Below, piece by piece: positions 1 through 63,929 of a stretch of DNA of 63,929 nt. The notes below the pieces were generated by a model, which was not told the origin of the DNA, did not search any database, and saw only the letters and a list, made by a program, of their open reading frames with translations. This stretch comes from a virus: IMG/VR virus record IMGVR_UViG_3300006923_003098, positions 1-63,929 of that record; one strand, 5' to 3'. A program made the position numbers and the translations under genes. Within the stretch, counting starts at the first letter, position 1. Every line of letters begins with the position of its first letter.

Positions 1-1
1 C

Positions 2-787
2 AGAACAGGTAAGTGGAATAACTCTTATATGAAGAGAGCCTGGGCTGCTTTGGGTGAGCAATACAAGGCTTATAAGTCCGGCGGAGAAGCTGGAGCGGGC
101 GGCGATCAAGCTGACTCTACAGAGGTAAGTGACGAGGATTTGACTAATTATCTGAAGTATTCTGGAGAAAGACTCACATTGCCAGCAAGAGATGCTTTGG
201 TAGGAAAGTTTGGAGATCCAGGTCCAGCCACAGAAGCTATAGCCACAACTCTTATGTCCAGAGGAAAGCCCCAAGTGCTTGAGGCCTTTAACTCCGATAA
301 GGAGAGTAACCCAGACTTAGCTATGCAAGTTGATCATTGGGCTAAGAATGACGGTGCTGAAGGCGAAACTGGCGAAACTGAAGGAACTGGAGAAGAGGCC
401 AATTTAAATGATTATTATCATGGCGATGGAACTTCTGTTTATATGAGAAAGAGTGATGGAGAATTATTCTATCAAGTGGCCGGAGAGGGCGGAGCTATGG
501 AGCTTTTGCCTTTGGCAAATAGAACCCGAGACGATAGGGCTAGAGGAGATGATTTCTTAAGCCCAAGGGAACAAAGAATATTAATGAGAACTATACGTCA
601 GGCTCCAGGCATGACTCGGGACAGAAGAAAGGCTTTAAAGAGAATGATAATTGGGACTAGACAACAGGAGACTGGAAGAAGAAATATCTTCAGACCAGAA
701 GCCAGAAGAAGAAGAGGAAGAGGCAGAGTCCGAAGAAATCGTGAAAGATTACAGGCAATGGGCCCCGGAGAAGAGGCTCAAGAATAA
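2..787 (+). CDS. Unrecognised protein, 5'-truncated by the window edge
   Basis: The reading frame is open from base 2, so this is probably the end of a longer gene; 261 codons are visible. An ATG at 29 is a possible start, but its only Shine-Dalgarno candidate is a poorly spaced purine stretch. The visible protein is acidic and Gly/Glu-rich in the middle (about residues 110-135, with repeated GET-type runs) and ends in a very Arg-rich segment (about residues 225-255) that could bind nucleic acid. I recognise no family. A strong terminator follows at 827-856, so this is the last gene of a transcription unit. A virion or scaffold role is only a guess from composition. Confidence 0.6.
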   Translation, partial: RTGKWNNSYMKRAWAALGEQYKAYKSGGEAGAGGDQADSTEVSDEDLTNYLKYSGERLTLPARDALVGKFGDPGPATEAIATTLMSRGKPQVLEAFNSDKESNPDLAMQVDHWAKNDGAEGETGETEGTGEEANLNDYYHGDGTSVYMRKSDGELFYQVAGEGGAMELLPLANRTRDDRARGDDFLSPREQRILMRTIRQAPGMTRDRRKALKRMIIGTRQQETGRRNIFRPEARRRRGRGRVRRNRERLQAMGPGEEAQE

Positions 788-826
788 TTGAATAAATAAT
801 TTATTGTTTCGTTTCTGCATCATCTA

Positions 827-856
827 CTCCTATACCGGACAGGTATAGGAGTTTTT
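827..856 (+). terminator. Rho-independent terminator
   Basis: A perfect 10-bp stem (CTCCTATACC at 827-836, GGTATAGGAG at 842-851) with a 5-nt loop is followed directly by TTTTT. It closes the unit ending at 787 and separates it from the purine-metabolism cluster. Confidence 0.9.
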
Positions 857-859
857 GTT

Positions 860-1438
860 TTGATAAAGATTCTATCAGACAATAAGAGAAGGAAAAGAAA
901 AACCAAACTAAGTGCAGAACGCATTGAGAGTTTGGGCAAGGAAAGGCTTAACCTGCTTAATCCTATGGTCATTCCTATGCTCGCAGTTCAGCTTAAAGAA
1001 AGCCCGAATAATGAATTCTTAAAGTCCAGCGTATCTGTCATTACAGAGCGACCACATAAGTTGTCGGAAAAGTGGATTAATTCATTAAACCGTTGGGTTG
1101 ACGATCTTGTTAAAAAGGTTATGCTAGACCCACCCGATGTAGATGAGGGTGAAAGGAATGACTTTGGCCCATTTGTTATAGCCAGAGTTGTAGATCCAAA
1201 AGAAACAGCGGAGTATCCTATGCCAGCACTAATAAGTGTTGATGAAAGAGGGTGGTCGTGGTACTTCAAAACCTCTAAGGCTTATGACTTTAAGCAGGGT
1301 GATTCGATAACATTTACAGCAACTGTATCTGGCCACAAAGAAGGTATTACTTTTCTTCGTCGCCCCAGTAAAATTAAAAAGGTTATAAGTTTAAATCTAA
1401 ACTGTATAGATCATAAGGAAGAGAGTGCAGATGATTGA
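860..1438 (+). CDS. Unknown protein upstream of the PurA-like gene
   Basis: This 192-codon frame opens with a TTG at 860 that sits inside the T-tract of the preceding terminator and has no ribosome binding site, so the true start is probably downstream; the ATG at 965 (residue 36) is one option. The N-terminus is Lys/Arg-rich and helical. The C-terminal half looks beta-rich, with a stretch around residues 145-175 (GDSITFTATV and what follows) that resembles an OB-fold or similar barrel. I do not recognise the family. The end overlaps the PurA-like gene by 8 bp, which suggests coupled translation. Confidence 0.65.
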   Translation: MIKILSDNKRRKRKTKLSAERIESLGKERLNLLNPMVIPMLAVQLKESPNNEFLKSSVSVITERPHKLSEKWINSLNRWVDDLVKKVMLDPPDVDEGERNDFGPFVIARVVDPKETAEYPMPALISVDERGWSWYFKTSKAYDFKQGDSITFTATVSGHKEGITFLRRPSKIKKVISLNLNCIDHKEESADD

Positions 1439-2447
1439 TAAAGCAGATGTTGTAGTGGGCTTGGCTTGGGGCGATGAAGCAAAGGGTAAGATTACAAGCC
1501 AACTGGCATCTACAGTATGCTCTAATGGCGAGTCATACTATGATATGGTGGCGCGATGGGCAGGTGGCAATAACGCCGGACATACAGTATATGTAAATGA
1601 CAATAAGCACAAGACGCACCTTATTCCCTCGGGAGTTTTTTATGGAGTCAAATCCCTTATTGGTCCTGGATGTATTTTGCATCCAGAATCTTTTTATAAA
1701 GAATTGGACTACTTAGCTGAAAACGGATTCGATACCTCGCTGGTTAAGGTTGCTCCAAATTGTCATATCGTAACAGAGAAGCAGATTGCTTTTGATAAAA
1801 AGCATTTGGCGAAAAGGCTGGGTACAACAGGTCGTGGAATAGCACCGTGTTATGCTGATAAAGCAGCGAGAGTTGGGGTGTTGGCATCGGAAGTTTTGGA
1901 TGATAATTACATTTGGGACGGTAAGCTAGAGGGGAATATTTTGTGTGAAGGAGCGCAAGGCGTTTGGTTAGATATTGATCATGGCCTTTATCCGTATGTA
2001 ACATCAAGTATTACGCTTCCCTATGGAGCTTGCAGCATTGGCTTCCCTCCTCAAAAGATAGAGAAAGTATGGGGAGCCGCAAAGATTTATGATACAAAGA
2101 GTGGTGAAGATCCAAGGTTTCCGCCAGAGTTATTGAGCAATCCGACCCTCAGAAGGCTTGCAGACTTAGGGGAAGAGTTTGGAGTTACAACTGGTCGTAG
2201 AAGAAAGGTTAATTGGCTTAATTTAAATCTTTTAATTAGAGCTATAAATATAACTGGAACAACGCATCTTGTAATTAGCAAGTGTGATATTATTGATAAA
2301 CTAGGCCAATTCAAAATCTATTTTAATAATAGCCTAGAATCTTTTTCATCTTTGAAAGAAATGATTGATTTTATCAATAGCAAGGTAAGAGAGAAGGCTC
2401 CTCTTCTGGAGTCTATAAAGTTCTCTTACTCTCCCAAGGAGATTTAA
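1431..2447 (+). CDS. purA: Adenylosuccinate synthetase family (PurA/PurZ-like), short archaeal-type form
   Basis: PurA joins aspartate to IMP using GTP; the related phage enzyme PurZ acts on dGMP to begin 2-aminoadenine synthesis. The protein is 338 aa from the ATG at 1431 (a GTG at 1425 is the alternative), close to archaeal PurA and phage PurZ and far below the roughly 430 aa of bacterial PurA. Visible motifs are WGDEAKGK (Asp15 in the catalytic Asp position), NAGHT with His51, TTGRG, EGAQG, DIDHG followed by YPYVTSS, the aspartate-binding loop TTGRRRK, and SKCDIID, the guanine-recognition position. The retained catalytic Asp and the K-x-D motif favour a GTP-using enzyme on IMP over canonical PurZ, which to my recollection has Ser at the Asp position. 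Substrate remains undecided. It overlaps the upstream gene and is followed after 2 bp by a DHH gene. Confidence 0.92.
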   Translation: MIDKADVVVGLAWGDEAKGKITSQLASTVCSNGESYYDMVARWAGGNNAGHTVYVNDNKHKTHLIPSGVFYGVKSLIGPGCILHPESFYKELDYLAENGFDTSLVKVAPNCHIVTEKQIAFDKKHLAKRLGTTGRGIAPCYADKAARVGVLASEVLDDNYIWDGKLEGNILCEGAQGVWLDIDHGLYPYVTSSITLPYGACSIGFPPQKIEKVWGAAKIYDTKSGEDPRFPPELLSNPTLRRLADLGEEFGVTTGRRRKVNWLNLNLLIRAINITGTTHLVISKCDIIDKLGQFKIYFNNSLESFSSLKEMIDFINSKVREKAPLLESIKFSYSPKEI

Positions 2448-2449
2448 AA

Positions 2450-3298
2450 GTGTTAGATAATGTATTGGTTTTGTATCATGCAAACTGTCCAGATGGATTC
2501 GGTGCAGCATGGTCTTTCTATAGGAAGTATGGCTCTACAGCAAAATATATTCCCGTTACTCATGGGGAGGAACCTCCCGACGTTAAAGGCAGTAATGTAT
2601 TTATTGTTGACTTTTGTTATGACAGGGTTATAATGAAGAGGTTAGAACGAGAGTCGAATAAGCTTGTGGTATTAGATCATCATAAGTCGGCGCAAGAACA
2701 GTGTGATGATTTAGATTTTTGTCATTTTGATATGAACCACTCTGGAGCGTACTTAGCTTGGCAACATTTGTTTGGGGATGATGAAGTCCCACTTCTGATA
2801 CAGTACGTTGAAGATAGAGATTTATGGAAGTGGGAACTGCAAAGTACAGAGCAGATATTGTCTGCTGTTGATGCTTTCGATAAAACCTTTGAAGTTTGGG
2901 ATATGTTAAATGATTATCTGGATAAACTAGATTCTTTGAAGTGGAATAAAGTTAGGAGCATGGGGGAGGGTATCCTGCAATATAAGAATAACTTGATAAA
3001 GTCTTTGTTGCAAAATGTTCATTTCCTAACTATCCTTGGAGAAAAAATTCCAGCTATTAATATTCCATTCTTCCAGTCAGAGATTGCTGCTGAGTTAGCA
3101 AAGAGTGCTCCATATGCTGCGGCTTATTACTTCGATGGAACTGGATATAAGTTCTCTTTGAGGTCAAGAGAAAGCGGAAAAGACGTATCAGAAATAGCCT
3201 CTAAGTTCGGCGGCGGTGGACACAAGGCTGCATCTGGATTTAAAGTCGCTAGATTAGTTGAACTAAACACAGGGGTTGATAATAATGCCGAAGAGTAA
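2450..3298 (+). CDS. DHH/DHHA1 family phosphoesterase
   Basis: The 282-aa protein carries the DHH-superfamily signature: an N-terminal Asp motif (HANCPDGFGAAW, residues about 10-21), a second Asp motif (FIVDFCYD), the LDHHKS box near residue 75, a later Asp (VEDRDLWKWE), and a C-terminal DHHA1 glycine loop (FGGGGHKAASGF). Family members are Mn-dependent phosphodiesterases that degrade oligoribonucleotides, cyclic dinucleotides or ssDNA (NrnA, GdpP and RecJ relatives). The short length without extra domains is closest to NrnA-like enzymes. It starts at GTG 2450 behind AAGGAG. The position next to purine enzymes could mean nucleotide recycling, or removal of a signalling nucleotide; that is inference. 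Confidence 0.88.
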   Translation: MLDNVLVLYHANCPDGFGAAWSFYRKYGSTAKYIPVTHGEEPPDVKGSNVFIVDFCYDRVIMKRLERESNKLVVLDHHKSAQEQCDDLDFCHFDMNHSGAYLAWQHLFGDDEVPLLIQYVEDRDLWKWELQSTEQILSAVDAFDKTFEVWDMLNDYLDKLDSLKWNKVRSMGEGILQYKNNLIKSLLQNVHFLTILGEKIPAINIPFFQSEIAAELAKSAPYAAAYYFDGTGYKFSLRSRESGKDVSEIASKFGGGGHKAASGFKVARLVELNTGVDNNAEE

Positions 3299-4007
3299 TA
3301 ATGATAGCCTACAACTTTTAATGGATGAATTCGCCGCCCTAGAGAAGCAGGGATGGAACGAGTTTGATGAGCGAGTTATTGAGTTGTCCAAAAGAATGAA
3401 TGAAGATGATTTTGAGAAAATTTGTACAAAAACAAATTTGTTTAACAACTCATTCTTTAGAGAATCTTCTAGCGGAAGATGGAGCCGTGGAAGCTGGGTA
3501 GCTAAGAGGGTTCTGTCAGAAGTGTTGCCAATGTACCCTGATTTGGGGGAAGCATTGCTTCGTAAATCAGAGGTTGAGCAGGTAAAGGTTGCTGTATTAG
3601 AATTAGGCTTGTATAAGGATATATCTATCCTCAATAAAGTCGCACTGACCAGCTCTGGACAGACTCAGGTTATGGCGACAAAAAGTTGTGATATAAAAAC
3701 CTTAAGAAAGCTAAAGGGTCATAAGAACTCTAAAATTCGAAAGATATATTTTGAGAGGCTCGGTGCGGTTGAGTGTTTGGACGAAATGCTTGAGGATAAG
3801 ATTGCTGATATTAGAGCGCAGGGAATTAGTCATTCGCCATATTTCTACGATAAGCTAAAGAACTTGACTAAAGAGATTGCTCGTTATCCATTTTCTCAGC
3901 TTGTAGACAAAATTCCATCTGACTATCTGCCTATGTTGCTCGCGAATAGAAATGTTAAAAATAATTGGATAGCTAGAAAGATTGAAAAAAGACTTAGTAA
4001 AAGTTAA
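3285..4007 (+). CDS. Unknown helical protein
   Basis: The 240-aa protein starts best at ATG 3285, behind AGGGG, overlapping the DHH gene by 14 bp. It is predicted almost wholly alpha-helical. Short helix pairs from about residue 75 to 170, rich in Leu and Lys, recall HEAT-like repeats, but I cannot confirm this. No catalytic motif is visible. It is likely co-translated with the DHH phosphoesterase and followed by another helical protein of unknown function, so the two may act together. Confidence 0.75.
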   Translation: MPKSNNDSLQLLMDEFAALEKQGWNEFDERVIELSKRMNEDDFEKICTKTNLFNNSFFRESSSGRWSRGSWVAKRVLSEVLPMYPDLGEALLRKSEVEQVKVAVLELGLYKDISILNKVALTSSGQTQVMATKSCDIKTLRKLKGHKNSKIRKIYFERLGAVECLDEMLEDKIADIRAQGISHSPYFYDKLKNLTKEIARYPFSQLVDKIPSDYLPMLLANRNVKNNWIARKIEKRLSKS

Positions 4008-4018
4008 AGGATAATATT

Positions 4019-4939
4019 ATGAGTAATAAAGTTTTTGATAAAGTTGAATTTCTTGATGACTTTGAAGTTTCAAATGATTTTATGAAAGATCTTTTGGCAT
4101 ATGCAATACCACATGCTGTTGGCGATTTGGGCAGCTATTGGAGAAGCAAGGAGGCTGAGAAGATTGTTTCTGAAGAAACATTCCCTTACATTTGGAGTTC
4201 ATTCCAAGAGAATAGAGAGGATCTTTTAAATGTTGCAATCACAGTGGCAAATGATAATAATTCAAGGATAAAGTCTTTGTCTCATGAGTTTTGCACATCA
4301 TTTATCAATAATCTTTACTCATTGATTGATGTGAATGAGGACAAAGAAGATAACGCCCTTAGAGTAAGGCTTCTTCCTTTTGTTGATAAATCATTCGATT
4401 ATCTTGCAGAGCTTTGCAAGTATTCTCTAGACGAATCTAAGAGTGATATGTTTCATATGTGGGAAAGAGCTGGTATGAACAGCTCTCTTGACCCATCTTT
4501 TTATGACTATCTATGGTCAAAGGTCAAGAGGGAGCCGGGGTCTGTTGATTCAAAGTTAAGCATCTTAACAGCGGCCTCTCAAAATGACGCTCTTTCAGAC
4601 TCTTTGATTAAGAAGATTGCGAAGTCTTCGCCCAAAAGAATCAAAAGAAAGATTACAGATGAGCTTTCGGGCAAGATTAGAAATGAGAGATACAGGCTTG
4701 AAAAGCTTGAGAGGAAGCTTCGGAATGGAGCTGCGGAGAATCAGGTATTGATTGATCATATTGAAAAAGTGGTTGACGGAATCGAGGCAAAGATTATGTT
4801 GTTTGTAGATTGCACCGACAGAGAGGTTGTGTCCAATCTGCTAGATTGTTTGTCTAAGGAGAATCTTCCATGGTTAATGCCGTCAGCATCTAAGCATTAT
4901 TATCTTTCAAAGAGATTGCAGCAGATGATTGACGACTGA
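4019..4939 (+). CDS. Unknown helical protein
   Basis: The 306-aa protein starts at ATG 4019 after an AAAGG site. It is rich in Leu, Ser, Asp and Lys, with a long charged helix around residues 215-255 that could form a coiled coil. No known domain is recognised. It follows the other helical unknown (3285-4007) by 11 bp and belongs to the same run of genes. Confidence 0.75.
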   Translation: MSNKVFDKVEFLDDFEVSNDFMKDLLAYAIPHAVGDLGSYWRSKEAEKIVSEETFPYIWSSFQENREDLLNVAITVANDNNSRIKSLSHEFCTSFINNLYSLIDVNEDKEDNALRVRLLPFVDKSFDYLAELCKYSLDESKSDMFHMWERAGMNSSLDPSFYDYLWSKVKREPGSVDSKLSILTAASQNDALSDSLIKKIAKSSPKRIKRKITDELSGKIRNERYRLEKLERKLRNGAAENQVLIDHIEKVVDGIEAKIMLFVDCTDREVVSNLLDCLSKENLPWLMPSASKHYYLSKRLQQMIDD

Positions 4940-4973
4940 TTGGTAGAAAAAATTAGTATGGTTTGGAGATAAT

Positions 4974-5165
4974 ATGGAAGCTATTAAGAATATTTTTTTG
5001 AAGATTAAAGTTACTAACGCCGATACTAAAGCTGTTTATGTTCATCATAGAGTTCCCTTAGAGCATGTAGAAATGTTACGGCTTAATCCCAATCTTAAGA
5101 TTGAGGTATTAGGTCGCTCTAGGGGAGCGAGATATGAATACAAAGACAGGGAAGATAACCGCTAG
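4974..5165 (+). CDS. Small unknown protein
   Basis: The 63-aa protein starts at ATG 4974 with GGAG well placed upstream. It mixes predicted strands and a helix and ends in a charged Arg/Asp tail. No family is recognised. It overlaps the next gene by 32 bp, an arrangement that supports both being translated. Confidence 0.6.
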   Translation: MEAIKNIFLKIKVTNADTKAVYVHHRVPLEHVEMLRLNPNLKIEVLGRSRGARYEYKDREDNR

Positions 5166-5757
5166 TATAGCAGCTTGTTTGTTGCTTTTATCTTCGGTAA
5201 GCTTTGCCGAAGCATTAAAGCCAGACCTAATAAGTGATATAAGGACTGTAGAATATAATGCAGGAGTCCTTGAGTTGGACGGAAAGAGAATGACATATTC
5301 AATTTCCTATCAATCAAATGGCTCAAGCCCTAATTCAGAGCTTATTGGCGCGTATAGCGTAGAGTATCTGCAAAATACAATGGTAAATGTATGGTCGGTT
5401 ATGACAAGCTTCTTGAGAGAGAAGAGAATTCCGACTTCGGACTGTAGAACTAATTATAACTTAAATATCTTTATCATTAGTCCGAATGAAATGTTAAAAC
5501 AAGAAAGGTTTGCGCCCTTTTTTCGCGCCAATAATCTAAGGCCAAGTCTTTTGTATGCCTTTTATGATACAACCCCAAATGATTATGCTGATTCTGCAAT
5601 AATCTTATCAAATTTTGGTCGCAGTCAAAATGATAATTCGTTATCACATGAATTAGCTCATTACTGGTGGGATAGAGTCTGTGTTGCAAATCATTATAGC
5701 TCAAATGGTGAGGCTTTTGCTGTTGAATTTGAGGCTTATTACGGGAGGCATAAGTGA
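5134..5757 (+). CDS. Exported HExxH zinc metallopeptidase-like protein
   Basis: The 207-aa protein starts at ATG 5134 behind GGGGAG. Residues 1-25 form a signal peptide: a basic start, a hydrophobic core (IAACLLLLSS) and a likely signal-peptidase I site after SVSFA. Near the C-terminus is HELAH, the zinc-binding and catalytic motif of metallopeptidases, followed about 20 residues later by GEAFAVEFEA, whose Glu could be the third zinc ligand (gluzincin pattern). The mature protein would act in the periplasm or outside the cell. The protein ends soon after the active site, so the fold is compact. Two Cys could form a disulphide. Substrate is unknown; envelope remodelling or exclusion of other phages is conjecture. 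Its stop overlaps the GTG of the next gene. Confidence 0.75.
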   Translation: MNTKTGKITASIAACLLLLSSVSFAEALKPDLISDIRTVEYNAGVLELDGKRMTYSISYQSNGSSPNSELIGAYSVEYLQNTMVNVWSVMTSFLREKRIPTSDCRTNYNLNIFIISPNEMLKQERFAPFFRANNLRPSLLYAFYDTTPNDYADSAIILSNFGRSQNDNSLSHELAHYWWDRVCVANHYSSNGEAFAVEFEAYYGRHK

Positions 5758-6863
5758 AATACTATACTGCGTCAGAGCTTATTGAATCCGGGAAGCCTCC
5801 ATCATTTGATGATGTCTTACTTGTGCCAAGATATACGGAGGTTAGATCAAGGCTAAAGCCTTGTACTCAAACTTCGTTGGGCTCAAACTTATATATACAA
5901 ACTCCGATTGTGTCCTCTCCTATGGATACTGTAACTGATTCTACAATGGCGATTTCCATTGGATCTCATGGGGCAATGGGAATCGTACATAGGTTTATGC
6001 CCATAGAGGAACAGATGGGTCATATCAAAAGCATTATTGAGTATAATCAAAATGCACCAACGGGGGCTGGGCCTGCGCCAGTAGTCGCCGCCATTGGAGT
6101 TGGTGATGATGAAAGAGATAGGTTTTTTAAGTTGCATAAAGAATATGGCTTGCACCTTACATCTGTTGCAATTGATGTTGCCAATGGACACTCTAATTAT
6201 ATGAGAGAAATGATTAAGTGGGTTAAGGATATTTCCAATGGCGACCTGCATGTAATAGCAGGCAATGTAGCTACTGGCTCTGGCTTTGCATTTTTATCTG
6301 AATCTGGAGCAGATGCAGTAAGGGTTGGGATAGGCGGCGGGTCTATTTGTAAGACAAGGATTATGACCGGAGTTGGCGTTCCAACATTAGCATCAGTAGC
6401 AGATGCTTATGCTGTGAAGAGAAAAGATATAAAACTGTATAATGATACTGCCATTATTGCTGATGGAGGGATTAGGTATCCAGCAGATTTAGTTAAAAGT
6501 CTAGCGGCAGGTGCCGATGCTATAATGGCGGGAAGAATATTTGCAGGAACAGTAGAGTCTCCCGGAGAGGTTGTTAGTATAAATGGAGAGTCCATGAAAG
6601 CTTACCGAGGCATGGCTTCAAAGGAAGTGCAGGACGATAAGAGGGGCGGATTAAGACCGGGAACTTGTGCCGAAGGGGTGTCTACATATATCCCGTTGAA
6701 GGGCAAGGCTTACTATATAATAGACGAATTTTGCGGAGGATTGAGGTCGGCTATGACATACCTTAATGCCAATAATATTGATGAGTTAAAAGATAATGCG
6801 TTATTCATGAGACTAACTGCCTCTTCTTTGGAGGAGTCACATGCTTTTGGAACCAGAAAATAG
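5754..6863 (+). CDS. guaC: GMP reductase / IMP dehydrogenase family enzyme, GMP reductase-like
   Basis: The 369-aa TIM-barrel enzyme starts at GTG 5754 behind GGGAGG. It has the family start ([17 protein letters not shown]), SSPMDTVTD, the catalytic Cys loop [15 protein letters not shown] (Cys199), [15 protein letters not shown] and YRGMAS. It lacks the CBS pair found in most IMP dehydrogenases. The segment from GMAS to CAEG has the same length as in GMP reductases, keeps a GG in the middle and lacks the Arg-Tyr of the longer IMP dehydrogenase flap. I therefore favour GMP to IMP (NADPH-dependent), although the C-terminus (SLEESHAFG) looks more IMPDH-like. With the PurA-like enzyme it could route GMP through IMP to AMP. 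Confidence 0.9.
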
Positions 6864-6871
6864 GAGGACAT

Positions 6872-7225
6872 ATGGAAGATATTGATTTTCAAAATGAAGT
6901 TTTAGGAAGGCTGACCACAATAGATGCTCGCCTTTCTCTTATAGAGGAGAAGCTGGAGGAGGCTACCGGATTTGCTGACAGTGTACTTAGCGAAGGTGGA
7001 GGGTTTTTAGGCGAAGATGGAATGGGGGCTCTTAAGGAGACTCTATCTGCCTTTGTAACACCTACTGCTGAGGCATTAAGTGGTTCTGATAAAATAGATT
7101 CATCTTCTCTGCAAGAGTTGGTTGGCTCCTTGCAGGACTTTAGGTCCAGATTAGTTGGAATAAAGGAGGCTATATCAGATATTCCAGAGCCCCCTGACGA
7201 CTCTGATCTAATAGCAGAAGAGTAG
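6872..7225 (+). CDS. Unknown acidic coiled-coil protein
   Basis: The 117-aa protein starts at ATG 6872 behind AGGAGG. Residues 5-33 have a heptad pattern (LTTIDARLSLIEEKLEEA) typical of a short coiled coil; the middle is Gly/Ser-rich and the end is Pro/Asp/Glu-rich. No family is recognised. It is the last gene before the terminator at 7265-7295 and so closes the purine-metabolism unit. Confidence 0.7.
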   Translation: MEDIDFQNEVLGRLTTIDARLSLIEEKLEEATGFADSVLSEGGGFLGEDGMGALKETLSAFVTPTAEALSGSDKIDSSSLQELVGSLQDFRSRLVGIKEAISDIPEPPDDSDLIAEE

Positions 7226-7264
7226 AAAATCTATTTCTATTTCTACACCAGCTATATACCTTTG

Positions 7265-7295
7265 TGGAGATATTCTCCATTGTTATTGTTTTTTT
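7265..7295 (+). terminator. Probable Rho-independent terminator
   Basis: A short stem (TGGAGA 7265-7270, TCTCCA 7274-7279) with a 3-nt loop is followed by a T-rich stretch ending in seven T (7289-7295). The stem is only 6 bp, so termination may be partial. Confidence 0.6.
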
Positions 7296-7312
7296 GCTGA
7301 AAGGAGAAAAAA

Positions 7313-8389
7313 GTGAATATTAATCAAACTAAGGAAATTCTCAAGACTATGCCTTGGGATAAATCTGTTATGCTTCATGCAAAGCATGGGGTTGGAAAGT
7401 CGTCTGTTGTAAGGCAGGTGGCAGAAGAGTTGGAAGCTGATTCTGGAGAAACCTATGGGTTCTTTGACGTTAGGCTTTCACAATGTGAGGTCGGAGATAT
7501 TAAGGGACTTCCAGAGAAGGATGTTGAACGAGACATTATCCGCTTTTTGAAGCAGGAATGGTGGCCTCGGGCACAAGACTCTAAGGGAATCTTGTTCTTT
7601 GACGAACTTAATCGTGCATCGAAAGATGTTCTTCAGGCAGTCTTTGAGATTTGTTTGGACCGAAGATTGGACGGGGAAAAGCTTCCTGATGGATGGAGGG
7701 TTGTTTCTGCTGTAAACTCTGATGATGATTACGACGTAGTTGAGCTTGACCCAGCCCTGCATGATAGGTGGTTTCATATCGACTTTGACCCATCTGCTTT
7801 GGAGTGGATGGATTGGGCCAGAGAAAGCGGAGTCCACGAGGCTGTTGTTGAGTTTATTAACAGGAATCAAAACCTGCTAGACCCTCCGGTTGGAAACCTT
7901 GAAGCAGGAAGGGTTTATCCTTCTCGCAGAAGTTGGGTTGCTTTTTCGGATACCCTTATGGGAATGGGGCTAGATAAACGAACAGACGATGGTATGCTTA
8001 CCCAGGTAACAAAAGGTTGGGTTGGACGAGAGATCGCTGTTATGTTTCAGAAGTTTCTTACAAACGAGTTTTCTCAACTTCGTCCATCTGATATTCTCGA
8101 TAACTTTGGGAAGGTCAAGGATAAGGTCGAGGCTGCATGTAATGACATTGAGGTTATCGCAGCCCTTTCGCGGTCAGTGGTAGCAGAGGTTAATGACCGC
8201 TCTTTGACTAAGACTAAGGAGCCGCAGCGTAAGAATTTGAGAGACTTCTTTATGATGCTTCCAAATGATGTTGCATCCCAAGCATGGGTTGGACTTCTCG
8301 GTGGACAAAAGAGTAAGAAGATTGTTATGGACTGGCAGAATGATGAGGATTTCCGAGAGCATTTGAAGCAGATTTATCTTACTTCTTAA
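7313..8389 (+). CDS. MoxR-like AAA+ ATPase
   Basis: The 358-aa protein starts at GTG 7313 behind AAGGAG. It shows Walker A (HGVGKSS, about residues 26-32), Walker B (GILFFDELNR, about 94-103), a sensor-1 Asn region (VSAVNSDDDY) and a following Arg-containing segment (LHDRWFHIDFD), the layout of MoxR/RavA-type AAA+ ATPases. In bacteria these work as chaperones or metal-insertion factors together with VWA-domain partners. The next gene encodes exactly such a partner, so the two probably form one machine. A GTG start and a terminator just upstream indicate a fresh transcription unit. Confidence 0.9.
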   Translation: MNINQTKEILKTMPWDKSVMLHAKHGVGKSSVVRQVAEELEADSGETYGFFDVRLSQCEVGDIKGLPEKDVERDIIRFLKQEWWPRAQDSKGILFFDELNRASKDVLQAVFEICLDRRLDGEKLPDGWRVVSAVNSDDDYDVVELDPALHDRWFHIDFDPSALEWMDWARESGVHEAVVEFINRNQNLLDPPVGNLEAGRVYPSRRSWVAFSDTLMGMGLDKRTDDGMLTQVTKGWVGREIAVMFQKFLTNEFSQLRPSDILDNFGKVKDKVEAACNDIEVIAALSRSVVAEVNDRSLTKTKEPQRKNLRDFFMMLPNDVASQAWVGLLGGQKSKKIVMDWQNDEDFREHLKQIYLTS

Positions 8390-8414
8390 TCTTAGGTTTT
8401 TCATCACCCACGGG

Positions 8415-8439
8415 AAGGCACAGGGACAACAGGTGCCTT
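8415..8439 (+). promoter_or_regulatory. Hairpin in the leader of the VWA-metallopeptidase gene
   Basis: AAGGCAC (8415-8421) and GTGCCTT (8433-8439) form a 7-bp stem with an 11-nt loop, 11 bp before the AGGAGG site of the next gene. There is no T-run, so it is probably not a terminator. It may modulate expression between the ATPase and its partner or protect the mRNA. Confidence 0.35.
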
Positions 8440-8459
8440 AGCTTTAGGAGGCTTATAAT

Positions 8460-9602
8460 ATGGCAAACGCACAAATAAAAAACAGGCTTGAGTCAGCGAT
8501 TTCTAAACTCGTAACTTTTCAGCCTTTATACGGAGAGGTTTTCCTTCATCTGAATAAAAAGGAAACCACAAAGATGCCTACTCTTGCGGTCGGAGTTATT
8601 AGGCGAGTGGATTTGGCTCTGTATTATAATCCAGACTTTATTCAAAAGCTTTCATCGACTGAATTGAGAAGCGTTCTAAAGCATGAGGCTCTGCATATAC
8701 TATTGCATCATTTGACTCGCGCAAAGCATTTTGCTTATAATCCGCGAGGATATAATATTGCGGCAGATTGCGCTATTAATTGTCATATTGAGGGGCTTCC
8801 AGAGGGAGCACTTTATCCTCATCAGTTTGGACTTAGTAACAATGAGTCTTCTGAGTGGTATTATGAGAAGCTAAAGAAAGAATGCGAGGGTCAAGGTAAG
8901 GACTTTGACCAACTCATTGAAGGAAAGGGCGACACTGTTGACGACCACTCTATGTGGGATGAATTTGATGATGATATTGTAGAAGAGAAGATTCGTAATA
9001 TTGCAGAAAAGGCAATTAAAGAGCAGGAGAAGAAAGGTTGGGGGAATATTAATGGAAACCTTGCAGCGCAGATTATAGCTGCCAATAAGCCGGTTGTAAA
9101 CTGGAAGAAAGAAGTTAGGTGGTTCATTAATAAGCTCATTCTAATGGGACGAAAGAATACTCGTATGAGGCCCAATAGAAGGTATGGCTTTGTCTCTCCC
9201 GGCACAAAGAGAAACTATACAAGCAGGTTGTTAGTTGCCTTTGATACTTCTGGTTCAGTGTCTAATTCACAGTTAGAATATTTTGCTGCGGAGTTGAATG
9301 GAATGATTGACCATGTGGAAGTCGATTTCATTCAGTTTGATACCCAAATCTATGACGACCCAAAGCCTTTCAGCAAAAAGTCAAGCAAAATTGACATAGT
9401 GGGTCGAGGAGGAACTTGTTTTAGTCCGGTAATTGAGTTGGCAGATGAATTAAAATATGATGGATTAGCCATCTTCACAGATGGTTATGCTCCATTCCCA
9501 AGTAAGCCAAAGACTAGGGTTTTATGGGCAGTCTGCGAGCAAGATAAGGACGTAGAGTTCCCTTATGGAAAAAAGGTAGTTATTGAACAAAAGACTCGGT
9601 AG
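8460..9602 (+). CDS. Putative metallopeptidase with C-terminal VWA-like domain (DUF2201-type)
   Basis: The 380-aa protein starts at ATG 8460 behind AGGAGG. The N-terminal part has HEALHILLHH near residue 78, an HExxH zinc site, with AADCAIN further on, as in the DUF2201 putative metallopeptidase family. The C-terminal part is a VWA-like domain with an apparently complete metal-ion-dependent adhesion site: DTSGS (about residue 260), the Thr of GGTCF and the Asp of FTDG. Such proteins are usually encoded beside MoxR AAA+ ATPases, as here. The AAA+ protein probably remodels or delivers the substrate. What the phage uses it for is unknown. A strong terminator follows. Confidence 0.88.
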   Translation: MANAQIKNRLESAISKLVTFQPLYGEVFLHLNKKETTKMPTLAVGVIRRVDLALYYNPDFIQKLSSTELRSVLKHEALHILLHHLTRAKHFAYNPRGYNIAADCAINCHIEGLPEGALYPHQFGLSNNESSEWYYEKLKKECEGQGKDFDQLIEGKGDTVDDHSMWDEFDDDIVEEKIRNIAEKAIKEQEKKGWGNINGNLAAQIIAANKPVVNWKKEVRWFINKLILMGRKNTRMRPNRRYGFVSPGTKRNYTSRLLVAFDTSGSVSNSQLEYFAAELNGMIDHVEVDFIQFDTQIYDDPKPFSKKSSKIDIVGRGGTCFSPVIELADELKYDGLAIFTDGYAPFPSKPKTRVLWAVCEQDKDVEFPYGKKVVIEQKTR

Positions 9603-9608
9603 CATAAA

Positions 9609-9639
9609 GGGTGGGAGCAAAATGCTCCCACCCTTTTTT
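9609..9639 (+). terminator. Rho-independent terminator
   Basis: A perfect 11-bp stem (GGGTGGGAGCA 9609-9619, TGCTCCCACCC 9623-9633) with an AAA loop is followed by six T. It ends the MoxR/VWA unit. The M16 peptidase frame could be extended upstream into it, which is a reason to choose the later start at 9659. Confidence 0.93.
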
Positions 9640-9658
9640 ATTTAATGTGGAAGGCCTT

Positions 9659-10888
9659 ATGATTCATGAAATATCCAAAACACATAGCAGATTAGCGACA
9701 ATAATAGTCTCTTTTGATGCTGGCTCCAGAGTTGAAGAGCCTGGAGAGTATAACCCTGGAATTGCCCATATGCTTGAACATTCTTTGTTCAAGGGTACGA
9801 ACAAAAGAAACAGCCTTCAAATACAGAGGGAGATTGCGTTTTTAGGAGGGCACTCAAATGCCTTTACTTCTCACGAATCAGTAGCATATTATGTATCCGT
9901 TCCATATGAAAATTTAGAGCCATGTATAGAGATTCTTTCTGATATGGTGTTTAATCCCATCTTCCCAGAAGAAGAAATAATGCGGGAGATAGAGGTCGTC
10001 AAGGAGGAGGAACTGTCCTCCACTGACGACCCTTCTCATTATATATGGAGAGCTTTTTCTGAAACCTTTTTTAATAACTACTTGGCGCTTCCTGTTCTCG
10101 GAACACAAGACAGTATATCTAAATTTACAACAGATGAGTTAAAAAGATTCCATAAAGAGTTTTGTAATCGAAAGAATGCCGTTGTTTCGATATGTAGCAA
10201 CTTAAGCAAGAAGGATTCTAAGGCTTTGCTTAATAAGTATTTTGGTCCGGCAACCGGAAAGATTACAAGTAATTATGAGTTTTTTGATTCAGATTATCCT
10301 GTATACAATTCAGATTATTCTGGAGGAAGATATATGGAGATAACTAAGGGTGGCTTGGAGCATTCATATGTATGGATGGGTATGCCATCTGTAAATGTTG
10401 CATCAGAGATAGATGGTGCTGTGCAGGTTTTAATGACAATCTTGGGCAGGGGCATGGACTGTCGTTTGTTCGCAGAGGTTAGAGAGAAGCGAGGCTTGGT
10501 ATATGGTATATCGAGCGGGAATACAGATTGGCAGCATGGAGGGGTTAGTTTGGTTGAGTTCTCCACAAGAGAGGCTAACTTACCAGAGGCAGTAGAAGTA
10601 GTGGACGAGCAGCTGAATGTGATTAAACTAGAAATGCCAACAGAGGAAGAGGTCCAGAGGGCCAAGAATAAGATTCGATCTTCATTCTATTCTGCAATAG
10701 AAGATAGTTATAGCCTTGCATATTGGGCCATCAAAAGAAGGCTGCAGAACATTCCGACTATAGAGGATTACATGAACAACATTGATGCGGTAACGACCAG
10801 TGATGTAACGGAGGCTGCGAATATAGTCTTTGATCAAGATAGGCAGTTGCTCCTTGTATGCAGAGGGGAGTCTGATGGGGCAGGTTAA
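9659..10888 (+). CDS. M16 family zinc peptidase (insulinase / processing-peptidase type)
   Basis: The 409-aa protein starts at ATG 9659 behind GGAAGG; a GTG at 9611 is unlikely because it lies in the terminator. It has the inverted zinc motif HxxEH (HMLEH, about residue 38), the downstream metal-ligand Glu in EIEVVKEEE, and the C-terminal half-domain signature with REKRGLVYGIS. The length fits a single-chain M16B peptidase of two homologous halves that works as a dimer. M16 enzymes cleave short peptides or targeting sequences inside a closed chamber. No signal peptide is seen, so it acts in the cytoplasm. It lies between the AAA+/VWA pair and thyX. Confidence 0.9.
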   Translation: MIHEISKTHSRLATIIVSFDAGSRVEEPGEYNPGIAHMLEHSLFKGTNKRNSLQIQREIAFLGGHSNAFTSHESVAYYVSVPYENLEPCIEILSDMVFNPIFPEEEIMREIEVVKEEELSSTDDPSHYIWRAFSETFFNNYLALPVLGTQDSISKFTTDELKRFHKEFCNRKNAVVSICSNLSKKDSKALLNKYFGPATGKITSNYEFFDSDYPVYNSDYSGGRYMEITKGGLEHSYVWMGMPSVNVASEIDGAVQVLMTILGRGMDCRLFAEVREKRGLVYGISSGNTDWQHGGVSLVEFSTREANLPEAVEVVDEQLNVIKLEMPTEEEVQRAKNKIRSSFYSAIEDSYSLAYWAIKRRLQNIPTIEDYMNNIDAVTTSDVTEAANIVFDQDRQLLLVCRGESDGAG

Positions 10889-11573
10889 AAACGCTATTTA
10901 TCTGTATTCAGATGGCATAGGCCGAGTTGAGTACGTGGACCATATGGGGACAGACTTGACTATAGTTAATAGCGCACGTGTTAGCTTTGGACGACGGAAG
11001 AATGAGCTAGATAAGCAAGATGAAAAGCTTATTTCATATTTAGCGAAACATCGTCATACTAGCACTTTTGAACATAATGTTATTACCCTTTGCTTTGTAG
11101 TTCCATTGTATGTTAGAAGCCAACATCACAGGCATCGCACTTGGAGTTATAATGAAATATCAAGGCGGTATACAGATGTAGATATTAAGTTTTATGAGAC
11201 ACCAGAGTTCAGAACACAACACGAAGCTAACAGACAGGCAAGCAACGCTGAAGAGTTAATTAACCCAGTTCTTTCTTGTGGCAGTGATTGTGATGAAATG
11301 GTTGGTCTACATCATCAAATGTCTCTCGATCTCTTCAATAGAATGATTGAAGCAGGGGTGTGTCGTGAGCAGGCAAGGGGTGTATTGCCTCAAAATATGT
11401 ATACAGAATATTACGGAACAGTTAATTTGAACAATTTATTAAAGTTTATTGAGCTAAGAACACATGCTGGTGCTCAACTGGAGATACAAAGAGTCGCGGA
11501 AGCTTGCCTTGAAATAGCCGAGGGCTTATGGCCCGTTGCTATCTCTAAGTATAAAGAGGCAAACCGCAAATAA
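10875..11573 (+). CDS. thyX: Flavin-dependent thymidylate synthase ThyX
   Basis: ThyX makes dTMP from dUMP with FAD, NADPH and methylene-tetrahydrofolate, supplying thymidine for phage DNA. The 232-aa protein starts at ATG 10875 behind GAGGGGAG, overlapping the M16 gene by 14 bp. It carries the ThyX signature RHR-x7-S (Arg86-His87-Arg88 then Ser), followed by RRYT, an N-terminal region with SARVSFG, HTSTFEH and FVVPLYVRSQ, and the later ELRTHAGAQLEIQ segment that binds dUMP. The length is typical of the family. No standard thymidylate synthase ThyA is seen in the window. Confidence 0.97.
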   Translation: MGQVKNAIYLYSDGIGRVEYVDHMGTDLTIVNSARVSFGRRKNELDKQDEKLISYLAKHRHTSTFEHNVITLCFVVPLYVRSQHHRHRTWSYNEISRRYTDVDIKFYETPEFRTQHEANRQASNAEELINPVLSCGSDCDEMVGLHHQMSLDLFNRMIEAGVCREQARGVLPQNMYTEYYGTVNLNNLLKFIELRTHAGAQLEIQRVAEACLEIAEGLWPVAISKYKEANRK

Positions 11574-11578
11574 ACATA

Positions 11579-11604
11579 AAAGCAGGAACGATCCCTGCTT
11601 TCTC
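11579..11604 (+). terminator. Possible terminator after thyX
   Basis: AAAGCAGG (11579-11586) pairs with CCTGCTTT (11594-11601) around a 7-nt loop. It comes right after the thyX stop, but only three T close the stem and no long T-run follows, so it may be a weak terminator or an mRNA-end stabiliser. The next roughly 100 bp are AT-rich and probably hold a promoter, which I cannot place with confidence. Confidence 0.45.
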
Positions 11605-11721
11605 GGGCAAAAGTTTTACAAAATTTAGCAGCAAAATTTATTTAGATGTAGGTTGGAGTTAGTAAAATATTATTGATAATAATGGATATATTAAGTATAT
11701 ATAACTTAGTTGGAGTTGTTT

Positions 11722-12054
11722 GTGAGTATAGTTGAGTTTTTAATATTTTCATTAGGTTCTTCTGGCCTTACTATTATCCTGGTAGCAAGCGCCCTCTTAG
11801 AGCCTATTAGGAAGTTTATAGAAAATAGATCAGCTTATTTAGGAGAACTAATTAACTGCACAATGTGCTCTGGCTTTTGGGTTGGACTTATTGCCTCTGG
11901 TTTTTATGATATAAATCCTTTATGGGCAGCGACAATAACCAGCCTTTTTAGTTGGTCCACTCACAGCATTGTTGGGGCAGTTGATTCGGTTGGAATATAT
12001 TTTGATACAGCTTTTGAAAATGGAGATGAAAGCAATGAAAGATACGATGAGTAG
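11722..12054 (+). CDS. Small membrane protein, DUF1360-like
   Basis: The 110-aa protein starts best at GTG 11722, with TTGGAG 8 bp upstream. It has a hydrophobic N-terminal helix (about residues 3-25), a CTMCSGFWVGL motif near residue 49, and a second and third hydrophobic stretch (about 50-85). The C-x2-C-x-G-F-W pattern inside a membrane protein resembles the DUF1360 family seen in phages and spore formers. Function is unknown; an inner-membrane location is likely. It overlaps the hsp20 gene by 20 bp. Confidence 0.75.
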   Translation: MSIVEFLIFSLGSSGLTIILVASALLEPIRKFIENRSAYLGELINCTMCSGFWVGLIASGFYDINPLWAATITSLFSWSTHSIVGAVDSVGIYFDTAFENGDESNERYDE

Positions 12055-12538
12055 AGTGTCTATCCCTGGCAGGGTCTTAGACTTATTATGGGCTGATGAT
12101 GAATTCTTTAGAGATGTAGCTACGCATAAAAAGGCCACTTCTGCTGGAAAGTTTCCAAGGTGTGACCAGTGGTGTGATGAAGGAGGGTTCCATATGGCGT
12201 TTGCCTTAGCGGGATATTCTCCATCAGACGTATCAGTTAACACTAAAAACAATGAGCTTTATATAGAGGGCTTGGGCAATAAGATTTCGCCTGTGGAAAG
12301 CGACAATAGTATCGAGACACCAGAGGGTGAGTACCCCGCTAAAGTCCCGGTAATTGGCGTACAGAACGGCATGATAGTTAGGGGTATTGCCAGAAGAAAT
12401 TTTAAGGCAAAGTATTTTATAAATCCATTATTTAACCTAACTTTAGCCAAAGCTTCTATGAAAGATGGATTGCTTGAGGTTGTTATTCCGAGAAAATCTG
12501 AAGTTGAGTTGACCAAAATTAATATAGAGGAGATTTGA
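12035..12538 (+). CDS. Hsp20 / alpha-crystallin family small heat-shock protein
   Basis: Small heat-shock proteins hold unfolding proteins in a refoldable state without ATP. The 167-aa protein is assigned from the alpha-crystallin-like beta domain: FHMAFALAGYSPSDVSV, NNELYIEG and the closing strands around DGLLEVVIPRK. The start is taken as ATG 12035, which has GGAG 9 bp upstream; ATG 12023 or 12047 are alternatives. It has an insertion between strands (about residues 90-115) and a C-terminal extension. With the phage GroEL (45720) it forms a chaperone set that could assist folding of large structural proteins. Confidence 0.85.
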   Translation: MKDTMSRVSIPGRVLDLLWADDEFFRDVATHKKATSAGKFPRCDQWCDEGGFHMAFALAGYSPSDVSVNTKNNELYIEGLGNKISPVESDNSIETPEGEYPAKVPVIGVQNGMIVRGIARRNFKAKYFINPLFNLTLAKASMKDGLLEVVIPRKSEVELTKINIEEI

Positions 12539-12539
12539 A

Positions 12540-12809
12540 ATGAGTAGTGTAAAAGAATTGCTCACCGTTATGGTGACAAGTATAGTCGATGATGAATCAG
12601 CAGTGATTGTGACCGAATCCAATGATCCAGAGAAGGGCCTCCTGTTTGAAATCAGAGTAGGCAAAGATGATGTTGGAAAGGTTATAGGGAAGCAGGGCCG
12701 AATTGCTAATGCGATACGAACAGTTGCGAAAGCTTCTGGCGCAAAGGCTGGGCTTAGACTTATGGTTAATGTTTTTAACAAGCCTGTAGAAGAGGCAGAG
12801 GAGAGCTAA
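12540..12809 (+). CDS. khpA: KH-domain RNA-binding protein (KhpA-like)
   Basis: The 89-aa protein starts at ATG 12540 one base after the hsp20 stop, behind GAGGAG. It matches the KhpA (YlqC) pattern: a short helix with VKELLTVMV, a strand, then the KH loop GKVIGKQGR (GxxG = GKQG), followed by IANAIRTVAKASG and a final strand LRLMVNV. KhpA in bacteria is a small, single-KH RNA chaperone that often pairs with KhpB. A phage copy may bind phage or host mRNA. The gene is translationally close to hsp20 and the HNH gene. Confidence 0.9.
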   Translation: MSSVKELLTVMVTSIVDDESAVIVTESNDPEKGLLFEIRVGKDDVGKVIGKQGRIANAIRTVAKASGAKAGLRLMVNVFNKPVEEAEES

Positions 12810-12810
12810 G

Positions 12811-13185
12811 TTGTATACGTGGAGAGAAAAATGTTTAGAATATCCTAGTATAATGTTTGGAAGAGCTGTTTCAAATGCTAGGAGTAGAGCGTCTAAAAAA
12901 GGTATTCCTTTTGATATAACAAAAGATTTTATCGTAACTCTATTTGAGGAGCAAAGCGGAAGATGCTTTTACTCTGATATTCAATTAAATATTGTTAAAG
13001 AAAATAAAGAAAGAACACATGACCCGTTTAAGATGTCATTGGATTGTATTGATCCGGAGTTAGGATATGTTGAGGGGAATGTTGTATGGTGTGCGTATTG
13101 CGTTAATGCTTTGAAGTTAAAAATGACAGTAGAGAGCATGGTCGATGTATGCCGCGAGATAGTTAAGAAGGCAGATCAAGTTTAG
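12811..13185 (+). CDS. HNH-type endonuclease-like protein
   Basis: The 124-aa protein starts at TTG 12811 behind GGAGAG. The C-terminal half has the phage HNH pattern: GRCFYSD, then SLDCIDPELGYVEGNV, then CAYCVNALK, with Cys pairs that would bind zinc. The N-terminal half (about residues 10-45) holds an AxSRAxKKG-type basic helix common in these proteins. The usual Arg after SLD is Cys here. Members are often free-standing homing endonucleases; no intron is evident around it. Confidence 0.75.
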   Translation: MYTWREKCLEYPSIMFGRAVSNARSRASKKGIPFDITKDFIVTLFEEQSGRCFYSDIQLNIVKENKERTHDPFKMSLDCIDPELGYVEGNVVWCAYCVNALKLKMTVESMVDVCREIVKKADQV

Positions 13186-13206
13186 GCTTGATGTTTGGAG
13201 ATCAAC

Positions 13207-13428
13207 GTGTCAAACAAGGAGAGGATAAGCGATACCGAAAAAATAGAGAGGCTTAAAAAAAAGGTTAATCGTATATATGAGAATTATGGTATTGACTCCA
13301 GCGGCATGGACGATGGGGATCTCTCTACGGTATATAGATATTATTTAGAAAGGCAAGATGAGTTAGAATCAGACTATAAAGAATCGCAATTATATGCTGA
13401 TAAATTTGATGATGATGATATCATTTAG
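13207..13428 (+). CDS. Small unknown protein
   Basis: The 73-aa protein starts at GTG 13207, seven bases after GGAG. It is highly charged and helical, with Asp-rich ends (a run of Asp before the C-terminus). No family is recognised. It lies between the HNH gene and the HU-like gene. Confidence 0.6.
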   Translation: MSNKERISDTEKIERLKKKVNRIYENYGIDSSGMDDGDLSTVYRYYLERQDELESDYKESQLYADKFDDDDII

Positions 13429-13490
13429 GCTACTATTAATATTTAAGATTGTATCGTCACGCGCGCACGCACTTGTAGGGATGAATAAAG

Positions 13491-13775
13491 ATGGTAAATA
13501 AAAAAGATTTAGCGAAAAAGGTTGCTTCAAAAACTCTTTTGTCTCAGAAAGAGGCTTTGCAGGCTATTGATGCCTTAATAGACTCGATAATTGAATCTTT
13601 AGAGGAGGAGGGGGAGGTTTCTTTGGTAGGCTTTGGAAAATACTATTTATACACTCACTCTCCACGTCCTGTAAGAAACCCGAAAACTCAAGAAGAAATG
13701 ATCTTAAAGTCATACAAGTCCGTAAAGTTTAAAGTGAGTGACAAGATAAAGAAACACTTTAAAAATATAGAGTAA
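13491..13775 (+). CDS. HU/IHF family DNA-binding protein
   Basis: The 94-aa protein starts at ATG 13491 behind AGGGATG. It follows the HU fold from end to end: NKKDLAKKVASKTLLSQKEA, two N-terminal helices, the VSLVGFGKYYLYTH strand pair, and the DNA-binding arm with the conserved RxxRNPKT pattern (PRPVRNPKTQEE). HU bends and compacts DNA; a phage copy could organise replicating or packaged DNA or aid recombination. It precedes the fibre genes by 10 bp. Confidence 0.95.
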   Translation: MVNKKDLAKKVASKTLLSQKEALQAIDALIDSIIESLEEEGEVSLVGFGKYYLYTHSPRPVRNPKTQEEMILKSYKSVKFKVSDKIKKHFKNIE

Positions 13776-13785
13776 AGGATTTGCA

Positions 13786-16700
13786 ATGGCCGCAGATAGC
13801 GACGGAAAGCTTACAAAATTTGAGTCGACAGTTACAGTAGTCACAGCAGATTTCGCAAACTCCATTTTCGGAGGACTGTACGGATCTGGTGAGGCTTCTT
13901 CTATGGACCCAGAAGATCCGCGTATACGTGGACACGTGCATGATGGTCAGAACATTGATGGACATGCTCCGTTGGTTAATTTGGTCGAACATGTTGAAGA
14001 TAAGCTTCTGCATGAAAACCTTGCAGATCAAGCTGTTCATAGAAATAATGTTCGTGAAACAGTAAATGTAAATGAGGCAATTCCTGAGTCTTATGAGTCA
14101 GGTGGATCTACTTATTATTACTTAGACCTCAGAGGCATTAGGGCAGATCTTGTATTTGTAGAGGAAGACTTTGATGGTTTTCCTCCAGAATATACCGCAT
14201 ACTCAGGAGGCCCTGAGCATCCTGTTGTCAGGCAAAGACACCAGTATTGGGATGGGTCAGCATATGTAGATATAGCTGGAGTGTGGGCCCCTAGTACGGG
14301 GCTGGACTTTGTCTTTGGATCATCTTCTCTTGAAGATATCAATGACCCAGGAGAGCCAACGCATATTGATGGCGACAATAGATTCTTGTTTGACAAGAGC
14401 AAAGGAGCCTTTAGGGCAGGTGGCGTCACAGGCCCACAGTGGGACGAAGATAATCGAGGTCCTTATTCGGTTGCATTTGGAAGCAACACTAAAGCAGAGG
14501 CAAGCTTCTCTGTTGTAGCTGGCGGTGAGAATAACTTAATTACCGATACGGGGAATGGTTCAGTTATTGCCGGTGGCATAGGCAATTCTTGTGCTCAAAG
14601 TATAAATACCATATCTGGTGGGCAAGCTAATGTAATTGGTAGCGCAATTCCGGGAGATGTTGGTAGCGTAATCTCCGGTGGCGGAGGAAACCATGTAGAT
14701 AGTTCCATGTACGGAACGCTATCTGGAGGTCAGGCGAATCAGGTTCAGGGCAATTGGTCTACGGTTTCTGGAGGGCAAAATAATGAAATTGAATCCGGCT
14801 CGGACCACTCTGCTATATCAGGAGGTAGTGATAATTTAATTACAAACTCTAATGATTATTCTACTATATCAGGAGGTATTGATAACCAATTAAATAGCAG
14901 TCACTCTACGATATCAGGAGGTATGGATAATAGGGCCAAATCAAATTATGCCGCTATATCAGGCGGGAGGCAAAATCGCATAGAGTTATCTTCGTCGCAC
15001 TCTGCTATATCTGGGGGGCGCAATAATATTATAGACGATAACTCAGAATACTCTGCTATATCTGGTGGGCGCAATAATAAGGTTATTATTGGTTCAGAAT
15101 ATGCAACAATCGGTGGAGGCATAGGAAATTGGGCGTATGAATATGCTTCGATTTTAGGGGGCTTGAACAATCAGGCGCATCCTCAATCTGTAGTAGTCGG
15201 AGGTGATACCAATATTGTGGCCACCACATCTTCTGCAATTGTTGGTGGTGTAAGAAACAATATTTATGCAAATAGTCCCTTCTCTTTTATTGGAGCAGGA
15301 CAAGAGAATAAGATTGGTTCAGTAAGTGAATATTCTATTGTCGGCGGCGGCGGCGGGATGCCCGGTGGCTCGCAGCCTATGGAAGAGAATGTCATTGGAA
15401 TTGACTTTGCCTTTGACTCAATAGGGCCCCCTCCATGGAGTACTAACCCTGGATTATGGGACTTTACCGCTGGAGGCCCATCCCCGAGATCTGGAGTATT
15501 TGGAGGGAGTGGAAACTGGATAGCAGGAGGCGATATAGATCTATCAGGAGTGCCTTTGGGTGGAGTTAACTTTGTATTTGGCGGAACACATAACAAGATA
15601 GCTGCATGGACTCCAAGTGGTGGCGGCCAATCGGTTTATAACCAATATATATTAGGCGGTAATGAAAATATAATAGCATGTACAGCTGGAAGCTTTAAGC
15701 ATAACGCAATAGGGTTTGGGTCGTTTAACAAAATGAAGTCTGGAGAGGCTGGCATTGACAATTGCGTTATATTGGGTGGGTCAGCAAACTGCATGGAAAC
15801 AGCACAGGCCGCAGGTGCAATCATAACTCACTGCAACATACTGGGAGGTTGGCATAATGAGATCGGATTTAATCCAAATAATAAAGGTGGAGTGTTATGT
15901 ACTGTCGGCGGCGGAAGTAATAATAAGATATTAACTTCTACAAGCACATTTGCAGGAGCAGGCTTCCCGAGTACTGGCCTACAAAGTGAGACATCATGCT
16001 TCTCTACAATATTAGGGGGGTTCTATAATTCCGTAACAGATTCGCGTGGAGCAGTTATTTGTGGTGGCGGAGCAATAGTTGATCCAATGACTTACTGGCC
16101 GGGGTCTACATCAAGCGAGGATGTTTGGTTTAATCCGGGAACAGGCGAGCCTATCGGGTTAGTTCCTGCATCAACACTTCTTGATCTTAATCCTCATTCT
16201 CATAATCCAGCAGCAGGCTATGTTGGCAATATGATAGAGAATTGCCATTATGCTGGAATTTTAACTGGAATAAACAATGTCATAGAAGTTTCTGATGGCA
16301 TAGCTGACTTGTCGTCCATTATAGCTGGAGCGAATAATCATATAAATGGTGCTTTTGCAAGCTCTGTTGCATATGGTATAAAAAATAAAATAGAATCTCA
16401 ACCGTTTAGCAATAAGGCAAATGCGTTTGCTGGAGCATTTGGAAGAGAGGCTTCTTCTTATAATTATGGACAAAAATCACAAGCCGCTGGAACATGGGAT
16501 TTAAGAGACGGATCCTTTGCGGCCAATGGCTTTACGGACGGTTCTGGAGATCCGATAAGTGGACTTTATGCTTCGGATCACGGAGAGTCTAAGCCCGGGG
16601 GCGCTCAAACATTTGTATTCACAATGTTTGGACACTGGGATTATGATATTGGTGGAATTGGAAATACAGGCTTTAAATTATTATTAGATGGAGACATTGA

Positions 16701-17148
16701 TAAAATTAATCACGGAAGAGCTTTTGAACCCAAAATGGGGTCGTCTTATACTTTTAAAATTCAAGGCGTATTAAATTGCACAGAGGCCGCAGGGGGCGTA
16801 ACAAAAGAGTCTGTTCACTTCACTTACGAAGGAGGGCTTAATTGCTCTCATACAGGGGCCACTATGCAGTTTGGTGCAGCCCCCGTTAATATGGTGTGGA
16901 CAACAGGCCCAGTCTTAATTAATACTGATGCATCTGGATGGGGTGGAGGCATAACATCTGATTTTGCTATTTACTTTACGAATGGTCCATTAAGCAGAAA
17001 TAGCTCTGGCGCAGTAGCATACGGACCACTGACGGGTATGGTTGAAAATGTTCAAATGCATGTTGGAAATGCTCCCGATTATATAAATGCATCGTGTGTA
17101 TGTAGGGTAGAAGTAACAGAGAACAATCTTTGGTTTGAATATCAATAA
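13786..17148 (+). CDS. Fibre/adhesin protein with YadA-head-like repeats
   Basis: The 1120-aa protein starts at ATG 13786 behind AAAGG. Residues 1-85 form an anchor domain shared with the next gene (KLTKFES, VTVVTAD, GHVHDG, DGH, LLHENL). From about residue 240 to 520, and more sparsely to about 870, there are many SxISGGxxNxI repeats like the left-handed beta-roll of trimeric adhesin heads. The C-terminal 190 residues are a beta-rich domain with GGAQTFVFTMFGHW, probably the receptor-binding tip. It is most likely a trimeric virion fibre that contacts the host. No intramolecular chaperone peptidase motif was noticed. Confidence 0.85.
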   Translation: MAADSDGKLTKFESTVTVVTADFANSIFGGLYGSGEASSMDPEDPRIRGHVHDGQNIDGHAPLVNLVEHVEDKLLHENLADQAVHRNNVRETVNVNEAIPESYESGGSTYYYLDLRGIRADLVFVEEDFDGFPPEYTAYSGGPEHPVVRQRHQYWDGSAYVDIAGVWAPSTGLDFVFGSSSLEDINDPGEPTHIDGDNRFLFDKSKGAFRAGGVTGPQWDEDNRGPYSVAFGSNTKAEASFSVVAGGENNLITDTGNGSVIAGGIGNSCAQSINTISGGQANVIGSAIPGDVGSVISGGGGNHVDSSMYGTLSGGQANQVQGNWSTVSGGQNNEIESGSDHSAISGGSDNLITNSNDYSTISGGIDNQLNSSHSTISGGMDNRAKSNYAAISGGRQNRIELSSSHSAISGGRNNIIDDNSEYSAISGGRNNKVIIGSEYATIGGGIGNWAYEYASILGGLNNQAHPQSVVVGGDTNIVATTSSAIVGGVRNNIYANSPFSFIGAGQENKIGSVSEYSIVGGGGGMPGGSQPMEENVIGIDFAFDSIGPPPWSTNPGLWDFTAGGPSPRSGVFGGSGNWIAGGDIDLSGVPLGGVNFVFGGTHNKIAAWTPSGGGQSVYNQYILGGNENIIACTAGSFKHNAIGFGSFNKMKSGEAGIDNCVILGGSANCMETAQAAGAIITHCNILGGWHNEIGFNPNNKGGVLCTVGGGSNNKILTSTSTFAGAGFPSTGLQSETSCFSTILGGFYNSVTDSRGAVICGGGAIVDPMTYWPGSTSSEDVWFNPGTGEPIGLVPASTLLDLNPHSHNPAAGYVGNMIENCHYAGILTGINNVIEVSDGIADLSSIIAGANNHINGAFASSVAYGIKNKIESQPFSNKANAFAGAFGREASSYNYGQKSQAAGTWDLRDGSFAANGFTDGSGDPISGLYASDHGESKPGGAQTFVFTMFGHWDYDIGGIGNTGFKLLLDGDIDKINHGRAFEPKMGSSYTFKIQGVLNCTEAAGGVTKESVHFTYEGGLNCSHTGATMQFGAAPVNMVWTTGPVLINTDASGWGGGITSDFAIYFTNGPLSRNSSGAVAYGPLTGMVENVQMHVGNAPDYINASCVCRVEVTENNLWFEYQ
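14508..15345 (+). repeat. Degenerate in-gene tandem repeats coding ISGG-N motifs
   Basis: Units of about 45-55 bp centred on variants of GCTATATCAGGAGG followed by GATAAT or CAATAAT recur, clearest at 14811, 14864, 14908, 14953, 15003 and 15054. They code for the adhesin-head repeats and would favour unequal recombination that changes fibre length. Confidence 0.8.
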
Positions 17149-17161
17149 GGCTTAATATAAC

Positions 17162-20100
17162 ATGTCAACAGATTCAGATAGAAAATTAACAAGATATACT
17201 TCGGCGGTAACTGTAGTTACGGCAGAGGTTATGAATTCTTTGTTTGGTGGAGACCATGGATTTAACGACAATGTTGACGAGTTTCATCCGGTAGTAGCGG
17301 GGCACAAGCATGATGGAATTCATGCGGATGGACATTCGTCTAAAGTATTTTTAACAGAAGGCGCTCACGTCAGAGGGCAGCTTGCTCATAAAAACCTAGG
17401 AGGATATGACGGAACAACTCCGGCGGTTCAATATATAAATATACAGTGTTATTCGGAGGATATATACGGAACACCAGTTGACCAAAGGGAGGCTGCTGGA
17501 GAAGATTATGTTCCGCTTTCTATCCCTGAGTTTATAGAGGTCGAAGACCCGGACACTGGCGTGGTAGATAAGTGTTATTATTTAGACCTCTCTATGTCCG
17601 CAGGTGGTGTTGACACAAATGTTCAATACAATAAAAACGGAGCCTTCGGCGGGGATGATGGATTTGTTTACCTGTATGATGAGGAGAGAGTTGGAATAGG
17701 CAGACCCGATCCTCATTACAAGTTTCATGTAGATAGTGATTTTAACAATGCAATTATAGGTATTCAAGAAAATATAGATGGAACATCTGGTTCAGATTTA
17801 AGGCTTAGAAAGTCTAGGCTGAATGATATTGTCCAAGATGGTGACAGTCTTGGCTCAATACAAGGCCTTGGTAATGACGGAGGGGGTGTTAATTCGTTTG
17901 AGACTGCTGCTGCCATTCAATTTAGAGTAGACGGGACTCCACTGGCTGAGGATATGCCCGGAGAAATAAGGCTGTCAACACGGCCATCGGGTGAACCATC
18001 CTTACATTACACAGACCATGTTAGGATGATAATAAAGAGCGATGGAAACGTCGGGGTAGGAACCCTTTCTCCTGCCGGTAAGTTAACAATAAGTAGCGAT
18101 AGTACGGCGGCTGCTCCAAACCTTTTGATTCATGAATCCGCTATTGATGCCGGTGGAAGAATTTCTTTTACAAATACTTCAGATACGAATGGAGTCACTG
18201 GAGGTAGTCACGAATGGTCAATGTTTGGAAGGCCCAGAGCAGAGGGTGATCAGGCAAATGCTATACTCCATGTTTGGTATGGAGATAATGACGGCACAGG
18301 TGGCGGTGGAAATATAATTCAAGCAACAGGCGATGGAAAGGTTGGGATTGGTTCGGATGCAGGATGGGATGGAACAACACACCCCGAAAGAACGCTGCAT
18401 GTCTTTGATGATAGCGGGAACTCCCCCTTAAGATTAGAGAGTGTCCCGTCCGGAACCGGGACAGTCCTTGTTATAGATGGTGCTGGAGATATATATTCTG
18501 ATGCATCTATTGGGTCAGATCAAAATGTATTTGATAATATAGTTCTAACAAGCACAGGAACTGGTACTGCATCTGGAGGCCCGATTGAGACAGACGCCAC
18601 ATCAGATACTTTAACTTTAGAGGCCGGGGATGGAATAGATCTCGCCGGCGCCGCAGGAACAGACACTATAACAATAACTTCTACAGCGACAGTTACTCCT
18701 GGCGGTGCTTATAAAAATATTCAGTTTCACGATGGAGCATCGCCCGCAGGGTTCGCTGGAAATGACGGTCTTTCATACAATGATGTCTCTGGAGGCACAG
18801 GGTTTGGTGTAGGGCCGGAAGTTATAATTCATAATATGACAACCGGGCCCAGTGATTATGATAGATATGCCGGATTAGTATTCAATGGAGAGGATGGCAC
18901 TGGCACGAAAACTACGTCTAGAGTGTCTGGGTTTCATCATGAGTTTTATGATGCCATTAATCCTAACCAAGGAGCTTTTTCTGTAGAGACTTTTAATCCG
19001 GCAGTCCCGGGTTTAACTAGAGCTATTCTTATAGATGGTGGAACAAGATCTTTGAGCGATGGACTAGGGTATGTTGGAATCGGAGCTACAGATGCTTCTT
19101 ATCAATCTCCAAAGGGATTCTCAACTCCGGCAAGAAGGCTGCATATCAAAGAGGCTGCGGATGATCCGCCACAAGGGTACTCTCCATTAAGAATAAACGA
19201 TTTAACAGATGGCCCTGGACATGTTGTTTTGTGGAATAAAGAAGTGCAGACTCCCAATGCCGGTTACCCAGATGAAGGAGATGTTTACTACATTCCCAAT
19301 GGAGACCCCGGAGACGGCCTGGTAATAAAGGAAGATGGGAATCCTCATTGGGCCCCAATAGAGGGTGGCGGGGAATCTAAGGTAGAGTTTGAATCGCATT
19401 GGACTTCCGCAAATGATTGGGTTCAAAAAAATGGCAATCCAGATTTAGATGCTTGGGATGGTGCTCCAGTAGATGTTATAGAGTGGATGCAGAGGCAGGC
19501 TCAGCCTGTAGCCTTTACTAGTGGGGCGTTCCCTGCAAATAGAGATGTAGTAACAAAGGTGCTTCTTGACAAAACTCTTGCCGGAGCTAATAACGAAATA
19601 CAGTCAGTTTATTATTTGACGGTTCCGATCCCATCGTGCGGAGCTTTATCCGGAGGGATAGGCCAGTCAATAGATGGATCGCATCAGTCGGCTTTGGGCA
19701 GTTATCCCGATAGTATCCCGGGGTTTCCAGAGGACGCTCCAACATCTTGCCGAATAACTTGTTATTTTGTCTTTTTAACGCCTGCGGTTGGAACTGCAGA
19801 TTTTAATGTTCAATTAAGCTGTGGAAAAGATTCTAATTCTTTAGCGGGAGATTTGGAGGTTCTTTCTGACGTAGACCTTATTAATCAGGGGGAATGGTCG
19901 GCTGTTCCTCCCGGTGATCCGCAGAGTTTTATGCTCAACTCACATTCATATGCTATTCCACGGAGAGGTAAAGTCGTTGTAAGTGATTTTTCGCCAATGA
20001 AAATTGATTTGACACAAGACTTTGGAGGGTTGTGTACTTTCAGAGTTAAGGTTGCAGACTTTGTTGGTGGCTATTGGCCTGGAGAGGAAAATGAAGGAGA

Positions 20101-23098
20101 ATACAGGGGCCTGGGGTTTATCGGCGCAAACCTTCTTTGGATATGGGAGGATGAAGAAGAGGAGCCTGAGCAGGCCAACTCTCCACCGAATACAAACTTT
20201 AAGCTTAGCTTTATTCCCGCCGGGGCAGAAGGGGGTAATGCAGAGGCCGTAGAGGTTGAGGATGGAGCGTCCGTTCCAGTTGGAGTAACGTTAACTCTCG
20301 ACGGCTCATTAAGCACGGATTCCGATGGCGATCCATTGAGCTGTAATTGGACGGTAATGATGGCAGGAGAACAGGTTGTCTTGGACGACCATGGGTCTGT
20401 TGTAGAATATCTCGTTACAGAAGGTATGGCAGGATCGGGCGTAACAATGTCGCTACAAACTAGCGACGGGATTGATCTTGGAAATACTGTAAGTAAATCC
20501 TTTTCTATAGAGATAGCGAATGTTAGGCCAACTGCAGACTTTAGCTTTACAATTGGTGATACAGAAGTTCTTATGGTTGAGCTAAACACTCTATCGGATA
20601 CTGTTCAGCCAGTCAATATTAAGCCGGAGATTGACGACGATGATGCAGGAGATGTTTTGACATGCTCTTGGGCCGTATCCGGCCCTGTAGAGGTGAGCAC
20701 AGATGGTTGGGCTACAGATGGTTCTGAGTTTTCCGTTACACTCCCTGCTTCTGCAGGAAATTATGATGTTCAATTAATTGTTAATGATGGCATGGACAAT
20801 AGTGATCCTGCGATTAATACGTTAAGAGTTAATCAATTGCCTATAGCGAACTTTACAATTGTATCAGGAAGTGATGTAACTGGAGACTTAGTGACTTGTG
20901 CTTCCACATCTACAGACGATGGATCTGTCGCTGGTCAGGCATGGACCTTTTCTTCTGTTCCGAATGGATCATTATTAACTAATGCTGATATTCAGAATGC
21001 AGATGCAGTTACTGCCTCATTCACCCCTGACGTAGAAGGCTTTTATGCGGTAAGCCTCGTCGTCGTAGATGACGAGGGATCATATAGCGTTGAAAAAATT
21101 AATGCAATAGATATTTCTGCGGCAAATACAGCGACAATAGTGACAATAACTGCTCACTCTGGCAGTGAAGCGAATCCTAGTCAGACGGTGTTTCTTGCCG
21201 ATGACTGGATCTATTTGAAAGCGACAGCTATTGATCCTGATCCCGAGCCGGAAGGGTTTGTGTATATTTGGGAAAGACTTAATGACCAAAATATAGTTGT
21301 CCAGACGGTTACTCACGATGTTTCCGCCGATGATCAGACTCCACTAATAGACCTACTAAATATCGGGTCATTAGCAAGAGACACTTATTCATGGCAGGTT
21401 AAAGTTATCGACGCTCAGGGTCTTCCGGGCAACACTGCGCAATTAACATTTGAGGTTCTTAACTCTGATCCAGTAGTTGTTATTGACTCAGTAGACGGAA
21501 CCACAGAGGTTGATGCAAATGTGTCACTAAATGCAACCGCAACAGATATTGATGGAGATGAGCTAACTTATGACTGGACTGTTCAGACTCACACCGCAGA
21601 TGGCGACCCAACATATAGCTTTAGCTCTACTTCGGCTCAGGATCCAGATTTTACTACCGATATGTTCGGAGAGTACACTTTGGAGCTTAGTGTTACTGAT
21701 GGCAACGGAGGGCAGGCGAGTGCTGTAGTCACAGTAGAGTTTGTTGCGGCTAATCAGGCGCCTACTGTATCTATCGAGGGCACCGAAGGAACCCTTGAGA
21801 CGGGCGAAAGCATTATTATGGTTGCTACAGCGGGTGATGCAGATGGGATAATTGAGACTTATGCTTGGACTGTGGAGAGTCAGCCTGGAGATACCGCAAG
21901 CTTTGTAAATGATGCAATAGAAGATCCAGAGTTTACTGCAGCGACAGCAGGAGACTATACTCTTAGATTGACTGTAACAGACGATGATGGAGGGACAGCA
22001 TATGCTGAGCATAGCTTTACACTTGTTGATCCAAATCAGCAGCCCGCCGCCTCAATAGTGGCGTCTTTTGCAGGAAACGTAGGAGAGGTCGGAGTTCTTG
22101 TGACGGCAGATGGAACTGGCAGCAGCGATCCAGATGATGATGCACTTACATATGCTTGGACATTTAGTGTAGTTCCGGACGGAAGCAATATATCTGATGA
22201 TAGTGATTTAGATCCAAACGATGTATCAATTCAAACATTCACTCCAGATGTGACAGGGCTGTATACCATCAACCTTATAGTTACGGATGTGCATGGTTAT
22301 GCTAGCCCTCAAGCTTCGGCAAGCGTATTTGCTGCTGCAGCTAATCAGCAGCCTGTATTGCACTTAGTCGGCGGCCCTGGTACTGACAGTATATCTATCA
22401 ACCAAGGCGACGATTATGCTGACGCAGGAGCTACCGCAACAGATGCAGAGGATGATAATGATGCATTGACGGCAAATATCGTCACGGAAAGTAATGTTAA
22501 TATAAATGTGCCAGGAGTTTACACGGTTACTTATAATGTAACTGACTCCGGAGGCCTTGCCGCAGATACTATCACGAGAACCGTTACAGTCGTTCCTGTT
22601 GCAGAAAATAATCCTCCAAGCATTATTATGGCAACATATGTAGGACAAGAGCAGGGGACGCCAGGGGCACTTGCCCAAGGTGAAGGCGGTTACTTGTGGC
22701 CAACTGGTCCGGAGAATACTGCAGTCGATGGTGGGTTTAATTATCCAGATGTTCAACTTGGTTCATATATATCTTTTTATGGAGGAAGATCAGCAGACAC
22801 AGAGGATACCGGCGGGGCAATGGACGTAGAAGATGGGGTTGTGAATCTCAATTATACCTGGAAGATAATAGAGGCCGCAGAGGGTTCGGGGTATAATAAC
22901 GCAGGGATCTTTAATAAGCCAAATCCAGTCGCAGGAGATGGAGATCCTCCGATAAATAATCCAGTAAATGATGGAGGCCACTATACCTCTATTCAGATAC
23001 AGCCCGATAAGGGAGGGGTTTATGCAATAAAATTTGAATTGAAAGATTCTAATAATGCAGTGTCTCAATTCGTGGTAAGATTTAAAGCGGTTGGATAA
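17162..23098 (+). CDS. Giant fibre/adhesin protein with PKD-type Ig-like repeats
   Basis: The 1978-aa protein starts at ATG 17162. The first 80 residues repeat the anchor of the previous gene (KLTRYTS, VTVVTAE, GHKHDG, DGH, LAHKNL). Residues of about 150-650 carry fibre-like segments typical of phage tail fibres (VGIGRPDP, GNVGVGTLSPAGKL, VGIG). From about 1000 to 1850 there are several PKD/cadherin-like beta domains with xPxxxF, SSDPDDDALTYAWTF and VTDxxG patterns, and near 1740-1810 a DUF5011-like domain (GDDYADAGATATDAED). The repeated Asp-rich loops probably bind Ca2+. It is likely a long side or tail fibre that binds host surface glycans or proteins. It has no catalytic motif I can see. 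Confidence 0.85.
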   Translation: MSTDSDRKLTRYTSAVTVVTAEVMNSLFGGDHGFNDNVDEFHPVVAGHKHDGIHADGHSSKVFLTEGAHVRGQLAHKNLGGYDGTTPAVQYINIQCYSEDIYGTPVDQREAAGEDYVPLSIPEFIEVEDPDTGVVDKCYYLDLSMSAGGVDTNVQYNKNGAFGGDDGFVYLYDEERVGIGRPDPHYKFHVDSDFNNAIIGIQENIDGTSGSDLRLRKSRLNDIVQDGDSLGSIQGLGNDGGGVNSFETAAAIQFRVDGTPLAEDMPGEIRLSTRPSGEPSLHYTDHVRMIIKSDGNVGVGTLSPAGKLTISSDSTAAAPNLLIHESAIDAGGRISFTNTSDTNGVTGGSHEWSMFGRPRAEGDQANAILHVWYGDNDGTGGGGNIIQATGDGKVGIGSDAGWDGTTHPERTLHVFDDSGNSPLRLESVPSGTGTVLVIDGAGDIYSDASIGSDQNVFDNIVLTSTGTGTASGGPIETDATSDTLTLEAGDGIDLAGAAGTDTITITSTATVTPGGAYKNIQFHDGASPAGFAGNDGLSYNDVSGGTGFGVGPEVIIHNMTTGPSDYDRYAGLVFNGEDGTGTKTTSRVSGFHHEFYDAINPNQGAFSVETFNPAVPGLTRAILIDGGTRSLSDGLGYVGIGATDASYQSPKGFSTPARRLHIKEAADDPPQGYSPLRINDLTDGPGHVVLWNKEVQTPNAGYPDEGDVYYIPNGDPGDGLVIKEDGNPHWAPIEGGGESKVEFESHWTSANDWVQKNGNPDLDAWDGAPVDVIEWMQRQAQPVAFTSGAFPANRDVVTKVLLDKTLAGANNEIQSVYYLTVPIPSCGALSGGIGQSIDGSHQSALGSYPDSIPGFPEDAPTSCRITCYFVFLTPAVGTADFNVQLSCGKDSNSLAGDLEVLSDVDLINQGEWSAVPPGDPQSFMLNSHSYAIPRRGKVVVSDFSPMKIDLTQDFGGLCTFRVKVADFVGGYWPGEENEGEYRGLGFIGANLLWIWEDEEEEPEQANSPPNTNFKLSFIPAGAEGGNAEAVEVEDGASVPVGVTLTLDGSLSTDSDGDPLSCNWTVMMAGEQVVLDDHGSVVEYLVTEGMAGSGVTMSLQTSDGIDLGNTVSKSFSIEIANVRPTADFSFTIGDTEVLMVELNTLSDTVQPVNIKPEIDDDDAGDVLTCSWAVSGPVEVSTDGWATDGSEFSVTLPASAGNYDVQLIVNDGMDNSDPAINTLRVNQLPIANFTIVSGSDVTGDLVTCASTSTDDGSVAGQAWTFSSVPNGSLLTNADIQNADAVTASFTPDVEGFYAVSLVVVDDEGSYSVEKINAIDISAANTATIVTITAHSGSEANPSQTVFLADDWIYLKATAIDPDPEPEGFVYIWERLNDQNIVVQTVTHDVSADDQTPLIDLLNIGSLARDTYSWQVKVIDAQGLPGNTAQLTFEVLNSDPVVVIDSVDGTTEVDANVSLNATATDIDGDELTYDWTVQTHTADGDPTYSFSSTSAQDPDFTTDMFGEYTLELSVTDGNGGQASAVVTVEFVAANQAPTVSIEGTEGTLETGESIIMVATAGDADGIIETYAWTVESQPGDTASFVNDAIEDPEFTAATAGDYTLRLTVTDDDGGTAYAEHSFTLVDPNQQPAASIVASFAGNVGEVGVLVTADGTGSSDPDDDALTYAWTFSVVPDGSNISDDSDLDPNDVSIQTFTPDVTGLYTINLIVTDVHGYASPQASASVFAAAANQQPVLHLVGGPGTDSISINQGDDYADAGATATDAEDDNDALTANIVTESNVNINVPGVYTVTYNVTDSGGLAADTITRTVTVVPVAENNPPSIIMATYVGQEQGTPGALAQGEGGYLWPTGPENTAVDGGFNYPDVQLGSYISFYGGRSADTEDTGGAMDVEDGVVNLNYTWKIIEAAEGSGYNNAGIFNKPNPVAGDGDPPINNPVNDGGHYTSIQIQPDKGGVYAIKFELKDSNNAVSQFVVRFKAVG

Positions 23099-23111
23099 AA
23101 AGGGAGCGTCG

Positions 23112-23441
23112 ATGAATGCTTATGTTTTATTGGGCTGCAATGGATTTACGGATACAGAGGGTTTTTTGTTTTGTAACTCCATTACAAACCATATAGTTGA
23201 TTTATCTAAAATAAAATATGACGAAAAAGAAAGGGTGATTAACTTTCTGGATAAGGCATGCGGCCTTTTTGATGCGGCCTGTTATGACTACAACAAGTGC
23301 ATCAATATAGTAAATTTTTTATATCGTCAATATGGTATTATAGACGAAGATGGGCTGCATAAAATACAGGCTTTTTTAAAAATGCACAAGAGATGCGGTA
23401 TTTATGTAATGTTAATATTAAAGGAGGATTATAGTGTCTGA
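23112..23441 (+). CDS. Unknown protein
   Basis: The 109-aa protein starts best at ATG 23112 with GGGAG upstream; the frame is open from a TTG at 23091 within the fibre gene end. It is a mixed helical protein with about six Cys (LGCN, LFCNS, KACGL, AACYD, KCINI, RCGIY), which is high for this genome. No family is recognised. It starts 13 bp after the fibre gene and could be a fibre assembly factor, but that is only position. Confidence 0.65.
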   Translation: MNAYVLLGCNGFTDTEGFLFCNSITNHIVDLSKIKYDEKERVINFLDKACGLFDAACYDYNKCINIVNFLYRQYGIIDEDGLHKIQAFLKMHKRCGIYVMLILKEDYSV

Positions 23442-23787
23442 TATAAAGGTTCCGAAGAACACAAAGTATATGGATTCAAAAAAGGGTGAGGTACAGAATA
23501 ATATAGAGAGCGCTTTTAATGATTATAAAAAGCTTCTCGCAGATAAGACTCATCCTGATAATCAAACTCCTGCTTACCACAACAATGTTGTAGCAGCTTT
23601 AAATCGTCTTTTAATTGCGGCGGATGAATTAGACGGAGTAAACCCGGGCGAGGGCATCTTCGGGCTTATAGTTTTATCCCTAAGGTCGTGTCTAAAGCTT
23701 CGGGACGATAATACAAAGTTAGAAGTAGAGGTTCGAGAGCTTAAGCGCGAGATAGGCAGGATTAAAAAGAACCAGAGAGTAAAATGA
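23434..23787 (+). CDS. Unknown protein
   Basis: The 117-aa protein starts at GTG 23434 behind AAAGGAGG, overlapping the previous stop. It is helical and Lys/Asp-rich and ends in a charged coiled-coil-like helix (about residues 90-117). No domain is recognised. It overlaps the next small gene by 4 bp and belongs to the unit leading into the FtsK-like gene. Confidence 0.65.
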   Translation: MSDIKVPKNTKYMDSKKGEVQNNIESAFNDYKKLLADKTHPDNQTPAYHNNVVAALNRLLIAADELDGVNPGEGIFGLIVLSLRSCLKLRDDNTKLEVEVRELKREIGRIKKNQRVK

Positions 23788-23984
23788 CTTTTAAAGATAA
23801 AGTTGTAAACCTTATTTTGGAAAGAATATCGGAGGCAAGCAAGCATGTTCGGCAGCTGGAGAATGACAGTAGTAAATTTTCTGTTGCTCCAACTGATAAT
23901 AGTGTGTATATTGCTCGGGTAGGGTATCGAGAGGCCCTGCAGGATATTCTTTCCGAGATAAGGAGCATTAATGAAGTCGAATGA
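23784..23984 (+). CDS. Small unknown protein
   Basis: The 66-aa protein starts at ATG 23784, overlapping both the preceding stop (4 bp) and the following start (14 bp). It is a predicted helix - loop - helix protein (AYREALQDILSEI-like end). Its place between overlapping genes is the main support for it being real. Confidence 0.6.
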   Translation: MTFKDKVVNLILERISEASKHVRQLENDSSKFSVAPTDNSVYIARVGYREALQDILSEIRSINEVE

Positions 23985-25065
23985 TATAATTGAAATCTTT
24001 GAGCAAAAAAAGGAAGAAAAATTATTTTCGTTATTAAAATCTTTTGGAATAAAAACAGAGTATGTTGAGTTAGATAAGAAAAGATTTTTTGATATTTATA
24101 GCATAAAGTTGGCTAACGGGACTAGGTCCTCAAGGTTAGACCGAGTTCTTGTAGATGTAGGTATGGCTATGTCGTCTCACTCTCACCCCAATGGGTACCC
24201 CGTTATGAAGGACGGGGTATATAAGATCGAGGTACAAAGAGAAGAGATTGAGTCCCCTACTTTTATGCAGGTATATAATGCCTTTCCAAAGAATTATTAT
24301 GCCCCCATCGCTTTGGGTATAGACTCTTTTGGAGAACTTATGCATACAGACATTAATTCTATTCCGAACCTATTAGTGGGGGGCACTACTGGCTCTGGGA
24401 AGAGCGTTTTGCTTCACAGCTTTATTCTATCCCTATTGGGGTCGGATACAGACCTCTACTTGATAGACCCAAAAATGGTTGAGTTTGGTATTTATCGAGA
24501 TTTAAATTCGGTTAAAAAGATTGTGCATTCTGCTGAAGATGCGGCTTTTTTAATAGATGAGGTTAGGAGTATTATGGAGGTTAGGTTTTCATTGCTTCAT
24601 AAGTTTAAAGTTAGAAGTGCTGCCGAATATAATCGAGGAGCAAGTCCAAAGACTAGGTTGAGACCTATAGTTATAGTTGTTGATGAGTGGGCGGATATAG
24701 TTCTGCAGGATAAAGAGGTGCAGAAAACACTATGCCTTGTTGCTCAAAAAGGACGGGCTGCAGGTATATCTATTATTTTGGCCACACAAAGACCATCATG
24801 CAGGGTTGTCTCTGGGTTAATTAAAGCGAACTTTCCCGGAAGAATTGCCCTTAAGGTTGCATCCGCTGTTGACAGTAGGGTTATATTAGATCAGGGTGGT
24901 GCTGAAAAAATTTCTGATATAGGGACGGGGCTATACCTTGACGGTGGATTGTCAAAGCCCAAGCTTTTCCGAGCCCCAAATATAGTTGACATTCAAGGGG
25001 AATTGGCTAAAATAAACCCAATTGCTAAAAAGAAGCCATCGTTTTGGGGCAGGTTTTTATCTTGA
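23971..25065 (+). CDS. FtsK/SpoIIIE-like DNA translocase
   Basis: The 364-aa protein starts at ATG 23971 behind AAGGAG. Its core is the FtsK motor: Walker A GGTTGSGKSVLLH (about residue 135), LYLIDPKMVEF, Walker B IVIVVDEWAD (about 230), QKGRAAGISIILATQRPS and the FtsK-specific SRVILDQGGAE with GLYLDGG. It lacks the membrane domain of FtsK and a recognisable gamma (KOPS-reading) domain. Such soluble hexameric translocases pump double-stranded DNA; the large terminase at 60576 does the packaging, so this one may act in DNA segregation, replication restart or transfer. It is coupled to the primase zinc-domain gene by a 4-bp overlap. Confidence 0.93.
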   Translation: MKSNDIIEIFEQKKEEKLFSLLKSFGIKTEYVELDKKRFFDIYSIKLANGTRSSRLDRVLVDVGMAMSSHSHPNGYPVMKDGVYKIEVQREEIESPTFMQVYNAFPKNYYAPIALGIDSFGELMHTDINSIPNLLVGGTTGSGKSVLLHSFILSLLGSDTDLYLIDPKMVEFGIYRDLNSVKKIVHSAEDAAFLIDEVRSIMEVRFSLLHKFKVRSAAEYNRGASPKTRLRPIVIVVDEWADIVLQDKEVQKTLCLVAQKGRAAGISIILATQRPSCRVVSGLIKANFPGRIALKVASAVDSRVILDQGGAEKISDIGTGLYLDGGLSKPKLFRAPNIVDIQGELAKINPIAKKKPSFWGRFLS

Positions 25066-25601
25066 GAACTCTTAATAAAGAAGAAATATTAAACTCAATT
25101 AAAATAGTTGAGATAGCCACTCGCAAAGGAGTTGCTTATGAGCAGGTTAATAGCGGGAATTTTACGCATAGATGCAAGTGTCCAGGAAAGGATCACAAGA
25201 GCGGGCTAGAAAGAACTGGATCATTATATATAGATAATGATAATAACAATTTTTATTGCTTCGGATGTGGTGCATCAAATAATGTTATAGATTTTTACAT
25301 CTTATGTGTTGATACTGACTTTTTAACGGCGATCAGAGATTTATCTGAAATGATAGATCCAAAAGATGTCACGTCTGTTCCGCGAGCAAAGCGCCAAACT
25401 AATTTTTCAAAGATATTAGAAATATCTGGATTATTTCGTGTCGCCCAAAAGGCTCATCCTAGTGATTTAGAATGGATAGAGAGGCTGATGAAAAAGACTG
25501 ATGCTTACATTCTGTCAATAGACAGATATGATATACATAAAGCAAGCAATATATTTAAGGGCGTAAGACGCGCCTTGAATCGGAGGTACTCTAAAAAATG
25601 A
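25062..25601 (+). CDS. Primase zinc-binding domain protein (DnaG CHC2 type)
   Basis: The 179-aa protein probably starts at TTG 25062, which overlaps the FtsK-like stop and has GGGGCAGG upstream; TTG 25044 is the alternative. Residues of about 30-70 form a CHC2 zinc ribbon: CPGKDH, then YCFGCGA as in DnaG (C-x4-H, then C-x2-C), followed by NVIDFY. The rest is helical with no TOPRIM or polymerase core. The catalytic part appears to be the separate gene at 48896-49654. In DnaG the zinc domain selects the priming site, so this protein would give site choice in trans. Confidence 0.85.
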   Translation: MRTLNKEEILNSIKIVEIATRKGVAYEQVNSGNFTHRCKCPGKDHKSGLERTGSLYIDNDNNNFYCFGCGASNNVIDFYILCVDTDFLTAIRDLSEMIDPKDVTSVPRAKRQTNFSKILEISGLFRVAQKAHPSDLEWIERLMKKTDAYILSIDRYDIHKASNIFKGVRRALNRRYSKK

Positions 25602-26764
25602 GAGTAATTGTATGTGGAGATACTCATATTGGAGCCGTATTTGGTCTTGGCAGGCCAAATGGGAATGGCGGAAATACCAGGGTAGACGACTATAGTGATA
25701 GTCTTAATTATGTGATCGATCACGCAATCGATACTAAGGCGGATATCTTTATACAGACTGGAGATATATTCGAGCATAGAGATCCAAGTGTTGAGCATAT
25801 GGCTATTGTAGACAAAGCTCTTAAGAGATTGTCGAATGCAAATATTGCAACATTTGTAATAATGGGGAATCATGATTACAAGAGAAATGGAGAAAGTTTT
25901 ACTAGCTCAATAACATCACTGTCATCCTGTGAGTACCCAAATGTAAGAATGCTTTTGGAGCCAGAAGTTGTACAGGTGTGCAATGTTGATAATGAAAAGG
26001 TTAATATCTTATTGCTGCCTTATAGGGATAGGAGGATGTATGCCGGGGCAGATTCGAGAGAGCAATCTGCGGCATATGATGAGTATATAAAGAGCGAGGT
26101 GGGCTCGATAGATAACGAATTTCCAATAATCGCAGTTGGGCATAACTTTTTTTATGAAGGAAGTTATAATGATTATGGTGGTGCAGAATTGATGGTAAAG
26201 CCAGCATCTTTTCGTGGGTGTGATGTTGCTATGATGGGACACTTGCATCAATTCAGAGTGCTTAGAAAAAGGTCTCCGGTATGTATATACACCGGCTCTA
26301 TGGAGCGATCAAACTTTGGGGATGCAGAGGTAGATAAGTATTTTATAGATTACAGCATAAATCGAAAGAAGGCAAAGTTTTATAAGATTCCGGTCAGAGG
26401 GCTTATCGATGCCACAGAGGATTTGTCTGGACTTGATTTCGCAGACATCTTGCCGGGGCTAAACGATGTTATCGACGCTCACGATGTGTCGGAAAAGATA
26501 ATTAGGTTCAAACTAATAGTAGACGAGAAGGTTCTCCCGGCTGTAGACAAATCGTACATACAATCCAGACTGTATGATAATGGAGCATTCCACGTTTCTA
26601 AGGTTATCATAGAGGTAATCTCAAAAAGAGTTGTAAGAGATAACTCTGTCCTTAATCATAAGGATGACTTCTCAATGTTTAAGGCATTTATTGAGTCACA
26701 GGATATTGACGAAGAATATGGAAAGATTCTTTTAGAAGAAACAAAAATAATAATGGGAGAATAA
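25598..26764 (+). CDS. sbcD: SbcD/Mre11-like nuclease subunit (T4 gp47 type)
   Basis: The 388-aa protein starts at ATG 25598 behind GGAGG. It has the calcineurin-like phosphoesterase motifs in order: DTHIG (residue 8), QTGDIFEH (about 54), MGNHDY (about 89), VGHNFF and GHLHQF. With the Rad50-like partner it forms a DNA-end-processing nuclease that removes blocked ends and hairpins and feeds recombination. The two genes overlap by 1 bp (TAATG), the standard arrangement of this pair. Confidence 0.95.
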   Translation: MRVIVCGDTHIGAVFGLGRPNGNGGNTRVDDYSDSLNYVIDHAIDTKADIFIQTGDIFEHRDPSVEHMAIVDKALKRLSNANIATFVIMGNHDYKRNGESFTSSITSLSSCEYPNVRMLLEPEVVQVCNVDNEKVNILLLPYRDRRMYAGADSREQSAAYDEYIKSEVGSIDNEFPIIAVGHNFFYEGSYNDYGGAELMVKPASFRGCDVAMMGHLHQFRVLRKRSPVCIYTGSMERSNFGDAEVDKYFIDYSINRKKAKFYKIPVRGLIDATEDLSGLDFADILPGLNDVIDAHDVSEKIIRFKLIVDEKVLPAVDKSYIQSRLYDNGAFHVSKVIIEVISKRVVRDNSVLNHKDDFSMFKAFIESQDIDEEYGKILLEETKIIMGE

Positions 26765-28869
26765 TGATACCTATTAAGCTAAAAATGGAAAATTTCTTTT
26801 CTCACAAAGATAGTGAAGTAGATTTTACAAAATTTAATTCAGCCCTCTTAATTGGAAATACCGAAGGTGATTACGACAAATCTAACGGATCGGGAAAGAG
26901 CGCTATTTTTGAATCCGTTTTGTGGTGCTTGTTTAACAAGTCTAGAGCCTCAATGATGGACGATATAATCAGGTGGGGAGAGACAACGTGCTCTGTAACA
27001 TTAGAGTTTAAGCACAATTCTCAGATTTATAGAGTTAAGAGAAATAGAAATAGAATGAATTCGACCTCTACTATTGAGTTTTCTTATCTTGATAAGGCTG
27101 GGGATTGGAACGATATATCTTGCTCTACTTCTGGTGATACAAATGCAAAGATAGAATCGATAATTAAGCTTGACTACAAAACCTTTGTAAACTCTATTTA
27201 CTTTAGGCAAAATGATATATCTGAATTCGCAGATGCAGAGCCCTCTAGAAAGAAGGAGATACTTAAATCTATAGTTGATATCTCCAGGTGGGATTCTTAT
27301 GAGAAAAGCGCAAAGAAAGTAGCTAGAGACATAGGTTTGGAATGCAAGGTTTTAAAGAAGTCTATAGAAGATTATGATCAAGTTACAGAAAGGCTTGCCG
27401 GAGTCAGGGTTGAGATAGAGGCTTCAAAGGGCAAGTCTGCTGTAGCTCAGGCTAAGAAGAAGGTCATATCAAAAGAGGCAGAGGAGTTGAGCAAGAAATA
27501 CGTCACAATTAAGAAGTCTCTTGATACCGATACCTATGATCGAGCTGTTGACCATCTCTCGTCATTAAATGACGAGCGCAAAATAGTTCAAGAACAATTG
27601 TCAAAGCAAAATATTTTTGTTCAAAAATATTCTAATGAAAAAGATACTTTAAAAAAGGAACGGGATAGCCTTTTGGCCTCTCTGCTCGGAAAGGAGGAGG
27701 TGATCATACCGGACGGAAAAATAGAGGACGTAAGAGTGCAGCTTACTCACTATAAGTCTCAAAAATCTTCCTCAGAAGAGATGCTTAAAAATTTGCGCGA
27801 TCTGGATATCTCTCCAGATCATTGCTATGTGTGCAGGCAATCGATTGGCAATGCATTATACAAAGAGCTTAAGAATGATTACGAATCTAACGAGGCAGAG
27901 TATAAAGCTGGGCTGAGCGAGTCTAATAAGGAGATCTTAATCTTAGAGGGAGAGATAGATAGCCTATTAAAAATAAAAAAAGAAAACGAGGGCCTTAGGC
28001 TTATTAGGAATAAAGTTGAGGCAGAAGAATATAAAATAAGTTTGGTTGGTGAAAATCTCCAAAAACACACAGAGGCTTTGAGTGGCCTAAAGATAAGGCT
28101 GGAAAATATAGACTTTAAAGTAAATAATAACAAAGAGCTTCTTGAGTCTATTAAAAATGAAGACTTTCAAAGTATTCGTAAAAAATTAAAGGCTTTAAAG
28201 ACAGAGCGTGAAGAGTTGATTGAAAATATCTCTGATGAAGATAAGGAGATGGGAAGGCTTATGGAGAGAGAGTCTTTGCTCGTAGAGCGGGAGACAAAGA
28301 TGCTTAAGGATAAAAAAAGCATATCTGAAAAGATGAAACGAGCCTCTCTTTTTGAAAAGCTATCAAAGATGTTCGGAAAGAATGGAATCCAGGCGATACT
28401 TCTTGATACGGTAATAGAGGACCTGGAGAAGACTGCAAATTCTATTCTTGCATCTATATGCAATGAACCTGCCGTTATAGTCCTTGAGACACAACGGCTC
28501 GGTGCAGATGGGTCCTCGGTGATTGAAACTCTGGATCTTAAAGTTCGTAAAGACGGACATTTGCAGAACTTTAAGTCGCTTAGTGGAGGGGAGCAGTTCA
28601 GGATATCTTTGGCGCTAAGGATTGCCTTAAGCGACATGTCTAGCCGCTACGGAGGTTCAAGCTTAGAGTTTCTTCTATTAGATGAAGTAAATTCGCCACT
28701 GGACAGATATGGCGTAGAGACTTTGTTTGTGAGCGTTATAAGATCTCTTGAGGATAAATATAAGATACTAGTTATAACTCACGACGAATCTTTGAAGGAA
28801 AAGTTTGATAATGTAATTAATATAACAAAGGTTAATGGAGAAAGTGAGCTGGAGTTTACTACCAGATAG
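26764..28869 (+). CDS. sbcC: SbcC/Rad50-like ATPase subunit (T4 gp46 type)
   Basis: The 701-aa protein starts at ATG 26764. It has an N-terminal ABC-type Walker A (KSNGSGKSAIFE, about residue 40), a Q-loop (YFRQNDISEF), two long coiled-coil arms (about 170-350 and 380-530), a zinc hook with CYVC (about residue 355), then the signature SLSGGEQFRISLALR, Walker B (LEFLLLDEVNSPLD) and the ITHDE switch. It is shorter than bacterial SbcC and similar to phage gp46. It powers the Mre11-like subunit upstream. Confidence 0.96.
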   Translation: MIPIKLKMENFFSHKDSEVDFTKFNSALLIGNTEGDYDKSNGSGKSAIFESVLWCLFNKSRASMMDDIIRWGETTCSVTLEFKHNSQIYRVKRNRNRMNSTSTIEFSYLDKAGDWNDISCSTSGDTNAKIESIIKLDYKTFVNSIYFRQNDISEFADAEPSRKKEILKSIVDISRWDSYEKSAKKVARDIGLECKVLKKSIEDYDQVTERLAGVRVEIEASKGKSAVAQAKKKVISKEAEELSKKYVTIKKSLDTDTYDRAVDHLSSLNDERKIVQEQLSKQNIFVQKYSNEKDTLKKERDSLLASLLGKEEVIIPDGKIEDVRVQLTHYKSQKSSSEEMLKNLRDLDISPDHCYVCRQSIGNALYKELKNDYESNEAEYKAGLSESNKEILILEGEIDSLLKIKKENEGLRLIRNKVEAEEYKISLVGENLQKHTEALSGLKIRLENIDFKVNNNKELLESIKNEDFQSIRKKLKALKTEREELIENISDEDKEMGRLMERESLLVERETKMLKDKKSISEKMKRASLFEKLSKMFGKNGIQAILLDTVIEDLEKTANSILASICNEPAVIVLETQRLGADGSSVIETLDLKVRKDGHLQNFKSLSGGEQFRISLALRIALSDMSSRYGGSSLEFLLLDEVNSPLDRYGVETLFVSVIRSLEDKYKILVITHDESLKEKFDNVINITKVNGESELEFTTR

Positions 28870-28905
28870 TATGCTAATTTTATCACATATTCTGCGAGGT
28901 AACTT

Positions 28906-29781
28906 ATGATTGTTTTAACTTTAGAAGAGAGTGTAGAAGAATATATTTCTGGCGTGCCAGCGTATGTAGAGTTTTCTACAAGCAAACCAGCTACGGTTTT
29001 TTACACTTTAGATGGCACAACTCCTGATGCAAGCTCTTTGATAGCTGTGGGTCGAGTTTATCTGCCAACAGACGGGGGGTCAGTGTCGCTCAAGGCTATG
29101 GCTATATCTTCGGAAGATTCTTCTGCAATTTTAGAAGAGGAATACAGCACAGACTCTACAGATTTATCTGGCCCAAGACACATTGGCGACGAAGGCATTA
29201 TAATTTTGCCATACGGAGAAGATGCCGTTGAAACGTTATCTGTTGATTCAGATGGAGGTCCCTCACAGACATCTGCTATCTCGTTTGAAGATTTGGACAT
29301 AAAGGCATCTTCTGTTGATTCAGATGGAGTTCAGACTGAGGGCGGGAAAACCTCTGTATCTTTTATAAACTTTCCTTCGGTTTTATCATCAGATGATAGC
29401 TTTTCAGTCTCTTACGTGAATGACAATGCGGAGTTCGATCCGAAGGCAAAGTTTATTATAATGGACGGCTCCACTGATGAGTTAGCGGAAAATCAAGTTG
29501 TCAAAATTGTAAACCGTACTTATAGTACATTTGGACCGACGACAAAGTTTTATGATGAGAGGTTAGGGGAAAAGGAGCCGATTGTAACTGGGAACTATGT
29601 AAATAGTTTTTATAATCAGAAAACAGGAATTTATGTATCTTACTACTGGGAGAGTCTTGAATCAAGGTGGATAAAGTCTATTCAAAGAGTTGAAAGGACA
29701 AAGGTAAAGGGCTCGAATAAAGCTTCGAATTCCTTTGTATATAGGTGGGTTCAAGATAGGTCGTTAAGCCAGATTTTTTAG
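28906..29781 (+). CDS. Putative virion protein with chitobiase-like beta domain
   Basis: The 291-aa protein starts at ATG 28906 behind GAGG. Residues of about 15-60 contain FYTLDGTTPD, the motif of the chitobiase/beta-hexosaminidase C-terminal domain, which is common in phage surface and tail proteins. The middle is Ser/Asp-rich with a repeated VDSDG unit (residues about 112 and 137), and the C-terminal 90 residues are aromatic-rich. It is probably structural even though it lies within recombination genes. No enzyme motif is seen. Confidence 0.65.
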   Translation: MIVLTLEESVEEYISGVPAYVEFSTSKPATVFYTLDGTTPDASSLIAVGRVYLPTDGGSVSLKAMAISSEDSSAILEEEYSTDSTDLSGPRHIGDEGIIILPYGEDAVETLSVDSDGGPSQTSAISFEDLDIKASSVDSDGVQTEGGKTSVSFINFPSVLSSDDSFSVSYVNDNAEFDPKAKFIIMDGSTDELAENQVVKIVNRTYSTFGPTTKFYDERLGEKEPIVTGNYVNSFYNQKTGIYVSYYWESLESRWIKSIQRVERTKVKGSNKASNSFVYRWVQDRSLSQIF

Positions 29782-29798
29782 AAAATTTAGGAGTTGTT

Positions 29799-30563
29799 TT
29801 GTTAAAGTTATCAGTATCGTCAATGGACACCTATACAAAGTGCCCAAAGAAATATCATTATAGATATATTGAAAAGCCAGATGTTCCGCAGGCAAAGTGG
29901 GGATTCACAGAGTTTGGATCATGTGCCCATCTGATCTTAGAGCTATTTCACAAGGAGGTAAAGGAGAGTAATACAGACCCAAGTCAGTATTCTATTTTGC
30001 TAAAAGAATGCTTTAAGAAGGGGGTGAAAGAGTTTGATCTATCCATACTAGAGGAGCCAGTCTGGATGCCTAACGGCGACCAATCTGGCTTAATTGCGTT
30101 AAGAGAAATAATGCAAACTTACCTAGACAAGGTGAGGTCGGAAGGCTTGCCGGACGTAATAGGTATAGAGATGCCTTTTAATTTCAAGATAAATGATGAC
30201 ACAACCGTAAGAGGATTTATTGACAGGGTGGACAGAGTTGGGCCTGGGGAATATCGAGTACTCGACTATAAGACCAGTAAGAATATGAAGTATTTAACTG
30301 GATTTCAACTTCTGGTATATGCGGAGGCTTTAAGAAGAAGGTTCAAGGATGTAGAGGTTGTTCATGGATCTTATTTAATGTTGAAGCATAATTGCTCGAC
30401 CAAAGATTACACATTTACTCTGGATGACCTTGGGGCGTGTAGAAAAACAATTCTAAAAAAGGCCGGCTATATAGATACAGATTCTACCTGGGTTAAAAAG
30501 CCTTCTATATTATGTCGGTGGTGTGATTACAGGGCTATATGTCAAGATGCATGGGCCGAATAG
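29799..30563 (+). CDS. PD-(D/E)XK nuclease, RecB/Cas4-like
   Basis: The 254-aa protein starts at TTG 29799, with TAGGAG upstream. It begins LSVSSMDTYTKCPKKYHYRY, the first Fe-S Cys and helix of Cas4/AddB-type nucleases, has FGSCAHLILE, then the nuclease core with RGFIDRVDR and YRVLDYKTSK (the D...DYKT active site), GFQLLVYAEA (Q-x3-Y), and ends with the Cys triplet CRWCDYRAIC. The pattern predicts a 4Fe-4S cluster and exonuclease activity on DNA ends. With the Mre11/Rad50-like pair just upstream it would process ends for recombination. Confidence 0.92.
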   Translation: MLKLSVSSMDTYTKCPKKYHYRYIEKPDVPQAKWGFTEFGSCAHLILELFHKEVKESNTDPSQYSILLKECFKKGVKEFDLSILEEPVWMPNGDQSGLIALREIMQTYLDKVRSEGLPDVIGIEMPFNFKINDDTTVRGFIDRVDRVGPGEYRVLDYKTSKNMKYLTGFQLLVYAEALRRRFKDVEVVHGSYLMLKHNCSTKDYTFTLDDLGACRKTILKKAGYIDTDSTWVKKPSILCRWCDYRAICQDAWAE

Positions 30564-30571
30564 GGGGGCAT

Positions 30572-31342
30572 ATGAAAAAAGAATTTGAAGGCATTGTTAA
30601 AATGTATGAAGAGGAGGTGTGGATAAACACTCGTACAAAAGAGGGGTATGCACGTGTGCTCGAAAGGATTGATCCTCTTTTGTGCAAATGGGCATCAAAG
30701 ACATATATGTCAGGATATACTTTTGAGGATATAAAGCAAGAGCTATCTTTGATTATAATTGAAGGAGTTAATGCATATGACCCTAGTAAAAAAGTAAAAT
30801 TAAGTACATTTTTACATACGCACTTAAGAAATAAGTTGGTCTCAAAGCTCAAGAGTGTAAACAAATTATCTAATGATGCCTATGGTCTTTCAGAGAAGGG
30901 GAAGGTAGAGATGTGCTCCTGCGGAGGAGTGATTGCCAAGGGGAAGTCTTGTTATACATGCAATGTTTGCGGGGCTCAACATAAGCAGGTATATCGCAGA
31001 TCAAGAGAGGAGCTTATTTTTAGCGCAATGCCAAAGACAGATCCTGGGAGTGGAGAGGAATATGGGGAGTTTCAAAACTCTCTGTCTAATTCAGACAGTC
31101 TTTACTCGGGCGGCACATCATCATATGACGATGTTGAGTTAGAAATGGCGATAAATAAATTGTCAAAAACAATTGACGAGAAAACATTCTTAATATTAAA
31201 GATGGTTTGCTTGGAGGGATATTCTATAAAAGATGCTGCAAACGAAGTTGGCCTTACGGGATGGGCTGCCAGCATGAGGCTTAAGAAATTAAGTCGTTAT
31301 AAGATAATAAACGATCTATTATCTGAATATCTTGATAAATAA
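30572..31342 (+). CDS. RNA polymerase sigma factor with zinc-ribbon insert
   Basis: The 256-aa protein starts best at ATG 30572, just after AGGGGGG. Residues 40-95 resemble sigma-70 region 2 (YTFEDIKQE, NAYDPSKKVKLSTFLHTHLRNKL). Region 4 is near the C-terminus (about 205-245): EKTFLILKMVCLEGYS then KDAANEVGLTGWAASMRLKKL, a helix-turn-helix. Between them lies CSCGG ... CYTCNVCG (about residues 112-132), a probable zinc ribbon not found in ordinary sigma factors. It probably directs host RNA polymerase to phage middle or late promoters. It starts 8 bp after the nuclease gene and its stop overlaps the next ATG. Confidence 0.85.
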   Translation: MKKEFEGIVKMYEEEVWINTRTKEGYARVLERIDPLLCKWASKTYMSGYTFEDIKQELSLIIIEGVNAYDPSKKVKLSTFLHTHLRNKLVSKLKSVNKLSNDAYGLSEKGKVEMCSCGGVIAKGKSCYTCNVCGAQHKQVYRRSREELIFSAMPKTDPGSGEEYGEFQNSLSNSDSLYSGGTSSYDDVELEMAINKLSKTIDEKTFLILKMVCLEGYSIKDAANEVGLTGWAASMRLKKLSRYKIINDLLSEYLDK

Positions 31343-32688
31343 TGAAGAAAGAATTATTAAAATATATAGATGAAGAGAAATCTATATCTAAATATAAAAT
31401 AACTCTATTAAGAAAAGGGCCAGAGAAGCCTTATAAGACAAGACTTCTTTCGATTGAGTCGGATTTTATTTCATATCCATTTCACAAGATTAAAGCCGAA
31501 AACATTAATGAATTAAAAGATGCTTTAAATCTATTTCGCCTAGATAGGGCGGAATTTAATAAAGCCTATTCATCTGAGAGTTTGGATAAAACGAGGGTAA
31601 TATCAGCGAGTCAATTAGATAACCTGCGAGATAAAATCGCTTTTTATGAAAAGCTACATAAGACCTTGTTGGAAAAAACTCTTCAAGAAGTTAATATTAT
31701 TCAAAATGAATATATAAAATCAAAGGTAAGCAAAGAGCTTAGATCAGAGGGTGTTGACAGCTTGCTGGAAGCAGAGGGGGCCGCCATATCTAAGGAGCGA
31801 GCCAGAATACAAATTTTAATTTATGCTTTGGGCAGGTATATATATCACGAAGTGCAGTCTGCAAAAGATATATTAGATTCTAACAAAGAAATATCCGCCA
31901 CCATATATGACTCAGCAAGATATAAGCTTAACTCTATTCTTGAAAATATAAAGTTTAATATTTTTAAATATTATAATGATGGAATAAAAGAGGTTCCGTT
32001 ATTGATAAATGGGACTCTGGGCCATAATAACTTTGTACACTCAGTATATCCGTTGGTTAATTTGATAAATAAACACTCTAATTCTTATAAGATAGAAAGA
32101 GTTCTACCTATAGATATGTCATTTTTTAAAGAATCTGGAAGGCCAATTAGAAAGCGCTTTGTAGAGAGGGGGTTTTCGATTATCACCCCAATTAATAGGG
32201 TTGGGAATGAGGCTATAAGCTTATTGCACATAGAGTTATGGAGTGAGTCGGGAACTCTGCTGACTCCAATCGTTGAAAAAAGTTTTTATAATTATAATAA
32301 AAATAAAGAATATTATAAGGCAATATCAACCAAGCCCATATGGAGTATGAATAATCATATAGATAATCCATTTCTTTTAAGAGAGGTTTTGGCACTATTA
32401 TCCTTAGATAAAGAGCCTCTCGTCGGGTCAATAGACTTTTCCGATAAGGCCTTGACGGAAAGGATAAACAAAACATCAAATGGAGAGATTATTATATGTT
32501 CAAAATTTAGTAAAATATTAGTTGCAGCAACTAGATCGGAATCAGACCACATTAAGCAGGCATGTTCTTGGGTAGACTTACTAATAAAACAAATAAAGAA
32601 TGATTATAAAACTCTTTTTAATCCTCTGGCGAGCCGGGGGATGAGTGCCGCAGATAGGGTAGTCCGAGTAACAGGCTTTGGAGAATAG
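31342..32688 (+). CDS. Unknown 448-aa protein
   Basis: The gene starts at ATG 31342 inside the previous TAA (TAATG), with no clear Shine-Dalgarno, so translation is probably coupled to the sigma gene. The first half is helical and Lys/Glu-rich (coiled-coil potential about 90-190); the second half mixes strands and helices. No catalytic motif or family is recognised. It is followed after 9 bp by the giant 2205-aa gene, and the two may form one complex. Confidence 0.75.
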   Translation: MKKELLKYIDEEKSISKYKITLLRKGPEKPYKTRLLSIESDFISYPFHKIKAENINELKDALNLFRLDRAEFNKAYSSESLDKTRVISASQLDNLRDKIAFYEKLHKTLLEKTLQEVNIIQNEYIKSKVSKELRSEGVDSLLEAEGAAISKERARIQILIYALGRYIYHEVQSAKDILDSNKEISATIYDSARYKLNSILENIKFNIFKYYNDGIKEVPLLINGTLGHNNFVHSVYPLVNLINKHSNSYKIERVLPIDMSFFKESGRPIRKRFVERGFSIITPINRVGNEAISLLHIELWSESGTLLTPIVEKSFYNYNKNKEYYKAISTKPIWSMNNHIDNPFLLREVLALLSLDKEPLVGSIDFSDKALTERINKTSNGEIIICSKFSKILVAATRSESDHIKQACSWVDLLIKQIKNDYKTLFNPLASRGMSAADRVVRVTGFGE

Positions 32689-32697
32689 AGGGAAGAC

Positions 32698-35600
32698 ATG
32701 AGCGTTAATGTAATTAGGAAGGTTAATGATATAAAGGCTGCGCTTAAAACGAGCCACGGTATAGATGGCGAGGCTAATGAGCAGGATTTTAAGATTGCCT
32801 TAGAAGATTATCACGGACATCTGAAGAGCAATGTAGACATCTTGAATAGCTTGTTAAGCCATCAGGAGCCTGATGAAGAACAAGAGGAGGGGTTTGTCCC
32901 AGAGGAGGCCGGGGTTGATCGTGATCTTACTTATGGCGGACGGTCAGACACCGATTATGATCCTGAAAGTGGCTGGTTTGAAGACTCCCGACCAGATGAA
33001 ATTCAAGGCGAATCCTTTATGCCAGGCGAGGAAAGGGTAAGGGAAGAGGTTGATGTTACGGCAGCTTTGTCCAAGGGGCTTATTGACGGGGGCATTAACG
33101 GATTAGAGGTCAGCCTTGGGTCCATGATGAATTCGGCGGCTGGTTATAATGCATATCAGGCATATGATAAAAATAAAAATCTTATGTTAGCCATTGAGTT
33201 TTTTATAAAAGAATATGGACTGCCAGCTTTTCTGAGGGATTCTTGGGACATAATTAATGATGCCTGGGAAAATATCGAATTAGAAGAAGAGCTTGCCCCA
33301 AAGGATGAGGTTCCAGACACAGGTCGCCTTGAATGGGAGAGCCTTGAGCCGATACGTGAAATAACTAGAAAGCAATATATGCACCTATATGACGCAACTC
33401 CTACTAAAAATATATATCTTAATGTTGCTATTGATACAAAGTTTTATAGGCAAGAAGATTCTCCAGAGACTTATGAGGCAAGGCTAAACGGTGCAATAGA
33501 AAGCGCGGAAGAAAATTCCGTTACAGCTTTGAATTTTTATGATATTTTTTCTGAACTAGGCGATGATGCAGCTGGCTATATGATAGAGGATGTCAATGGC
33601 AAGCCTCATGCTGTCATGTCAATCGGAAAGATACAGGCAATTCGTCAGGCCATACTTAATAGGCTGGCCCAGATAAGAGAAAGATCACAAGACGCTAAGA
33701 AGGATTTGAATTCTGCTTCTTTAGTTTTTTCGGAGGATGGATTTACTATTTCGGCAAAGAGGTTGGTCGAAACGGCTGAAATAAAAAGACAGATAATTTC
33801 AGATCAATTAGACGACCTTGTCTCTGCTATAAAAAAGAGAGACGAGTATATTTCTCATGAGTTATATGAGATGGGTAGATCGGGGGAGGTTAATACAGGG
33901 GACCTTCTAAGAACTCAGGCATTTTCTGTTTCCAAAATAATAAGAGACAGTAGGTCTGAGGTTTTTAAGCTGCTGTTAGAGGTGGTCAACCAAATTGTTT
34001 TCATAGACCTAGAGGCTCAAGTATATCATCTAAAGGGTGGAGATAAAAATGCGTCAAAGGTTAAGTTTAGAGAGAGCTGGACCACATATGAAGAGCCGTT
34101 TGAAGAAAAGATTCAAGCTGAAATAAAAAGAAAAATTCGTAATTTCTTCACGAGACAGTCGAGAGCCGCTTGGGTATCTAAATCATTTTGTAGATATATG
34201 ACAAGCCAAATATCAAGAGATAAAATCAGAGAAGGAGTTGTTAATGTTGTTTCGGAAAGAGTAACTACTAGCTGGAATTATGCAGATTGCTCTGTTTGTG
34301 GAAAGAGTATTTACACAAGAAAGAGTAAAGAGTCATATGGGCAGAGCAGAAAGTCTGGATCTATTAGTCCAGAGGCATATTCGGAATATAAAACTCAAAT
34401 GTATAGCCTAGTAAGGCATGCAGATGGGCAATTAATAACTACAGATATGCTGCAGCAAGTAGACGAGGACGGAAACCACATCAGGTTTGAGCCGCCGCCA
34501 ACTCTCGCGCAAGTGGGGGCGGGTTCAAAGACTTGGGCGGAGATAGGGCAGATGGTTTCGTCTGGCTCTAGAGATGTACATGCCGAGGGTGTCCGGAGGC
34601 AGGCTTGGGCCCTAAAGACGATGGGAGCCGCGAGAATCCCTGGTGGCGAGGTGCAGATTTCAGACAAAAGATTTAGATGCCCTTATTCAAATGCAAGTGA
34701 TAGACCGCCAGAACTAAGGGCAGACAAGCTGTCTGTTAAAGACCAGACCTGTGGTTTGGATATAGATTTATCTCCAATTTTTGATTCTTCCGCAGGAGTT
34801 CCGTCAGCATGGGAGTTGCAGACTGCAGGCGGTTCAGCTGGTGACATCGAGGGTCATTTAGACCAAGCGGTAGAAGAGGGGCTCATAACAACGGAGGTCG
34901 CGCAAGATATTTTGTCCGAGCTAGAGAAAAGAAGGGCTGGAGGATGGAAGTTCTCTAACAAATACTTCAATTGTCCCACCAGGATATTGGGGGAAGAAGG
35001 TGGTACGATAAGTGATCATGAAGAATTATTAAATCAGTTTTCGTTTATTGCAAGCCCAATATCTGGCCCAATATCTGCGGATAAATTAGCCCTTATAGAG
35101 GCTGGCGACAAAAGTATAGTCATAGATCATGACTCATCACAATTGCATCCGCCCAGTGATGGTCTTGGCGGGTATTCTCTTCCAGAAGAAGGGACCTTGT
35201 CATATCTTGTCTGCGGAGCCCATGTAAGTCTGTCATCCTTCGACAGGAGCTTATTTTCGGAATTATTAAAATCTATTGTGTCAGAGTCTATGGATAATAT
35301 GAAGGACTTTATTGAGGCCTTGATATCTATGGGAGTGGAGGTTAGCGACATTATTCCCTTCCTTTCCAATGCCTCAAGTCCAGAGGCGGCAATTGATGAA
35401 TTAGAGTCTGCTGGTCGTCTAGACAAGCTTTCAGGTTTACTTTCCCTAGCTATGGCTAGTCCGGTAGATTTGGATAAAAAGGTCAGACATACAGGCAAGA
35501 GCCGTATGGAAATATTGCAAGATTTAGTTTTAGTGTGCAGACATGGCCACAAATTCTCCGTTAAGGATTCCCTTTACTTTGGAAGAACACATACTGGAAT

Positions 35601-38600
35601 TAGCCTATCTAATAGACGCGGCTCTGTTTATAACAAGCGCCAGATCGCTCGTTCGGGCCTCCTTTCGTCAGAGGGTTTAGATAATTTTGATATATCTACA
35701 AGATTATTCTCAAACCAAGGAGATCATTATATTGTTGAACTATCTCCAGAGGATCTTTTGGGCTCAGATTCAGAACGGTTTTTTGAATATTCAGAGTGGG
35801 TGGATAGGGTCGATAAGGTAAAGCGAGTAGCCTTTGGCGTTCCTGGATCCAAGAGGCTATATACATTTGGGGCAATATCAAGAGATTATATTTGGGGCTC
35901 TGAACAGAGGGCTAGGTGGAGTACTGCAAGGCCAAGGGAGACTAAGGATCCTAAGACTACAGTGTTTATAGAATCTAATACTGGGTTAGAAGATTCAATG
36001 GATGACCAAGAAGATGGTCGAGGCCTTGGGGCTCAGGGTAGGGCTAGTCTGGCCGTCCAGAATGATAACGAAGACTTCTTTATATTAGGTCGAGAAAATG
36101 AATACCTAAAAGATCAAGCGGCAGGGGTGCTGAGAATAACAACTCCCGTAGGAGAGGTATTGAAGTCTCTTCTGATTTCGTGCAGAGATTTTTTGAGGAT
36201 GGCAACAACCCTTGATATAGAGGGAAGACTGGTTGGTGAGCCGATTTTATTCAGAGAAAGATATGATGATGAAATTGAGGCTAATATTTATTTGATCATA
36301 AGGGCGCTAGTAAATACGGCTAAGGCGGTTGAGGATAAAGAGGATATAGTTGATGACGCATTTGCAATAGTCAGAGGCGGACTTCTGGAGGCTCTATATG
36401 ATGTTGATCATAGGTTTTTGGCATATCTGGGGCGGGCTTTTCATAAAGAGTTAATTGTTGAGATGTCAAAGGCCGTTCTTATTGCGGCAAGAAATAGGCA
36501 TGGAGCCGAAGCGGTTGAGAGATATAGGAGGACTTTGTTCAGCAGAGGTACAGGCGGGTCCTCTTTGGATGTTCAAAGTATTCGCGGGATAATGATGGAG
36601 GATGCTTCTGTTTCTGATGTTTTAACAAGAATAACAAATGCTTTGACTATTTCGTTAGGCGGGTCCGAATCTAAAAAAATTGTAGATCCAGGAGCAACGA
36701 CGGACAAGGTAGTTAAGATGCGTGGGCAAGAATATATGGGAAGAGTTATTCATGCTGCCAGTGCATTTTATTTGGCAGACGTGATTTCCAGAATATATAA
36801 CATGTATATGAAAGATCCCAGGGCCATGGCCTATGTCGGATACGATATAGGGGTCGACTTGTCAAGTCCGGATAAGATCATCGCGCTAAGCGACAGCGAT
36901 ATACAGGCCGTTGTTGTTGGCGTTTCTAGCGATATAGCTAAAAAAATAGATTCAGAAAGGCGTCAAAAGGAAAGGTATAAGATAAAGGATGAATCGCAGG
37001 AAGTTGATTTTGAATCAGCATGGTACCAGAGGCATTACGATAATATAAACAAATGTCTTATGGCACTGCGAGCCCAAGCTGCTCATGTTATGGCAGCATG
37101 CACGTCCAGGCCGTATCAGTTAAAAGCCGTCGATTATATTAGATCTTCTTTAACAGAAGTTGTTGATGCAGAAGAGGAGGCCGGAGAGGCAACTGAAAGT
37201 TCATCGAAAGCTCGCGCCATTATAGACAATGTTCTTACTAACATTCCGTTTACCTCAATTGGCATGAGTCATGATGGAAAATATGCAAGATTTCACCAGG
37301 GAGTGCGCCAGCGTACATCTGGCTCTAAAGGTCGAGGAGAGCGGGGCAAGAGGTTTAATTATCAGACATCCGATGAGGATGTATCTTTTGAGTTAATTCC
37401 GCCGTTTGCAGCAGTTATTGCCGATTTTAATGGGCCAGAAGATTATTTTCCAATTTATGTTTTAACTGAACGTGGAGCTATTTATCATCAATTTGATATT
37501 AATGTTCCAGAGCCTCCATCCAACAACTTCGTATATGTACTCTGTAAGTCAAATATTCCAGGCTCAATAGAGCTTGAAGACGTTGTATTGCCAGACTCTT
37601 ATTCTGAATCTGGATGGATGGTCCTAAGTGTAGACAGAAGAGATAAGAGGTTTATTTTTGAGGCGTCTTCCAGAAAGAGTGTAAAGTTGGTTAAAAATAA
37701 GGGAATAAAAGAAGGCATAAGCCTGATAAATCATCCGGCAACAAAATCTGTCGAATCAGATGGAGTAGTTATTGGATACGTGAATGAAGAGCTTGGGTTT
37801 GATACAACAAGAGGGTTTTATGTTGGCTCGATGTCTACAAGGAGCGGGGCCGACTTATCTTTTCCTCCAACGCAGATGGGGTTTGGCGTCAACTCGGTTG
37901 GGGTGCCAATTCCGTTAGATTATCGTGGCGAAGATGTAACTAAAAATGCTACTGATATACCTATTGCTTCGGCCAGAATCCCGGTTTCATTGCTGGGAAG
38001 CAGCCCCGGCCCAATGATTGATATAGAAATGTCAGACCTTTTGCAGCGCAGCCCGAAGGATGAGGCCTTTGAGATCCTAAGGGAGATTGAGCGAGTCTAT
38101 GTGGCTTATGAGGCTGAGTTGCGAGAGCAAAAGATTGTTAATATAGGCAGGCCGGATGTGGGAGATCCAGAGGTAAATCAACACGTTAAGCCTTGGGGCG
38201 GCGGCCTGATTGAATCTGAAAAAGAGAAGGTAAGATTAAGGTATAGAAAGATAATAAGAGCACTCTTCGATCAGTATAGGGGTATGCCATATAATGTAGT
38301 AAAGACCGGATGTGGAACAAAGACCTCTCATACTAATGCTGAGCGGAAAATTATGTTAGAAACAGGAGGGAAGGCCCCGTCAAGAGCGTCGAGATATTCC
38401 GTAAGAAATTCTTATTACATTCCCTTTGTTGACTTTGTACTTATGCATAGATTTTTAACAAGAGAGTGTTTTTCTCCAGAGTGGGGCGGCCATCAGCTAT
38501 GGTCCCCTGAGGAAAATCTTGAGCAAGTAAATGAAAAAAGAGATGCAATAGAACAGTTTGTCATTAATGCTCATGGGCTAAATACTCTGGCCGCACAGCT

Positions 38601-39315
38601 TATAAAGATTCTAGATGCGGCCGGTGACCAGCCCGGAATGAATATTAGAAATATTCATGTAACAGATATGCTAGACCCATACAATAGGCTTATTAGAACT
38701 GGGAAAGTTTCTGAGAAAGAAGCTCTTAAATATTTTGGATTAAAGCTAGAAAATATAGATGAGTTTGGATATGTAGTAGGCTTTAATAACAATGCTACAG
38801 TAAATATGATTAAACACTTTAGAGATTGGGCATATTCGCCTGGACAATTTTATTTTATAGGGCAAAAAGATGCTGCCGAGGAAGAGTCTGATTGTTATAT
38901 TAATGTTATGAATATAATCTTTCCGCGACCAAAGGATAAAGATAGGATTGCACTTGTTCAGGACCCCGCAGAAGATGGCGTGATGACGACGGATGATATG
39001 TATGATTACACAACCAAGATAATGCGAGGCTTTCCAAGTACATCACGATTTTATCCCGGGGGCGGAGTTAAGGCTAAAAAGACCGGCGGCGTAATCGGGG
39101 CATACTTATATGCTGGAGCTATAGGGGAATATCTTAGATCCAGAATGGAAGAGGATCTTGTCGATATTAAGGATAGATTCGGCGCGTATAAAAAGGGTGG
39201 CGTGCAGATGATCGGGCATATAAAATATTCTAAGAAATTAAAGACAGATTTGTATCGTGGGGGTATAATTATGGACGCAAAGCTTTATGCTCTGTGGAAC
39301 CTAATAACAAAATAG
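32698..39315 (+). CDS. Giant unknown protein (2205 aa) with zinc-ribbon-like Cys clusters
   Basis: The gene starts at ATG 32698 behind GAGGGAAG. The N-terminal 130 residues are acidic and flexible. Between about 530 and 960 there are several Cys pairs: CSVCGK, RCPYS, TCGLDI, NCPTR, VCGAH and VCRHGHKFS, which look like two to four zinc-binding knuckles. A long helical part (about 1180-1520) and a beta-rich C-terminal part follow. I found no polymerase, nuclease, peptidase or ATPase motif; in particular there is no DFDGD of RNA polymerases. It could be a large virion or injected protein, or a scaffold. Placement between a sigma factor and DNA polymerase gives no clear hint. Confidence 0.8.
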   Translation: MSVNVIRKVNDIKAALKTSHGIDGEANEQDFKIALEDYHGHLKSNVDILNSLLSHQEPDEEQEEGFVPEEAGVDRDLTYGGRSDTDYDPESGWFEDSRPDEIQGESFMPGEERVREEVDVTAALSKGLIDGGINGLEVSLGSMMNSAAGYNAYQAYDKNKNLMLAIEFFIKEYGLPAFLRDSWDIINDAWENIELEEELAPKDEVPDTGRLEWESLEPIREITRKQYMHLYDATPTKNIYLNVAIDTKFYRQEDSPETYEARLNGAIESAEENSVTALNFYDIFSELGDDAAGYMIEDVNGKPHAVMSIGKIQAIRQAILNRLAQIRERSQDAKKDLNSASLVFSEDGFTISAKRLVETAEIKRQIISDQLDDLVSAIKKRDEYISHELYEMGRSGEVNTGDLLRTQAFSVSKIIRDSRSEVFKLLLEVVNQIVFIDLEAQVYHLKGGDKNASKVKFRESWTTYEEPFEEKIQAEIKRKIRNFFTRQSRAAWVSKSFCRYMTSQISRDKIREGVVNVVSERVTTSWNYADCSVCGKSIYTRKSKESYGQSRKSGSISPEAYSEYKTQMYSLVRHADGQLITTDMLQQVDEDGNHIRFEPPPTLAQVGAGSKTWAEIGQMVSSGSRDVHAEGVRRQAWALKTMGAARIPGGEVQISDKRFRCPYSNASDRPPELRADKLSVKDQTCGLDIDLSPIFDSSAGVPSAWELQTAGGSAGDIEGHLDQAVEEGLITTEVAQDILSELEKRRAGGWKFSNKYFNCPTRILGEEGGTISDHEELLNQFSFIASPISGPISADKLALIEAGDKSIVIDHDSSQLHPPSDGLGGYSLPEEGTLSYLVCGAHVSLSSFDRSLFSELLKSIVSESMDNMKDFIEALISMGVEVSDIIPFLSNASSPEAAIDELESAGRLDKLSGLLSLAMASPVDLDKKVRHTGKSRMEILQDLVLVCRHGHKFSVKDSLYFGRTHTGISLSNRRGSVYNKRQIARSGLLSSEGLDNFDISTRLFSNQGDHYIVELSPEDLLGSDSERFFEYSEWVDRVDKVKRVAFGVPGSKRLYTFGAISRDYIWGSEQRARWSTARPRETKDPKTTVFIESNTGLEDSMDDQEDGRGLGAQGRASLAVQNDNEDFFILGRENEYLKDQAAGVLRITTPVGEVLKSLLISCRDFLRMATTLDIEGRLVGEPILFRERYDDEIEANIYLIIRALVNTAKAVEDKEDIVDDAFAIVRGGLLEALYDVDHRFLAYLGRAFHKELIVEMSKAVLIAARNRHGAEAVERYRRTLFSRGTGGSSLDVQSIRGIMMEDASVSDVLTRITNALTISLGGSESKKIVDPGATTDKVVKMRGQEYMGRVIHAASAFYLADVISRIYNMYMKDPRAMAYVGYDIGVDLSSPDKIIALSDSDIQAVVVGVSSDIAKKIDSERRQKERYKIKDESQEVDFESAWYQRHYDNINKCLMALRAQAAHVMAACTSRPYQLKAVDYIRSSLTEVVDAEEEAGEATESSSKARAIIDNVLTNIPFTSIGMSHDGKYARFHQGVRQRTSGSKGRGERGKRFNYQTSDEDVSFELIPPFAAVIADFNGPEDYFPIYVLTERGAIYHQFDINVPEPPSNNFVYVLCKSNIPGSIELEDVVLPDSYSESGWMVLSVDRRDKRFIFEASSRKSVKLVKNKGIKEGISLINHPATKSVESDGVVIGYVNEELGFDTTRGFYVGSMSTRSGADLSFPPTQMGFGVNSVGVPIPLDYRGEDVTKNATDIPIASARIPVSLLGSSPGPMIDIEMSDLLQRSPKDEAFEILREIERVYVAYEAELREQKIVNIGRPDVGDPEVNQHVKPWGGGLIESEKEKVRLRYRKIIRALFDQYRGMPYNVVKTGCGTKTSHTNAERKIMLETGGKAPSRASRYSVRNSYYIPFVDFVLMHRFLTRECFSPEWGGHQLWSPEENLEQVNEKRDAIEQFVINAHGLNTLAAQLIKILDAAGDQPGMNIRNIHVTDMLDPYNRLIRTGKVSEKEALKYFGLKLENIDEFGYVVGFNNNATVNMIKHFRDWAYSPGQFYFIGQKDAAEEESDCYINVMNIIFPRPKDKDRIALVQDPAEDGVMTTDDMYDYTTKIMRGFPSTSRFYPGGGVKAKKTGGVIGAYLYAGAIGEYLRSRMEEDLVDIKDRFGAYKKGGVQMIGHIKYSKKLKTDLYRGGIIMDAKLYALWNLITK

Positions 39316-39329
39316 AAGAAGGAGTCGAT

Positions 39330-39614
39330 ATGTCTGGAGTAGTAAGAATTTTTAATGAAGCCGAGGGAAGTGATGACCAAAACACTACATGGTCTATGGA
39401 TGATGTAAAAGAGTATGTCAAGCAATATCTGGTATATGAGTTGCAGATAAAAGATCTGCAAGCCTCTAGGCGGGAGTGGTCTGCCGATTTTCTTGACCAA
39501 AAAAGTCTTCCTAAAAAAGAGTTAGCTCAAGCTTTGGGCGCAGCAAAAAAGGAATTAGATATGGATATTGTAAACGAGATATATGAGAATATATCCCCGA
39601 TGATATCTGAATAA
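39330..39614 (+). CDS. Small unknown helical protein
   Basis: The 94-aa protein starts at ATG 39330 behind AAGGAG; the upstream in-frame ATG at 39294 lies inside the giant gene. It has an acidic N-terminus and two or three helices rich in Leu, Lys and Asp. No family is recognised. A terminator follows, so this is the last gene of the sigma/giant-protein unit. Confidence 0.65.
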   Translation: MSGVVRIFNEAEGSDDQNTTWSMDDVKEYVKQYLVYELQIKDLQASRREWSADFLDQKSLPKKELAQALGAAKKELDMDIVNEIYENISPMISE

Positions 39615-39660
39615 AAACTATTGTTGCTGATAGTAACTTTGTGATTAAATTATTCTTGAG

Positions 39661-39679
39661 GGGGCCTCGGGCCCCTTTT
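39661..39679 (+). terminator. Rho-independent terminator
   Basis: GGGGCC (39661-39666) and GGCCCC (39670-39675) form a GC-only 6-bp stem around TCG, followed by TTTT. It stands out in AT-rich DNA and separates the unit ending at 39614 from the polymerase gene. Confidence 0.85.
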
Positions 39680-39698
39680 GAAACATACTGAGGTACAC

Positions 39699-42600
39699 AT
39701 GTCGTCTGGACCATTTATATCATTGCATAATCATACCGAATTAGGAAGCCCTTTGGACGGCATGAATGACACCCTTGATTTATTTAAACGAGCTAAAGAG
39801 ATTGATCACCCGGCAGTGGCGGTTACTGATCATGGAACACTGACGGCTCTATATGATGCGTATCAAGCCAGTCAGGAGACTGGGGTAAAATTAATCCCAG
39901 GAATAGAGGCTTATTTCGCTGATGATTTAGAGGTTAGAAAGAATTATCACCTAGTTTTATTGGCTCAAAATGAAGTTGGATATAAGAATATATTAAGGTT
40001 AAATTATTTAGCCTATCAAAACCAGGTGTCTGGGTATATGGGAAAAATGACTCCAAGAATTTCTTGGAATCATCTTGAAAATTACAACGAGGGAGTAATC
40101 GCCCTTACGGCCTGTTGCAATGGGCTCGTTGCAAAGACCCTGGTGACAGAGCAGGATGAAGAGCTTGCTGTTTGCTATATCAAAAGATTTTCATCTATAT
40201 TTAAAGATAGATTCTTTTTAGAGTTGCAACCGCACGCATTACTTGCGGTGGGAAAGAATGGCAAAGAAGTAAATCAAGAAAAACTTAATTCAAGCCTTCT
40301 GAGGCTGTCTAAGGAGATGGATATTCCTTATGTAATAACTTGCGATGCCCATTATAGGGATAAGGAGCATGCGAAATATCATGACTTTATGTTGGCAATA
40401 AAGGATAAAAAAGCCGTTGATGATCCAGACAGATTTCGTTATGGAGTTCAGGATATGTACCTAAAGACTCATGAAGAAATCCTGGATTTCTTTGGGGATA
40501 AGGTTGCAACCATTGGGATGAAAAATTCAATTGATATAATGAACGCATGTGAAGAGCCTCACTATATTAGGCCAACCGGCGCTAAGCTTCCTTCGTTTTC
40601 TGTAAAAGAAGAGCCTGATTATAAAGTCTTTTTAGAATGGAAGGAAAAGGCGGAGACAAGAGTGCCGGATGATAAGGCCTATCTCAGATACAAGTGCATA
40701 GAGGGCTTTAAGAATAAGCTTTCTCACTTAGATAGAGAAGATAGGGATGAATATTGGGAGAGGGTAAAGACTGAGCTATCTGTTCTTGAGGACAAAAACT
40801 TTTCTTCGTATATGCTTATTGTTGCAGATTATGTTAATTGGGCAAAAGAAAGGATGCCAGTCGGCCCCGCACGAGGCTCGGCGGCTGGATCGCTTGTTGC
40901 GTATTTGACAGGCATAACAAATGTCGATCCAATTGAATACGACCTTATCTTTGAGAGGTTCCATAATAATCAAAAGAAATCTTTCCCAGATATTGATTCT
41001 GATTTTTCAAATCCAGGGTTAGTTAAAGAATATATCAAAGATAAATATGGCAGAGATCGTGTGGCGTCAATATCCAATTGGAGCACTTTATCTCCGCGTG
41101 TAGTCATAAAAGATGTAGCAAGAAGCCTTCGCCTTGGCGGCGATAAGTCTTCTGCGTTTAAAATTGCCAATAATATTACGGCAATTATGCCTGACGCGAG
41201 TACTCTTGACGAAGCAATGCGGGAGAGTGCGCAACTATCTGCTTATATGAATGAATATCCAGACCTGCATGAGTACGCGTCTAAGTTACAAAATCTTACA
41301 CGAAATTGGTCTATGCATGCTGCCGGTATAGTTATTGGTGAAAATTCATTATATGAGACTATTCCTTTGAGAATTGATAAAGAAGGAATCATTATAACTC
41401 AGTGGGAAAAGACTAGGTGCGAAGAGAATGGGCTTATAAAAATGGATCTTCTGGGGCTTAAGACCCTTACGGTTATAGATAATGCGTTTAAATTAATTGA
41501 AGAAACTACGGGCAAAACGCTTACTGTAGAAGATATAGACATGAAAGATGAAAACACCTATACCATGATAGGGAAGGGTAAGACCATTGGATTATTTCAG
41601 CTAGAGTCCTCTTTGACACCATTTTGTATAAGGCTTAAGCCGAAAAGCATAGAGGATATATCCGCTATTAACGCGATAGGAAGGCCCTCATGTAAGCCTG
41701 CCGAAAGAAAAAGATATGCGAAAAGAAGGCTTGGGTTTGAAGGCACCACATATGAGCACCCCAACCTAAAGAGGGCTTTGGAGAAGACATATGGTGTATT
41801 AGTCTATGAGGAGCAGGCTATGATTATTGCGCAGGATTGTGCAGGGTGGAACTTAAATCAAGCAGACGCCTTAAGAAAGATAAGCAAGCTAAAAGGCAAG
41901 GACCCAAGGCTTGTCCTGAGAACTGAAACTAATTTTGTTAAAGATTGCATGTCACATAGCGCTATGACATATGAGGTTGCATGTAAAATTTGGAAGACTT
42001 ATATTGAGCCTCTAGGCGGCTATGCGTTTAACAAGTCCCATTCTATATCTTATTCGATAATATCTTTTTATACAGCATGGTTAAAGTGTCATTATCCCTC
42101 TGAATTTATGTGCGCATTAATAAACTCAGAAGACCCCAATAGTGATAAGGTTCAAGAATATCTTGATGAATGCAAAAAGATGCTTATAGATATAGAGAAC
42201 CCAAATGTCAACAATAGTGTTGGGGAGTATCGGGTCTTGGACGACGGGTCTGTTGCAACCGGCTTGTCTGCCATCAAGGGTGTTGGAGAAAAGGCGGTAG
42301 AGAGTATAATAAGAAATCAGCCATACAACGGGTTCCCAGACTTCTTGTCAAGGAATGACAGTAGAACTGTTGGCAAAACAGCTATTCAGTCTTTATCTAA
42401 AGCGGGGGCCTTAGATTGTCTGGGCAGAACTAGAATGGATATGCATGATAACTATCAGAAGTATAGATCTAAAGCTAAAAATGCTGTTAAAAAGGAGGTT
42501 GAATCTGATATCCTGGCGGCAAATACTGGTTGGAAAAAGATTCCAAAAGAAGAAAGGACAGCATTGTTGTTGCAATATTCTATTGCCCAAGGTTCGGTTC

Positions 42601-43070
42601 GGTTTAAAGATATTGTTTCCGAAATAGACTTCTCTAATTCCGAAGAAGAGTGGGATCGAAAAGAAATTTTGCTTTACGAAAGAGAGGTTATGGGCAGGTC
42701 ATTAAGCGGCAGTTTGCATGAAATATTTAGAAGTTTTTTTAGTGGCGGCCCATTAATAACCCCTCTTTCTAACGTTCAGGCTCAAAATGATGGTGCCAGA
42801 GTCAAGGTTGAGGCTATAATAAAAACGAAAATTAAAGAGTTTAAAATCAAAAATGGCAAAAATGTAGGGAAGAAATTTGCGAAATATTTGATAGAAGATA
42901 TAAACGGAGATACATGCGGCCTCACTTTGTGGGCAGATGATTACGAAAGGTACAGGGCCATCCTAAAGGATGGATTGCCAATTAAGGCTATTTGCAGAGT
43001 AAATAATTATCTTGATCAAAAAGATTTAGCATTATCTAATCTAGAGAGAGTTTATGGGAGAGAAGTATGA
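39699..43070 (+). CDS. dnaE: DNA polymerase III alpha subunit (DnaE, C-family)
   Basis: The 1123-aa protein starts at ATG 39699 behind GAGG. The N-terminal PHP domain keeps its metal ligands (HNHTELGS, TDHGTL, GIEAYF, CDAHYRDKEH), so it may have proofreading or phosphatase activity. The polymerase core has GPARGSAAGSLVAY, the catalytic pair in PDIDSDF (Asp431, Asp433), MDLLGLKTLTVID, and YGVLVYEEQAM. A helix-hairpin-helix region and an OB fold (about 1030-1110) close the protein. It is nearly as long as bacterial DnaE (about 1160 aa). Most phages use A- or B-family polymerases, so a full DnaE is noteworthy. No clamp or clamp loader is in the window; host factors may serve. Confidence 0.97.
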   Translation: MSSGPFISLHNHTELGSPLDGMNDTLDLFKRAKEIDHPAVAVTDHGTLTALYDAYQASQETGVKLIPGIEAYFADDLEVRKNYHLVLLAQNEVGYKNILRLNYLAYQNQVSGYMGKMTPRISWNHLENYNEGVIALTACCNGLVAKTLVTEQDEELAVCYIKRFSSIFKDRFFLELQPHALLAVGKNGKEVNQEKLNSSLLRLSKEMDIPYVITCDAHYRDKEHAKYHDFMLAIKDKKAVDDPDRFRYGVQDMYLKTHEEILDFFGDKVATIGMKNSIDIMNACEEPHYIRPTGAKLPSFSVKEEPDYKVFLEWKEKAETRVPDDKAYLRYKCIEGFKNKLSHLDREDRDEYWERVKTELSVLEDKNFSSYMLIVADYVNWAKERMPVGPARGSAAGSLVAYLTGITNVDPIEYDLIFERFHNNQKKSFPDIDSDFSNPGLVKEYIKDKYGRDRVASISNWSTLSPRVVIKDVARSLRLGGDKSSAFKIANNITAIMPDASTLDEAMRESAQLSAYMNEYPDLHEYASKLQNLTRNWSMHAAGIVIGENSLYETIPLRIDKEGIIITQWEKTRCEENGLIKMDLLGLKTLTVIDNAFKLIEETTGKTLTVEDIDMKDENTYTMIGKGKTIGLFQLESSLTPFCIRLKPKSIEDISAINAIGRPSCKPAERKRYAKRRLGFEGTTYEHPNLKRALEKTYGVLVYEEQAMIIAQDCAGWNLNQADALRKISKLKGKDPRLVLRTETNFVKDCMSHSAMTYEVACKIWKTYIEPLGGYAFNKSHSISYSIISFYTAWLKCHYPSEFMCALINSEDPNSDKVQEYLDECKKMLIDIENPNVNNSVGEYRVLDDGSVATGLSAIKGVGEKAVESIIRNQPYNGFPDFLSRNDSRTVGKTAIQSLSKAGALDCLGRTRMDMHDNYQKYRSKAKNAVKKEVESDILAANTGWKKIPKEERTALLLQYSIAQGSVRFKDIVSEIDFSNSEEEWDRKEILLYEREVMGRSLSGSLHEIFRSFFSGGPLITPLSNVQAQNDGARVKVEAIIKTKIKEFKIKNGKNVGKKFAKYLIEDINGDTCGLTLWADDYERYRAILKDGLPIKAICRVNNYLDQKDLALSNLERVYGREV

Positions 43071-43528
43071 TTAATTGTAGAAAGTGTTCATTTGTTGTTG
43101 ATGCAGGTATGAGGCATTCCTTAGTAAAGAATTGCTGCCCATCATGTGGCTCGGCTTTATTGGGAGATGTTTACGCCAGAAGGCTTGACCTATTTAAACA
43201 GAGGGTTTTAGAGCAAGAATTTTCTCATGGATTAGATGATGATAAAATTTTTGATGTAGCATTATTTATGCTAACAGAATTTTTCCCCGTGTCTAATGAT
43301 GAGGAGAAAGAGGGTGACCCGGCCGACCCGGCGGAGAATGGTGAGGATTTCAAAGAGGTTTCTTATGAAGATATTAGGAGCGAAGTTAGGTCGGAGGCGC
43401 TATCCGACTTGGACGACGATCCCGAGGCGCTTGATTTAGATCTAAAAGTTGCTAGACTTAAGCGTCTTGCCAAAGAAAAGTCGGTAAAAAATACTGGACC
43501 TGCAGTGAGGAGGCTTTCTCGTGATTAG
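43067..43528 (+). CDS. Unknown protein with N-terminal zinc ribbon
   Basis: The 153-aa protein starts at ATG 43067, overlapping dnaE by 4 bp. Residues 4-27 hold CRKC and CPSCG, a small zinc ribbon. The rest is acidic and helical with a basic C-terminal end. Tight coupling to the polymerase suggests a replication accessory role, but no family is recognised. Confidence 0.7.
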   Translation: MINCRKCSFVVDAGMRHSLVKNCCPSCGSALLGDVYARRLDLFKQRVLEQEFSHGLDDDKIFDVALFMLTEFFPVSNDEEKEGDPADPAENGEDFKEVSYEDIRSEVRSEALSDLDDDPEALDLDLKVARLKRLAKEKSVKNTGPAVRRLSRD

Positions 43529-43877
43529 GGCCGTTGCAAATAAACGATTAGACTTAAGTGATAGCGAGTATTCTTACTACTGCTCTTTGAGAGACAAGTT
43601 TGGTGAGTCTGGATTTATAGGCCTTTTCTCTACGGATAAAAATGGAATAATAAAGTCTGTTACTCCGCCCCTTGATAATACGGTTAATGTTGGAGTTGTA
43701 TATTTTATATTAAATATAATGATGAATCAGAGGGTTCGTCTTTTGGACGAAAAAATAAATAAAGTAATGAAATTTGAAGAAAAAGTTGTCGCAGAATATT
43801 CTGTGGATAATATACTTGAGCGACTCGCCCTCCTTGAGCAGAGGGTCTTGGGGGAATCTGATGTCGAAATTACATGA
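43521..43877 (+). CDS. Unknown protein
   Basis: The 118-aa protein starts at GTG 43521 behind GAGGAGG, overlapping the zinc-ribbon gene by 8 bp. It is helical in its second half with coiled-coil potential. No domain is recognised. It overlaps the next gene by 17 bp. Confidence 0.7.
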   Translation: MIRAVANKRLDLSDSEYSYYCSLRDKFGESGFIGLFSTDKNGIIKSVTPPLDNTVNVGVVYFILNIMMNQRVRLLDEKINKVMKFEEKVVAEYSVDNILERLALLEQRVLGESDVEIT

Positions 43878-44421
43878 AAAGATTTGTATAGATAATTTTT
43901 CGATGGAAAGCATTGATATTTCTTCTATAGAAAATATAGTAAACCTTCTGCCATCTAGCGGAATTGTTGATTCAAATATAGCCGAAAAAGGTCTTCTGTT
44001 CACTCTTGAGGGGCAAAACTTATGTCAAGAAAAGATAGTTCAGATAGACAGATGGATTGGCTACTTAGAGTCGGAGAAGAACAAGGCATGGTCGCAAGCC
44101 GCTCTCTTTAAAGCTAAGGAGGCAGGCTTTAAGACCGTAAAGGATAAGGAGTGGCATGCCCAAGCTGATCCGGACTATATAAATGCGTGTAATAATCTTG
44201 TGCTGGCAAAAGCTTGCAAGAAGTGGCTTGAAAATAAAACTTCTTATTTTTCAGGCTGGCATTATGCGTTAAAAACATTTTTAAATAGAGATTATAGCAT
44301 TGAAAGTGCTAGTTCAGTTGGGTATAATACAAGGATTGAATCAACCCCATTTCCCACGGGAGTTGAGCAAGAAGCCGAGAGTGATCTCGGCGGAAATATT
44401 GATGATATTGAGTGGGGATAA
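43861..44421 (+). CDS. Unknown protein, possibly a UvsY-like recombination mediator
   Basis: The 186-aa protein starts best at ATG 43861 behind GGGGG; an upstream TTG frame has no binding site. The central part is a long helix (YLESEKNKAWSQAALFKAKEAG) followed by KACKKWLENKTSYF and HYALKTFLNRDYS. The position directly before an ssDNA-binding protein and near RecA, together with the helical layout, recalls T4 UvsY, which loads recombinase onto ssDNA. The sequence match is not strong enough to claim it. The end is acidic. Confidence 0.65.
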   Translation: MSKLHEKICIDNFSMESIDISSIENIVNLLPSSGIVDSNIAEKGLLFTLEGQNLCQEKIVQIDRWIGYLESEKNKAWSQAALFKAKEAGFKTVKDKEWHAQADPDYINACNNLVLAKACKKWLENKTSYFSGWHYALKTFLNRDYSIESASSVGYNTRIESTPFPTGVEQEAESDLGGNIDDIEWG

Positions 44422-44442
44422 ATTCTAAATAATGGCAATAAT

Positions 44443-44484
44443 CCGCAATTCTGCGGTATAGCCCAAAACAAGTGACTATGTCAC
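44443..44484 (+). promoter_or_regulatory. Two small hairpins in the leader of the ssDNA-binding protein gene
   Basis: CCGCA/TGCGG (44443-44456, 4-nt loop) and GTGAC/GTCAC (44472-44484, 3-nt loop) lie before the AGGAG of the ssDNA-binding protein gene. In T4 a leader RNA structure lets gp32 repress its own translation; a similar role here is possible but untested. Confidence 0.3.
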
Positions 44485-44503
44485 ACAAAATAGGAGTAAT
44501 AAC

Positions 44504-45118
44504 ATGACAAATATGGTATTTGGAGAAGTTGATTGGAACGCGGCAGATTCTGGCTCTACGAAGTCTGATTTTATGCGGCTTGAAGAGGGTGAGAACACAG
44601 TTCGGGTAATGGGTAATCCGGTGCAATTTTACATTCACTGGGTCGTAACACCTGACGGTGCTCGACGCAAGGTTAACAGCCCGGTCGATCACCCTGACCT
44701 TGTTCGCCGCTTAGAGGACTCTGGGTTTAAGCGTCAGCCACGATGGCTCATTAAGGTGCTGGATCGTACAGACGATACATTTAGACTGCTAGAGGTCGGT
44801 CCTCAAATATATAATGCTATTAAGGCATTGTATAACAATAGTCGCTGGGGTAAGGTTACCGCGTATGATGTAACTATAAATAAGGGGCCAAAGGGAACTC
44901 AGCCTCTTTATAGCGTAACCCCGAATCCGAAAGAGGTGCTGTCCGGTGACTTTAAGACTCGGTTTGTGGACTTCAATGATCGCGTTAACGTAGAGAAGTT
45001 AATATCTCCCTCTACTAGTGAGGTGGTTTGCGATGTTATGAGCTGGGATGTTACAGCCTCTGTTTCTGACGGTGTAGAGGCGGCGACTGATGATGATTTT
45101 GATTTTGATTTTGAATAA
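44504..45118 (+). CDS. Single-stranded DNA-binding protein (phage gp32-like)
   Basis: The 204-aa protein starts at ATG 44504 behind AGGAG. It follows a recurrent phage ssDNA-binding family pattern: an N-terminal FMRLEEGENTVRVMG, HWVVTPDG, PRWLIKVLDRTDDTFRLLEVG, NSRWGKVTAYDVTI and a C-terminal acidic tail with alternating Asp/Phe (DDDFDFDFE) that usually recruits polymerase, recombinase and primase. The OB-fold core is about residues 20-170. It would coat ssDNA during replication and recombination with the RecA-like protein and DnaE. It is transcribed to a strong terminator 28 bp after its stop. Confidence 0.85.
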   Translation: MTNMVFGEVDWNAADSGSTKSDFMRLEEGENTVRVMGNPVQFYIHWVVTPDGARRKVNSPVDHPDLVRRLEDSGFKRQPRWLIKVLDRTDDTFRLLEVGPQIYNAIKALYNNSRWGKVTAYDVTINKGPKGTQPLYSVTPNPKEVLSGDFKTRFVDFNDRVNVEKLISPSTSEVVCDVMSWDVTASVSDGVEAATDDDFDFDFE

Positions 45119-45145
45119 AAAAATCATCTTGTAGTCAAGATATTT

Positions 45146-45181
45146 AAGGCACACAGAGTATAATTTCTGTGTGCCTTTTTT
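45146..45181 (+). terminator. Rho-independent terminator
   Basis: AAGGCACACAGA (45146-45157) pairs with TCTGTGTGCCTT (45166-45177) around an 8-nt loop, continuing into a T-run. It directly follows the ssDNA-binding protein gene and lies immediately before the resolvase start. Confidence 0.93.
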
Positions 45182-45184
45182 ATT

Positions 45185-45727
45185 ATGAAAACAGTATTAG
45201 GATTAGATATATCATCGAGCACGATTGGGTGGTCTATACTTGAGTATGATGATCAAAAGATTGTCTTAAAGGAGTATGGATATATAAAGCCTCCGAAAAG
45301 CTCAAAGGGATCGCTGGCCTTTCGGGCTAGTGCGGCGTATGATGAGGTGTATTCTTTTTTAAAAGATAAAGAACCAGGTGTAGTTGCGGTAGAGGCTTAT
45401 GCGAATAAATTTCCTGCGGGCAAAAGTACGGCCAGAACAATAATTGTATTATCTGTATTTAATGAGCTTATGGCAATTGCCTCGCTAAAGGCCCTGGGAG
45501 AAGAGCCCATTAGGTATGCCGTCCAGACTATAAGGGCGTCTCTCGGAAAGGTTGCTGGATACAAAATTTCAACAAAAGAAGATGCATTTGAATTTATAAA
45601 AAAATATTTTATTGAGTTTAACTTAAGAGAAAATAGAAGTGGTAATATAGCAAAAGAATGTTATGATGAAGCTGATTCTATTGCGGTTGCCTTAACTCAT
45701 ATTTACAAGGAGAGATTAAATGGCTAA
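45185..45727 (+). CDS. ruvC: RuvC-like Holliday junction resolvase
   Basis: The 180-aa protein starts at ATG 45185. It has the RNase H-fold acidic residues of RuvC: LGLDISSSTIGW (Asp7), VVAVEAYANKFPAGKS (Glu70 region), and YDEADSIAVAL with two Asp near the end. It cuts four-way junctions in recombination or before packaging. The start lies 4 bases after the terminator T-run and has no Shine-Dalgarno, so its translation must depend on an unusual leader or a later unseen signal. It overlaps groEL by 8 bp. Confidence 0.88.
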   Translation: MKTVLGLDISSSTIGWSILEYDDQKIVLKEYGYIKPPKSSKGSLAFRASAAYDEVYSFLKDKEPGVVAVEAYANKFPAGKSTARTIIVLSVFNELMAIASLKALGEEPIRYAVQTIRASLGKVAGYKISTKEDAFEFIKKYFIEFNLRENRSGNIAKECYDEADSIAVALTHIYKERLNG

Positions 45728-47366
45728 AGATTTAATTTATGAAAAAGAAGCTAGAGAAAGGTTGCTTTCTGGTGCTGAAAAGTTGGCGCGAACTGTAGCT
45801 GTAACTATGGGTCCTCAGGGAAAGAATGTAATCTTGGGCAAATTTGTTGGAGCCCCAGTTCTTACAAAGGACGGAATAACTGTCGCTAGAGAAGTTACTT
45901 TGGAAGATCCAGTGGAAGAGTTGGCTTGCCAATTAATTAAGGAGGCCGCAGGAAGAACCGCAGAGGTAGCCGGAGACGGGACAACTACTGCGACAGTTTT
46001 AACGCATGAAATTCTAAAGAGAGGGTGTGAATTAATAAATGATAATTATAGTCCACTAGATTTTAGACGAGGTTTGGAGTGGGCGGTAAAAGAGGTCGTT
46101 AACAATTTAAACAATATGAGTACAGAGATTAGCGGATTAGATGACTTAAAAAATATTGCCACAATATCCGCAAATAATGATTCCGATATAGGTGATAAAA
46201 TAGCAGAGGCATTTGATGCAGTAGGAATAGAGGGGACCGTAGTGGCAGAGGCTTGTCCTGGGCTAGAAAACTCCGTTAGATTTGTCGACGGAGTGGAGCT
46301 AGAGGCTGGGTATATAACTCCTGCATTTTTAACAGAATATGGACAGTCAGATATAACAATAGAAAGATGTAATATATTAATTTGCAATGAAGATATTTCA
46401 AATTTATCATCTTGCTTAGGCCTGCTAAATGAATTATCAGATAAAAACCTTCCTGTTTTGATATTAGCCAGGAATGTAAAGCAAGAGGTGCTGTCAACTC
46501 TTGTGGCCAATAATAAGCTGGGCAGGCTTAAAGCTGTGGCTGTTAAACTCCCTATGTTAGGAGCGTTACAAGAGGAATGGCTTGACGCACTATCTATCAT
46601 AACAGGCACTAAAGTATTTTCATCAGATAGGGGAATGCCATTTTCCTCTGCATCTATAGATGACCTTGGGTTTGCAAAAAAAGTTGTAGTTAACAAATAT
46701 GTGACTAAGATATTAGAGGGCAAGGCAGATAAAGAAAGGTTGGAGAAAAAGTTGCATATTTATAAGAATGATTTGGAAAAACTAATTGGAGATTCGACCA
46801 GATTAGATGTTAAAAAGAGAATAGCATTTCTGCAGAGTAAAGCGGCGGTAGTGTCAGTGGGATATTCGACTGAGCTTGAGCTTAGAGAGAAGGGGGACCG
46901 AGTTGATGACGCAATATGCGCCACACGAGCGGCGATAGAAGAAGGGTATGTTCCCGGCGGGGGCTCTGCACTTCTGAAGGCGGCAGAGATGGTAGATCTA
47001 TCTAAAGTAAACAAGGCTTTTATTCCTGCAGCCCGCGTCCTCATAGATGCGTGTGCGCGTCCGATATCACAGATTGTTAGAAATGCATACAAGAATGAAG
47101 ATGAAGTTATAAGCAAAGTTTTGGGCAATAAAGATGTAAACTTTGGATATAATGCCGCTACAGATAAGTATGAGAATATGGTTAAGGCCGGAGTTATAGA
47201 TCCAAAAAAAGTAACGAGAACTGCTCTGCAAAATGCTGCAAGCATATCTTTGTTATTGATAAACACAGATGCGGTTGTCTCTGAGCAGCCTGAGAATCCG
47301 TCTAGTTGGCAGCCCCCAGCAGGGTGGAGATTGCCAGAAGATGGAAGATTAAAGCATAAACGATAA
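45720..47366 (+). CDS. groEL: GroEL-type chaperonin
   Basis: The 548-aa protein starts at ATG 45720 behind AGGAGAG. It is a full-length group I chaperonin: MAKDLIYEKEARERL, VAVTMGPQGKNVIL, the ATP site LTKDGITVA and AGDGTTTATVL, an apical domain (about 190-370), and the ATPase region VDDAICATRAAIEEGYVPGGG with the catalytic Asp. The apical domain is divergent. The C-terminus is PPAGWRLPEDGRLKHKR, which lacks the GGM tail of bacterial GroEL that lines the cavity floor. No GroES is in this window, so it may use host GroES or act alone, as reported for some jumbo phages. Likely task: folding of large phage proteins. Confidence 0.97.
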   Translation: MAKDLIYEKEARERLLSGAEKLARTVAVTMGPQGKNVILGKFVGAPVLTKDGITVAREVTLEDPVEELACQLIKEAAGRTAEVAGDGTTTATVLTHEILKRGCELINDNYSPLDFRRGLEWAVKEVVNNLNNMSTEISGLDDLKNIATISANNDSDIGDKIAEAFDAVGIEGTVVAEACPGLENSVRFVDGVELEAGYITPAFLTEYGQSDITIERCNILICNEDISNLSSCLGLLNELSDKNLPVLILARNVKQEVLSTLVANNKLGRLKAVAVKLPMLGALQEEWLDALSIITGTKVFSSDRGMPFSSASIDDLGFAKKVVVNKYVTKILEGKADKERLEKKLHIYKNDLEKLIGDSTRLDVKKRIAFLQSKAAVVSVGYSTELELREKGDRVDDAICATRAAIEEGYVPGGGSALLKAAEMVDLSKVNKAFIPAARVLIDACARPISQIVRNAYKNEDEVISKVLGNKDVNFGYNAATDKYENMVKAGVIDPKKVTRTALQNAASISLLLINTDAVVSEQPENPSSWQPPAGWRLPEDGRLKHKR

Positions 47367-47382
47367 AATATAGGAGTTGAAA

Positions 47383-48528
47383 ATGGCGAAAAAATTATCA
47401 GCCAGTGAAGCAGAGCGAGAAATTGTAAACTTCTTTGGAGAAGATACCATCTTTTTTGATGGGAATATATCAACAAAATATGACGCTATAAGCACTGGGA
47501 GCCCAAAGCTGGATGAGGCAATAGGCATAGGCGGAATTCCAATGGGAAGAATAACGCAGCTTGCTGGAAGAGAAAGCTCTGGAAAGACCATGCTTGCATT
47601 ATCTTGCATTAAAGAATACTTGGATCAAAATCCTGAAAATACAGCATTATTTATTGATGCAGAATATACTTATGATCCTGAGTGGGCCATGAAACAGGGG
47701 GTTGATATTTCCCGAGTTATGGTTATCAAGACAAATGATGCTAAAGCAATTTTCCAGGGACTCATTGGCACTATGAAGGTAAATTCTGCAACTAAAAAGG
47801 TAAGCAAGAATATGCGGGGTATATTGGATCATGTCATAGAGGGCACGGATCCAAGGTTTAAAAATCTTGGAATAATAGTTTTGGACTCCATTGCAGTTCT
47901 CAATACTCCACTTGAAATAGCCGCAGATATTGGAAAGGCAAATATGGCTCCAATTCCTAGGTTTTTATCAACAGAGCTTAAAAAGCTAACTCCAGTAGTA
48001 GCCCAGGCAAATGTTGCATTTATAGGGATTAACCAAGTTAGGGTTAATCTTGGGCAAATGTTTGGAGACCCAACTACATCCCCCGGAGGGAAGGCTCTCA
48101 AGCATGCTTGCAGCCTTATGATTAATATGGCTCCAGTTTTTAGTTCTGATTCTGTCATCAAAAATACAGCAGGGGATAAGATTGGACATACAGTTAGAGC
48201 TAAGATACAGAAGAATAAGGTTGGCGCACCATTCAGGCAAGCAGAGTATAAGGTGGAGTATGAAAAGGGTGTAGTTAGAGTTTATGAGGAAATCTTTGAT
48301 CTTGCAGTTAAATATAATTTAATTGAACGACCTAGTACTCAGAGCTATTTAGTTAATGGAGAGAAGATTAGGGGGAGGGATAACGCCATAGAGGCAGTTA
48401 AAAACAGCGAAGGACTAATGGTCAAGTATAATGATAAAGTTAGAAATATATATTTAAATACAGAAGAGTATGATGATTCCGAGCCTTTAGCGGAAGAGGC
48501 AAATCCTTTAATTAATTCAATTCAATAA
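47383..48528 (+). CDS. recA: RecA/UvsX family recombinase
   Basis: The 381-aa protein starts at ATG 47383, six bases after AGGAG; TTG 47377 is less likely. It shows Walker A (AGRESSGKTML, about residue 61), ALFIDAEYTYDPEWA, Walker B (LGIIVLDSIAVL), the L1/L2 loops with NMAPIPRFLST and FIGINQVRVNLGQMFGDPTTSPGGKALKH in sequence, typical of RecA. It drives strand exchange with the ssDNA-binding protein and the nuclease set. The C-terminus is acidic, as in bacterial RecA. Confidence 0.96.
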   Translation: MAKKLSASEAEREIVNFFGEDTIFFDGNISTKYDAISTGSPKLDEAIGIGGIPMGRITQLAGRESSGKTMLALSCIKEYLDQNPENTALFIDAEYTYDPEWAMKQGVDISRVMVIKTNDAKAIFQGLIGTMKVNSATKKVSKNMRGILDHVIEGTDPRFKNLGIIVLDSIAVLNTPLEIAADIGKANMAPIPRFLSTELKKLTPVVAQANVAFIGINQVRVNLGQMFGDPTTSPGGKALKHACSLMINMAPVFSSDSVIKNTAGDKIGHTVRAKIQKNKVGAPFRQAEYKVEYEKGVVRVYEEIFDLAVKYNLIERPSTQSYLVNGEKIRGRDNAIEAVKNSEGLMVKYNDKVRNIYLNTEEYDDSEPLAEEANPLINSIQ

Positions 48529-48540
48529 GTCGGAGGCGTA

Positions 48541-48909
48541 ATGATTGTAAGATGTAATGCAAAATGTAGAGAGAGTGATGGGTTTACTGACGGCTCTTTA
48601 GACACAAACAGTGACGATGTGATTTGCAATAATTGCGGAGATGTCTTAAGCGAGGTTTCTTCTTATGCGAAGCTCTCCATGAAGGCGAATGGAGACATTG
48701 TTAGACATAAGGGCAAAAAGGCATTTATGTTTCCATGCAATACTTGCGAAAAGCCTGTTGAAACAATGGTTAAATCAGGGCTGCTAGTGGGTAGGGAGTG
48801 CCCCAATGATGGCGTTGGTTGCAAGATTAATATAACAGAGCATATGGTCAGTGCAATAGAAAGGATTAATGAAGTGCCGGCGCTGGAGGAAGAAAATGAA
48901 TCAGAATGA
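48541..48909 (+). CDS. Zinc-ribbon protein of unknown function
   Basis: The 122-aa protein starts at ATG 48541 behind CGGAGG. Cys pairs occur at VRCNAKCRE, ICNNCGD, FPCNTCEK and ECPNDGVGCK, enough for two zinc sites. The C-terminus is acidic. It lies between recA and the primase catalytic gene and overlaps the latter by 14 bp, suggesting a replication or transcription accessory role; a primase cofactor is conceivable. Confidence 0.7.
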   Translation: MIVRCNAKCRESDGFTDGSLDTNSDDVICNNCGDVLSEVSSYAKLSMKANGDIVRHKGKKAFMFPCNTCEKPVETMVKSGLLVGRECPNDGVGCKINITEHMVSAIERINEVPALEEENESE

Positions 48910-49654
48910 TGGCTTGCAGCAACTCGTAGATATTTGTCATAGCAATCTAAGAAACTCAAGGTCATGCTTAAGGTATCTGGTTAAAGACAGGGGTCTAACG
49001 AAGGCGTCTATAAGAAAGAATAAAATTGGATTTTTCCCTCAAAATACAAATATTCTTACAAAATATCTTTCAGAAGATCTTCTTAATAGTTTGAATATTT
49101 TAAATTTTTCAAAGCAAAGTGACTTTTCTAATTATTTTTATTTAATATTTCCAATCTTTTCAGAATATGGGGATGCAGTAGGAATAAGCGGGCGGACGCT
49201 AATGGAGGATGAGGCGAGAAGGCTTTTGGGTATTCCAAAATATAAAAATTCTTCGTATAAAAAGGCGAATATCTTATATGGACTAAACTCTTCCAAACGG
49301 AGTATTATAAGTTCTAATAATGTTTATGTTCTAGAGGGATATTTTGATTATTTGTCGATGGAGAAAAATGGGTTCCACAACTCTGTAGCAATTTGCGGAA
49401 CAGCTTTTTCTCAAAATCATTTTTTAAAGCTTGCTAGATATACTGATAAAATAACATTTGTTTTAGATTCAGATGATGCAGGCCAAAAGTCTATTGAGAG
49501 AATATATAGCAAGTATATAAACAAGGGAATTAAATTAAGATTTTTAAGCGTACCAGATGCATATAAGGATGTAGATGAATATTTTGCTGATCCTGCAAAT
49601 GACAGAGAGGCTTTTTGTAAAGATTTCAAACAAATAATTCCAGAAATTTGGTAG
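48896..49654 (+). CDS. DnaG-type primase catalytic domain (TOPRIM)
   Basis: The 252-aa protein starts best at ATG 48896 behind GGAGGA, overlapping the zinc-ribbon gene. The N-terminal part has the DnaG core start (RYLVKDRGLTKASIRKNKIGFFP), then YFYLIFPIFSEYGDAVGISGRTL, LYGLN, and the TOPRIM motifs VYVLEGYFDYLSM and FVLDSDDAGQKS. It lacks the N-terminal zinc domain, which is encoded about 23 kb upstream (25062-25601), and it lacks a C-terminal helicase-binding domain. It would make RNA primers for the DnaE polymerase. Confidence 0.92.
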   Translation: MNQNDGLQQLVDICHSNLRNSRSCLRYLVKDRGLTKASIRKNKIGFFPQNTNILTKYLSEDLLNSLNILNFSKQSDFSNYFYLIFPIFSEYGDAVGISGRTLMEDEARRLLGIPKYKNSSYKKANILYGLNSSKRSIISSNNVYVLEGYFDYLSMEKNGFHNSVAICGTAFSQNHFLKLARYTDKITFVLDSDDAGQKSIERIYSKYINKGIKLRFLSVPDAYKDVDEYFADPANDREAFCKDFKQIIPEIW

Positions 49655-49659
49655 GTAAA

Positions 49660-50097
49660 GTGGGAAGAAAAAGCAAATCATATCAATATAAAATTGTTGA
49701 AATTTCTTTTGAAGCAGCAAAGTTAAATAATTTCTCAAACGAAAGAGGCATGAGCAGGGTGCTTATGGACAATGCCTCAGACGAAAGAATCTTGGATCTA
49801 AAAGAAGAGCTTCTGGACGAAATTTACGATATAGTAAATGGAGAGTATCTAACGGAGCATCAGAAGAAAATTCTGTTTATGCGTTTAATGGGCAAGACTC
49901 AAAACGAAATAGCCGACCATCTCGGTATAACGCAATCTGCCGTACATAAGGCGATGCATGGAAATATTGATTATAAAAATCACAAGAAGCGTTATGGTGG
50001 AATTGTTAAAAAACTTAAAAAAATAACCAAAAATCATGTTAGAATTAAGGAGATCTTGAGTGAGATCGCCACTATAAATAAAGGGCAGGAGGATTAG
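49660..50097 (+). CDS. Sigma-region-4-like helix-turn-helix protein
   Basis: The 145-aa protein starts best at GTG 49660, with TAGGTAAA upstream. Its middle (about residues 62-95) is LTEHQKKILFMRLMGKTQNEIADHLGITQSAV, split here as a region-4-type helix-turn-helix followed by HKAMHGN. There is no region 2. It may be a divided or auxiliary sigma factor, or a repressor; T4 gp33-like helpers are a comparison only. The C-terminus is basic and helical. It closes the replication block; 116 bp of AT-rich DNA without a clear signal follow. Confidence 0.75.
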   Translation: MGRKSKSYQYKIVEISFEAAKLNNFSNERGMSRVLMDNASDERILDLKEELLDEIYDIVNGEYLTEHQKKILFMRLMGKTQNEIADHLGITQSAVHKAMHGNIDYKNHKKRYGGIVKKLKKITKNHVRIKEILSEIATINKGQED

Positions 50098-50213
50098 CCT
50101 ACTAATTTATTATGTAGCAGTGAAGTTATTGTAATAAATGCAGGTATTTTACCAATAGTCAAAGTTTTTGGTTTCTATTAATAAAGATAAATTTTACAGC
50201 GAGGAGAGCATTC

Positions 50214-50693
50214 ATGTCAGATCTGGACAAGGTTCTTATAGAGCTTTCAAAAAAGCAGTCTTCTGATTTATCAGGTAAAGACAAAATTCCAATGAGTGAT
50301 GATTTAAAGTTAAAAAAGGTCGCCTTTGATATGTACAAAGTTTTTGGAGATCAATATGACGACCTATGGAAGGTCGAAAGTATTGATGGAGATTCTTTTT
50401 TAGTTAGAAGTTCAGACCCTCAATATCAAAGAAAAGAGGGCGGCGACTGGAGCGCAGATAGCAATTATGATTATAACAATGTAACGCTGTCATATAAGAA
50501 TGTCCCTATATGTGCATTTTCTTCAGAAGATTACGGATTTGATGGAGAAGACATATTTACGTTCAAGTCAGCCCTGTTGGATGTGGCATCCACCGATGTA
50601 GGCTTTTTAAAGAAAGTTATAGCGTCTCAGGCTAAAGCCAAGGTAAGCGCTATAGAAAGCCTTTTTCCAGATATATTCAAAGAAAATAAATAA
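50214..50693 (+). CDS. Unknown protein, possibly virion-related
   Basis: The 159-aa protein starts at ATG 50214 behind GAGGAGAG. It is acidic, with a beta-rich middle (WKVESIDGDSFLVRSS) and a helical end. No family is recognised. It opens the series of genes leading to terminase and portal, so a structural role is plausible but not shown. Confidence 0.7.
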   Translation: MSDLDKVLIELSKKQSSDLSGKDKIPMSDDLKLKKVAFDMYKVFGDQYDDLWKVESIDGDSFLVRSSDPQYQRKEGGDWSADSNYDYNNVTLSYKNVPICAFSSEDYGFDGEDIFTFKSALLDVASTDVGFLKKVIASQAKAKVSAIESLFPDIFKENK

Positions 50694-50704
50694 GGAATTT
50701 AACA

Positions 50705-52264
50705 ATGAATGAGATACAAAAGATTGCAGAGCAGGCGAAGAAGGCTCTAGAAAATATAACCCAAGGTAAGACCTTTTCTTCAGGCTATGTTTTAAGTCGC
50801 TTGCAAAAGGCGGCTGATAATAATTCTGGAGATGCTCTTATCTGCCACATGCGTGACGTTATAGAGACTAGGGCTTCAAAGCAAAACTTTATTACTCAAA
50901 GAGAAATTTCAGAAGTTTATGACCACCTGTATGGGCTCTCCGGTGGTCGTTCTAATTTCAGACAAGAGCTTGAAGACTTGCTTCCGGTGAGACATGCCTC
51001 GGTTATGGCTGATGCAAAGGGGGCTTCTGCAGCAAGAGTTCCGTATGAAGAAAGGCTAACACCTCTGTATGGAGACAGTGAGTTATCGAAGGAATTGGCG
51101 GGAGTTTTCTCATTAGAGCAAAAGGCAGCTTTTTCTACTATATCTGATAATCTTGTAAAAAAGGCTGAAAAGTTTGCGAAGTTACAAATGATAGCTCTAG
51201 GCTGTCCTCCAACGGACGTTAAGGCGATAAGGACAAATGAGCACTTCATTCTATGTAATGCGTCTCTTGATACGTCAGATCATACTCAGGTTAATGTCCC
51301 CATTCCCGTCCAAGTAACAAATGGAATCCCTGCTTTGCCGCAGGCATTTGTGCAGGGCGATCAGTTGGTAAAGCTTAATAAAGAGAATCTTTATGTCTTT
51401 ATTAAAGATAAGAATAATTTTATACAAAAGGCTGCAAAGAATAAGTTTGAAGGCCAGAGAGAATTTGGTGAGCTTCAAATGGATGCCGCCGTTGTCCCTG
51501 CTTCTTTGCGAAAGTATACAAATTTAGAAAATGAATTAGTTTCGGCGGCAGCGTCTTTTTCTAGAGACCAAGTGAGGATGGCAACCAATGTTGTTGCCCT
51601 GGAGTTTTCTAGCTTAGGGATTTTAAACCCACAAGTACGTGTCGCCTCCTCCTCTGATAAGTCTTTGACTTTTTTTGCAGATATTCCATCTGCCAAAGGC
51701 AAGGTTGAAGCATCAGTGGTTATAGATATGCCAAATGGCAGACCCATTATTCCTACGAAATTCGCAGTAGATGGTAGCTCGTATCCTTTGGACAAAACGG
51801 GTTTGCAATCTGTGCTGGGAAGAGCAAGCCTAGTTGATAGTATAAATAAGGTGTCTAGAGAGATAGAGGAGATGGATCGTTTGTCTTATTCTCAGCTTAT
51901 AGATCAAATTGATTCAGGTGTAGCTAATGGAAATTACAAACAGGCAGAAGATGCCGTATTGGTTATTGGTCAAAAATTTGAAGGAGGGCAACATCTTGCT
52001 GCTTTAGATAGATTTTCTAAGCTGCTAAAGCACTCCTCGGGAAGCACAGAGAGAGACGCCCTTATTAAGGCGGCTTTTGATAATGGCGATTTAATAAAGG
52101 TTCCGACCTCTGTTCAGCTTTACTGTCCCAAACTTGGATTGCCGGTAAGCAAGGTAGCCTTTGACGCTAAGGGACGCCCTGTTCCGATGAGCCGGAGCAA
52201 GCAGGGTGGCAACCTAAGTGACACAGGGGCTATGATATCTTCTTCAAAGATTTCACTTTCATAG
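50705..52264 (+). CDS. Unknown 519-aa protein, probably structural
   Basis: The gene starts at ATG 50705 behind AAGGAA. The N-terminal 150 residues are helical; residues 160-380 look beta-rich with repeated VPVQVTNGIP and IDMPNGRPIIPTKF patterns, as in virion proteins. The end is Ser/Lys-rich. I cannot assign a specific structural role. Confidence 0.75.
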   Translation: MNEIQKIAEQAKKALENITQGKTFSSGYVLSRLQKAADNNSGDALICHMRDVIETRASKQNFITQREISEVYDHLYGLSGGRSNFRQELEDLLPVRHASVMADAKGASAARVPYEERLTPLYGDSELSKELAGVFSLEQKAAFSTISDNLVKKAEKFAKLQMIALGCPPTDVKAIRTNEHFILCNASLDTSDHTQVNVPIPVQVTNGIPALPQAFVQGDQLVKLNKENLYVFIKDKNNFIQKAAKNKFEGQREFGELQMDAAVVPASLRKYTNLENELVSAAASFSRDQVRMATNVVALEFSSLGILNPQVRVASSSDKSLTFFADIPSAKGKVEASVVIDMPNGRPIIPTKFAVDGSSYPLDKTGLQSVLGRASLVDSINKVSREIEEMDRLSYSQLIDQIDSGVANGNYKQAEDAVLVIGQKFEGGQHLAALDRFSKLLKHSSGSTERDALIKAAFDNGDLIKVPTSVQLYCPKLGLPVSKVAFDAKGRPVPMSRSKQGGNLSDTGAMISSSKISLS

Positions 52265-52273
52265 GAGAAACAA

Positions 52274-53245
52274 ATGAATTCTAGACTCGAAAAATTAAAA
52301 GGCTTTGAATCATTTGCTGACGAAAGTGAAAGAAAAGATTCTTTAAGGTTTTTGGAAAAAATAGCTGACGCTGATCAGCATGGTGCATTTCAGCATTTTC
52401 AATCAAATGTTACAGAATATGCGACAAGAGAAAGATATCTTTCTCAGCGAGGCGGCGAGCCTCCTGAGAGAACGACAGAGGGGCTTTATAATTTATCTCC
52501 GGATCATGGAGATTCCTATGTTCCAGAGCCAAGTGTTGCAACACATCTTTCAACGAGATATTCTCCAGATCGAGTAGGAGTCCAGGCGCTAAGAGTTTCT
52601 GACGGAGTTTTTCAAGACCCTTACACCAATAAGATCTATGATTACAATGAGGGCTTTAAGGCCGAAGACGGACGCACATTTCCTCCCGGAAGTGCCGCGC
52701 TTCAATCTAGCATGATGCATATGGCAAATCATTTGGATCAAAAGGGTTTGGTTAAAGAGGCGAATTATTTAGATTCATTGATAAAGAAGGCTGCAGGTGG
52801 CTATGTCTCCGTAGGAGGGCCTAACCCAGATGATGCGCTTTCTACTGAGGAGATAGGAAAGCTCTTTGACCTTGGCTGGCGAAGAGATGATTTTGCAGAT
52901 GTAGACAGAAGCACCCCTAGTGTTCGAGAGGCTTTGGGCTTAGATTCCTCTGGAGCATCTGCACGTGAAAACAGGCCTTTAACTACGGCTGAACTTGCAT
53001 CTTTGTTTGAGGCTCATGAGGACCCGTCTTCCGACTACAAACTGACTTCAGATAGGCTTCGTGATGTGAATAACTCAAACTTAACAGACGAAGAGGTCGC
53101 TATTCTTGATGTTGGCTGGCCGCTCGTAGGCACTGCCTCTAAGCTTGTAAATAATTTAATTACATTTTCTACGCATTTGGACGAAAATGGCTTGACCAAA
53201 GAGGCTGATTATTTAGATTCACTGATTAAGAAAACAAAAGAATAG
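52274..53245 (+). CDS. Unknown protein carrying two copies of a helical HLD-GL-KEA motif
   Basis: The 323-aa protein starts at ATG 52274 behind AGGAG. The N-terminal 140 residues are rich in Asp, Gly and Tyr with little regular structure. Two nearly identical helix-turn-helix motifs follow: HLDQKGLVKEANYLDSLIKK (about residues 152-171) and HLDENGLTKEADYLDSLIKK (about residues 300-319). Between them are two shorter related segments containing GKLFDLGWR and AILDVGWPL. The repeats probably bind a common partner such as the capsid or a scaffold. A terminator follows. Confidence 0.75.
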   Translation: MNSRLEKLKGFESFADESERKDSLRFLEKIADADQHGAFQHFQSNVTEYATRERYLSQRGGEPPERTTEGLYNLSPDHGDSYVPEPSVATHLSTRYSPDRVGVQALRVSDGVFQDPYTNKIYDYNEGFKAEDGRTFPPGSAALQSSMMHMANHLDQKGLVKEANYLDSLIKKAAGGYVSVGGPNPDDALSTEEIGKLFDLGWRRDDFADVDRSTPSVREALGLDSSGASARENRPLTTAELASLFEAHEDPSSDYKLTSDRLRDVNNSNLTDEEVAILDVGWPLVGTASKLVNNLITFSTHLDENGLTKEADYLDSLIKKTKE

Positions 53246-53271
53246 CTATTAAATTACTTTTTAAACGATTG

Positions 53272-53309
53272 AAGTCCCGGCTTATAGTAATATAAAGCTG
53301 GGACTTTTT
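53272..53309 (+). terminator. Rho-independent terminator
   Basis: AAGTCCCGGCTT (53272-53283) pairs with AAGCTGGGACTT (53295-53306), one G-T wobble, around an 11-nt loop, followed by T residues. It isolates the ExbB-like operon from the genes upstream. Confidence 0.9.
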
Positions 53310-53323
53310 AGTTTGGGGAAAAC

Positions 53324-53851
53324 ATGAATGAGAGAATAAAAAAGGGTAAGGACGAAATAGTCAAGCATAAATTATTTTTAAAATGGTGGCTAATGGTATT
53401 GCTAATAGCTATTTTTACAGGCTTTTGTTTTTTTGGCAATGTTTTTCATACAGTATGGGATAATGACGTAACAAAGTTAAGCTTTGTGATATTATCATTA
53501 TTTTATATACAATCAGCAATCTGCGGTATACAGACATGGAGCGTTGGCTATTATGGAGAAAATATAAACATACTGAGAGGCAAAGATATAAGGGAAAGTA
53601 TAGAGTCCGGCTGGTTTATGAGTGATTTATTTCTGTCGATAGGAATGGTAGGAACTGTTATCGGGTTTATATCTATGCTAGGTGGGTTTGCAACCTTAAA
53701 CGTTGACGACACCCAAACGGTGCAGGCCCTAATCAGAGACCTTGGCCTAGGAATGTCCACGGCTTTATACACGACACTGGTAGGCCTTGTGTGCAGCATT
53801 TTGTTAAAAATACAATATTTTATTTTAAGTCAAGGCGTAGGCGGTGATTAG
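53324..53851 (+). CDS. MotA/TolQ/ExbB-type proton channel subunit
   Basis: The 175-aa membrane protein starts at ATG 53324 behind GGGG. It has four hydrophobic segments, about residues 20-42, 50-68, 98-122 and 143-168. The third carries LSIGMVGTVIGFISMLGGF and the fourth LGLGMSTALYTTLVGLV, the hallmarks of the MotA/TolQ/ExbB family whose pentamers conduct protons around a dimer of an ExbD/TolR/MotB partner. It lacks the large cytoplasmic domain of MotA. The next gene, 3 bp away, encodes an ExbD-like partner. Confidence 0.85.
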   Translation: MNERIKKGKDEIVKHKLFLKWWLMVLLIAIFTGFCFFGNVFHTVWDNDVTKLSFVILSLFYIQSAICGIQTWSVGYYGENINILRGKDIRESIESGWFMSDLFLSIGMVGTVIGFISMLGGFATLNVDDTQTVQALIRDLGLGMSTALYTTLVGLVCSILLKIQYFILSQGVGGD

Positions 53852-53853
53852 GG

Positions 53854-54474
53854 ATGAAGCGAACATACAATACAAATGTTGCATTTTTAGACCTTTTATT
53901 TAATACACTACTATGCTTCGCTGCCCTTTTTGTTGTTGCTTTTGTTTTGGTCAACCCTGTTAGCGATGAGGGAAAAGTTGATGTTCATGCAGATTTTTTA
54001 ATAACAATATCTTGGCCAGAGGATGTCACTGATGATATAGACACTTACATTCAGGATCCACAAGGAAATGTGATTTATTTTGGCAACAAAGAGACTAGTC
54101 TGATACATTTAGATAGGGATGATTTAGGCGGAAATCATGATGCAGTGCAAACAGAGTTTGGTATAATTGAATATAAGGAAAATAGAGAAATCGTAACGAT
54201 AAGAAAGGTAATGCCTGGAGAATATGTTTTGAATTTACATATGTATTCAAAAAGAGTGCCAGAGCCGGCCATGGTTACAGTGCAGATTGATAAGATGAAC
54301 CCCTTTTCTACGGTTTTGCTGGAGACAATAACCTTGGAGAGAAGAGGCCAAGAAGAGACGGTGTGTAGAATAACTTTGAATTCCAATGGAGATGTGATAT
54401 CCATTAGTAACTTAGAGAAAGATCTTGTCAGAAAGGTCGGGGAAAGGCCGTGGAGTATGTCAAGATGGGATTGA
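53854..54474 (+). CDS. ExbD/MotB-like single-span membrane protein with beta domain
   Basis: The 206-aa protein starts at ATG 53854. A single N-terminal membrane helix (about residues 9-33) begins VAFLDLLFNTLLCF, in which Asp13 corresponds to the proton-carrying Asp of ExbD/TolR/MotB. The rest would lie in the periplasm: residues 45-110 have SWPEDVTDDIDTYIQDP, IYFGNK and LDRDDLGG, resembling DUF2135-like domains (Ca2+-binding-like Asp motifs), and then VMPGEYVLNLHMY. No OmpA-type peptidoglycan-binding domain is present, unlike MotB. Together with the upstream gene it should form an ion-driven stator-like complex. Confidence 0.75.
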   Translation: MKRTYNTNVAFLDLLFNTLLCFAALFVVAFVLVNPVSDEGKVDVHADFLITISWPEDVTDDIDTYIQDPQGNVIYFGNKETSLIHLDRDDLGGNHDAVQTEFGIIEYKENREIVTIRKVMPGEYVLNLHMYSKRVPEPAMVTVQIDKMNPFSTVLLETITLERRGQEETVCRITLNSNGDVISISNLEKDLVRKVGERPWSMSRWD

Positions 54475-55019
54475 CTATATCATTTGTTATATTATTTTCA
54501 TTACTTTTGTGGCTAATAATAGGCCTAAAGGGCAATTGGATCTTAAAGTCTGGAGTCATTCTTGTGGCCTTACTCTTTTCGGTGTCAACCATATCTTCTA
54601 TTGAAAATTTTTATGGATGGCCGACAACCCAGTTAATGCCGGAAGAATACAGGGTGTATTGGGCATTGGCCCAGGAGCCTGATGAGGCAAGGGGGGTAGG
54701 AGGGGCTATATACTTTTGGGCAGAAGGCCAAGATGGAGAATCTTGGCCTGAATCAAAAATGAGATTGTTAACCTTTGAAAACAATAGAATGAATGGAGTT
54801 CGTGCGTATAAGCTTCCGTATAGTACCGATATGCATGAGTTAGTCATAGCTATAGTCGAGAGGATAATTGCGGGAGAAGTTGTTGTAGCCTCATCTTTGG
54901 ACAATGATATTCCTGAAGAATTTATGTTTTCAGAAGAAAATGGCTCTAGTCAACAGGAATCTGATGATATTATATTTTACTCCTTGCCTCCGGCGGGAGC
55001 GATGAGGAAGGGAAACTAA
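54465..55019 (+). CDS. Membrane protein, third gene of the ExbB/ExbD-like operon
   Basis: The 184-aa protein starts best at ATG 54465 (GGAG at 54452-54455); a GTG at 54450 is the alternative. It overlaps the ExbD-like gene by 10 bp. Two adjacent N-terminal membrane helices (about residues 2-20 and 27-46) are followed by a soluble domain of 135 residues with WGLA-like aromatic residues and an acidic C-terminal end. No family is recognised. The conserved order suggests it is a third component of the complex. Confidence 0.7.
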   Translation: MGLTISFVILFSLLLWLIIGLKGNWILKSGVILVALLFSVSTISSIENFYGWPTTQLMPEEYRVYWALAQEPDEARGVGGAIYFWAEGQDGESWPESKMRLLTFENNRMNGVRAYKLPYSTDMHELVIAIVERIIAGEVVVASSLDNDIPEEFMFSEENGSSQQESDDIIFYSLPPAGAMRKGN

Positions 55020-55081
55020 TAATTAAAATATTTAATATAACATTTTAGCTTAGTAGAATGTAGTTAAGCTTTGAGGCATAT

Positions 55082-55768
55082 ATGAGCAAGAAAATTTTAA
55101 ACCACCCAGATAAAGAAGATATTATAAAAATGCTATTAGAAGGCGATTCTGTGAAGCAGGTCGAAGGATGGCTGAGGAATAAATATCCCAGAACAAGGCG
55201 TCTTCATATTTCATATATGACGTTGCAAAAGTTTAGAGGAGAGCACCTCAATCTAAGAGGGGAGATGCTTGATGATATAAAAAATAAACGGGTTCAGGTG
55301 GACAAGGAGGCGACAGAAGCTGAGGCAAGAATGATTATAAAGGCGTCATCTTCTTACCAGCAAAAGATTGAGGAAATTGCAACGTCTGAGCTAGATGTTG
55401 CAAAGCGTCTATTAGAAATGGATAGCCTGATAAGCTCAAGGATAGAATACTATTATAATCTGTTACAAGAGGGCGGATCCCTAAGGGAAGATAAGATTTT
55501 TATTGAATACATTAACGCTATGAAGAATATTATGCAAGATTGGAAGAAATATATAGAGGGAGTTGCTGATAAAAAGATTGAACATAATATTAATATTAAT
55601 GTAGTTAATGAGCAGGCAAGAATATTAAAGGAAACTGTATTGGATGTTTTGCAGGAATTAAGCCCAGAGCTTGTACCTGTATTCGTTAATAACTTAGAAT
55701 TAAAAATGAATCATTTAAATGGTCGTACGCCAGAAATTATCAAAGGAGAAATAATAGATGTTGATTGA
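55082..55768 (+). CDS. Helical DNA-binding-like protein, candidate small terminase subunit
   Basis: The 228-aa protein starts at ATG 55082 behind TTTGAGG. The N-terminal 60 residues (DIIKMLLEGDSVKQVEGWLRNKYP, given here in part as a helix pair, then ISYMTLQKFRGEH) look like a helix-turn-helix, followed by long helices to about residue 190. Small terminase subunits have this plan and recognise DNA for packaging; the large subunit lies 5 kb downstream. I rate this as a candidate only. Confidence 0.7.
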   Translation: MSKKILNHPDKEDIIKMLLEGDSVKQVEGWLRNKYPRTRRLHISYMTLQKFRGEHLNLRGEMLDDIKNKRVQVDKEATEAEARMIIKASSSYQQKIEEIATSELDVAKRLLEMDSLISSRIEYYYNLLQEGGSLREDKIFIEYINAMKNIMQDWKKYIEGVADKKIEHNININVVNEQARILKETVLDVLQELSPELVPVFVNNLELKMNHLNGRTPEIIKGEIIDVD

Positions 55769-56003
55769 TGGAAAGATACATAGGGTTTTTGAGTTTAAAA
55801 ATCTTAGTAGCATCGCAGGATTTAGCGAGTGGCTTAAGGATAATTTAACTATATATGATGATGATAAAAAGATTCCAAATAATAACTTAATAAAGCACTT
55901 GACTTATCTCAAGGAACAGGCTAAGGACCAAAGGGTGGCGGAAAAAAGGAAGTGGCTCGATAAGATCGATGAGTTACTGGAGAGGCTGGAGAAGGATGTC
56001 TAA
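55758..56003 (+). CDS. Small unknown protein
   Basis: The 81-aa protein starts at ATG 55758 behind AAGGAG, overlapping the previous gene by 11 bp and the next by 8 bp. It is charged, with a C-terminal helix of coiled-coil type. No family is recognised. Confidence 0.65.
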   Translation: MLIDGKIHRVFEFKNLSSIAGFSEWLKDNLTIYDDDKKIPNNNLIKHLTYLKEQAKDQRVAEKRKWLDKIDELLERLEKDV

Positions 56004-57579
56004 GCAAGAGGTCAGGGTAAATAAGTTTTTTATGGATAAGTTGAGCGCTATATCTGCAGGAGAATATTCAGAATCTTTTAAAGAGCTTGCAAAAAGAGCT
56101 GTTATTTTGTCGTCTATTGGAATAGATAATGAGGCAAAGTTAAAAAGATATTTTGTAATAAAATCTGCAGCAAGGGATATTGGGGCTAAAATATCTGATT
56201 ATGAAATAAAAAAAATAATTAATTTTGATATAAAAAGCAAAAATGATGCATATTATAAAATAGTTGAATCAAAAATTAATAAATCAGGAATAAAAAAGTT
56301 GGCATATCCTAATCCGGGAAGAACGGGAGAGGTTATAGGAGAAGAGTTTGATCTAGGTAAGTGGCTAAAGGTTGTTCATCATATTTATAATGCGGTAGAA
56401 AGCAATGAGATGACAAAACAAAATGCTTTAGATTATTATAGTAATTTTTTGAATATAGACGAAGATGAAGATATTAAGTTTAAAAAATGGTTTGAGTATT
56501 ACAGCTCTGGAGAGCATTTAAAATACAGTTCAGAAGAGGAACAGAATATGAAAAAGAAAGCAATTTACCTAGGAGACCTTGGGCAGGGGAATAACCCTTA
56601 TTATGCCGGAAGTGGAAGCGCCTATTTGGATAAAAATACCGGGAATAATATGCCGGGAGATAGCTTTGGGGATATAACTTTTGACAGAGCCGCTGTTAGT
56701 GCCGTTGGGGCGGCTGAAGATTCCAGGCAATTCGGAGCCTGGAAGACCAGGTTACATGGCGCAATCCGTAGAATTGATAAGTTATTAAGATCTGACGAGT
56801 ATATTAAGGCGGATGAATACAGGGTGCTTGCAGAACATCTTTTGAACTTAAGTATTCAAGTTCATCAGCTAAAGTTGGGAGCAACCCTTTCTGACGTAAC
56901 ACACAAGGCTGCAGGAACCCTTAATAAGCATGGTCATGTTAATGCTGCAGATATTTTGACAAAAATAGCCCAAGAGATTCCGGAAGAACAAGGTCTTCCA
57001 AGCGAACAGGCTCTGATGCCTCCAGAGGGCCAGGCCGAAGAAGAGGCTTCTATTCCTGGGGCATTAGAAGAGGGCGTTGTTCCGGAAAATTCTGCATTAC
57101 CAGAGGAGCCGGAAACTGATCCAAATGATCCAAAAAATATGATTCCAAAATCAGATGATGTAGATCCGGCAAGTCTTGAGGATATAACGCCAATACCAGG
57201 TGCTCAGCCGGGCGAGTATGAAGCGCTTGCCGGAGATATAAGCCTTGAGGATGCGGCAAAAAAGTTGGACGAAGTTGCCGGCATGTTGGCGGATAGAAGG
57301 ATAATTAGACAGCTTGCCGAATTTGATATCATGTTAGATAAGATAGGTATTGCGTCTATGTTCCCGGAGCTAGCAGAATCTCAGAGTAAATTAATTGATG
57401 CTTTTTCATACGCCCTAACAAGAGTTACGAAGATGATGGGGCAGCTTTCAAACGCAAAGGCTTTGGCCAATGCTCAATCGACAAATATTCCTGGGGCATT
57501 AGAGGAGACTTTGCAGGCGGAAGAGCCGGAGCCTGTTCTTGAAGATTCTGGCGATGTTATTGAGCCGCCCGTTGAATAA
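55996..57579 (+). CDS. Unknown 527-aa protein with Pro/Glu-rich linker, probably virion-related
   Basis: The start is ATG 55996 behind GGAGAAGG, overlapping the previous gene by 8 bp. The first 290 residues are mostly helical and Lys-rich. About residue 305-328 holds AAGTLNKHGHVNAADILTKIAQ, a divergent form of the HLD-GL-KEA helical motif seen at 52274-53245. From about 335 to 420 it is low-complexity Pro/Glu/Gln-rich, then a helical block, then another Pro/Glu-rich end with a repeated IPGALEE unit. Layout and position suggest a structural or scaffold protein. Confidence 0.75.
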   Translation: MSKQEVRVNKFFMDKLSAISAGEYSESFKELAKRAVILSSIGIDNEAKLKRYFVIKSAARDIGAKISDYEIKKIINFDIKSKNDAYYKIVESKINKSGIKKLAYPNPGRTGEVIGEEFDLGKWLKVVHHIYNAVESNEMTKQNALDYYSNFLNIDEDEDIKFKKWFEYYSSGEHLKYSSEEEQNMKKKAIYLGDLGQGNNPYYAGSGSAYLDKNTGNNMPGDSFGDITFDRAAVSAVGAAEDSRQFGAWKTRLHGAIRRIDKLLRSDEYIKADEYRVLAEHLLNLSIQVHQLKLGATLSDVTHKAAGTLNKHGHVNAADILTKIAQEIPEEQGLPSEQALMPPEGQAEEEASIPGALEEGVVPENSALPEEPETDPNDPKNMIPKSDDVDPASLEDITPIPGAQPGEYEALAGDISLEDAAKKLDEVAGMLADRRIIRQLAEFDIMLDKIGIASMFPELAESQSKLIDAFSYALTRVTKMMGQLSNAKALANAQSTNIPGALEETLQAEEPEPVLEDSGDVIEPPVE

Positions 57580-57602
57580 TTTTAATATTTAGTGGAGAAG
57601 AG

Positions 57603-58418
57603 ATGGGCCTTAATGATATTTTATTAAAAATATTCAGAATATGTGAGGAAAACTATATATCAGAGCCTTACATAGTTGGTGGTATTCCGCGAGATATTTA
57701 TTTAAATAGAGAAAATGATTTTAGAGATATTGATATAACAACCAATGATAGTGGCACCACCCGCCTGGGAATTACGTCTGCTTATGAATTAAAAAAAGCA
57801 TTTAAGGTATTCTCAGATAGTCATATTTCTGTTTTTTTAGAAAATAAAACTTTAGATTTTTCAAGTAATTTTATTTCCAGTGATGTTATAAGCTTTTTGG
57901 AGCAAGATCTTGGAATAACAGATCGGAAGCTTTTTGAGGTTTATAGTAGAGATTTTACTATAAACACTTTACATCAGAAGCTTTTGAAAGACGGCCTTAT
58001 AGATCCGACCAACAATGGTTTTAGAGATTTAGATAACAAGCTGATAAAAACTTGCGTCCCCGCAAAGATTACTTTGCAGGATGATGTAAGAAGGATTTTT
58101 AGAGCAGTAAATTTTGCTGCAAGACTTAACTTTAAAATAGATGGGGATATTGTGCAATATGCCCAAAACAATCGACGCTCTTTTACGGGTGAAAACAGAT
58201 GGAAATTAAAGGATGCATTTTTGACCTCATTAATTGGGGAGTCCATTGAGGCTAATGCAGACATAACGATGCATTATTTGGTCGAGATGGGTTTGCTGCC
58301 GATGGTTCCGATGATAGGTCGATTTAAAGAAGAGCTTATTAAGCGAAAGCTTGTAAACAAATATTTGGATGACGCTATTAATATGACTGATTATGAGCTG
58401 AAGAACATTGAGTCTTAG
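57603..58418 (+). CDS. cca: CCA-adding enzyme / poly(A) polymerase family nucleotidyltransferase
   Basis: The 271-aa protein starts at ATG 57603 behind GTGGAG. The class II tRNA nucleotidyltransferase head is complete: YIVGGIPRDIYLNR, the catalytic DIDI pair (FRDIDIT), SRDFTINTLHQ, DPTNNGFRDLDNKLIKT and DDVRRIFRAVNFAARL. It ends after the neck region, so the body and tail domains that clamp tRNA are shortened (typical length about 400 aa). It should repair or add CCA to tRNA 3' ends, or add tails to other RNAs. There are no tRNA genes in the window. Its place among packaging genes is odd. Confidence 0.92.
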   Translation: MGLNDILLKIFRICEENYISEPYIVGGIPRDIYLNRENDFRDIDITTNDSGTTRLGITSAYELKKAFKVFSDSHISVFLENKTLDFSSNFISSDVISFLEQDLGITDRKLFEVYSRDFTINTLHQKLLKDGLIDPTNNGFRDLDNKLIKTCVPAKITLQDDVRRIFRAVNFAARLNFKIDGDIVQYAQNNRRSFTGENRWKLKDAFLTSLIGESIEANADITMHYLVEMGLLPMVPMIGRFKEELIKRKLVNKYLDDAINMTDYELKNIES

Positions 58419-58457
58419 ACTTACTAATATTTTTTTTCTTTATAGGGTATTAGCATT

Positions 58458-58892
58458 ATGATTCGAGGTAATATTGAGACATGTCCATTCGGGCTTCCTG
58501 TGACAGACGCCTGTAATTTAACAGGAGGAGTTATGGAGCAAGACGGCAGATCTGCGGTCTTTAGCATGATCCCTCTTGAGATCGCAAAAAGTGAAGAAGA
58601 TAAAGAGCAGATAATTAAAGATAATCTAGAGTTAATGTTTATGATAAAAGAGCCAAAAAAGTGTCCATTTGCAGATAGAATTTTTGATAATAAAAAATCA
58701 GTAGATTGCAAGTATGACAGTGAATCTTCCGATATTCCGGCGGGGAATGTTGGACTTAACGGAAGCCCATTATATCCACATACTATGATCGGAAATATGC
58801 CTGAGGCTCAATATGGTTATCCGTTAGATCATTATTCTGATAATAATGAGAGTAGAAATATATATTATGGTATTTATAGTTTAATAGGATAG
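58458..58892 (+). CDS. Unknown protein with Cys-Pro-Phe motifs
   Basis: The 144-aa protein starts at ATG 58458. It has two CPF motifs (ETCPFGLP at residue 8 and KKCPFADR near 74), plus DACN and DCKYD, a spacing that could bind a metal. The C-terminus is Tyr- and Asn-rich. No family is recognised. It precedes a probable structural gene by 8 bp. Confidence 0.65.
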   Translation: MIRGNIETCPFGLPVTDACNLTGGVMEQDGRSAVFSMIPLEIAKSEEDKEQIIKDNLELMFMIKEPKKCPFADRIFDNKKSVDCKYDSESSDIPAGNVGLNGSPLYPHTMIGNMPEAQYGYPLDHYSDNNESRNIYYGIYSLIG

Positions 58893-58900
58893 GAGTAGAT

Positions 58901-59956
58901 ATGTCCAGCAAAATTGAAACAGTGATATTTAAAGAAGCCGCCTTCCCGGAGGAAGATCTAGCGGGTGATACAGCGGTGTATTCTGAGGGAGATAGTGTAA
59001 ACTATTCTGAAGATGGCCTCGAGGGCCTTTTGCCTGAAGAAATTTTTGGAGCAGGAATGGCAGAAGCTGTGGGTACAGACGATTTAGATAGCGTTACCGT
59101 AGGGGACGTGCTGGAGCCATTTGTAGAAGGGAATGAAAGCTTGGAAGAAATGGAAGAAGTCTTAGGGGGCCTTGGTGACGATGTGGCCGAGTTCGTAGAA
59201 GAACATGGTGATCTGAAGTTATCGGACTTATTGCCAGGAGCCGATATAAGCTCTGAGGATTTAGATGATGATGAGGATGAAGTTGAGACAGATTATGCTA
59301 ATGATGGAGATTTGTCTAAATTTATGGAATATGTTCAGGAGCAGTATCCTGGAAATATCCCTCAGCATGATGGAAGGACAACGGTTGGCTGTGAACGAGC
59401 CTCTAGTTTTTTGGACAGATTAAATTCTGAAATATCCAAAGTTATTAGAGAAGACCATGACAATGTCCTTGATGTACAGGCCTTAGAGGATGTTCGTGTA
59501 AATATAATGCGAGATATTTTGTTGCTAAAGAGTCACCTGGGTAAGCTTAAGAAGCGCCTAAAGGATGAGCATGGGAAGCAATCCGAAGCATCTGCAATAC
59601 CATCTTGGGTAAGCGTCACTGGAGACGCGGTTGAGTTTGAGGATTTAAAAAAAGAGGCCTCTACCCCCAGAAACATAGTCATTGCAGTTTCTCCATTTGA
59701 GCGGGCAATATCTGGAATAATGATTAACGCTCATGTATCAGGCGGCCATCCGATAGAAGAGGTGTATGACTTTTTGTCCAATAAGTACTCTATTGATGAC
59801 CGAGAAGAGCTTGCGATTATGCAGCTTTGCATGGATAGTGGATTTCATATCTTTAAGGATAGAGGGACATTTTCTCCCAATAGCTGCAAAGATGAGAATG
59901 GCAGAACAAAAGATGGTAAGGCGGGCGTTGATTTTATGAGAAATTATTTCGCCTAG
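58901..59956 (+). CDS. Unknown acidic protein, probably virion-related
   Basis: The 351-aa protein starts at ATG 58901 behind AGGAG. The first 140 residues are very acidic and likely disordered, as in scaffold or head-maturation proteins. Residues 140-240 are helical (RLNSEISKVIRED), and the rest is mixed. No family is recognised. It lies just upstream of the Cys-cluster gene and the terminase. Confidence 0.7.
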   Translation: MSSKIETVIFKEAAFPEEDLAGDTAVYSEGDSVNYSEDGLEGLLPEEIFGAGMAEAVGTDDLDSVTVGDVLEPFVEGNESLEEMEEVLGGLGDDVAEFVEEHGDLKLSDLLPGADISSEDLDDDEDEVETDYANDGDLSKFMEYVQEQYPGNIPQHDGRTTVGCERASSFLDRLNSEISKVIREDHDNVLDVQALEDVRVNIMRDILLLKSHLGKLKKRLKDEHGKQSEASAIPSWVSVTGDAVEFEDLKKEASTPRNIVIAVSPFERAISGIMINAHVSGGHPIEEVYDFLSNKYSIDDREELAIMQLCMDSGFHIFKDRGTFSPNSCKDENGRTKDGKAGVDFMRNYFA

Positions 59957-59964
59957 AGGTTATA

Positions 59965-60573
59965 ATGAAGGTAAATAGACAAAGAATAAGTGAAGAATAT
60001 AATACCACAGTTGATTGGGTAAATGACTTTGCTTTTAATTTAGAAAAGAATGCTGATTACCTCAGCAATCTGCGTTCTATTATGAAAAAAAGAAATGATT
60101 TTTCCACTATCGAAGAAAAAATGGCAGACCTCAAAGCTCGTGCGGGATTTGAGCTTGTTAAAAATATTAAAATTGATGATAAAAATAAGAAATCTGCCAG
60201 TTGCTGCGAAGGTTGCTCGAAGGGTACGGGCGGCTGTTCGTCATGCTCTTGCGGAAAATCCAAGTGCTCAACCTGCAATAAAGATACACATAATACATTG
60301 AGAAATATTTTAAACTATATTAAAGAGTTTTCCTCAGACCGTCCCGAGGCGGGATATGGAACAATCATCTCACATTGTAGAGAACATCCAAAGCTTGGCT
60401 TTGATAGGGTAGAGGGTAAAATTGATCATAATAAATTCAAGAGCCTAATAGAAAAGATTCTTGGTGGTCGAGAAAATAATCCGGATGAGGTAAAATATAT
60501 GTCTGAGGCAGAAATGTCATTTGAAGAAAATGAAGATATAGCAGATTATATGGCGCATGCATCACCCGGATAA
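59965..60573 (+). CDS. Unknown protein with a dense Cys cluster
   Basis: The 202-aa protein starts at ATG 59965 behind AGAGG. The first 70 residues are helical. Residues of about 76-108 hold eleven Cys in a short run (CCEGCSK, GGCSSCSCGKSKCSTCN), followed by a helical C-terminal half. The cluster could bind several zinc or iron ions, like a metallothionein-type site, or stabilise a virion part. It ends 2 bp before the terminase start. Confidence 0.75.
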   Translation: MKVNRQRISEEYNTTVDWVNDFAFNLEKNADYLSNLRSIMKKRNDFSTIEEKMADLKARAGFELVKNIKIDDKNKKSASCCEGCSKGTGGCSSCSCGKSKCSTCNKDTHNTLRNILNYIKEFSSDRPEAGYGTIISHCREHPKLGFDRVEGKIDHNKFKSLIEKILGGRENNPDEVKYMSEAEMSFEENEDIADYMAHASPG

Positions 60574-60575
60574 TA

Positions 60576-62345
60576 ATGGCAAAAAAAAAGAGTGAAGAAC
60601 AATTATTTGACCAATTAAAAACCAGCTTTCTAGATTTTGACCCCGCACATTTTGTTCAAAACAATTTAACCTTGGATGGTGCAGAGTTTACTATCTTAGA
60701 TAACGGCTGGAAGTTTATGGCCGATATCTATAGATATATTGCCCTACAGGCTACCCGTAAGGATGGCAAGCCTGTTGTTATCAAGAAGGGCCGACAGGTC
60801 GGTGCAACTGTTATGGCTGGAGCATTAGACTTGTTCTTCACAAATAGTGGTTTATTTTGCAATCCAAATATTCGAGTTGTACATTTATTTCCGGCCCTTG
60901 GGCAGGTAAAAAAGTTTTCTCAAGATAAACTAGAAACTCTAATAAGAACAGCAAAAAATGATTTTGTAACAAAGAATAAGCTTATTAGCTCAAACTCTGT
61001 TGACAACCTGACTATGAAGCAGTTTAACACTGGAACGCTATGGGTTGACAGTTTGGGGTCAGATGGCGATAGAATTCGTGGTATGACGGCAGATGTAGTG
61101 TTTTTTGACGAGGTTCAAGACATGTTTGGGCACGCCATTGGTAACGCTACAAAGATTTTAACCGCTGCGAAATATGGTCCAACAGGTCAGGGGGTTCAGG
61201 TTTTCTTTGGAACCCCGAAGGAAAAGAACAGTCACTTTTCTACGATCTGGGATATGTCAGACCAACGGTATTATCACCTGGGGTGTGTTAATTGCAGAAA
61301 AACCTATCCATTTTACCTTCCCGATGATGATAGATGGAGATCTATATGGCTATATGATAATATTGTGCAGTGCCCATTGTGTGGAACTAAGCAAAAAAAA
61401 GTTGAAGCTATAGAGTTAGGAAGATGGGTCGGGGCCGGTTCTGGCGATAGTGAATATGTTGGGTTTCATATAAATCAATTGTATATTCCATACTTTACTA
61501 GAGAAAATATAGAAAAATTGATGCCCGAAAATAATCCGGCCCAGACTGAAAGGATTTGGAAGAATGAAGTTATTGGTGAATTTTACTCTGGAGCCGGCGC
61601 ACCATTAACTAAGGCGGAGGTATATAAGCTGTGTAGAGATCCGGATAGATCTTTTGCCAAAAGTATAAGCCCGAATGAAAAATCAGTTTATTTAGGAGTA
61701 GACTGGGGCGGCAAAGATGATGACCCCAATTCAAGGGGCGGGCAATCATTCTCTTGTGTAGTAGTTATTTCCGCCTCTCCCGATGGAACTATATCTATTG
61801 AGCATGCTCATAAGTTGCGTAAAAATAATTTTGATTTTAAAAAAGAAACTATAAGAGAGATGTATAGGCGGTTCGGTGTGACAAGGGGGGTTTCAGATTG
61901 GTTTTTTGGACAAGATGTAGTTCATGATCTTCAAACAATGTATCGGGAAAGATTTCTAGGAGCACAAGGGAGTGGAAGTCTTTTAAAACCGGTAAAATAT
62001 AGAGAAGACGAATTGATTATATCTTATAATAAAGATTTACTTATAGATGAGTTAATTGATTTATTTAGAAAAGGCAAGGTTAGATTCCCTTGGAAAAGCT
62101 ATGAATATTTAGAGTGGTTGATAGACCACTGCACATCTATGGAGTCAAAAATAAAAATTTCTGGAGGGCAGCCTGTAAAGACATTCACAAAAGGCCCCAC
62201 TCCGAATGACGGATTTATGGCGCTTATGTATGCGTATATGGCTTATAAGTTTGATTTAACAAAGGGTTTTACTATTAAACCAGGGTTAGAGAGAAGAAGC
62301 GAATATCCAAGGTCTACTTTGGCAAATATTAAGAGGAGATTGTAA
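60576..62345 (+). CDS. terL: Terminase large subunit
   Basis: The packaging motor pumps DNA into the prohead using ATP and cuts it with its nuclease domain. The 589-aa protein starts at ATG 60576. It shows the ATPase part with KKGRQVGATVMA (Walker A, about residue 65), a Walker B-like VVFFDEVQDM (about 172), FFGTPKEKNS, a zinc ribbon (CVNCRK, CPLCGT) after about residue 230, then GVDWGG, the first nuclease Asp, and later GVSDWFFGQD. The zinc-ribbon insert recalls GpA-type terminases of large phages. It is followed by the portal gene after 2 bp. Confidence 0.95.
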   Translation: MAKKKSEEQLFDQLKTSFLDFDPAHFVQNNLTLDGAEFTILDNGWKFMADIYRYIALQATRKDGKPVVIKKGRQVGATVMAGALDLFFTNSGLFCNPNIRVVHLFPALGQVKKFSQDKLETLIRTAKNDFVTKNKLISSNSVDNLTMKQFNTGTLWVDSLGSDGDRIRGMTADVVFFDEVQDMFGHAIGNATKILTAAKYGPTGQGVQVFFGTPKEKNSHFSTIWDMSDQRYYHLGCVNCRKTYPFYLPDDDRWRSIWLYDNIVQCPLCGTKQKKVEAIELGRWVGAGSGDSEYVGFHINQLYIPYFTRENIEKLMPENNPAQTERIWKNEVIGEFYSGAGAPLTKAEVYKLCRDPDRSFAKSISPNEKSVYLGVDWGGKDDDPNSRGGQSFSCVVVISASPDGTISIEHAHKLRKNNFDFKKETIREMYRRFGVTRGVSDWFFGQDVVHDLQTMYRERFLGAQGSGSLLKPVKYREDELIISYNKDLLIDELIDLFRKGKVRFPWKSYEYLEWLIDHCTSMESKIKISGGQPVKTFTKGPTPNDGFMALMYAYMAYKFDLTKGFTIKPGLERRSEYPRSTLANIKRRL

Positions 62346-62347
62346 AC

Positions 62348-63929
62348 ATGAAAAGAACCACAGGGCCGCAAGCACCCATATCAAAAAAGGCCGCAGAATC
62401 TCTATCGGGAATACGCCGAGCCGAGATTACAGATGCTGCGAATAAGCAGCTTGACGCAGAGAGCGAGTCTGCAATCTATGGCTCGATTGCTCATAGTCCA
62501 GGATTTAGGCACAAGGGTGCGAATATATTAAAGAGTGCTTCAATCGCATCTCCCATGGCATCACCAACATTATCTCACTCTACAGATCGAATGTCTCCTG
62601 AGATTTACTCTCCACTATTTCAGCTCGCAAATTTAAACCTACCTAGAGATCGAGTAACTATGAACGCGTGGAATCGCGTTTTTTACGATACACATCCTAT
62701 TGTTAGAAATGCAGTTAATTTACATGCCTCATATCCTATCAGCAAAATAAATATAACGTGTAAAAATAAAAAGGTTCAACAATTTTTTATGGAGATGGCT
62801 GAACGGATTGATTTATATTCTGTTGTTTATGGTGCAGCTTTGGAGTTTTGGAAGATGGGCGAGGCGTTCCCATATGCTGAGCTTGATGAAAGTATGGGCG
62901 TTTGGAATCGAATTACAATTTTAAACCCAGACTATGTACACGTTAAAAAGTCTGTTATAGGAAGTCATACAATGATTTCTTTACGACCTGATGCGAATCT
63001 GCAAAGAATAATAAACTCTACTTCTCATGCAGACTTATCCATGAAAAAGTATATTCCAAAACATATCTTAGACTATGTTAGGAAGGGGCAAAATATTCCT
63101 CTTGATGCATTTAATGTGTCTCATTTGAAGCTTTTGAGCTCGCCCTATGATATCAGAGGTACATCTATTGTTGTATCAGTCTATAAAGATTTGATGCTTT
63201 ATGACAAGCTGAGAGAATCAAAGTTTGCGCAAGCGGACGGTATGGTTAATCCATTAACGTTGGTTAAGCTAACTGGAGATAATGATTATAGACCAACCCA
63301 AGCAGATATTGAGGCGTTTAAAAATATTCTTGAAGAAGCACAATATGATAAGGACTTTAAGATTGTGACCCATGGAGGCGTTACTATTGAGCGGGCAGGT
63401 TTTTCAGGCGGAGTTTTAGATGTAGCAACTGACATTGAGCATATTGTGACAAATTTATATGCAGGCCTTATGACGCCTAAGGCACTGATGGATCAGGAGG
63501 CTGCGACATATGCAAGCTCCTCGGTCGGGCTTGAAGTTCTTCGGCAGAGATATGATATATTTAGAAATATGATGAAGAAATGGCTGGAGAGAAAGGTCTT
63601 CGCCCCCATCTGTGAGATTCAAGATTTCTTTGAATATAAAGATGGAGAAAAAAGACTTCTGGTTCCATCTATTGACTTTAACCACATGAATCTGTATGAC
63701 ATGGCTGACTTTATAACATCGATAGGACAATTTGTTGGTAATAAACAAGTCTCCCTCCAAACGTTGCACAGAAGCCTCGGGCTTAGTTACGAGGAGGAAA
63801 GACGTAGGATAAGAGAAGAGATGATTGACGAGCAGGTATTCGCCAAAGAACAGCAGGTCTTAGGAAATATGAAACTTGCAGAGCTATTAGGCCTTGATCC
63901 TTCTAAATCTATATCTGAGCCTCCTGGAG
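62348..63929 (+). CDS. Portal protein, 3'-truncated by the window edge
   Basis: The gene starts at ATG 62348 behind AGAGGAG and is open to the end of the window (527 codons seen). It shows the portal features of large phages: an N-terminal flexible part, MNAWNRVFYDTHPIVRNAVNL (given as residues about 104-124), VVYGAALEFWKMGEAFPYAELD, ILNPDYVHV, FNVSHLKLLSSPYDIRGTS and LYAGLMTPKALMDQEAATYASSS. The dodecameric portal is the DNA entry and exit channel. Directly downstream of the large terminase, as usual. Confidence 0.88.
   Translation, partial: MKRTTGPQAPISKKAAESLSGIRRAEITDAANKQLDAESESAIYGSIAHSPGFRHKGANILKSASIASPMASPTLSHSTDRMSPEIYSPLFQLANLNLPRDRVTMNAWNRVFYDTHPIVRNAVNLHASYPISKINITCKNKKVQQFFMEMAERIDLYSVVYGAALEFWKMGEAFPYAELDESMGVWNRITILNPDYVHVKKSVIGSHTMISLRPDANLQRIINSTSHADLSMKKYIPKHILDYVRKGQNIPLDAFNVSHLKLLSSPYDIRGTSIVVSVYKDLMLYDKLRESKFAQADGMVNPLTLVKLTGDNDYRPTQADIEAFKNILEEAQYDKDFKIVTHGGVTIERAGFSGGVLDVATDIEHIVTNLYAGLMTPKALMDQEAATYASSSVGLEVLRQRYDIFRNMMKKWLERKVFAPICEIQDFFEYKDGEKRLLVPSIDFNHMNLYDMADFITSIGQFVGNKQVSLQTLHRSLGLSYEEERRRIREEMIDEQVFAKEQQVLGNMKLAELLGLDPSKSISEPPG

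Follow-up and report, generated by a model that had tools for sequence, protein, structure and literature searches.

Results

A three-gene unit behind a terminator-like hairpin

Three adjacent genes on the + strand, here called A, B and C, lie in a viral record 63,929 bases long, the whole of which we refer to as the window. The unit and its features are as follows.

53271..53310, + strand: terminator-like hairpin and U-run just upstream of A, parting the unit from the preceding genes
53324..53851, + strand: gene A, 175 aa, ATG start; minimal MotA/TolQ/ExbB protein
53654..53656, + strand: codon for Thr111 of A, in a G-x-x-G-T motif; T in 55, N in 7 and A in 1 of 63 loci
53774..53776, + strand: codon for Thr151 of A, in an A-L-x-T-T-x-x-G motif; T in 63/63 loci
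53854..54474, + strand: gene B, 206 aa, ATG start, 2 bp after A; membrane helix at residues 7-33, DUF2135-type beta-sandwich at about 45-190
53890..53892, + strand: codon for Asp13 of B, candidate ion-carrying residue; Asp in 62/63 loci
53986..54423, + strand: DUF2135-like domain of B (DxDxxxxxP ... LDRDDLG ... PGEYxxN), from hhalign and invariant residues
54450..55019, + strand: gene C, 189 aa, GTG start, overlapping B by 25 bp

The tight spacing claimed in an earlier sequence-only reading of this DNA is borne out by these coordinates; gene C contains an additional in-frame ATG at 54465. That reading had also placed a terminator before the operon. The stem of the hairpin occupies 53271-53307 with the U's after it, the fold of 53266-53325 has an energy of -22.2 kcal/mol (z -5.1) and none of 200 shuffles folded as well, which agrees with the claim; the hairpin is absent from the output of a simple terminator scan. 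In the window the unit sits between replication genes and the terminase large subunit gene (terL): it is preceded by genes for a DNA polymerase (39678), GroEL (45720), a UvsX-like recombinase (47377) and a primase (48869) and by a sigma-factor-like gene (49648), and is followed by a tRNA nucleotidyltransferase gene (57603) and terL (60576). A viral contig of 131,661 bases is a sister of the window and encodes an identical B.

Protein A

Protein A passed the gathering score of the Pfam family MotA_ExbB (PF01618) with 33 bits against a cut-off of 22.9 (E 5.9e-8); in two relatives the score was 26.8 (A of L001) and 22.6, slightly under the cut-off (A of L004). When a profile built from 52 sequences of A (50 from phages or viruses, one from Azospirillum and one from Kaiserbacteria) was compared with the PDB, it matched MotA (2.2e-8), ZorA (4.8e-7), PomA (5.7e-5), TolQ (3.5e-4) and ExbB (0.02). 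Against the NCBIfam models for TolQ (TIGR02796) and ZorA (NF033917), A scored 13.2 and 21.7 bits, below the respective cut-offs of 221 and 500, and its matches in the defence library PADLOC were mainly to ZorA models (best 2.6e-7). Hydropathy predicts four membrane helices in the window's A; across 62 loci the prediction was four helices at 36, three at 15 and two at 11.

The G-x-x-G-T motif of A, in which G107 and G110 are kept in 63/63 loci, falls on GLLGTVxG in the ExbB/TolQ-type genes used for comparison, which adjoin ExbD-family genes in sampled genomes, and the A-L-x-T-T-x-x-G motif around Thr151 aligns to an A-L-x-T-T-x-x-G motif in those genes. In the Ton motor, Asp25, Thr148 and Thr181 are named as essential in a figure legend of a 2026 review (PMC12905483); judging from the motifs, Thr111 and Thr151 of A would correspond to Thr148 and Thr181.

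Proteins B and C

The AlphaFold2 model of B (54 alignment rows, mean pLDDT 88.7) consists of a helix at residues 7-33 that holds Asp13, followed by a beta-sandwich. B has a single N-terminal membrane helix with an Asp as candidate ion-binding residue, as in ExbD/TolR, and we take its head to be periplasmic, a topology suggested by the distribution of charges. The one locus outside the 62 with Asp13 is L055, where an Asp is visible by eye at the start of the helix. Counted by alignment rows, Asp13 is present in 67 of 70 phage or prophage proteins and in 6 of 15 chromosomal or MAG proteins; the remaining three phage or prophage rows (L055, L060 and L093) were clipped by the local alignment and, on inspection by eye, have an Asp where the helix begins. 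Conservation of this residue in homologues had been put forward by the sequence-only reading as a check on its interpretation; it holds among phages and fails in nine of the 15 chromosomal or MAG relatives. When the B helix was compared with ExbD using hhalign, Asp13 fell on the Asp of ExbD in an alignment that is not significant (probability 2.4, E 0.02), and PF02472 (ExbD/TolR) had no match at E<=1 anywhere in the window.

A plain Pfam scan of B gave no match at E<=1. Despite this, profile comparison related the head of B to DUF2135 with an hhalign probability of 98.1 (E 8.3e-14, 115 columns). The DUF2135 set used here comprised 11 sequences cut by motif from 17 loci, and the other comparison sets held 29 TerD-type sequences from 25 loci and 21 ExbD-type sequences from 25 loci; all were made by script, and sequences lacking the search motif were dropped. 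Ten head residues (W54, D61, D63, L86, D89, G92, E112, G122, Y124 and N127) are invariant in 63/63 loci; that the acidic ones bind a metal is a guess. In structure comparison the head of B aligned to three chains of TerD-fold proteins with Z of 12.0, 10.5 and 10.0 (the first over 137 residues, rmsd 3.4), the next unrelated chain reaching 6.3. Sequence comparison gave TerD homology no support (hhalign probability 0.8; no PF02342 match in the window), and we therefore retain TerD as a fold resemblance only. Foldseek of B against the PDB returned no match at E<=0.001 and PADLOC no match. In BFVD there were six matches at E<=0.001, and those with names are uncharacterized proteins or a BACON-domain protein.

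Protein C was modeled with a pLDDT of 80.2 as two helices (2-25 and 30-54), a small mixed domain, which we take to be periplasmic, and a tail. Searches of Pfam (TonB/TolA included), PADLOC and NCBIfam with the window's C gave nothing at E<=1, and PHROGs gave only a chance-level match (E 0.39); neither B nor C matched a curated family above its cut-off. Foldseek of C against the PDB gave no match at E<=0.001, the top rows of a second structure search covered its helix pair only, and its domain reached Z of about 4 to 5 with unrelated small-barrel proteins, none of them a convincing fold match. The anatomy proposed in the sequence-only reading can be recognized in all three proteins: the ExbB/TolQ-type channel protein is A, with its PF01618 score and both pore motifs, the ExbD-like protein with the key membrane Asp and a DUF2135-like domain is B, and the third two-helix membrane protein is C.

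The unit in phages and viral contigs

A tblastn search with B of 50,697 phage records found 30 at E<=0.01, of which 26 are from Rhizobium/Sinorhizobium (including p040 of phage 16-3) and four from Caulobacter or Serratia; the Serratia record that was opened encodes a large protein with a B-type domain and not the three-gene unit. Carriers of the unit include phage 16-3, large Rhizobium phages, uncultured viral contigs and likely prophages, and in the first five regions opened A, B and C are annotated as hypothetical proteins or by plain p-numbers. Scans of viral contigs and genome contigs yielded 70 loci among 176 candidate stretches and nine among 93, the latter with A, B and C in 9/9. In a profile search of 87 stretches, A and B were found together in 81, and C as well in 79 of these. 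One of the two exceptions, L052, ends inside B, and the other, L063, has a fuller sister (L062) in which C lies upstream of A. The remaining six stretches encode a large, different protein with a B-type domain, beside which A and C were not found.

After removal of 18 duplicates and the six large-protein stretches, 63 distinct loci remained, the window included, and 62 of these hold A, B and C. Overlaps included and starts taken from the longest ORF, the A-B gap is 20 bp or less in 55 of the 62; the B-C gap, overlaps again included, is 20 bp or less in 44. In L002, L083 and L084 a wider gap is occupied by homing-endonuclease-type genes (that of L002 assigned by reading). The distance matrices of A, B and C correlate at 0.87, 0.78 and 0.88, as compared with a maximum of 0.13 in 999 permutations; the three genes are inherited together as a unit, and the correlation does not show contact. 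The three-gene unit seen in the sequence-only reading is confirmed by this recurrence together with the coordinates, the family score of A and the models of B and C.

Given the family membership of A, the conserved Asp and motifs, and the constant pairing, we think it highly probable that A pairs with B in an ion-driven motor of the 5:2 type. We are less confident about its function. One scenario is a passive leak in which proton entry sets the timing of lysis or collapses the membrane potential, with no mechanical output. A channel-type A and a conserved Asp13 would fit, as would the holin-like genes found nearby in one lineage, but a mere leak does not explain ten unchanged head positions or the retention of C in 62/63 loci, and we consider it very improbable. 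It is also possible that A and B join or compete with the host's TolQ/TolR or ExbB/ExbD and thereby alter envelope stability or receptor traffic. Consistent with this idea, A retains the TolQ/ExbB ring motifs and the Asp of B falls in the ExbD register, though not significantly; on the other hand, B has a DUF2135-like head and lacks an ExbD profile match, and a full A-B-C set with parallel distances is more what one would expect of a self-contained machine than of a decoy. Interference with Tol/Ton, or its replacement, appears quite improbable.

Chromosomal copies

Among 398 Pseudomonadota genomes, 23 matched B at E<=1e-6, and in 16 of these the match spanned helix and head. One of the 16 is the genome of L087, which was already known; 14 of the other 15 were fetched and all 14 contain A, B and C (C of L203 weakly, E 0.0011). 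One of them, L204, is prophage-like, and no phage genes were seen in the gene lists read for L191, L193, L195 and L203, nor were lysis genes found beside the copies in the four chromosomal lists read. All three genes are also present in an Azospirillum chromid pair (L165 and L166) and in a Kaiserbacteria MAG (L095), the sole match among 379 genomes of its phylum. Kaiserbacteria are a group not known to have a classical outer membrane. In a clade of nine (L194-L202) B lacks Asp13 and, by eye, has Val in its place and an Asp one turn earlier; six of the nine have, by reading, a metallophosphoesterase gene and a Ser/Thr kinase-like gene near C.

On a tree of 85 B sequences, rows from chromosomes and rows from phages are interspersed, with four label changes, at least two of them forced. 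With several long branches in the tree as well, a single origin in phages is not supported. Taken with the chromosomal copies, the alternation means that the machine is not confined to phages. The description of the unit as an operon in a phage was therefore correct as to phages and too narrow, the unit being widespread in them and present in bacterial chromosomes too.

These copies bear on the possibility that phages carry, as auxiliary genes for the benefit of the host, what is in origin a device of the cell for its envelope or for uptake, apart from lysis or exclusion. A study of Lentisphaerae phages (PMC11361711) interprets a phage gene annotated as ExbB along these lines, as auxiliary help for TonB-type polysaccharide uptake, and the Pseudomonadota chromosomes, Azospirillum chromids and Kaiserbacteria MAG, together with the alternating tree, point in the same direction. 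Against it, phages that differ widely from one another share a strongly conserved unit, their A proteins fall short of most chromosomal A proteins in length, the unit showed no TonB-type gene, and the accessible text of that study mentions neither ExbD nor a three-gene unit. We regard a host-benefit module as improbable.

Lysis genes near the unit

An endolysin or spanin homologue lies upstream of the unit in 17 of 72 loci, or in 21 of 72 when holin-like genes and an adjoining small membrane gene are counted, all within 7 kb; on the B tree the loci with lysis genes fall into three B lineages. In the other 51, the window included, none of the lysis representatives was found, many of the flanks being short. 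Since the representatives were drawn from the same loci in which they were counted, the count was not blind and we do not claim the link to lysis as a blind statistic. The count includes two weak endolysin matches (L090 and L091, 2e-5), and identical B proteins occur among the loci (L069/L087, L072/L088 and L060/L093).

Individual neighborhoods were as follows: (i) in L017, a GH108 endolysin, a putative inner spanin and an Rz-like spanin precede A; (ii) in L059, a putative spanin pair lies about 2 kb before A (spanin match E 5.7e-4); (iii) in L060, a phage lysozyme is near the unit; and (iv) in NV1.1.1, a GH19-like endolysin (below the Pfam cut-off) and holin-like genes come before a protease and A, with homologues present in 16-3 and in likely prophages. 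The inner spanin and holin assignments were made by reading, without a family match.

A trypsin-like protease as a frequent neighbor

A trypsin-like protease is encoded inside the stretch in 24 of 71 loci. The Ser motif is present in all 24 proteases, as is a hydrophobic segment close to the N-terminus that we take for a putative export signal, and in 13 aligned examples the His and Ser are invariant. In phage 16-3 the protease is p036. In two Rhizobium phages the protease gene overlaps A by 4 bp. The protease of RHph_X2_25 matched 42 of the 50,697 phage records: it matched in 23 of the 27 records that also match B, and 19 of the 42 lie outside those 27. In RHph_I1_9 the protease is about 75 kb from the unit, and phiM9 and KZY1 have the protease and no B match, although an empty answer for B shows little. 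A profile search found the protease in 14 of 52 ABC-bearing records tested, three of them weakly and five having contributed their own protease to the profile, and in none of six control phages; RHph_I1_18, the window and the sister contig of 131,661 bases were likewise without it. With 14 of 52 such records holding it, the protease is rejected as a fixed fourth part of the unit.

Discussion

Relation to known systems

The 5:2 motor family, as listed in the 2026 review (PMC12905483), includes MotAB/PomAB, ExbBD, TolQR, GldLM and ZorAB. The A-B-C unit resembles ExbBD/TolQR in that A has both pore motifs, the single N-terminal helix of B carries an Asp at the equivalent position and the genes are adjacent. 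It differs in the size of A (175 aa, as compared with 244 for E. coli ExbB and 230 for TolQ, by PDB chain lengths), in the DUF2135 head that B carries instead of the ExbD fold, and in the third protein with its two helices. To the MotAB/PomAB stators it is linked by the best PDB match of the A profile, to MotA, and by the Asp in the single helix of B, but the head of B is DUF2135-like rather than peptidoglycan-binding.

Zorya (ZorAB) is believed to respond when the envelope is disturbed. Like the present unit it consists of a motor pair and further genes, and ZorA models are among the closest matches of A; however, the long additional region of ZorA (280-729 aa in PDB chains as a whole) is missing from A, neither B nor C matched PADLOC, and the unit is carried by phages. 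As neither the ExbD nor the ZorA cut-off was reached, we would not classify the unit as ExbBD or as Zorya, though it may work like them.

Proteins with DUF2135 (PF09906), such as E. coli YfaP, are related to B through its head; the open frames around 17 sampled matches range from 272 to 1150 residues, as against 206 aa for B. TerD tellurite-resistance proteins resemble the head of B in fold, without support from sequence. The phage proteins of phrog_1735 share the B-type domain but are much larger (about 670 aa), and the next ORF encodes some 135 aa, with no A or C found beside them. As for the Lentisphaerae phage gene, the likeness, an ExbB-like gene on phages, is by annotation only, the accessible text of PMC11361711 mentioning no ExbD and no three-gene unit.

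Our literature search, outside of which lie preprints and most subscription papers, returned no paper on the three-gene unit and none containing DUF2135. One match is reportedly a paper about the MotA transcription factor of T4. The text seen of PMC12042878 concerns host ExbB in toxin import, and a term search of the accessible text of PMC10460002 (AP-16-3) found no mention of ExbB.

A working model for the unit

The reading that we favor, to which we would give a little less than an even chance, is that A, B and C are an undescribed branch of ion-driven motors of the 5:2 type, used by phages on the host envelope and most likely around lysis. The family of A, the Asp and head of B and the constant, co-inherited A-B-C unit come from sequence and model; the motor reading rests on this anatomy, and stoichiometry, ion coupling, topology, the role of C and that of the unit in lysis are our inferences from it. 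In this model A would probably form a pentameric ring with two B helices in its pore. Protons (or Na+) would pass Asp13 of B and the two motifs of A, and the DUF2135 head of B would be moved in the periplasm as a result. C would be a constant partner that may transmit the force or anchor it. Phages would apply the machine to the host envelope, late infection being the likeliest moment, and together with endolysin it might help to breach or weaken the outer membrane and the periplasm. In rhizobial phages the trypsin-like protease with its export-type N-terminus could join in the envelope work.

Our reasoning for preferring envelope work around lysis is that lysis genes precede the unit in three B lineages and that the protease accompanies it in rhizobial phages. 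Several observations count against this: (i) in the window the unit sits between replication genes and terL, and in a Pootjesviridae phage its neighbors are gyrase, exonuclease and clamp genes; (ii) in 51 of 72 loci, many with short flanks, none of the lysis representatives was found; (iii) L017 and L059 already own spanin-like genes; (iv) the protease was found in only 14 of 52 ABC-bearing records; (v) the four chromosomal gene lists read contain no lysis genes and nine chromosomal B proteins lack Asp13; (vi) a copy occurs in a Kaiserbacteria MAG; and (vii) the match of the B helix to ExbD is insignificant. A stronger form of the model, in which phages own a separate branch of motors, with C as the transducer, that spend the host's ion gradient on pulling apart the outer membrane or periplasm at the end of infection, as an energised partner of or substitute for spanins and with the protease as a partner in rhizobial phages, strikes us as doubtful.

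The replication-gene settings, the chromosomal copies and the ZorA-like score of A keep alive superinfection exclusion or an envelope guard, as well as the host-benefit role discussed above. In an exclusion system the motor would block or sense the entry of another phage into an infected or lysogenic cell. The defence-library matches of A, mainly to ZorA, are consistent with such a role, as is the presence of the unit in phage 16-3 and likely prophages and its placement, in two Rhizobium phages, amid genes for replication or nucleotide metabolism; a periplasmic protease, furthermore, could attack parts of an incoming phage. However, A is far under the ZorA cut-off, B and C are without a PADLOC match and the unit follows lysis genes in three B lineages. 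We consider exclusion rather unlikely.

Of the four purposes that the sequence-only reading had entertained (envelope work, lysis timing, superinfection exclusion and interference with host Tol/Ton), the neighbors tilt the balance toward envelope work linked to lysis, without deciding among them. The interpretation in that reading stands as regards the anatomical parts; it does not as regards confinement to a phage, and its Asp check failed in the chromosomal clade.

A full three-gene branch carried by phages, and also by chromosomes, would add a class to the list of 5:2 motors and would give phages an energised envelope machine of their own. In Sinorhizobium phage 16-3 the unit consists of p038, p040 and p042, and it is therefore directly testable there.

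Genes around C and the membrane-Asp position of B

In some uncultured viral contigs and one Pootjesviridae phage, C (the two-helix membrane protein) is immediately followed on its 3' side by a short lipoprotein-like ORF, which is possibly a fourth part of the A-B-C unit. In three chromosomes (L191, L192 and L193) C is followed by a related protein, that of L191 being lipoprotein-like and approximately 230 residues long.

ORFs after C (positions inside each stretch)
L040 4810-5043, short lipoprotein-like ORF
L042 4810-5043, the same
L044 4729-4947, the same
L004 6930-7052, the same
L191 8136-8831, related protein
L192 7880-9013, the same
L193 8172-8885, the same

Inspection by eye of nine chromosomal units (L194-L202) revealed Val at the membrane-Asp position of B and an Asp one turn earlier; six of the nine have two further genes near C, one for a metallophosphoesterase and the other Ser/Thr kinase-like.

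A second unit with the B-type domain

A domain of the B type also occurs inside a protein of ~670 residues common to six large phages with different hosts (phiCbK, KaOmega, DSS3_VP1, ChuuTotoro, ME3 and MaMV-DL02). An ORF of ~135 residues comes after it, and neither A nor C was found with it in the six stretches listed below. The pair is a second, phrog_1735-like unit, distinct from A-B-C.

The ~670-residue protein and ~135-residue ORF
L079 2735-5207
L080 2753-5219
L081 2765-5198
L082 2756-5210
L085 2747-5189
L086 2756-5189

Other genes in the window

Window genes
23971-25065, FtsK/SpoIIIE-like ATPase (phrog_1358, E 6e-68)
45720-47366, phage-borne GroEL chaperonin (phrog_5725, E 2e-133)
57603-58418, tRNA nucleotidyltransferase
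1425-2447, phrog_1211 match (E 1e-68)

The tRNA nucleotidyltransferase is encoded in a record in which ARAGORN found no tRNA genes. The phrog_1211 match, described as 2-aminooxy adenylosuccinate synthetase, hints that this phage may possibly carry modified adenine bases.
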